Origin: a virus
Direction: 5' to 3' (one strand)
Length of the DNA: 25,106 nt
IMG/VR virus record: IMGVR_UViG_3300044971_004644
Coordinates: 1 to 25,106 of that record
Positions 1 to 25,106 of this stretch are shown piece after piece. The notes under the pieces are model-generated. The model did no database searches. It was not told the DNA's origin and worked only from the letters and a program-made list of their open reading frames with translations. The translations under genes and the position numbers were made by a program. Position 1 is the first letter of the stretch. Each line of letters begins with the position of its first letter.

Positions 1-480
1 CAGCACCGTTCCGATAGGCTTCAGACCTTGCGCAACAAGCGGAATGTAGGGGAACTCATCCTCGGCGGCTTCATTCGCGCTGGTCTCAATGTAGGTCGCG
101 GTCGTGCGGTCGTCCCACGCGACATTCGCGGCGGTGTCGATATTCAGAAGATCGCCCGCTGCGGTCGTGGTGACGCGCTTGATTCGCCACACAGGGTCCG
201 AAAATTGCGAGCCCTGCACAGCGCGGCCAATATAGGAGGTGGTTCCCACATAGTCGGACTCGTAGGTGTAGACGCCGGTCTGGAATCCATCGCCCGCAGG
301 CGTGCGGGCCTCGGTCAAATAAACCCCGGGCCAATCAAAAAATGTCCAAGCCGTCGCCGCAGCGGTCGTCAAATACTCCGCCAGCGCCGAAGCCTGCGAG
401 GCCATGAGCGGCTGCGCAGGGTCGATGCCCATGCGGGAAATCACGCCATCGCGGACGGTGCGGTAAGGGGTGGCCTTCAT
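1..480 (-). CDS. hypothetical virion protein downstream of portal (partial)
   Basis: The frame is open from ATG at 480 to the left edge of the window, 160 codons without a stop, so the C-terminus lies outside. Its start overlaps the portal stop in an ATGA junction, which supports both translation and start choice. The visible product begins MKATPYRTVRDGVISRMGID, then has an Ala/Thr-rich helix-like stretch and a region rich in Tyr, Trp and Thr (e.g. TFFDWPGVYLTEA) that looks like a beta-rich structural protein. From its place directly after portal it may be a head-tail adaptor or early tail protein, but no family is recognised. The long plus-strand frame across it is an antisense shadow. Confidence 0.8.
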   Translation of the reverse strand, partial: MKATPYRTVRDGVISRMGIDPAQPLMASQASALAEYLTTAAATAWTFFDWPGVYLTEARTPAGDGFQTGVYTYESDYVGTTSYIGRAVQGSQFSDPVWRIKRVTTTAAGDLLNIDTAANVAWDDRTTATYIETSANEAAEDEFPYIPLVAQGLKPIGTVL

Positions 481-2558
481 TGCGGGCCTCCTTGCATTTC
501 TTCGGCGACTTTTTGGAGGCCGGGCTGGGCGCCGACGCGGCCGATTTGGGCGTTTTGTTGTTGTTGGACTTGGAAGCTGAATGACTCCATGCGGGCGTTG
601 AGCATGGCGGCGAAGATTTGGTCTTGTTGCAGGCGCTGCTGGATCGCCGGGTTGCTCTGGATGATGTTTTGCAGGGTTTGCAGGCGGAGCTGGAAGTTTT
701 GGCCTTCGCCTTTGAGCGGCGGCTCGGTGCCGGCGGCGATTTTCGTGAATTGGACCTGCTCGTCGTCGATTTCTTGCTGGCTGGCGGCCTCGGCGTCGCG
801 GATGAGGAGCTCGGACAGATTGGGGTCGATGGAGCCGAAGAGGAATTTGACGAGACCGGCGCGGTCGATGACGCCTTGCGTGTCGAGGGGGATGAGCTGG
901 GTGAGCCCTTGCAGCTTGATCTTGAGGGCCTCGGAATCGAGCGTGCGTGCGTCGAAGTCGAGGCGGAGGTCGTATTTGCCTTGGATATCCTGGCGGCTGG
1001 CGCGGAAGGGGGTAGGCAGGCCGCCGGCGACTCGCACAAATTGGATGTCGTCGAGGTATTGCTGACAGAGTTGGAAGGTCTGGCCGAGGATGAGGGCCAT
1101 GTCGGCGAGCCAGGTATCGACCAGATCCTGCTGGGCGAGGAGAGCCCGCTGCGGGGCCATGTCGGCGCGGGGAATGCCGAAATACTCGTCCACATCGCGA
1201 CGGGTGGCGGCTTCGATTTCGATGGTGCCCATGTCATTCACCGGCGGGGCCATCCATTGGAATTCGCCGGGGCGCCGCTCTGGGAGCTGCTTGGCGGGGC
1301 CGAGGACGATTTCCATTTTGCCTCGGTTGGCGGGGACTTTGAGCGGGGGGAGAATGGTGAGCGAGGCGCGGTCGCTGCGGTAGTCGCGCTGCACCTTGAT
1401 TTCGCTCTGCTGGGTGGCGACGAGCTCGGGCACGCCTCGGGCCTCGATGAGCGGGCGGCTGGTGCGCTCGAGGGGTAGCTCGATGAAGGGATACTGGCCG
1501 TGCTCGTAGCCCATGGCCTCGGACTTGGCGACACGGTCCACCACGCTGGGCTGGATGTGGGTGCACCAGACCTCCATGGCGCCGATCTTTTCGTTCCACT
1601 TTTTCTGATAGACGCGCCAGACCTCGATCATATCGCGGTCGTCGGAGAGCAGGAATGTATCGGTGATGCGATACATGTTGCGGCCGGTGCGGCGGGAGAT
1701 GCCTTTGTGCTTCACGGCCTCCTCGATCCAGCGTGGGTCGTAGTCTTCGGTGACTTCGCGCTCGCGGAGCTCGTCTTCGCGCAATAGCTCGCGGCAGGCG
1801 ATGAATGGTGCCCGCTGGAGGTCGTAGGTGGATGGAGGGAAAATGATGTCTTCCCAGGGCTCGTAGGCTTGCCAGTCGGGGAGGTTCTCGAAGATGTAGG
1901 GCGAGTCGTATTCAAACGCGCCGGTCTCGCGGAGCTTGCGGACATTGGCTGCGGTGCCTTGTCCGGGGAGCAGGAGATCCATCTCGCGGGCCACGGCCTC
2001 TTCCTGCGTGGGGTCGAGGATGGCCTCGATGATGAGGGCAAGCTGGGGGTCGCCGGTCTCCATGTATTGCATCTGGAGAGACTCAAGCGTGAAGGTGAGT
2101 TTTTCGTTGCGAGTGGTGCGGCGCCAAAAGACGCCCATGACGGCGAGGCCGTAGGTCTCGCGGATGTTTGCGGCGAGTTCGACCTCGCGCTTCGTCATGG
2201 CGGCGCAGTGGGAGTTGAGAAGCCACTGGATGACGGTCTCGACTTTGCGACCGGCCATGATGTCGGTCGTCTCGGTGGGCATCACAGCGAGACGGGCGCG
2301 GGTGAAGGAGTTTTTGAGAAGACGGACGCGCTCGTTGATGAGCATATCGGAAAGCCGTATGCGCGAATCACTCGCCCCATCCCATGGGAATGCGTTTTTG
2401 CCGAGGTTCGACGAGTATTTGCGGCCGGTGTCGTCTTGTCCTGGCCAGAGGCAGAAGCGCTGGTTGTAGTTGAGATTCTTCCTCGACCAGTAGTTCGCGG
2501 CGTCGGTCTCCGCTTCTTCGACGAGGCCGATGATTTCTGAGATGTCCGAGGATTTCAT
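477..2558 (-). CDS. portal (head-tail connector) protein
   Basis: This 693-residue protein fits a large podovirus-type portal in length, composition and position. Portals form the dodecameric ring at one capsid vertex through which TerL pumps DNA and where the tail attaches. The start is placed at ATG 2558 (MKSSDISEIIGLVEEAETDA); an earlier in-frame ATG at 2651 would lie inside the upstream gene and give a basic, low-complexity leader. The N-terminus carries Trp/Tyr/Asn-rich segments (e.g. NYNQRFCLWPGQDDTGRKYS, then FPWDGASDSRIRLSDMLINE), like connector proteins of T7/SU10-like phages. The C-terminal 120 residues are Gln-rich, typical of the portal barrel/crown. Both ends are ATGA overlaps, so it is coupled to its neighbours. 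Family assignment is from pattern and context, without a search. Confidence 0.85.
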   Translation of the reverse strand: MKSSDISEIIGLVEEAETDAANYWSRKNLNYNQRFCLWPGQDDTGRKYSSNLGKNAFPWDGASDSRIRLSDMLINERVRLLKNSFTRARLAVMPTETTDIMAGRKVETVIQWLLNSHCAAMTKREVELAANIRETYGLAVMGVFWRRTTRNEKLTFTLESLQMQYMETGDPQLALIIEAILDPTQEEAVAREMDLLLPGQGTAANVRKLRETGAFEYDSPYIFENLPDWQAYEPWEDIIFPPSTYDLQRAPFIACRELLREDELREREVTEDYDPRWIEEAVKHKGISRRTGRNMYRITDTFLLSDDRDMIEVWRVYQKKWNEKIGAMEVWCTHIQPSVVDRVAKSEAMGYEHGQYPFIELPLERTSRPLIEARGVPELVATQQSEIKVQRDYRSDRASLTILPPLKVPANRGKMEIVLGPAKQLPERRPGEFQWMAPPVNDMGTIEIEAATRRDVDEYFGIPRADMAPQRALLAQQDLVDTWLADMALILGQTFQLCQQYLDDIQFVRVAGGLPTPFRASRQDIQGKYDLRLDFDARTLDSEALKIKLQGLTQLIPLDTQGVIDRAGLVKFLFGSIDPNLSELLIRDAEAASQQEIDDEQVQFTKIAAGTEPPLKGEGQNFQLRLQTLQNIIQSNPAIQQRLQQDQIFAAMLNARMESFSFQVQQQQNAQIGRVGAQPGLQKVAEEMQGGPQ

Positions 2559-2887
2559 TGGACGACGATGGTCGGCTTGGCGGTGGTGGTGACGACGGTG
2601 TGGGGGTTGGCTTTTTTGAATTCCTCGCGGAATCCTTTGTCCTTCCAGCAACCGGGGTAGAGGTTGTTCCAGTAGATGTAGGAATCGAAATCGACGCTCA
2701 TGGTGTGCTGGCCGATGCCGTCCACCGTGCTGCGGGCTGCGGCGATGCGGTCGCTCGCGGCTTTGATCCGCTGCTGGCGCATCTCGGCGGTGACCATGGA
2801 GGCGTGCCAGCCGGTGCGGAGTTCCTCGGTGACCAGCGGGGCGAGGTCACCAAGATCGGCTTCGAGTTCTACTGCGAGGTCGGACAT
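2555..2887 (-). CDS. hypothetical small head protein between capsid and portal
   Basis: The product has 110 residues and starts MSDLAVELEADLGDLAPLVT. The N-terminal half is predicted helical; the C-terminal half is aromatic-rich (SYIYWNNLYPGCWKDKGFRE). It ends in an ATGA overlap with portal, and its start follows the large hairpin after the capsid gene. Position suggests a minor head or connector-associated protein. I recognise no specific family and assign no biochemical role. Confidence 0.75.
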   Translation of the reverse strand: MSDLAVELEADLGDLAPLVTEELRTGWHASMVTAEMRQQRIKAASDRIAAARSTVDGIGQHTMSVDFDSYIYWNNLYPGCWKDKGFREEFKKANPHTVVTTTAKPTIVVQ

Positions 2888-2899
2888 TTAGAAAATTGT

Positions 2900-2969
2900 C
2901 CCGCATTGGGAGGGGCGCTCAGGGTTTATCTGGAGGGTGGTGAGCGCCCCTCCGTAGGGCCTATGCGGG
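2900..2969 (-). terminator. strong stem-loop after major capsid gene (attenuator or mRNA-stabilising hairpin)
   Basis: A perfect 13-bp inverted repeat, GGAGGGGCGCTCA at 2909-2921 and TGAGCGCCCCTCC at 2941-2953, encloses a 19-nt loop. It is nested in an outer 7-bp repeat, CCCGCAT (2900-2906) with ATGCGGG (2963-2969). Read on the minus strand it follows the capsid stop and is followed by ACAATTTTC, a short T-run. It fits a partial terminator or 3'-end protector that keeps capsid mRNA more abundant than downstream portal mRNA. That role is inference; the structure is directly visible. Confidence 0.6.
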
Positions 2970-2979
2970 GGAGGCTGGA

Positions 2980-3996
2980 TTAGGCTGTCGGTGCGAACTT
3001 GCCGAGAGCCAGAGGGCTCTTGACGCAGAGGGCGCAGATGGCGTCCACGATGCCGCGTGGGCCACCGCCACGGTCTTCCAGCTCTTGGAAGCGGGGCTTG
3101 CGGTTGTAGCGGAGCTCGACCATGTCCATGTCGAGGACATAGCCACGGCCGTTTTGCACAGCGGCTGCGTTGGTGGTCGCGTCAGCGGCCAGGAAGAGGC
3201 TTGGAATGAGTTCCAAAGTGCCAAAATCTCCTTCAAAAATATCGACCGTCGAGACGATCTTATTTTCGTCCTTCTGGTTCAACACGCGAATGGCGCTGGC
3301 GACATTCGTCGAGGCGAACTGGGTGCGGGTGAAGGAGGTGAACTGGCGCTTGAGCGTCGGGCCGCAGACGAGGCTGTAGGTCGAAACCTTGCCGGTCTGG
3401 GAGTAGATGCTCTGGAGCATGTCCTGGATGTTGTTTTCGGTGAGCGATGCGGTCGCAGTCGCGTTGACCGAGCCCGTGGGCGTGCGGTAGTTGGCGTTGA
3501 CGGGGAGGTCACCTTGCTCGCCGTTCTGGATCCACTTGCCGAGGCCACGGGTGAGGTAGGCGTTGGAGCCGGATTGCTCGCGGCCTTCTTGGTCCGAGCA
3601 GAAGGTGGCTTCCATGTCGCGCTTGAGCATCTCGAGGGATTTGCTGACGGCGCGGGCCATTTCTTTCTTTTTGCCGATACCTGCTACTTCAGAAACGGTA
3701 TTCGCGAGATCGTCCACTGACGGGACGCGCCGAAACTTCTGAATACGAGCGCTTAACAGCACGCGATTCGCGGCTTGGTCTTCGTAGTCGGAAGCGGTGA
3801 CATCCGAGTTCGAGAGAACGCCGGTCAGCGAGGGAGTGCCGAAGGCGTCAGCTTGCCATTGGGTGAGGGGGTTGATGGGTTCTGCGCCCTTTTTCGCCAT
3901 GGAGACGACGGGGCATGATTTTGCGTCCACGACCGCGATGAGGTCGGAGAGGTCCTGGCGGATGCCAGTTTGGGAGGTGATGAGTGTTGCGGGCAT
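2980..3996 (-). CDS. major capsid protein (SU10/DUF5309-like)
   Basis: This 338-residue protein builds the icosahedral shell. It opens MPATLITSQTGIRQDLSDLI, the kind of start seen in SU10-type (DUF5309) HK97-fold capsid proteins. A helical spine-like segment (EMARAVSKSLEMLKRDMEAT) and the C-terminal beta-rich VLDMDMVELRYNRKPRF match that family's layout. Length agrees with about 330-350 residues. It lies directly after the acidic scaffold and before the portal region, the usual head-gene order. No good Shine-Dalgarno precedes ATG 3996; the 34-nt leader is instead C-rich, with long C runs. Family assignment is from memory of sequence features and could be checked by HMM search. Confidence 0.85.
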   Translation of the reverse strand: MPATLITSQTGIRQDLSDLIAVVDAKSCPVVSMAKKGAEPINPLTQWQADAFGTPSLTGVLSNSDVTASDYEDQAANRVLLSARIQKFRRVPSVDDLANTVSEVAGIGKKKEMARAVSKSLEMLKRDMEATFCSDQEGREQSGSNAYLTRGLGKWIQNGEQGDLPVNANYRTPTGSVNATATASLTENNIQDMLQSIYSQTGKVSTYSLVCGPTLKRQFTSFTRTQFASTNVASAIRVLNQKDENKIVSTVDIFEGDFGTLELIPSLFLAADATTNAAAVQNGRGYVLDMDMVELRYNRKPRFQELEDRGGGPRGIVDAICALCVKSPLALGKFAPTA

Positions 3997-4030
3997 ATGT
4001 TAAGGGGGGGGTTGGTTTGGATTTGGGGGG

Positions 4031-5053
4031 TTAGAGCGCTCCTTCAAGGAACGCCGCGATGTCGTCGGTCTTGAGCGAGGATCCTCGAGAGAACAGGTTT
4101 TTTGCTCCTTCGCGGGTCGCTATGGTTTGGGCGGGCACTCGGGCACCTTTGGCAGGGCTGGGCGGGGCGCTGGCTTTCACGGGGGATTTCGACTCGGGCT
4201 TGGACGCTGCGGCTTTTTTCTGGGCGGCCTCGGCACGGGCGAAGCGGAGCTTCTGGCCCTCGATGGCGTCGCCTACGATCATCTCGAGTTGAGGGAGACC
4301 TTTGAGGTAGGGATGGGCTTTGAGCGTGGCTACGAGGCTTTCGTGCTCGGGGGTGCCTGCTTTGAAGAGGGCCGGGTAGACGGCCTTGGCTTCTTGCATG
4401 ACGGCACTGCGCTGCGAGATCCATTCCTTGCGCTTGGGGGCGTGCTCGGTGAGGAGCTCGTCGGCGGTGGCGAGGTATTCGCGGACCTGGGAGGGCTCGT
4501 AGTAGACATCCTCGCCGGCGGCATTCTGGACACTGCCGCCTTCCAAATTCTTGATGGCCCAAGCGCGGATTTTCTTCGCGGTGGCAACTCTCTCTTCGAG
4601 TTGCTCGGGCGTTTCCACATCGGCGAGCGGGTCGCTCGCGGTGGGTGTAACTTGGATGGGAACGGTGGCGTCGAGTTTGGCTCGCAGCTCGCTGACCTCG
4701 CTCTCGAGCGTCTCGGCGCGTTCTTCAGCCTCGCGGCGCTTGGCCGTGATTTTGTCGATGCGCTTGAGTAGCTTCTCGGGGACGGGGTTCTTTTCCTCTT
4801 CGGGCTCGGCGTCGTCTTTGTCCTCTTCGGACTCGGCGTCGCTGTCGTCTTCAGACTTTTCGTCGGTATCCTGTGAAAGATCAGTTTCCGCTGAGGCGTC
4901 CTCCGTCTCGGTGGCCTCTGGCTGCGCTTCTGGCGCGGCTTCGGTCTCCTCGGCGGCGGGTTGTTCCTGCGGGGTTACCTCTTCGAGATCGAAGCCGATT
5001 TCGGCTGCAATGTCGGAGAGCGTCATTGGGGTGTCTGTGGTGTCTGTCGTCAT
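4031..5053 (-). CDS. capsid scaffolding protein
   Basis: The product has 340 residues from ATG 5053 (MTTDTTDTPMTLSDIAAEIG); ATG 5026 is another possible start. The first 100 residues are extremely acidic and low in complexity (runs of Glu, Asp, Ala, Pro). A charged coiled coil follows (RIDKITAKRREAEERAETLE and onward), then a helical central part, a Lys/Ala/Pro/Ser-rich linker and a short amphipathic C-terminus ending AAFLEGAL. Acidic N-terminus, coiled coil and a C-terminal capsid-binding helix are standard for scaffolds that organise capsid assembly and leave the procapsid. It sits immediately upstream of the major capsid gene. No protease motif is seen. Confidence 0.8.
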   Translation of the reverse strand: MTTDTTDTPMTLSDIAAEIGFDLEEVTPQEQPAAEETEAAPEAQPEATETEDASAETDLSQDTDEKSEDDSDAESEEDKDDAEPEEEKNPVPEKLLKRIDKITAKRREAEERAETLESEVSELRAKLDATVPIQVTPTASDPLADVETPEQLEERVATAKKIRAWAIKNLEGGSVQNAAGEDVYYEPSQVREYLATADELLTEHAPKRKEWISQRSAVMQEAKAVYPALFKAGTPEHESLVATLKAHPYLKGLPQLEMIVGDAIEGQKLRFARAEAAQKKAAASKPESKSPVKASAPPSPAKGARVPAQTIATREGAKNLFSRGSSLKTDDIAAFLEGAL

Positions 5054-5400
5054 GGTAATCCAACCAAGTGGGTCAGTGCCTTCTGGGGCGAGCGGCACAG
5101 GGGCTCGTTAAAATCAGAATGACGACAGAATTCTGGAAATCTATAGAGCCGCACCCAGAGCGGCAGAAACAGGCATCGACCGACCTATAACGGCAGAAAA
5201 AAGAGGGATTTTACCACGGAGGACACGGAGGACGCGGAGGGGAGAAAAAGACAGGGACGGGTGTGCGCTCCCTTTTCAGACGCCGGGTTGCCAGTCTTGC
5301 GGTCGCCCATACGGACGCCTCCCGAGACCGATGTGGCGGGTCGAAGCAATGCTCCACTGCCGCTCATCCGTGTTATGCGTCTGCCTGTCTTAAAGTTTTT
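5054..5400. other. non-coding gap upstream of scaffold/capsid genes
   Basis: No convincing gene lies here. Visible items are a tandem GGAGGACAC-GGAGGACGC-GGAGGGGAG run at about 5217-5242 (preceded by ACC AC), a weak minus-strand -10-like TATAGA at 5140-5145 without a good -35, and two CGGCAGAAA copies around 5161 and 5190. It is the longest gap in the packaging/head region and a likely place for a promoter feeding the scaffold and capsid genes. I cannot point to one securely. Confidence 0.5.
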
Positions 5401-5682
5401 CTACATCTTCTTACTCGCTTCGTCGATGCGCTGGAGGAGGTCGGACTCGAAGCCGCGCAGGGCGTCGAGGGCTCCGGCGCAGTGGGCGAGCTGGCCGTGC
5501 TCGGTGGCGGTCTTGATGCTGCCGACCAATTCGGTGGCGTCATCGATATGGTCGCGGAGGACTTGCAACACAGCCTGCACGACGAGTGGCTTGCTGCCGG
5601 GCATGCAGAGCGCGGTCGTCATGTCGTCGTCGTCGAGCCGGTCGGGGAGGATGTAGCGGGTGGTTTTTTTTAGGGTGATCAT
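5401..5682 (-). CDS. hypothetical helical protein
   Basis: The product has 93 residues, starting MITLKKTTRYILPDRLDDDD at ATG 5682. It overlaps the upstream zinc-ribbon gene in an ATGA junction. It is largely helical with Asp-rich and Leu/Ala-rich stretches (VVQAVLQVLRDHIDDATELV) and ends KKM. It belongs to the run of small accessory genes between large terminase and scaffold. No family is recognised. Confidence 0.7.
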   Translation of the reverse strand: MITLKKTTRYILPDRLDDDDMTTALCMPGSKPLVVQAVLQVLRDHIDDATELVGSIKTATEHGQLAHCAGALDALRGFESDLLQRIDEASKKM

Positions 5683-5864
5683 TTTTGGGCGTTTGTTCGG
5701 TGCCAGTTGCCGCAATGGGGGCACTGGTAGACGGTGTGGATTTCGGATTTTTCGTGGAAGAGGCGGATGGCGACTCGCTCGGCATCCTGGGCGGTGAGAT
5801 AGCGGACCTTGCCTGATGGGCATCGGGCGGGGAGACGCTTCGGCATGGGGGCGAGGGAGGTCAT
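5679..5864 (-). CDS. small zinc-ribbon-like protein
   Basis: The product has 61 residues. It contains CPSGKVRYLTAQDAERVAIR and, near the end, YQCPHCGNWHRTN, giving Cys/His ligands compatible with a small zinc-binding fold; similar short proteins with a C-terminal CPHCGxWH are frequent in phages. ATG 5864 overlaps the upstream HTH stop and its own stop overlaps the next start, so it is part of a coupled series. Function is unknown; nucleic-acid binding is possible. Confidence 0.7.
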   Translation of the reverse strand: MTSLAPMPKRLPARCPSGKVRYLTAQDAERVAIRLFHEKSEIHTVYQCPHCGNWHRTNAQK

Positions 5865-6052
5865 GCGAGTTGGAATTTTTTGATGATGGCTGCGAGAGAG
5901 AAGGTGTGGCGTTTCTGCCGGGGCGCGGGGATCGGGTGCAGGAGGCCAACCTCGAGGTAGGTCTTGTAGGTGCGCTCCGAGATGCCGAGGAGGTCCATGA
6001 CATCGCGCTTGCGGAGCGTGCGGCGTTTAATAGGCACCTCCTCCGGTAACAT
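5861..6052 (-). CDS. small HTH (MerR/excisionase-like) DNA-binding protein
   Basis: The product has 63 residues from ATG 6052 (MLPEEVPIKRRTLRKRDVMD). A strong AAGGAGGT lies about 7 nt upstream inside the end of the large terminase gene, and decides the start over the upstream ATG at 6073. The segment RKRDVMDLLGISERTYKTYL reads as a helix-turn-helix, and VGLLHPIPAPRQKRHTFSLA as the wing seen in MerR/HTH_17 domains. It overlaps the terminase gene by 26 nt. It may be a late-gene regulator; this is inferred from fold and position only. Confidence 0.7.
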   Translation of the reverse strand: MLPEEVPIKRRTLRKRDVMDLLGISERTYKTYLEVGLLHPIPAPRQKRHTFSLAAIIKKFQLA

Positions 6053-7637
6053 GGAGCCGACCTCCTTCCACATTGCCGACTCCAGAGGTGAGTAAGTATC
6101 TAAGACAATCAATGGGGTCTTTGCTTGCACCTTTTTGAGAGTCTTGTCCGGTCCATTCTTTGAGGGCCCAGATGGTGTTGGTGCAGCACTCGGAGATATA
6201 GAGCCGAGGCGCGTTGGTGTGGTCGATGGGTGCTTCTTCGTCATAGTAGAGTGCGTTGTTGATGAGGCCGACGCCTTCCTCGATGTTCTCGCCAGGGCAG
6301 GATCGGAAGGACATGCCGACATCCTCGAGTTCCTCGAGGAGCGTGGTGGATTGCTCGCGGGTGCCGGCGACGGTGGTGTTCGCATACCTTGAGTCTATCC
6401 ATCTCTCAAAAATCTTGACTTTGTCGTGGGCTTCCATGCGCTCGATTTCGGCCTTGTAGGCGAGCAGGCCGAAGCCGAAGGATTTCTGGCCCTCACCGGC
6501 TTCGCCGTCGGCTTTCTTGCCGCTGCTGATCGCCCACGGTCCGGCGTAGCCGACGCCTTCGATGTAGGTGTCGGTCTGCGGCCATTCGCGGTAGACCCAC
6601 GCCCGCTCGGCGGCGTCGATGCGGACCCACACCATAAACCAGTTTTTCCCGCCCGCGGGGTCGCAGAAGAGGTAGTTCGTGCCTTCCTGGGGAATCTGGT
6701 CGGCCTTGACGACATGCACCGACTCGCGGAAGCGGGGAAAGCGCGTGGCGGCGGCCTTGACGGGCACCCCGTAGGCGCGACAGAGGATTTTTTCGCGGGG
6801 TTGCTTGGCGAGCTCGGTCTTCATGCGGCCGTAGCCTGCCCACGGGTTGTTTTTTGTCTGGAAATAGATGATGCCGGCGTGCCGGGTGACGCATTCCTGC
6901 ACGACGGGGACTTTTTCAAATCCCTTGCCGCTTTTTCTCGGCAAAAGCTCGGCATCGCACTCCTCGAGCGTCTTCGCGCCTTGCAGGTAGTTTTTTACCG
7001 TGGGCGAGTAGCCTTCGATGGGAGTGAATGTGACGAGGAGGATGCCATTTCGGTCGAGAAGGCGGAATCGGATGGTTTCGAGCCAATCAAGGGGGACTAA
7101 TTCGTCGCACCAGGCGAGATCGATCTCGCCGCCCTCGATTGTCGTGATGTCCTGGGCGTAATTTCGGAACCACACCTGCGATTTGTTCGGCAACACGGCG
7201 GTATTTTCGGAAAAACCGTTCTTCTGCGTGTAGGAAATGTTGGTGATCTTGCTGCGCTTGGCCGTTCGCAGCTCGGCGGGCATGAAATTCCACACGATGG
7301 GCTGCTGCATGGAGATGGAGTTGTCGTTTGTGGTCTGGAAGCACCACACGCGGCTCGCGGGTTTCTCGAGCAGGGTGCGGACGACCATTTTCCCAGCCCA
7401 GGTGGACTTGCCGGAGCGATTCCCGCCGAGAACCAAGAGGTCGCGGTAGCGTTTGGCGATTTTTTCGGCCTTCTGCCAGTGCTCGGGCTCGTAGCCGTAG
7501 CGAATTGGATCCTCTTTTTCCAAGACAATGCGGCGCTCGCGCTCGGCAAGCAGGGCCTTCGCCGCCTCGAAGTCGGCAACAAAGTGCTCCGGCGGGATAA
7601 ATGGCAGTAGCGGGTGGGGCGTTTGGGTGAATGTCAT
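6027..7637 (-). CDS. terL: terminase large subunit (packaging ATPase/nuclease)
   Basis: This 536-residue protein is the DNA-packaging motor: an ATPase that translocates DNA through the portal and a nuclease that cuts the concatemer. Walker A is GGNRSGKST at residues 71-79. A Walker B-like IDLAWCDE with the catalytic acid is at about 172-179. The C-terminal RNase H-fold nuclease has CDPAGG (Asp at about 326), WIDSRYANT further on and KDPIDCLRY near the end. Start ATG 7637 (MTFTQTPHPLLPF) overlaps the upstream stop as ATGA; an upstream in-frame ATG at 7673 lies inside the preceding gene. Length is normal for the family. Confidence 0.95.
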   Translation of the reverse strand: MTFTQTPHPLLPFIPPEHFVADFEAAKALLAERERRIVLEKEDPIRYGYEPEHWQKAEKIAKRYRDLLVLGGNRSGKSTWAGKMVVRTLLEKPASRVWCFQTTNDNSISMQQPIVWNFMPAELRTAKRSKITNISYTQKNGFSENTAVLPNKSQVWFRNYAQDITTIEGGEIDLAWCDELVPLDWLETIRFRLLDRNGILLVTFTPIEGYSPTVKNYLQGAKTLEECDAELLPRKSGKGFEKVPVVQECVTRHAGIIYFQTKNNPWAGYGRMKTELAKQPREKILCRAYGVPVKAAATRFPRFRESVHVVKADQIPQEGTNYLFCDPAGGKNWFMVWVRIDAAERAWVYREWPQTDTYIEGVGYAGPWAISSGKKADGEAGEGQKSFGFGLLAYKAEIERMEAHDKVKIFERWIDSRYANTTVAGTREQSTTLLEELEDVGMSFRSCPGENIEEGVGLINNALYYDEEAPIDHTNAPRLYISECCTNTIWALKEWTGQDSQKGASKDPIDCLRYLLTSGVGNVEGGRLHVTGGGAY

Positions 7638-7885
7638 AGGGCGGCGAGCTTGTCTTCGATGCGGGTGAGCCAATCGGAGGGCTTAGGCTTGGCCTTGCGG
7701 GTGCGTTTGGGGCGTTTGGTGGGTTTGGGGGCGGGTTTCTTCGCCCAGGGGAACGGGCCGAGGTGCAAGACCTCGGCGGTATTAGAGCGATGGCCGTTCT
7801 CGCACCGGCGGCGCCGAAAAAACTCCTCGCCGACCAACCGGCAGGAGACCACGCGGGTAGGGGATTGGCAGGTGGGGCAGGTCAT
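7634..7885 (-). CDS. small zinc-binding basic protein
   Basis: The product has 83 residues and starts MTCPTCQSPTRVVSCRLVGE. CPTC plus a later RRRCENGH form a four-ligand zinc-ribbon pattern of the NrdR/transcription-factor type. It is followed by a Lys/Pro/Arg-rich linker (PAPKPTKRPKRTRKAKPKPS) and a short helix ending DKLAAL. Coupled by ATGA overlaps on both sides, it sits directly before large terminase. It may bind nucleic acid or assist packaging; this is inference. Confidence 0.7.
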   Translation of the reverse strand: MTCPTCQSPTRVVSCRLVGEEFFRRRRCENGHRSNTAEVLHLGPFPWAKKPAPKPTKRPKRTRKAKPKPSDWLTRIEDKLAAL

Positions 7886-8190
7886 TTAGCGGCTTCCTTG
7901 AGTTGCTCCCATGCGTTTCGGTAAAAGCGAACATCTGCCATGAGCACTTGGTTGCTTTCTGACATCTGCTGTGCCAGCTCCCTCGCCTCGTCGCGCTCTT
8001 GCGCATGTTTGACCGCAAGTTGCTTGTAAGCCTGTCGTCCGGCCCTCGCCTCGTCGCGCTCATTCTCTGCCCTTGCGGCCATCTCTACGGCGGCATTCCA
8101 CTTGTTTTTCAATCCCTCGATTTCGTGCCTCGCCTTGTCGCGCTCGCGCCGTAACTGCGCGATCATGGAGAGAAATTCGTTCGGCGTCAT
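7882..8190 (-). CDS. coiled-coil protein of unknown function
   Basis: The product has 102 residues (MTPNEFLSMIAQLRRERDKA), almost entirely heptad-like charged helix, with repeated ERDEAR/RDKAR units. It ends WEQLKEAAK. ATGA overlaps join it to both neighbours. Such small coiled-coil proteins are common in phage accessory stretches, and nothing more specific can be said. Confidence 0.7.
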   Translation of the reverse strand: MTPNEFLSMIAQLRRERDKARHEIEGLKNKWNAAVEMAARAENERDEARAGRQAYKQLAVKHAQERDEARELAQQMSESNQVLMADVRFYRNAWEQLKEAAK

Positions 8191-8465
8191 CCCTCATACC
8201 CCCCGTGCAGCAGCGGGTTCGTTTTCGGCTTCGTCGCCACCAATGCCCCGCCGGCGTCCACTCCCACCAACACCGGCTCGTTCGCTCGGTAGAAGGTATT
8301 GCTGCGGACCTGCACATTCACGACCTCCTCCTCGAGGACGACCCGCAAAATCCGAGGATTCTGCGGCTGTCTCCCTGGCGCGGTCTTTCCCATCCTCGGC
8401 CACTCGGGCGGGGTAGGGGGTTGCTCTTGCTTCGTTTCTTGCTTGTTAGGTTGGGCTTTTTTCAT
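8187..8465 (-). CDS. hypothetical protein, probable beta-rich C-terminus
   Basis: The product has 92 residues if started at ATG 8465 (MKKAQPNKQETKQEQPPTPP). In-frame ATGs at 8609 and 8618 would extend it to 140-143 residues, but that part translates a poly-G tract and looks non-coding. After a Lys/Gln/Pro-rich start comes ILRVVLEEEVVNVQVRSNTF, then a beta-rich segment about values and keys (NEPVLVGVDAGGALVATKPK). The stop overlaps the coiled-coil gene start as ATGA. No family is recognised. Confidence 0.6.
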   Translation of the reverse strand: MKKAQPNKQETKQEQPPTPPEWPRMGKTAPGRQPQNPRILRVVLEEEVVNVQVRSNTFYRANEPVLVGVDAGGALVATKPKTNPLLHGGYEG

Positions 8466-8601
8466 AAAATTTTTCGGGGGCTGGACGAGTGGGGGTAATT
8501 TTGCGGAGCCAGCGGACCGACCCCCCTCCCCCCCCCTGTCGAGGCCATAACTTCCAATAACCACTCTAATGGATAGTGGGCGGTTGTTGATGTTCAATGG
8601 C
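8466..8601. promoter_or_regulatory. probable non-coding stretch with poly-G tract and iteron-like copy
   Basis: Between the putative small terminase gene and the next gene lies a minus-strand G-tract, seen on plus as CCCCCCTCCCCCCCCC around 8521-8537, plus a 15-bp element GGTAATTTTGCGGAG at 8494-8508. The element is identical to one unit of the iteron region near 9.75 kb. A packaging (pac/cos), regulatory or RNA-structure role is possible but unproven. Confidence 0.4.
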
Positions 8602-9390
8602 TTACTCATTCGATCCATTATCCTCCTCGTTTTTAGCCTTGTTATTGAGACTGAGCGGGGTGTTTGCCAAGGGCTTCTCCACCTCGCTACTGGTTCCCGA
8701 GGGGGTCTCGATCTCGAACTCGCCATCGATGTCATCGACTTTCTTCGGGATGCTGTTGATGAGTTCCTCGAACGACAACGCATTGATCTTCTGGTTGATG
8801 TTGATGGTGAGCTGGGCGCCGCCTTCGCTGTCGCGGATCTTGTCTTGAGCGGTTCCGGCTACGAAGTTGAGCTCGGCGGCTTTCATCTTGCTGACTTGGG
8901 TGGGGTCGTTGAGCTTGTCGCGGAGGGCATCGACGGCCAGGCGTCGGACATCCTTCCAGCTTGAGGCGGCGACTTGAGCTTCCTTGTCTTTGGTGTCTGG
9001 GTGGTTAGCGATGATGCGAGAGATCACCGCGGGCTTGACGCCCAGCTTGGTGTTGATGGCGGAGACCGTCATGCCCATGAGGTAGAAGTCGGCGACGATG
9101 TCGCACATCTGGCGGAACTGGGTAGACATCGCATCCCAGTTGACCGTTTCTTCGCACGCAGCGGCCTGTTCTAGGGCTTTTTCCAGCTTATTGGGCCTTG
9201 ACCCCATCTCGGACTTGATCGGGGCTTCTGCGCGTTTCTGGAGCTTCCATTCCTTGGCCTCCTCGTAATCCATCGGACAACCGGCATCGAACCACTGCGT
9301 GGCGGTCTGGACGCTGACATGGAATTCAGCGGCCAGCTTTGTGGCGATGGAGTGTTTGGTTTCTGGCTTGGCAGATCGTTTGGGTTTCAT
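8602..9390 (-). CDS. putative terminase small subunit / HTH DNA-binding protein
   Basis: The product has 262 residues from ATG 9390 (MKPKRSAKPETKHSIATKLA), overlapping the upstream stop as ATGA. Two helix-turn-helix-like regions are visible: one near residues 12-40 (FHVSVQTATQWFDAG) and one in the middle (MGMTVSAINTKLGVKPAVIS). A helical oligomerisation-like part follows (AVDALRDKLNDPTQVSKMKA), then an acidic Ser-rich tail. TerS proteins bind the packaging site through N-terminal HTHs and form rings. Length, architecture and a place upstream of terL fit this, but three genes lie between it and terL. It could instead be a transcription regulator. Confidence 0.55.
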   Translation of the reverse strand: MKPKRSAKPETKHSIATKLAAEFHVSVQTATQWFDAGCPMDYEEAKEWKLQKRAEAPIKSEMGSRPNKLEKALEQAAACEETVNWDAMSTQFRQMCDIVADFYLMGMTVSAINTKLGVKPAVISRIIANHPDTKDKEAQVAASSWKDVRRLAVDALRDKLNDPTQVSKMKAAELNFVAGTAQDKIRDSEGGAQLTININQKINALSFEELINSIPKKVDDIDGEFEIETPSGTSSEVEKPLANTPLSLNNKAKNEEDNGSNE

Positions 9391-9641
9391 AAGCGGGCCT
9401 TCCAGTTGCTGGCCTCGACGACGAGTCGCCGGGCTTCCTCGAGGGAGTGGAAGTAGACCTCCTGCTCGGTGATATCGCGGGTGTATTCGGGCGGCTCGAT
9501 GTGGTTCAGCGCCCAGCGGAGATATTCGGCGAGGTCGGAGGCCATGCGGCAGGTGTGTGAGATGCCTGGGTGGTCTTGCCATTCGCGGCCGCAGGCTTGG
9601 CAAGCGATGAGCGGGTCGGTTTCTTTTCTTGGGGTGTTCAT
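9387..9641 (-). CDS. hypothetical protein with Cys motif
   Basis: The product has 84 residues from ATG 9641 (MNTPRKETDPLIACQACGRE); another ATG at 9656 lies five codons upstream, within the inverted iteron copy. A CQACGREW pair and a later HTCR suggest one small zinc site. The rest is helical (DLAEYLRWALNHIEPPEYTR). It is the first gene after the iteron region and overlaps the putative TerS start by 4 nt. Function is unknown. Confidence 0.65.
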   Translation of the reverse strand: MNTPRKETDPLIACQACGREWQDHPGISHTCRMASDLAEYLRWALNHIEPPEYTRDITEQEVYFHSLEEARRLVVEASNWKARL

Positions 9642-9647
9642 GTGGTT

Positions 9648-9823
9648 GCTCCGCATAATCTATTTTGCGGATTTTGATGGTTGGAAATGACCCCTCCGAA
9701 AAATTACTCCTCCGCAAAACAATCCCCCCTTCTTAGGGGGATTTTGCGGAGGTAATTTTGCGGAGGTCATCCATGCTCCGCAGAATTGGAGTATTGCGGA
9801 GGTTTTGCGGAGGTTTTGCGGAG
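9648..9823. repeat. iteron array, candidate replication origin or multi-operator
   Basis: A unit close to TTTTGCGGAGGT occurs at least nine times in 176 bp. Forward TTGCGGA cores begin at 9665, 9744, 9758, 9794, 9805 and 9816; inverted cores (CTCCGCA/TCCGCAA) begin at 9649, 9711 and 9776, and a degenerate one at 9695. The last three forward copies are exactly 11 bp apart. The array abuts the stop of the replicative helicase gene. Iterons beside a replication gene are typical of phage and plasmid origins; an operator array is the alternative. Confidence 0.6.
9687..9770. repeat. 84-bp imperfect palindrome within the iteron region
   Basis: ATGACC at 9687 pairs with GGTCAT ending at 9770. The inner stem AATCCCCC (9721-9728) and GGGGGATT (9736-9743) encloses a 7-nt loop, CTTCTTA. 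Iteron units lie in both arms in opposite orientation. The GC-rich inner stem followed by TTT could also act as a terminator. The visible symmetry is clear; the role is inferred. Confidence 0.6.
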
Positions 9824-9838
9824 TCAGGAAAAACATAG

Positions 9839-11347
9839 TCAGGCGGCGGCTTTCTGTGGTTGAGTGTTCTTGTCTAGGACCCGCTTGATGGTGTCGTGAG
9901 AGACCTTGTATTTGCTCATGGCGGCAGAATAAAAACCTCGGGTGTTGTCTGGCCAATTGGCGTGCATGGTCACGATCTCGAGTTCTTGCACAGCGTTGAG
10001 GGCGGACGGCCTGCCGGACTTGCCCTGCGACTTGCCCTCTTCTTGGGTCTCCTCGGGGAGTTCTGCCGGTTCCCAGTGCAATCCCTTGTCGGCATGCTTG
10101 ATCACGATGTCTGTGGTCGGGTGGCCGTGGTTATCGACTACGGCGGCACGATTGCCCCGCTTCGCTAGGAGAACCTTGAAGATTCCTTCGTGTTTAGTGG
10201 TTTGCAACACGCAGATCGCCCGAGCCCAGTTCGTTAGCTCACTCGATCCCAGCCCGATGTAAGCATAATCATTCGCATTCCAATGCGCCCGGCTCTTCGA
10301 GTCGCTCTGCGGCTTCCCCGTGTGGTGACTCCACACCCACGCAAACCCATGCTCGAAGGCCAGCGGGTTGCACAGCTCCCGCAAAAAGTGACTCGCCACC
10401 GCCTGCTGGGAAATATCGTCGCCGATGAAAGACAGCAACGGATCCCCGTAGACCAGATCAAACGGCCCGTGCTTCGCAATCAGCTCCCGGATCACCTCGA
10501 TGAACGCCTCACCCGTCTGAGCCGTCACCCGCGCCACGATCACATTCTCCCGCAGGATATCCACCGCCTCGCGCTGCGTCATCTTCGACTGCGCCACCAC
10601 ATACGACATCACGCCCTGGACAACCTCAGCCATGTCCCCCATATCGTTCTCCGCCTGCACGATCAGGCACTTGAGCCGCCGCTTCGGCTTCATCCCAAAA
10701 AACGGCATCCCCAGCGCCCAAGTCATCGCCTGCTGGAGAGTGTAGGAGGATTTGCCAATCCCGCTCTGCCCCAGCAGCAGCAGCTGCCCGCCACGGCACA
10801 GCCAGCGGTTCCCCACCAGCGTGCTCGAATCATCCTCCGCCTTGTAACTCCACAGCTCCTCAAAAGTATGCATCTCCACGCCCACCATCGACGCCCGAGG
10901 CTTCGCCAGCGTCTTGAGCTCCTCCAGCGCCTCCGCCACAGGCATATCCCCCGAGGCCAACCTCTGACCGATCTTAGTCGCCTTGCGCTGCGCCGCCGCC
11001 GAGGCGATGTCAGCCAGGTATTCCGACACGATGGCGCCACCCGCCGGGTTGTAAGCCAGCGAGCTGTCCGCCATGACCAAGCCATCCCGCCAGCACACCA
11101 TCCCCGACTCCTGCGCCGTCCGCTCCGCCACCTTCAGCAAAAACGGATCCCGCTCGATCGCCTCGAGGATCGTCGTGCCCGTCGTGGCCTTCTTGGCATA
11201 GTGCAGCCGGTGCGCAGCCGCGTAATAGACACCATTGAGCACCGAGACAAAACTATCGGGATCTACAATCGCCGACCTCGGCACGCCGGCGAATCCAGCG
11301 ACACTAATATAGCCGACGACGGCGCTCTCTTTCTCAGGGTATTGCAT
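9839..11347 (-). CDS. replicative helicase-like ATPase (DnaB/RepA, AAA_25 type)
   Basis: The product has 502 residues. The N-terminus (YPEKESAVVGYISVAGFAGV and following helices) resembles the DnaB N-terminal domain. A RecA-fold core has Walker A GQSGIGKS at residues 193-200, and LVYGDPLLSF as Walker B. SHHTGKPQSD and a Gly/Ser-rich LGSSELTN segment are like RepA/KaiC-type hexameric helicases. A C-terminal HTH-like stretch (YKVSHDTIKRVLDKN) could bind DNA, perhaps the adjacent iterons. It would unwind phage DNA for replication. It is downstream of the SSB-like and RuvC-like genes. GC skew flips inside the gene near 10.2 kb. Confidence 0.8.
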   Translation of the reverse strand: MQYPEKESAVVGYISVAGFAGVPRSAIVDPDSFVSVLNGVYYAAAHRLHYAKKATTGTTILEAIERDPFLLKVAERTAQESGMVCWRDGLVMADSSLAYNPAGGAIVSEYLADIASAAAQRKATKIGQRLASGDMPVAEALEELKTLAKPRASMVGVEMHTFEELWSYKAEDDSSTLVGNRWLCRGGQLLLLGQSGIGKSSYTLQQAMTWALGMPFFGMKPKRRLKCLIVQAENDMGDMAEVVQGVMSYVVAQSKMTQREAVDILRENVIVARVTAQTGEAFIEVIRELIAKHGPFDLVYGDPLLSFIGDDISQQAVASHFLRELCNPLAFEHGFAWVWSHHTGKPQSDSKSRAHWNANDYAYIGLGSSELTNWARAICVLQTTKHEGIFKVLLAKRGNRAAVVDNHGHPTTDIVIKHADKGLHWEPAELPEETQEEGKSQGKSGRPSALNAVQELEIVTMHANWPDNTRGFYSAAMSKYKVSHDTIKRVLDKNTQPQKAAA

Positions 11348-11363
11348 TAAATAAGTTCTTCTA

Positions 11364-11765
11364 TTAAAACGCGAAAAGCTCGCTCTCCCCAGACAAAGTT
11401 TCCCTATATTCAGGTATCGCCATCAGAGCGGAATGCATCGCTTCCGGCTTAACCCCATCCCGACAAACGATGTGCCATGCCTCAATGTATAATTGAAGTA
11501 GCATTTGGCTTTTATTTAGCTTTTTGCTACTAATTGACCCCATGCTTCTCCATCCGCTACACGCTCCAACCGTGTTAACTAATTTAAAAAAATTGCAATA
11601 GCCTTTGTCTGGCCATGGGATAACCATCACTTGACCTGGAATTCCATAACATCCATCACGCAATGAGTTCCATGCAATCATTGCAGATTTTATTGGGACA
11701 TCTCCAAAATATGGGATTCTTCGAGAATCTAATTCTTTAAGAATGTCAGAATTTGTTTTTTCCAT
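11364..11765 (-). CDS. AT-rich orphan gene of unknown function
   Basis: The product has 133 residues from ATG 11765 (MEKTNSDILKELDSRRIPYF), 2 nt after the RuvC-like stop. It has several Trp, Cys and Lys residues (e.g. IPWPDKGYCNFFKLVNTVGA) and a helical C-terminal half ending SGESELFAF. Base composition is clearly lower in GC than its neighbours: the 60 bases at 11461-11520 hold 23 G+C. This suggests recent acquisition (a moron). I recognise no domain; the remaining part looks like an intact, translated protein. Confidence 0.7.
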   Translation of the reverse strand: MEKTNSDILKELDSRRIPYFGDVPIKSAMIAWNSLRDGCYGIPGQVMVIPWPDKGYCNFFKLVNTVGACSGWRSMGSISSKKLNKSQMLLQLYIEAWHIVCRDGVKPEAMHSALMAIPEYRETLSGESELFAF

Positions 11766-11767
11766 TT

Positions 11768-12205
11768 TTATTCCTTCACATCCCCCGCATACACCGCCAC
11801 AGCCAGCGCCGCCCACAGGTGGGAGCGCATGCCGTAGGTCGGGCCGGGATTTTTCTTCGTGCCCTGCGGCCCGAGGCGGTCGATCAGCGCCTGCCGCACA
11901 TTCGCATCCTTCGCCCGCGGCGAGTGGCACAGGTGCAGCTTCGCATCGCGCCGGTAGACCAAGCGCGGCTCCACCCGAGCCACTTCCACGAACCGCCCGA
12001 TCCAAACACAAGTCTCGAAAACCTCCTTGCCCACCGCCATGCCGTAGCTGGCGATCATCTCGCACGCCACCGCGTCATATTCGCGGCCGATGAGGATTTG
12101 GCGAATCTCCGCATTCGGCAGGTGGTCGGCCTCGAGGATCCGGCGCCCGTCCCACAGGACAAACGCCGTCTCCGTCGTGCCAGGATCGAGGGCCAGGATC
12201 GTCAT
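11768..12205 (-). CDS. RuvC-like Holliday-junction resolvase
   Basis: The product has 145 residues from ATG 12205 (MTILALDPGTTETAF), overlapping the upstream gene by ATGA. The RNase H-fold pattern is visible: LALDPGT with Asp7, AVACEMIASYG with Glu49, and a C-terminal RSHLWAALAVAVYAGD where His129 and Asp142 are the likely last acidic/His positions. RuvC-family enzymes cleave Holliday junctions and branched DNA before packaging. It belongs to the recombination cassette with the SSB-like and nuclease genes. Exact family (RuvC, YqgF-like or phage-specific) cannot be settled here. Confidence 0.75.
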   Translation of the reverse strand: MTILALDPGTTETAFVLWDGRRILEADHLPNAEIRQILIGREYDAVACEMIASYGMAVGKEVFETCVWIGRFVEVARVEPRLVYRRDAKLHLCHSPRAKDANVRQALIDRLGPQGTKKNPGPTYGMRSHLWAALAVAVYAGDVKE

Positions 12206-12429
12206 ACGAGGTCCGGCAGGTTGCGGCGCAGCGAGGCCCCAACCACCCAAGCCCGCACGGCCTCGATGGTCTTCTCATCCATGCCGGCAAAAGCTCCCGC
12301 CCCATGCTTGACGAGCGAGCGGCACTCTTGGTCCAGATCGTTCAGCACCAGCAAGGCATCCAGCCCCGACTGAGCGTAACGCATCTCCGCCTCGTCCTGC
12401 GGCAGGTCAAATTCCAGTATCCCCCTCAT
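12202..12429 (-). CDS. conserved phage hypothetical protein (ILEFDLP type)
   Basis: The product has 75 residues and opens MRGILEFDLPQDEAEMRYAQ. Short proteins beginning (K/R)-x-ILEFdLPee-E are common in phage replication regions, next to SSB or resolvase genes; their role is unknown. It is joined by ATGA to the RuvC-like gene and follows the SSB-like gene by 2 nt. Confidence 0.75.
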   Translation of the reverse strand: MRGILEFDLPQDEAEMRYAQSGLDALLVLNDLDQECRSLVKHGAGAFAGMDEKTIEAVRAWVVGASLRRNLPDLV

Positions 12430-12431
12430 GG

Positions 12432-12926
12432 TTAAAACGGAATGTCGTCCGAGGTTTTGGGCGTAGGTTTCGTTGGCGCCTTCACATCATCGCCCCGGTC
12501 GATCTTCGCCACCCGCTCGGCCAGCGCCTCGATCACCGTGGCATCCACCTCGTTCTTCGGAGCCATCTCCGCAGGGTTCAGCCACTTCACCTTGTGCCGA
12601 GTCTCCCCGTTGTATTCTTCCGAATCCACCGTGATCCGAGCCATCTGCCCCGCAAAGCTCGCCGCCCCACTCGCCAAGGACTTGATGTCCCAGTTCTTGC
12701 CGAAGCAATCGTCCAGCGTCTGGATCGTCCTCCGCGCCGCGGCCTCCGTCAGGTAGCCCCTCCACACGATCTCGCGCCCCTCCTGCGAGCCCGCATCGGT
12801 CACAAGCAATGGAATGCGAATGAATTCGCTCCCGCTCCCCGACACCCCGATCCAGCCATTCCCCGGCGCCTTCACCTTGCAAAGGTATCGGCCCGACTCG
12901 TTCACATATCTATTTTCGTTATCCAT
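12432..12926 (-). CDS. single-stranded DNA-binding protein-like (DUF669-like)
   Basis: The product has 164 residues. It begins MDNENRYVNESGRYLCKVKA, then beta-rich sequence with Gly/Trp (GNGWIGVSGSGSEFIRIPLL) and a middle helical region. The linker is Lys/Pro/Thr-rich and the last residues are SDDIPF. The acidic, aromatic-ending tail is a hallmark of bacterial SSB proteins, through which partners dock. Its neighbours, the nuclease, Sak4-like ATPase and resolvase, are its natural partners in recombination. The OB fold itself cannot be proven by eye. Confidence 0.65.
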   Translation of the reverse strand: MDNENRYVNESGRYLCKVKAPGNGWIGVSGSGSEFIRIPLLVTDAGSQEGREIVWRGYLTEAAARRTIQTLDDCFGKNWDIKSLASGAASFAGQMARITVDSEEYNGETRHKVKWLNPAEMAPKNEVDATVIEALAERVAKIDRGDDVKAPTKPTPKTSDDIPF

Positions 12927-12929
12927 ATA

Positions 12930-13964
12930 TTAGTTTAGTTGTTTGGTTTGTTTTGTTTTCACTTGTCTGAGTTGCTTTGTCGTCGAACCCGTGCGCACAT
13001 GCGCGTTCAGCGGTTCTTTGCCCAGTTGAGCCGCCCACTCGCGGTAGGCTTTGCCGGACATCTTTCCCCCGAGTGCCAGGATGATGGATTCCACCGGCGC
13101 ATTCGTCTCCCTCGCCACCCACAGAATCCCCTCGACATCAAAGTATTCGCGCCCCTTCACCTCGGTCAGCTTCCAGCCATCCACCTCACGGCCGTCCTCA
13201 AGCATCGATTTGAGTGCATCGAGAGCAGGTTCCGCGATGGCTTTTTCGACTGCCTTCCATTGGCTTACAAAAAGCCCCAAAGTTTCCGGCGACTCCAGCA
13301 CCCGCTCCAGCATCGCCGACAGGGTAGGGGACTCCGCCGCGATCACCGCCAGCCCCTGCTCCACCGGCTTCACCACGGCAGGGCAGAAATCGTAATTGGC
13401 ACACCAGCCGCAGTATTCCGACGCCCGAGGCTCCGATGCCGGATCATTCACCTCGGCAATAATGCGTTCCACAATCCCCTTCGCCTGCTCCAGCGTGAAG
13501 CGGTAGCTCTTCACCACCTGGTGGTCGCAATACAGAACATGGGCCGTATATTCCTCCTCGAAACTCATGTGCATCATGGCGTAACAATAGGCCGCGACCT
13601 GCTCGGCATACCCGCGTAACTGCCCTGTCTTGAGGTCTGCCACCCAGCCCAGCTTGGTGCACAGCGCATCCGCCGTGCCGATGTGGGCGATTCCCGGCGT
13701 ATGCATCGCCAGATACTCCTCCCGCGCCTCGATGGTCCCCGTCCGCTTGTAGTCCTCCATGAGGGCGACCGCCCACTCCACGGCTGGGCGGTCCTCCGCC
13801 GGCAGCGCGTCGATCTTGGTGCGGTCGCCCTGCAACCCCAATCTAAACGCCTCGTCCATCACCGTTCCCCGCTGCGCCGCGGGCCCCGCATCCCCCGGCT
13901 TCGGTGTGTATTTCGGGCAAGCCGCCAGCTTCGGCAGCATGCTGTGTCGTATGTTATATGTCAT
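12930..13964 (-). CDS. PD-(D/E)XK nuclease with Cys cluster (RecB/Cas4-like, DUF2800-type)
   Basis: The product has 344 residues. Nuclease motifs are in order: GTVMDEAF (Glu38), HIGTAD (Asp99), VADLKTGQ (Asp110, Lys112) and a QVAAY box (Gln122, Tyr126). Cys16 plus Cys185, Cys188 and Cys194 (CGWCANYDFC) resemble the 4Fe-4S cluster of AddB/Cas4 enzymes. Such phage nucleases resect DNA ends for single-strand annealing. The C-terminus is a helical, Lys/Thr-rich tail. It overlaps the upstream 87-residue gene by 11 nt and sits with the Sak4-like ATPase and SSB-like gene. It is not Cas4 in a CRISPR setting; no array is present. Confidence 0.8.
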   Translation of the reverse strand: MTYNIRHSMLPKLAACPKYTPKPGDAGPAAQRGTVMDEAFRLGLQGDRTKIDALPAEDRPAVEWAVALMEDYKRTGTIEAREEYLAMHTPGIAHIGTADALCTKLGWVADLKTGQLRGYAEQVAAYCYAMMHMSFEEEYTAHVLYCDHQVVKSYRFTLEQAKGIVERIIAEVNDPASEPRASEYCGWCANYDFCPAVVKPVEQGLAVIAAESPTLSAMLERVLESPETLGLFVSQWKAVEKAIAEPALDALKSMLEDGREVDGWKLTEVKGREYFDVEGILWVARETNAPVESIILALGGKMSGKAYREWAAQLGKEPLNAHVRTGSTTKQLRQVKTKQTKQLN

Positions 13965-14217
13965 GGTGTGTTTTATTGATAAATTTTGCGTAGTTTTTTC
14001 CTGTCAGTTTTCCTCGAGAGGCCAGCCACCGGTCACACGCCGCATTCACTTCCTCGCAGCTCGTCACCGAGAGGTAGGGAGGCAGCGCCCGGATATCGCT
14101 CGGCGAGTAGGTCTCAATCCGCAGCCTTCTTTTGAGCCACCCCTCGGGGGAGGTTTTGGTGTGAAACAAATCACCCACCTCCCCCAAAGCCTCCCGGCAT
14201 GCCCTCTCCAGAGTCAT
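13954..14217 (-). CDS. hypothetical basic protein
   Basis: The product has 87 residues from ATG 14217 (MTLERACREALGEVGDLFHT), starting 2 nt after the Sak4-like stop. It contains the Arg-rich EGWLKRRLRIETYSPSDIRA and ends INKTHHDI. It lies between two recombination genes and may be an accessory factor; no family is recognised. Confidence 0.65.
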   Translation of the reverse strand: MTLERACREALGEVGDLFHTKTSPEGWLKRRLRIETYSPSDIRALPPYLSVTSCEEVNAACDRWLASRGKLTGKNYAKFINKTHHDI

Positions 14218-14219
14218 CG

Positions 14220-15149
14220 TTACGCGGCCTTCGTTACGGCTTTTACGAAATCCTCCGGCCTCGCCGAGACCTGGTCCCGCAGCGCCGGCGGCATATCCCG
14301 CCAAGTCTGCCCCTCCGAGATTTTGCCCTTCGCCAAGAGCCAGGCATTCACAGCCTGCTCATGAGGTTCCAGGTAAGTCTCCAAAGGTTCCGCTGCCGCA
14401 TAAGCCGCAGCCGCAGCCGCCACCGGAGCCTTCACCGCACCGAAGAGCGAGGAAATACTCGCGTATTCCAGAGGCAACTCATCCGCCAGCTCCGAGCGAG
14501 TCTTCGCATCGTAAGCCGCCGTGTGCGTCGTAAAGAGCACCCGCTCCTTGCCCCCGCGCCCCTTCGCCTTGCCCGACTCGCTCTCGACAATGCGAGTCTT
14601 GAAGTTGAGGAAAAACAGGTGATCCACCCATTCCTTCACCAGCGGCCCCGTCTGCTTGATGAGCTTGAGCTCATAGCGGTCGTAGGCTTGCACTTGATCC
14701 GGCGGCTCCACCCGCTTCACCTGAGCGTGACCGATCAGCACCACATGGATCCCCGCATCGATCAGCCGATCCAGATCGTTAAGAAAACGAGCCATCCGCT
14801 CCGAGGCCATCGTAAAGCCCTTGCCATACGGAATCTCCTCGAGCGACTTGATCTTCTTCTCCGCCTTCAAGTCCTCGATACACAGGCGCTCCGCCCAATC
14901 AATCGAGTCCAGCACCACCGACTTGTAGCCATAGCTCCCCGAGGCCAGCTCACGCACCACCTCCAGCAGCTCCGCCCAAGTCCCGATCTCCTGCCGAGGC
15001 ACATCGAGGTGCGCCGTCCCCTTCTCGACATCGAGAAAGACCGGCTGCGGCATTTTGGCGGCCAGCGTGGTTTTTCCAACGCTCTCCACCCCATAAAAGC
15101 AGACCCGCTGGGCCCGCTGTAGTTTTCCTGTTACTATGTTCAGTTTCAT
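14220..15149 (-). CDS. Sak4-like RecA-fold ATPase (AAA_24), recombination
   Basis: The product has 309 residues from ATG 15149 (MKLNIVTGKLQRAQRVCFYG). Walker A is GVESVGKTT at residues 20-28. Walker B is SVVLDS near residue 81. IHVVLIGHAQV is a sensor-like strand. A His/Lys region (YELKLIKQTGPLVKEW) and an Ala-rich linker precede the C-terminal helices. Sak4 proteins assist single-strand annealing recombination together with SSB in phages, and the neighbouring SSB-like and nuclease genes agree. The upstream ATG at 15194 would overlap the preceding gene in another frame and is less likely. Confidence 0.75.
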   Translation of the reverse strand: MKLNIVTGKLQRAQRVCFYGVESVGKTTLAAKMPQPVFLDVEKGTAHLDVPRQEIGTWAELLEVVRELASGSYGYKSVVLDSIDWAERLCIEDLKAEKKIKSLEEIPYGKGFTMASERMARFLNDLDRLIDAGIHVVLIGHAQVKRVEPPDQVQAYDRYELKLIKQTGPLVKEWVDHLFFLNFKTRIVESESGKAKGRGGKERVLFTTHTAAYDAKTRSELADELPLEYASISSLFGAVKAPVAAAAAAYAAAEPLETYLEPHEQAVNAWLLAKGKISEGQTWRDMPPALRDQVSARPEDFVKAVTKAA

Positions 15150-15153
15150 AATT

Positions 15154-15321
15154 TTAATCCTCAAAATCCTCCAAGTTGTTCGCATCCCACTCACGCCACC
15201 GATCTTCCTTCTCCCGCAGCTTGCGGAGCCGAATCAGAATGTCCCGTTGCCCGAGGCAATAGCTGGCCCAGCAACTGCCCAGCGTCAGCACCGCAATGGA
15301 AATGGCCAGCGTGGCGCTCAC
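15154..15321 (-). CDS. small membrane protein, probable
   Basis: The product has 55 residues, starting with GTG 15321 in a GTGA overlap with the DUF551-like stop. The start VSATLAISIAVLTLGSCWAS is a single hydrophobic segment, followed by charged helix (LIRLRKLREKEDRWREW) and an acidic end. This topology suggests an inner-membrane anchored small protein. The charged tail and coupling support translation; function is unknown. Confidence 0.6.
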   Translation of the reverse strand: MSATLAISIAVLTLGSCWASYCLGQRDILIRLRKLREKEDRWREWDANNLEDFED

Positions 15322-15518
15322 TTCGCGGCCTCCTCCGGTGGGTCAGGGAGCGGCCTCCAATGCAAAACCGGCTCCTCTTCGTGGATGCGTTCCCCTGCGA
15401 CATTGCGCCAGACATCGCCATCAATGAATCCAGTCCAAACCTCGCCACCCAGCGTGTGAATGATGACCGCCTCGCCATCGTCGGGCAGAGCGGCTTCAAC
15501 ATTTATCCACGCGCTCAT
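15318..15518 (-). CDS. DUF551-like protein
   Basis: The product has 66 residues from ATG 15518 (MSAWINVEAALPDDGEAVII). Pattern W-[IV]-x-V-x(3)-LP, a central Trp-containing segment (EVWTGFIDGDVWRN) and a final VLHWRPLPDPPEE match DUF551 proteins found in many phages. The start overlaps the upstream stop as ATGA. The biochemical role of the family is not known. Confidence 0.75.
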   Translation of the reverse strand: MSAWINVEAALPDDGEAVIIHTLGGEVWTGFIDGDVWRNVAGERIHEEEPVLHWRPLPDPPEEAAK

Positions 15519-15772
15519 TTCTCCTCCTCCACCAGTTTCACTTTGAGCGACGCACTGCCGACCGGCCTCACCTCGGCCACCAGTTCGAGAATCTGATAAG
15601 TCCCACATGCAGATTCATCCCGATCTTTTAGCGGTGTTTCTGACTCTTCCCACCAATCCGCAAAATCCTTGCGTATAAAAGCCTCCGCAGCCGCACGGGT
15701 CTCGTAGGGGCCAAACATGTCAAGCATGCCGATTTTTCGGGCCTCAGTGTCGGTGACATAAAAAGCGCTCAT
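15515..15772 (-). CDS. hypothetical acidic protein
   Basis: The product has 85 residues from ATG 15772 (MSAFYVTDTEARKIGMLDMF), coupled by ATGA on both sides. An aromatic/charged middle (FIRKDFADWWEESETPLKDR) is followed by a beta-like end (SASLKVKLVEEEK). It belongs to the early leftward series of tiny genes. No family is recognised. Confidence 0.65.
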   Translation of the reverse strand: MSAFYVTDTEARKIGMLDMFGPYETRAAAEAFIRKDFADWWEESETPLKDRDESACGTYQILELVAEVRPVGSASLKVKLVEEEK

Positions 15773-15894
15773 CGTGCCTTCTCCCCCCATGTGGTGACCC
15801 AGTAGGTTGCGACCCCCAGCACAACGGCTGGGCCGAAAGCGCAGGCAAACTCCCACGCGAACTGCAACTGACGCACTATTGCTTCGTGTTCCAT
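15769..15894 (-). CDS. tiny membrane peptide, probable
   Basis: The product has 41 residues, starting MEHEAIVRQLQFAWEFACAF, with one hydrophobic segment continuing through GPAVVLGVATYWVTTW and a short basic end. ATG 15894 follows the 46-residue gene by 3 nt, and its stop overlaps the next start (ATGA). Evidence is context and topology; the size makes the call tentative. Confidence 0.5.
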   Translation of the reverse strand: MEHEAIVRQLQFAWEFACAFGPAVVLGVATYWVTTWGEKAR

Positions 15895-15897
15895 AAA

Positions 15898-16038
15898 TTA
15901 TCTCTCCAGCACCACCCGAGTGGGGGTGCACTTGTGTTGCCTGTAAAATTTCAGCCGCGCCTCCGACCGGCTCGGCGCCCAGATGTAGTCCCCAAAAGCT
16001 CCGAAGAGCCCATTCGCCATGCAGTGCCAGAGTTTCAT
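15898..16038 (-). CDS. tiny hypothetical protein
   Basis: The product has 46 residues (MKLWHCMANGLFGAFGDYIW and a basic, Arg-rich second half ending TRVVLER). ATG 16038 overlaps the Xis-like stop as ATGA. Tandem stop/start coupling on its upstream side and only 3 nt to the next start support a real small gene in the early operon. Function is unknown. Confidence 0.5.
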   Translation of the reverse strand: MKLWHCMANGLFGAFGDYIWAPSRSEARLKFYRQHKCTPTRVVLER

Positions 16039-16208
16039 TCCTGCACCCCCCTCTCCACCGCCGCGTCCAGCTCCGAGACCTTCAGCAGCGTCGAGCCCCC
16101 CAGCTTGTAAAATTTGATCACTCCCTCGCCCTTCAGCGCGTAAAGCGTCGCCACCGACACCGACAGGTATTTCGCCGCCTCCTTTGGTTTCACAAACCCC
16201 GGCTTCAT
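16035..16208 (-). CDS. excisionase-like HTH protein
   Basis: The product has 57 residues from ATG 16208 (MKPGFVKPKEAAKYLSVSVA). The sequence KPKEAAKYLSVSVATLYALK is the helix-turn-helix of the HTH_17/excisionase family, followed by a short wing (VIKFYKLGGSTLLKVSELDA). It overlaps the RHH stop as ATGA and is the second gene of the leftward early operon. In phages with a tyrosine integrase such a protein often directs excision at attP; it could equally be a regulator. Confidence 0.7.
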   Translation of the reverse strand: MKPGFVKPKEAAKYLSVSVATLYALKGEGVIKFYKLGGSTLLKVSELDAAVERGVQE

Positions 16209-16378
16209 TTCCTGCCCCCCCGGCTCTTCGCCTTGGCCGCCCTCTCCATCTTCTCCCTCACCGCTTGGGCGATAATGCGCGACAGCGGCAAGTTGCCCTG
16301 CTCCACCGACTCGGCCTTCGCCCAAGCCAGCATCTCCGCAGGCATCGAGATGCTTGTTTTTACATATGCGATTTGCAT
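16205..16378 (-). CDS. RHH (Arc/CopG-like) transcription regulator, leftward
   Basis: The product has 57 residues from ATG 16378 (MQIAYVKTSISMPAEMLAWA). The beta-strand AYVKTSISMP followed by helices (EMLAWAKAESVEQGNLPLSR, then IIAQAVREKMERAAKAK) is the ribbon-helix-helix fold. A longer frame with ATG at 16468 runs through the intergenic operator region and is rejected as start. It is the first gene of the leftward early operon and faces a second RHH gene on the plus strand across a 169-bp operator region, as Cro/CI do in lambda. Confidence 0.8.
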   Translation of the reverse strand: MQIAYVKTSISMPAEMLAWAKAESVEQGNLPLSRIIAQAVREKMERAAKAKSRGGRK

Positions 16379-16388
16379 GGCGCAGTTG

Positions 16389-16401
16389 TTACTACCGAGT
16401 G
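16389..16401. promoter_or_regulatory. operator-like 13-mer for leftward RHH gene
   Basis: TTACTACCGAGTG, which on the minus strand reads CACTCGGTAGTAA, lies about 10 nt upstream of ATG 16378. It matches the plus-strand element at 16516-16528 at 12 of 13 positions and has the same orientation relative to its gene. Confidence 0.6.
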
Positions 16402-16515
16402 GCAAAAGGTGGCAACAAAAAATGCGAAAAAAAATAAATGGGGTGATCACTCCATACGAAAAAAACACTTGACTACCGCATAAACACTAGCTCTGCGGGC
16501 CAAAATATTTTTTTG

Positions 16516-16539
16516 CACTCGGTAGCAAGAAGTGCTACC
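16516..16539. promoter_or_regulatory. operator-like 13-mer and inverted repeat for rightward RHH gene
   Basis: CACTCGGTAGCAA at 16516-16528 overlaps a perfect 7-bp inverted repeat, GGTAGCA (16521-16527) and TGCTACC (16533-16539), with a 5-nt spacer. It ends 8 nt before ATG 16548; an AGGAGG at 16541-16546 sits only 1 nt from that ATG. Binding here would block the ribosome or polymerase and fits autoregulation. Confidence 0.6.
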
Positions 16540-16547
16540 AAGGAGGC

Positions 16548-16892
16548 ATGAAGAAAAAACCAAACTTCGAAAAAGTCAGCGTTTCGCTGCCGCCCGAAGT
16601 CCACGAATGGCTGAAAAAAGAAGCCGAATCACGCACCCAAACGCTCGGCGAAAACTGGAGCGCCAGCCGCATCGTTCAAGAAGCCATCCGCGAGTATCGC
16701 GCCCGCCGCACCGCATTCCCAATGCACGGCCAAGCCATGCCCGACCTCCCCCGTTGGACCCTCAACGAGCCGGGAAACACCCCGCCCCAGGACAACTTGA
16801 TCCGGCCCTCCACCGAGACCTCCGCTGGTGGATCCTCAACTCCCCAACCAGTCCGCTACCAGAAGGCTGGGCGGCGCAAATCCACGACCTGA
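16548..16892 (+). CDS. RHH DNA-binding protein, rightward (putative lysogeny repressor)
   Basis: The product has 114 residues from ATG 16548. N-terminal KVSVSLPPEVHEWLKKEAES and SASRIVQEAIREYRARR form a ribbon-helix-helix. The C-terminal half is Pro/Thr/Ser-rich and probably flexible. It is divergent from the leftward RHH gene and next to attP and integrase, so it is the best candidate for the lysogeny regulator. No classical CI-like HTH repressor is seen. It shares an operator-like 13-mer with the leftward gene. The AGGAGG is unusually close to the ATG, which may make translation weak or the true initiation different. Confidence 0.75.
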   Translation: MKKKPNFEKVSVSLPPEVHEWLKKEAESRTQTLGENWSASRIVQEAIREYRARRTAFPMHGQAMPDLPRWTLNEPGNTPPQDNLIRPSTETSAGGSSTPQPVRYQKAGRRKSTT

Positions 16893-17169
16893 CCACATAA
16901 AAAAAACCACCATCCTCCTCATCGCCCTAGCCCCCATCGGCCTTCTCTTCTTTACCGCCAGCAGTTCCAGCACCGCCCTCCATTTCCTGCAAGGTCTCCT
17001 GACCGCCTCCAGCCTGCTCGCATTATTTGTCATCCAGCCCCTCCTGCAAAAAAACCAAAAACTCCGCAGCGATCTTGAGGAAGAAATCTACTACTCCGAA
17101 TTCGAGTGGTATCGCAAAGAACGGCACCAGCGGCACCAAAAAGAATACGAATTAGAAACCCAAAAATGA
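16828..17169 (+). CDS. two-TM membrane protein, probable
   Basis: The product has 113 residues if started at GTG 16828, inside the end of the RHH gene; the real start is uncertain. Two hydrophobic segments are visible (KTTILLIALAPIGLLFFTAS and LLTASSLLALFVIQPLL) with a charged C-terminal helix (SDLEEEIYYSEFEWYRKERH). Its stop overlaps the lipoprotein ATG as ATGA. Within a lysogeny-linked operon such membrane proteins are candidates for superinfection exclusion or moron functions, but a holin-like role cannot be excluded. Topology is read by eye only. Confidence 0.55.
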   Translation: MDPQLPNQSATRRLGGANPRPDHIKKTTILLIALAPIGLLFFTASSSSTALHFLQGLLTASSLLALFVIQPLLQKNQKLRSDLEEEIYYSEFEWYRKERHQRHQKEYELETQK

Positions 17170-17573
17170 AAACATCACTCCACCTCCTCGCCCTCGCCGC
17201 CCTGATTTTAAGCGGCTGCGCCACCGCAGAACGCGAAGCCGCCCGCAAAGCCAAGTTCAACGCCGAGTGGGAAGCCAAATTCACTGACCGCACCGTCCGC
17301 ATCCACAGCGCCCCCAGCGGCGCCATGATCGATCTCAACGGCGATGTCGTCGGCGTCACCCCCTGCACCCTCGAGCTCAAGCGCTGCTACCAAGGCAGCT
17401 GGCCCCTCAACGGCAATGTCGTCCAAATCCTCCGAGCCCGCTGGCTCGACGGCACCGTGCAAGAGCAGCACTTCTTCACCACCGCCACCCCGCCCCAGCA
17501 AGTCGCCTACCTCCACCCACACGCTCAAACCCTGATGAACCGCCCCCAAATCAATTTTCAACAAGTCAACTGA
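17166..17573 (+). CDS. lipoprotein with PEGA-like domain
   Basis: The product has 135 residues from ATG 17166 (MKTSLHLLALAALILSGCAT). The signal peptide ends in lipobox LSGC with lipidated Cys18, so the mature protein is expected to be envelope-anchored. The segment VRIHSAPSGAMIDLNGDVVG, followed by VTPCTLEL, matches a PEGA-like beta fold (Pro-Ser-Gly, then DLNG and GVTP). It overlaps the two-TM gene by ATGA. As a lipoprotein in a lysogeny-region operon it may alter the host surface or block superinfection (lysogenic conversion); this is inference. Confidence 0.75.
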   Translation: MKTSLHLLALAALILSGCATAEREAARKAKFNAEWEAKFTDRTVRIHSAPSGAMIDLNGDVVGVTPCTLELKRCYQGSWPLNGNVVQILRARWLDGTVQEQHFFTTATPPQQVAYLHPHAQTLMNRPQINFQQVN

Positions 17574-17681
17574 CACCCCAAAAGATCACAAATCTGTGAC
17601 AAAACACCCGCCCCCCGAACCCACGGACCTCAAGATTTTTTGCAATTATTTAGGGATAAATAAGCATAAAAAATGGCAATA

Positions 17682-17700
17682 GTGACACTCCGGTGACACT
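17682..17700. repeat. left arm-type repeat pair (GTGACACT)
   Basis: Two copies of GTGACACT at 17682-17689 and 17693-17700, 11 bp apart, lie directly beside the tRNA-derived core. They are the reverse complement of the right-side repeats and are likely integrase arm sites. Confidence 0.6.
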
Positions 17701-17702
17701 TT

Positions 17703-17743
17703 GAACTTCAAAAGCGTGGGTTCGAATCCCACCCTCTCCGCCA
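17703..17743 (+). other. attP core: 3' end of a tRNA-Ser gene
   Basis: The T-arm GTGGG-TTCGAAT-CCCAC (17716-17732), acceptor strand CCTCTCC (17733-17739), discriminator G and CCA (17741-17743) are a tRNA-Ser-like 3' end. No matching 5' GGAGAGG strand lies within 100 bp upstream, so it is a fragment, not a gene. It restores a tRNA on integration, the usual design of tRNA-targeting phages. The upstream TTTGAACTTCAAA inverted repeat may be the variable arm. Confidence 0.85.
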
Positions 17744-17847
17744 ATTTGGAAGGTTTAAGAAAGGGATGGAAAAAGGCTGGGGAGCTAGGCTGGGAGAGGG
17801 TTTGCGGGCGTTTGATGATTTTGGAAAAAAATCTATGAATTTGCAAA

Positions 17848-17875
17848 AGTGTCACCGCGTGTCACAAAGTGTCAC
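17848..17875. repeat. right arm-type repeat triplet (GTGTCAC)
   Basis: Copies of GTGTCAC begin at 17849, 17859 and 17869, exactly 10 bp apart. A 12-mer, AAAGTGTCACCG (17846-17857), is the reverse complement of CGGTGACACTTT (17691-17702) on the other side of the core. The third copy covers the possible GTG start of int, so Int binding could repress its own expression. Confidence 0.65.
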
Positions 17876-17877
17876 TG

Positions 17878-18897
17878 ATGAATATCGCCACACTCCTTCC
17901 GAAGTTTGATCGTCGTCGCGGCCGCTGGGTTATCGATGTTCCGAAAAGTTTGAACGATGGCACGCGGCGGCGGATGTTTTTTTCGGACGAGAGCGAGGCG
18001 AATTTGGAGCATGCGAAGTTGGTTTTTTCGCTGACTCACACGGGCAAGATTCCGACGAAGGCGGAGTCGGGGGAGTCGGTGGCGCACTACATCGCGCAGT
18101 TCCTCGCGAAGAAGTCGGTGGAGGTGGAGCCGGTGACGCTGCGCCAGCTCAAGTGGGCCTTGAATATGCTGTCGGAAAAATATGGCGCAGTCCGCCCGCA
18201 GGATTTGGAGGCGGTGGCGGTGCGGCGTTGGGTGGACCGGCTGCCGCTCAAGACGCGGGGCCGCTTCAATGTCTTTGCCGTGTGCCGGGATTTTTTCAAC
18301 TCGCCGACCATGCGGCCCATCGTGCGGGACAATCCGTTCTGTGACGCGCCGCCGAAAAAGGACAAGGGGACGCGGCTCCAGATTTTGACTCCAGCGCAGA
18401 TGCGGAAGCTGATGGCGGCGGAGTGGCCGGCGTGGTTCCGCGCTTGGCTGGTGGCGGGAGGATTTGCGGGGATGCGGACGCGGGAGGTTTTTGCGGTGAG
18501 CTTTTCGGCGATGGATTGGGAATACGAGGAGATCACCATCCGCACCGAGGATTCGAAGCAGGGCGAGGCGGCGCGGCCTCGGAACATCACGATCCAGCCG
18601 GCCTTCAAGCGCCACATGCCGCCGGGGGAGGGCCTGCTAGTCGAGGGGTGGAGCAAAAAGAAATGGGATCCGCTGGTGAAGGAGGCGTGCCGCTTGATTG
18701 GCGTCGAGCCCGTGGAGGGCAAACTGAAATGGCCGAATAATTGCCTGCGGCATTCGTTCGCCAGCTACCACCTGGCGCACTTCCGCGATGCGGCGAAGAC
18801 GGCCTTTGAGATGGGCCACGAATCGCCCAAACTGCTTTACCAGACCTACGGAAACTGCGTGACTCGCCGCGAGGCGGAGCAGTGGTGGGCGGTGTGA
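17878..18897 (+). CDS. int: tyrosine integrase
   Basis: The product has 339 residues from ATG 17878; an alternative GTG at 17869 lies in an arm repeat and adds three residues. Tyrosine-recombinase features are visible: box I GFAGMRTREV with the first catalytic Arg, a beta-hairpin Lys in TEDSKQG, box II CLRHSFASYH with the second Arg, GHES with His, and nucleophile Tyr in LLYQTYGNCV. The usual first His of HxLRH is Asn here (NNCLRH). It is 130 bp from the tRNA-derived core, so it is probably its recombinase. The N-terminal RRGRWVIDVP style recalls verrucomicrobial integrases; this host hint is weak. Confidence 0.9.
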   Translation: MNIATLLPKFDRRRGRWVIDVPKSLNDGTRRRMFFSDESEANLEHAKLVFSLTHTGKIPTKAESGESVAHYIAQFLAKKSVEVEPVTLRQLKWALNMLSEKYGAVRPQDLEAVAVRRWVDRLPLKTRGRFNVFAVCRDFFNSPTMRPIVRDNPFCDAPPKKDKGTRLQILTPAQMRKLMAAEWPAWFRAWLVAGGFAGMRTREVFAVSFSAMDWEYEEITIRTEDSKQGEAARPRNITIQPAFKRHMPPGEGLLVEGWSKKKWDPLVKEACRLIGVEPVEGKLKWPNNCLRHSFASYHLAHFRDAAKTAFEMGHESPKLLYQTYGNCVTRREAEQWWAV

Positions 18898-18903
18898 TAG
18901 CAG

Positions 18904-18936
18904 AAAAGTCACACTGCTTTTTGGTGTGACTTTTTT
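18904..18936 (+). terminator. rho-independent terminator of int
   Basis: AAAAGTCACAC (18904-18914) pairs perfectly with GTGTGACTTTT (18924-18934) around a 9-nt loop, then TT. It lies 6 nt after the integrase stop. On the minus strand it would also form a hairpin followed by TTTT, so it may be bidirectional for the opposing late genes. Confidence 0.85.
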
Positions 18937-19024
18937 GCAGCAGAATTTGACATGGTTTATGTGGTTGTCATATTGAAGATGCGCTCTGAAGGTCAGAAAA
19001 CCCGGCAGTCTGCCGCAATCCCGA
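18937..19024. other. intergenic end of late region with short hairpins
   Basis: No gene is seen. CGGCA (19003-19007) pairs with TGCCG (19011-19015); on the minus strand GGTTTTC follows, a weak terminator candidate for the leftward late genes. CCCGA/TCGGG (19020-19033) is a second small stem at the end of the small frame that follows the 1324-residue gene. Confidence 0.4.
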
Positions 19025-19198
19025 TCACTCGGGCTTCGCGATGGAGGATGCAGTCGGCCCTCCCTGAGCGCCTTTTCTTACGGTTTCAACAATCTCTGCA
19101 GTCGCCCCTAATCTGGCGCTCTTGATTACGGTTTCTTTTGTTTTTTGATTTTCACCAATAAACCCCATGCGAGATAGCTCATCGCGCATGTTGAGCAT
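19025..19198 (-). CDS. small possible gene after the giant late protein
   Basis: From ATG 19198 the frame encodes 57 residues, starting MLNMRDELSRMGFIGENQKT and ending SSIAKPE. The same frame is open without a stop from 19276, directly after the TAA of the 1324-residue gene, giving 83 codons in all. It may be a separate small gene or the remnant of a longer C-terminus cut off by TAA. No good ribosome-binding site precedes the ATG. The composition is protein-like (GATAEIVETVRKG). Confidence 0.4.
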   Translation of the reverse strand: MLNMRDELSRMGFIGENQKTKETVIKSARLGATAEIVETVRKGAQGGPTASSIAKPE

Positions 19199-19276
19199 GG
19201 TTTGGATGTGCTTGTGCTTACTTCCAGTGATTTTGGTTTTTCGGCTATGAAACAGGCTGTGAACTAAATCAGCAAC

Positions 19277-22200
19277 TTAATCAGCAGGCATTCCGTCTTG
19301 AACCATGCGTTTGTCATACAATTTTTTGACAACATTCTTTGGAATCACCAAATCCCTGTTGGTCAAAACATCTACTCCAAGGTCGGCGCGAATTGAATTG
19401 ATCTTGTCGAATTTAGATTTTGAGAGAGTTCCAAAATTGATGTCGGCGAAATTTTGATCCTGCAAAGCCTGCGCCAGATTTTGCTGATACTGTGTTCTGT
19501 CAGGCATTGCTTGTCCTGGCAGGTCTTGTGACAAGTCCGGCATGGGGGCTGGCTTGTCGGGGAGAGCGTTGCCTGCGGCTTTGGGGTAGTCGAATTGGTA
19601 GCCTGTGCGGCCGGATTTAGTGGAGTCGTTAATGCGGTCGAGGCGGAATCTTTCAATGGCGCTACCGCTGCCGTAGCGGCCGTTGTAGGGGTTGCGGGAG
19701 CGGTTTTCGTTTGTGGCGATACCGATGAGGGCGTTGAGGACATCCTTTTTCTCGACGGCGCTTCCGCCGAGGCCGGACTCGCCAGGGAGGTTGTTGCGGT
19801 GGTTGTCGAGCAGCTTCTTGAATGTGGGCTCGATGTTGTCCCATTTGTTATCGAAGAGTCGGGCGATGGGTTCGTCGCCATCGGCAACAGCGCGGTTGAA
19901 GCGGTTGCGGAATTTTGTGACATCGAGGACTTCGGCAAGGATGTTGTTTTGTTTAGATACGAACCACTGGAACGGCACGACCTCGCGGTCGATGCGGGCG
20001 GTGTTGCCGAGGTCTTTGACGCGAACAGCGCCAGTGTCGGAGCGGGTGAGGAGGGCAAAATAGCTTGTGTTAAGCGTCTCACCGGAGTCCATGGCTTCCT
20101 CGAAGACGCGGGCAAAATCGCGGATGTGGCGGCCAAAGGAATTTGAGAAAAAGAAATTCTGTGGCAAGCGGCGGCCGAATACCTCAGTCCTTCCGTCCGT
20201 GCGTTTTTTCAAACTGACGGTGGGGTCTGCCGGGGAGTTGAGTTTTTTGGTTTTGAAAAGATTCCCTACCTGCTCGGAGCGGAGTTTTTGCTCGGCGTTG
20301 AGTTCACTTTGTTCTTTGGCGCGTGTGTTGCCGGTGGGGTCTGTGACTTGAAAGAGGTTTTCCTGCCCTCCTTGGTCGTTGGCGTGGTTTTTGACGAGGC
20401 CGGTGTTGGCGATGTCTTGGGCGCGACCGCTCGGGGCGATGCGAGCGCCGCGTGGTTTAGACTGCTCTGGGGCAAGAGTGTAATTTTTCCAGTTTTTGGA
20501 GTAGGTCTCCAGTTGCTTCATCACCTGGGGATCAGCGGCGAGGACGGGGTTTTCGTTAAAGAGTCTGGCTGGGGTGTCGAGGGGCTTGCCGGTCTGTGGA
20601 TCGATGCGGACGCCTGCGGCCATGAGTCCTCGGGCTTGGGCACCCAGGATGCCTTCGGCGAATGTGAGGAAATTGCCGCCGGCGGGGTTGGCTCGGCGGA
20701 TGGAGGACCAATCCATGGTCTCGGAGTTTGTGGCGAATGTCTCGGCGAAGATTTCGTCGCGGGCCCAATCCATGGTGGTGATGTCGCCGCGAACTAGACC
20801 GTCCTGCCCAAGGCTTTCTATCTCGGCGGCGAGCATGTCGGGAGTGATGTCGATGGGCTTCGGTTGCTTGCCCTCGGCGCGGGCGGCGGCATCGGCGCGG
20901 GCTTGGATGAGGGTGCGGGCGTATTCTTCGCCGCGAGCTTTGATGCCATCTTCGCCGTAGGTTTTATCTACCCAAGCACGGGCTGCAACTTTCTGTGGGT
21001 TATCCAGTCCGCCAGCGGTGATGAGGTGGCCGATTTCGTGCGGGAGTGGGTTGCGGTTGGTGGCGTCGAGATTCATGTAGATGATGGGCTTTCCACCATC
21101 TGGGACTATTTGAACGAAGTAGCCTGCCGTGCCTTTCTTGTTTGGCGAGACCATGTCTTTCTGGCCGTTGACGCGGCGATTGTCGTTGTAATCGGCGTTG
21201 TTGAGCGGGACGAAATCAAAGCCGTTGCGGTAGTAGCCTTGAAGAGCGGCGAGGTCGGCGAGTCCCTGCATGTCGCGGGTTTTGACGAGGTGATTGACAT
21301 CGCCGCCGACAAGTTCCACATCGACGAGCATGCGGCCAATGTCAGAGACGGCTTGGCGGTAGCGGCGGTCGCGCACTCCGGCGACACGCTCAAATGCGGC
21401 ACCTCCGGCACCGAAGGCGAGGCCCGATCCGATGGCGGCAGCAGCTCCTTCCTCGTCGCCAGCATTGGCTGACATGTAGGCGAAGGGGGCGTTGACGATG
21501 GCGCCTTTGGCAGAGCCTTTGGCGAGTGCTGCGGTATTGCGGACTGCTTGGACAACGAGGGGATTTGAAAGGCGATCTGCTACAGCGCGAGTGGTGGGGC
21601 CAAATGCGGGATTGGAGGCGATGCGGGCGGGAGTGCTTTCGAGCGGGATAAAGTGGGATGGGCGCTCCAATACCTCGCGGACTGCGGTCGGGACTGCGGG
21701 ATTAGCTGCGACGGCAAGGCGGGCGACTTGGTCAAGGCCGTTGGTGGCGTCGGCGGATTCGCGGAGGATGGCCTTGCCCGTGCGGGAGCCGGTTTCAATG
21801 CGGCGAAGGACGAAGAGGCCACCTTTATAGAGGCCGTAGGAACCGGCTATCGCGGCAGAGACAAATGGGTCGCCTCCCGCAATTGTGTTTCCTGCTCCTC
21901 CCAATGCTGGGATGACAGAGCGCTTGGCAACATCTTTGGTGGCCTCGATTCCTTTCTGCCATGTGCTGAGTTCCACCCCAGTCTGGTCGGAGACGGTTTT
22001 GGCGAAGCGGTCTAAAAGAGCATCATTGGCGCGAACGATGCCGCCGCTGGCTTTTTCCAGACCACTGAGCATTTTGGCGCTGGCGTTTTTCCCAAAAGCT
22101 GAAAGGCCCCATCGTGTGCCTGCGGAAGCAACAGGACCTATAGCTAATGGGTCTACTGCGGTGGCCCCCACCTGCGCTTGCGATTGGATGGGCTTTTCCG

Positions 22201-23251
22201 CTTGGTTGCGCCCGGTGAGAAGCATGGTGATGAACTCGGTGGGTGCGGTGGTATTGTTTAGCGCATCATCCTCGAGTTTCTGTGTCTGCCGGCGTTGGAC
22301 GAAGCGGTCGTAGTCGAACTGCTGGAGTTCTTGTTCGTTGATAGGGCGCACGGTTTGCCCGCGGGCGGCATAATGCTCGGCGATGACATCGGCAGGGGGA
22401 AGGCGAAGCTGGGAACTATTGGCAAGCAGTTCACCTGTTTCGTTCACGACATATTCTGGTCGTTCGTTCCAATCAGCATCGATCATCTGGCCGAGATATT
22501 GCAGGGTGGCGCCAGCGAGCTTGCCAGCGGAAACCATGGTGGCTGGTGAGCGGGCGAGAGTTTCGGCGGGAGCAAGGCGCCATGTGCCTTGCTGCATGCG
22601 GTCGAGGGTTTCGCCTGGCCGCGTGATGGACCCATCTGCATCGATGGCGGTGTTGTAGATGAAGTCGCTGGCAAGGACGACGAGGCCGCCTACGGCGTTG
22701 CCGATCATCTCAAGGTTGCCGGGTTTTTTGATTTTGCCCTCGTCAATGAGGCGCTTTTCAACAGCGGTCAAATCCTGCCACTCTTCAAAGGTGGGAGTGT
22801 ATTGGGGATTGTGAAGCATCCCTTTGACGACCTCCACATCAGGCTCAATGGAAAGATATTCTTCGGGCGTGAGCTTGGTGGTGTCGATGGTCTTGAGAAA
22901 GTCGTTGCCGTAGCTGGAGCGGCCGTTTGGGAGCTTGACGGCGCGTGGTGTGGGAGTGGTGGCAAGGGCGTTGTCGAGCCATGCCTCGGCATCCATGCGT
23001 GAATCTTCGCTAGCAGGAAGTGCCCCCTCGCCGGTGATCAGTCCGGCAGATCCTGTCGGTTCAGGTGCTCCGCTTGCGGCGGCTGGGGCCGTAGAGGCAG
23101 ATGGGGGAATGGGGGGGTCCTGCACCGGCAGCTCGGCGGCTGCTAGGGCGTCGAGTTCGTCCGAGGTCATTTCTTTATTGGAAACAACCGGTGGCTTTGT
23201 GGCGGCGAGTTGCTGGTCCAACCAAGCGTCTGCGTCGAGGAGATCGCTCAT
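19277..23251 (-). CDS. giant internal virion/ejection protein with zincin motif
   Basis: The product has 1324 residues. N-terminal residues carry two related motifs, DADAWLD (6-12) and DAEAWLD (87-93), followed by LA.T, possibly docking repeats. A Pro/Ala/Ser-rich linker follows. Hydrophobic Gly/Ala-rich segments (e.g. GGLVVLASDFIYN; AAAIGSGLAFGAGGAAFERV) suggest membrane insertion. LPHEIGHLITAGG places HExxH at 738-742 with a probable third ligand in FAETFA at about Glu837, a zinc metalloprotease signature. The C-terminus is polar. Large multi-domain proteins at the end of podoviral late operons are often ejected with DNA. Peptidase activity and ejection are inferences; the motif is seen. 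Confidence 0.7.
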   Translation of the reverse strand: MSDLLDADAWLDQQLAATKPPVVSNKEMTSDELDALAAAELPVQDPPIPPSASTAPAAASGAPEPTGSAGLITGEGALPASEDSRMDAEAWLDNALATTPTPRAVKLPNGRSSYGNDFLKTIDTTKLTPEEYLSIEPDVEVVKGMLHNPQYTPTFEEWQDLTAVEKRLIDEGKIKKPGNLEMIGNAVGGLVVLASDFIYNTAIDADGSITRPGETLDRMQQGTWRLAPAETLARSPATMVSAGKLAGATLQYLGQMIDADWNERPEYVVNETGELLANSSQLRLPPADVIAEHYAARGQTVRPINEQELQQFDYDRFVQRRQTQKLEDDALNNTTAPTEFITMLLTGRNQAEKPIQSQAQVGATAVDPLAIGPVASAGTRWGLSAFGKNASAKMLSGLEKASGGIVRANDALLDRFAKTVSDQTGVELSTWQKGIEATKDVAKRSVIPALGGAGNTIAGGDPFVSAAIAGSYGLYKGGLFVLRRIETGSRTGKAILRESADATNGLDQVARLAVAANPAVPTAVREVLERPSHFIPLESTPARIASNPAFGPTTRAVADRLSNPLVVQAVRNTAALAKGSAKGAIVNAPFAYMSANAGDEEGAAAAIGSGLAFGAGGAAFERVAGVRDRRYRQAVSDIGRMLVDVELVGGDVNHLVKTRDMQGLADLAALQGYYRNGFDFVPLNNADYNDNRRVNGQKDMVSPNKKGTAGYFVQIVPDGGKPIIYMNLDATNRNPLPHEIGHLITAGGLDNPQKVAARAWVDKTYGEDGIKARGEEYARTLIQARADAAARAEGKQPKPIDITPDMLAAEIESLGQDGLVRGDITTMDWARDEIFAETFATNSETMDWSSIRRANPAGGNFLTFAEGILGAQARGLMAAGVRIDPQTGKPLDTPARLFNENPVLAADPQVMKQLETYSKNWKNYTLAPEQSKPRGARIAPSGRAQDIANTGLVKNHANDQGGQENLFQVTDPTGNTRAKEQSELNAEQKLRSEQVGNLFKTKKLNSPADPTVSLKKRTDGRTEVFGRRLPQNFFFSNSFGRHIRDFARVFEEAMDSGETLNTSYFALLTRSDTGAVRVKDLGNTARIDREVVPFQWFVSKQNNILAEVLDVTKFRNRFNRAVADGDEPIARLFDNKWDNIEPTFKKLLDNHRNNLPGESGLGGSAVEKKDVLNALIGIATNENRSRNPYNGRYGSGSAIERFRLDRINDSTKSGRTGYQFDYPKAAGNALPDKPAPMPDLSQDLPGQAMPDRTQYQQNLAQALQDQNFADINFGTLSKSKFDKINSIRADLGVDVLTNRDLVIPKNVVKKLYDKRMVQDGMPAD

Positions 23252-24198
23252 CGGAATTGGTTGCCAAATTGGGTGCGGAGAATGGCGGCGGCTTCTTCGC
23301 GGGAAAGTTGGCCGGAGTTGGTGGCTTGGATGACCTCTTCCTTGCTACGGAATTGCGGCTGGGGTTGCGGGGCTGCGGCTGGGGCGGTGGCTGCGGGTTG
23401 TTGTGCGGGCGTGGATGAAGGGTCTGCCTTGTCGGCGCCCGAAAGTTTTTTCATGTTTGCCTGTTGAGTTTCGACGGCCATGTCATACATGCGCTCAAAG
23501 GCTTTATTGAATCCTGCCTCGTCTCGGACTTGATCTAGTCCCAAAGATGCAGCTTGCGCCATAAGTGTGCGCTCGCCTTCAGTCAGCGATCCCTGCCCTC
23601 GGTTGGCTTGGGCCTCAGTCAAATTAATCATGCCCTTTAAGCTGTTAAAGTCAGCATTCCAACCAAGTGTCTCTTCGGATGAAAGTAAGGATGGCCAACG
23701 ACCATCGACTGATCCGACACGCGGCCTCCATTTTTCATTTTTTTCTGCAACCTCTCCGCGTTTTCCTCCCCTCAAATTATCAAGGAGCCAGACCATATTG
23801 GATGCGCGTTGGTATGTTTTTTTCGCGTCTTCTTGGGATTCTTTTGCGGCAGTAGTAAGTGCAGTTTTCTTTGTCGCAACATCAAGCTGGGTGTTAGCAA
23901 GTCGTGCTTGAGCTTCTGGCGAAGCCTGCTCGCGGAGTCTTTTGTCGGTCTCGGTTACGAACATGGCCATCTGCTCGGGGCTCATTTGGAGGTCTGGATT
24001 GTCTTTGAGGTGCCAGAGCAGCTCTTGCTGCGGGCGAGAAAGAGAATCAAACCCCTCGGTCTGTAAACGACCGATGAGGCCGTTGAAATCGAAAGACAGG
24101 CCCTTGGATTGGCGCTGTGGCGGTGGGGCTGGCATCTCTGCAACGGGCGTTACGAAGTCTGCCATGTCCTCTGCGGTGGGATCGGGTTGCGTTGCCAT
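23248..24198 (-). CDS. probable internal virion protein
   Basis: The product has 316 residues, MATQPDPTAEDMADFVTPVA onwards, helical and charged in the centre (ETDKRLREQASPEAQARLAN), and with a Pro/Ala/Gln-rich stretch near the end (TPAQQPAATAPAAAPQPQPQ) before a helical C-terminus. The stop overlaps the start of the zincin protein as ATGA, so the two are translationally coupled and probably functionally linked. No family is recognised; role is inferred from location among virion proteins. Confidence 0.65.
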   Translation of the reverse strand: MATQPDPTAEDMADFVTPVAEMPAPPPQRQSKGLSFDFNGLIGRLQTEGFDSLSRPQQELLWHLKDNPDLQMSPEQMAMFVTETDKRLREQASPEAQARLANTQLDVATKKTALTTAAKESQEDAKKTYQRASNMVWLLDNLRGGKRGEVAEKNEKWRPRVGSVDGRWPSLLSSEETLGWNADFNSLKGMINLTEAQANRGQGSLTEGERTLMAQAASLGLDQVRDEAGFNKAFERMYDMAVETQQANMKKLSGADKADPSSTPAQQPAATAPAAAPQPQPQFRSKEEVIQATNSGQLSREEAAAILRTQFGNQFR

Positions 24199-24203
24199 AA
24201 TGA

Positions 24204-24743
24204 TTAGCGCTTAGGGACCATGCTGCGCCAATCTTGAGCCGGTGCTGGCGCAGGATTGGCCTGCGGCTGGGCTTGTGCGGCGGGGGCAGCGTTTGTGTTT
24301 ATGGGGACTTGGTTGGCGGCCGGTTGCTGGGCGAGCATGTTGGCGTTCACGCGGTTGGCTTGGGCGTTGTATTGGGTCTGATACATCCAGCGCTTGAGGT
24401 CGTGATCCATGATGGATTCAGCCGTTGAGACCATGCCTTGCCGTTTGCCAAGCGGCATGGTGTCGAATTTATCGATGGTTTCTTTGGTAAATAAGGGTGA
24501 ACCGTCGGTTTTTGTGTAGTCCTTCAGCATGTCGAACTTGGCGTTGACGCCGTCCGAGGCGATCCGGTTTTCAGCGGCTTTTTCCATGGCTCCGCCGATG
24601 CCGCCGCCGAGACCGGCGAGGCCTTCGCCGATGGATTTACCGAAAGATTGCATTCCTTCGGCGCGGGTTTCTGCGGCGTTGGCGGTGTAGGCTCCTAGGA
24701 TTTCGCCGGAGCGGTCGTTGACGGTGGGGTTGTAGGCAAACAT
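24204..24743 (-). CDS. probable small internal virion protein, Gly/Ala-rich
   Basis: The product has 179 residues. After MFAYNPTVNDRSGEILGAYT comes a Gly-rich, weakly hydrophobic segment (SIGEGLAGLGGGIGGAMEKA) that could enter membranes, then a helical domain and an Ala/Gln/Pro-rich tail ending DWRSMVPKR. It lies 5 nt before the 316-residue gene and 6 nt after the YkgJ-like gene in a compact late operon. Composition and position resemble small ejection proteins of podoviruses; this is inference. Confidence 0.6.
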   Translation of the reverse strand: MFAYNPTVNDRSGEILGAYTANAAETRAEGMQSFGKSIGEGLAGLGGGIGGAMEKAAENRIASDGVNAKFDMLKDYTKTDGSPLFTKETIDKFDTMPLGKRQGMVSTAESIMDHDLKRWMYQTQYNAQANRVNANMLAQQPAANQVPINTNAAPAAQAQPQANPAPAPAQDWRSMVPKR

Positions 24744-24749
24744 GGGCGT

Positions 24750-25106
24750 TTAGGGGGTTGGGAGGTTTTGGGATTTACGGGCTTCTAGGCAGAGTGGGCT
24801 GCCGGGCTGGAAGGCTCGGCAGGCATTCGGACGGTGTTGGTATATTGCGCAGGCGACTCTTCGGCCCACCTCGCCACGGAGGGCGATGCAGCGTCCGCAG
24901 GGGTCGGTTTTGAGTAGGGGGTAGTCGCTTCGGAGGTAGTCGGCAGGGATGCCGGTGGCGTCGGAGCGGTCGCGCCGGAGCACGGGCCAGCTCCATTTGT
25001 GGCTGCAACATGCCCCACACCGTTGACAGTCGTATTCGGAGCCCAGTTGTGGCGGAAGCCCTGCTCGGGAATCGCGTTGTCCTCGTAGGGGGCGAGGTGG
25101 GCGATG
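24750..25106 (-). CDS. YkgJ-like cysteine-cluster protein (partial)
   Basis: An open frame runs from the right edge to TAA 24750 (118 codons visible, start outside). It contains CQRCGACC upstream of GTG 24983, then DPCGRCIALRG, VACAIYQHRPNACRAFQPGS and PLCLEARK. This cysteine arrangement (CxxCGxCC ... C ... CxIYxxRPxxCRxF ... C) is characteristic of the YkgJ/UPF0153 family, predicted to bind metal or an iron-sulfur cluster. A start at GTG 24983 would remove the first cysteines and is rejected. It precedes the internal virion genes; its job in a phage is unknown. Confidence 0.8.
   Translation of the reverse strand, partial: HRPPRPLRGQRDSRAGLPPQLGSEYDCQRCGACCSHKWSWPVLRRDRSDATGIPADYLRSDYPLLKTDPCGRCIALRGEVGRRVACAIYQHRPNACRAFQPGSPLCLEARKSQNLPTP

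Follow-up and report, generated by a model that had tools for sequence, protein, structure and literature searches.

To reach an origin, a DnaB helicase normally depends on an initiator and in most cases on a loader as well. In phage lambda the initiator O, which is not a helicase, acts on four 18-bp iterons that lie inside gene O together with an AT-rich stretch, and it is P that loads the host DnaB. The Rep protein of SaPI has a C-terminal domain that binds iterons directly downstream of its own gene (PMC7581432), and PICI origins have the same layout with an AT-rich middle (PMC6092414). In PLE, satellites of Vibrio, the RepA_N domain and the origin are swapped together, as shown by chimeras (PMC8263062). 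RepA of IncQ (RSF1010), a RecA-like helicase that forms hexamers, is related to AAA_25, a group of proteins without a known function as described in 2022 (PMC8965321). SV40 large T antigen and papilloma E1 have an origin-binding domain fused to a ring helicase, use head-to-head sites and have no loader (PMC3401641).

The sequence analyzed in this study (the window) is a virus contig from IMG/VR, 25,106 bases long. Related records reach 41–42 kb, and the identical 127-base ends found in four of the seven that were examined indicate circular maps. Directly behind its gene for a DnaB-type helicase, the window contains an array of short repeats, and this system is present in phages, prophages, and elements of Verrucomicrobiota. 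It resembles the SaPI/PICI Rep-ori systems (and SCCmec Cch2) in that the iterons lie immediately 3' of the gene of the proposed initiator-helicase and flank a central segment, the repeated word differs between elements, and the C-terminal domain of the helicase appears to determine the word, although this last point is comparative and binding is inferred. It differs in its motor, which is AAA_25 with a DnaB/RecA fold in place of the DUF927 or Primase_Cterm of the SCC and SaPI helicases, and in its middle, where a GC hairpin replaces the AT-rich region between the iteron sets; no strongly AT-rich melting region was found at the array, the maximum being 67% AT over 30 bp. As in the PLE RepA_N-ori pair, the DNA-binding domain and the proposed origin co-vary and appear to swap as a module, but the PLE initiator is unrelated and the reading domain is here on the replicative helicase itself. 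The system works like SaPI/PICI and PLE but, because of its DnaB/RecA-type motor and GC hairpin middle, is not a member of either. It shares with lambda a phage initiator on a putative iteron origin but is intergenic, whereas the lambda iterons are within a gene. It is unlike IncQ, where a separate RepC melts oriV, and the SV40 T antigen and E1 have an N-terminal origin-binding domain on a different helicase, a resemblance of logic only.

The array and the adjoining helicase

The features of the locus, in window coordinates, are the following.

9648..9824, no strand: whole iteron array of ten sites, the proposed replication origin
9792..9824, plus strand: three direct, helicase-proximal iterons with 11-bp spacing (starts 9792, 9803, and 9814)
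9775..9785, minus strand: inverted iteron TTCTGCGGAGC
9682..9773, no strand: bulged palindrome with two iterons per arm (9742-9752 and 9756-9766 on plus; 9693-9703 and 9709-9719 on minus), fold z -8.1
9724..9741, no strand: GC hairpin core TCCCCCTAAGAAGGGGGG (minus strand), found at one place per phage genome
9693..9703, minus strand: variant iteron TTTTTCGGAGG, with a G-to-T change kept in word types A and B
9648..9673, no strand: distal pair of sites, 9648-9658 on minus and 9663-9673 on plus; its AT content, up to 67%, is the highest in the array
9839..11347, minus strand: DnaB-type replicative helicase (AAA_25 motor) with C-terminal helix-turn-helix (HTH), the proposed initiator-helicase (Pfam AAA_25, 9e-16; predicted fold matches DnaB)
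10307..10840, minus strand: RecA-like (AAA_25) motor domain, residues 170-347
9866..9994, minus strand: C-terminal HTH, residues 452-494, the proposed origin-binding domain (predicted helices; fixed differences between word types)
9866-9898, minus strand: predicted recognition helix, residues 484-494
9387..9641, minus strand: small CxxC-containing ORF adjoining the far side of the array, used as linkage control; does not track the word
8602..9393, minus strand: small-terminase-like protein (TerS), an assignment that rests only on its position and on HTH hints; it does not track the word

The 182-bp gap 3' of the helicase gene holds ten TTTTGCGGAGG sites with no more than two mismatches, in both orientations, where an earlier sequence-only reading had counted at least nine units. 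The three units that this reading had placed 11 bp apart are the direct iterons, which follow one another in exact 11-bp steps. Outside the gap such sites are single and scattered; the nearest TTTTGCGGAGG that is exact but for one base, at 8499-8509, is also kept in relatives without the type A word and is therefore ascribed to coding. The 7-mer CTCCGCA has eight copies within one 260-bp interval, the runner-up across the 25-kb record being GTGACAC, near attP, with five, and the count for 8-mers is six in the gap versus three or fewer in every other 191-bp segment. The array begins 14 bp past the helicase stop (9839) and meets the start of the small ORF at its other end; beyond this lie the small-terminase-like gene and the large terminase, so that the earlier placement of the array directly after the helicase and before the packaging genes is accurate. 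The same reading had described an 84-bp imperfect palindrome with a GC-rich core. The core is present at 9724-9741, and the palindrome is real when it is folded as DNA (9682-9773; -32.2 kcal/mol compared with -11.7 ± 2.5 for shuffles, z -8.1, none of 200 shuffles as good), but it does not stand out in an ungapped test (19 of 42 pairs, not significant) and requires bulges of 2 nt.

A probable attP lies at 17683-17880, where a tRNA 3'-end-like stretch, GTGGGTTCGAATCCCACCCTCTCCGCCA (about 17716-17743), immediately precedes the integrase gene. The five GTGACAC repeats are around this site and look like integrase arm sites.

The only Pfam match of the helicase was AAA_25 (9e-16), no significant match was obtained in a search of the PDB by sequence, and no relative was found by tblastn of phage and plasmid records. 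The structure model used here was built from a 40-row alignment, an earlier model from 13 rows having been too poor, and has a mean pLDDT of 73, with the motor mostly near 90. When this model was compared with the PDB by Foldseek, DnaB was the best match (E 3e-12, TM 0.34–0.46), and nearly all of the top matches were DnaB. The helicase is thus predicted to have the DnaB fold with a RecA-like motor; hexameric 5'-3' unwinding is putative. The HTH-like stretch noticed earlier at the C terminus is borne out by three predicted helices (residues 452-464, 472-480, and 484-494) with pLDDT of about 80–88.

Repeat words and helicase tails in related loci

Relatives of the helicase are encoded at 70 viral loci. 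The comparison of the repeated unit in related phages that had been suggested for the window found an array at matching offsets behind the helicase in all 50 related viral loci that have an HTH tail and enough sequence past the stop. The repeat words of these 50 loci fall into five types.

Type A (window): CTCCGCA
Type B: TGCCGCA, TACCGCA, or GACCGCA
Type C: GTCCAGA or GTCCAAC
Type D: CCGAAAAA
Type E: GGAAAAA
Proposed cognate sites: CTCCGCAAAA for the window phage (type A) and TGCCGCAAAA for type B, of which L012 is an example

The word is different again, around GGGAAAAAAT, in L081-L086, a group that was added later. The type A and type B arrays can be aligned from end to end and differ in two bases, the same two in each site. 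All sites change together with the word, including the direct copies outside the hairpin stem. In three loci (L039, L041, and L042), the type B array has an additional segment on its upstream side that contains a few further TGCCGCA words and a single CTCCGCA-like site, an arrangement suggestive of two joined arrays. In L051, L053, and L054 (types D and E) the N terminus of the helicase is, by eye, primase-like (SPFRDEKSPSWGIY...) and not DnaB-N-like as in types A–C, which suggests that the motor and tail have been combined with different front domains.

The protein that the word follows was examined in 39 loci with all genes present and three word types. On the tree of the HTH tail the word needs two changes, which is the minimum, compared with 9 on that of the helicase core, 11 on that of TerS, and 13 on that of the small ORF on the far side; shuffled word labels gave means of 14–16. 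This small ORF is about as near the array as is the helicase tail, yet despite its proximity it does not follow the word. The tail adjoins the array, and joint inheritance explains part of the coupling, but this share is limited because the far-side ORF is uncoupled. A careful tree of the helicase core has nine A/B changes, at least three of which are forced by well-supported branches, and in it L032 (type B) and L038 (type A, partial sequence) have identical cores. An independent-pairs test restricted to well-supported branches yielded three pairs, all agreeing but too few for significance. Individual loci have the same character. (i) L012 has word B, yet its TerS and small ORF are 99% and 96% identical to those of the window. 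(ii) L018 has the word of the window with a TerS that is 74% identical. (iii) The helicase of L033 is 97% identical to that of an A-type phage as far as residue about 378, and its tail matches that of a C-type phage at 82% identity; behind it come a C-type array and an A/B-like ORF. These features mark L033 as a natural recombinant whose tail and array changed jointly.

The A and B tails are separated by eleven fixed differences, and fixed differences between word types are located at residues 456, 460, 461, 469, 484, 488, 492, 494, and 495. Those between A and B in the predicted recognition helix are 484 (H/G or R), 488 (K or E), and 492 (D/N or R), and these three residues are candidates for the specificity determinants, which is not proof. 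The earlier suggestion that the helicase HTH could read the repeats is strengthened, as the word tracks the HTH and not the flanking genes. Although there are no binding data, these comparisons support the view that the helicase tail and the repeat word form one recognition unit, and we infer that the HTH-plus-array module has been exchanged between phages with a change in origin specificity.

Scans found helicase relatives in 24 of about 390 Verrucomicrobiota genomes and in 36 of about 380 genomes of one class, the two sets overlapping. Because the helicase family occurs in these genomes, Verrucomicrobiota is the likely host phylum of the window phage, although the host has not been shown. 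Judged by reading their sequences, many of these relatives end in HTH or winged-helix-like tails of other kinds, and behind them lie arrays built from different words (GCTGCAA, CCGAACA, TGGCAAA, CGAAAAA, TTGCCAA, ATGAACA, GTGCAAA, AGGGATA, and others). A central hairpin such as CCCCCTAAAGGGGG, scored by a simple pattern, is present in 20 of 49 distant loci; the array score is above every other 300-bp segment of the locus in 20 of the 49 and has p ≤ 0.01 against shuffles in 19. For about 60% of these 49 loci the exact-word score fails to exceed that of controls, but exact 7-mer scoring misses degenerate arrays, and the count for distant loci is a lower bound. In a wider test that took in the 20-kb surroundings, 14 of 28 arrays beat all other windows of the locus. 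No array was seen directly 3' of the helicase in some distant loci (L177, L181, L198, L200, L201, and L227). The downstream genes differ widely among the other array-bearing elements: L223 is a prophage with a different terminase, of the GpA type, and L212 and L222 have an integrase and no recognized terminase. A search for the large terminase in the four genomes with related helicases gave no match. The occurrence of arrays behind related helicases and beside a different terminase, or none that is recognized, indicates that the array belongs with the helicase and not with packaging.

Two further groups depart from this arrangement. In several Verrucomicrobiota elements (L232-L244), which have similar helicase tails, the words are of the GAGAC/ACTTTCAC type and surround hairpins, CATATTTCTATATG for example, that stand in for the C/G-run hairpin. 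In the distant relatives L059-L069 the helicase lacks the tail. A small ORF of its own comes next, and in most of these loci five AGGATGA copies lie beyond it, about 200–500 bp past the helicase. Where present, this array is the best of its locus, with none of 160–560 other windows as good. The reading domain looks as if it had been detached, the small ORF being winged-helix on a reading of its sequence only, and these loci look more like the IncQ arrangement.

The proposed origin and its rivals

What is observed is a cluster of short repeats at a fixed place and its co-change with the HTH of the cognate helicase. Given the DnaB fold of that helicase, the best reading is an origin recognized directly by a fused helicase-initiator, and we consider it probable that the array is the phage replication origin and that its word is read by the C-terminal HTH of the adjacent DnaB-type helicase, initiator and helicase being one protein; both binding and origin activity are inferred, the evidence throughout being comparative and drawn from sequence. 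The sequence-only reading had likened the region to a replication origin, and that likeness gains support from the co-change of word and HTH, from the arrays behind related helicases in unrelated contexts, and from the DnaB fold.

An operator as the main role of the array, through which the helicase HTH would regulate transcription of the late operon downstream or of its own gene, is unlikely, although the array does separate the early genes, for replication, from the late ones, for packaging, and the same co-change of word and HTH would be expected. No sigma-70-like promoter was found around the array, about ten mirror-image sites exceed the needs of an operator, a replicative helicase would be an unusual repressor, and the downstream genes vary widely in other array-bearing elements. 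An operator role alongside that of an origin is not excluded, since the two can coexist. The position upstream of the genes for the small-terminase-like protein and the large terminase, which is the usual place for pac and cos, would suit repeats recognized by the small terminase subunit, but the word needs 11 changes on the TerS tree versus 2 on that of the HTH, and TerS proteins 99% identical occur with different words (L012) and 74% identical with the same word (L018). A packaging site is therefore extremely improbable and was rejected for want of co-change with the terminase and because arrays behind related helicases stand beside a different terminase type or none that is recognized.

That the GC hairpin serves only to end the early transcript, or is part of a structured RNA, is very unlikely. 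The strong fold and a terminator-like call at 9741-9724 with the tail ATTGTTTT are consistent with it; the three terminator-like calls versus 1.7 expected are, however, near chance, and there was no Rfam match, and on these grounds a structured RNA was rejected. The sites outside the stem also change with the word, so that base pairing alone is an insufficient explanation. Termination may nevertheless be a second function of the GC core. There remains the reading of the array as a replication terminus where forks meet, with the origin near attP, to which we give hardly any credence. At four-fold sites of the coding strand in types A–C, the early genes are G-rich and the late genes C-rich in the same gene orientation. 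The cumulative GC skew has its maximum near the array, conventionally read as a terminus, and a second switch near the integrase. The flip is, however, missing in two array-bearing genomes (G009 and G011), and first codon positions show none, so that codon preference in the late genes may suffice for the skew. For these reasons GC skew is treated as uninformative for either origin or terminus.

If the array is the origin read by the helicase tail, several helicase subunits would bind to the iterons, direct and inverted, that flank the GC hairpin, and local opening would let one or two rings load, after which replication would start at the array. Loading would probably be head to head because of the mirror-image layout of the palindrome, which suggests a pair of opposed rings at the array, by analogy with what is described for SV40 T antigen. 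The GC hairpin might act in loading, in priming, or in ending an early transcript. A wider proposal, which we hold only tentatively, is that of a widespread replicon class found mainly in Verrucomicrobiota, in their phages and integrative elements. Its DnaB-family helicase would require no separate initiator and no loader; an interchangeable tail would read a lineage-specific word repeated on the flanks of a conserved GC hairpin, where two rings would be loaded head to head, and at least 15 words would have evolved with repeated tail-word swaps. No paper describing such an arrangement of a tail-reading DnaB-type helicase and array was found in the open-access literature, subscription papers and preprints being outside the scope of the search.

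In this family a reading domain would be fused to the ring itself, in many natural versions that share the motor and differ in tail and word, and the system would be useful in studies of how DnaB rings can be loaded when helpers are absent. The matched tail-word pairs form a set for the study of HTH-DNA specificity, with residues 484, 488, and 492 set against two bases of the word in the window phage. The system also raises the question of why phages keep changing origin specificity, for which competition among co-infecting phages, satellites, or origin-directed nucleases may be considered, as proposed for PLE. Origins could, in addition, be annotated in the phages of a poorly studied phylum.
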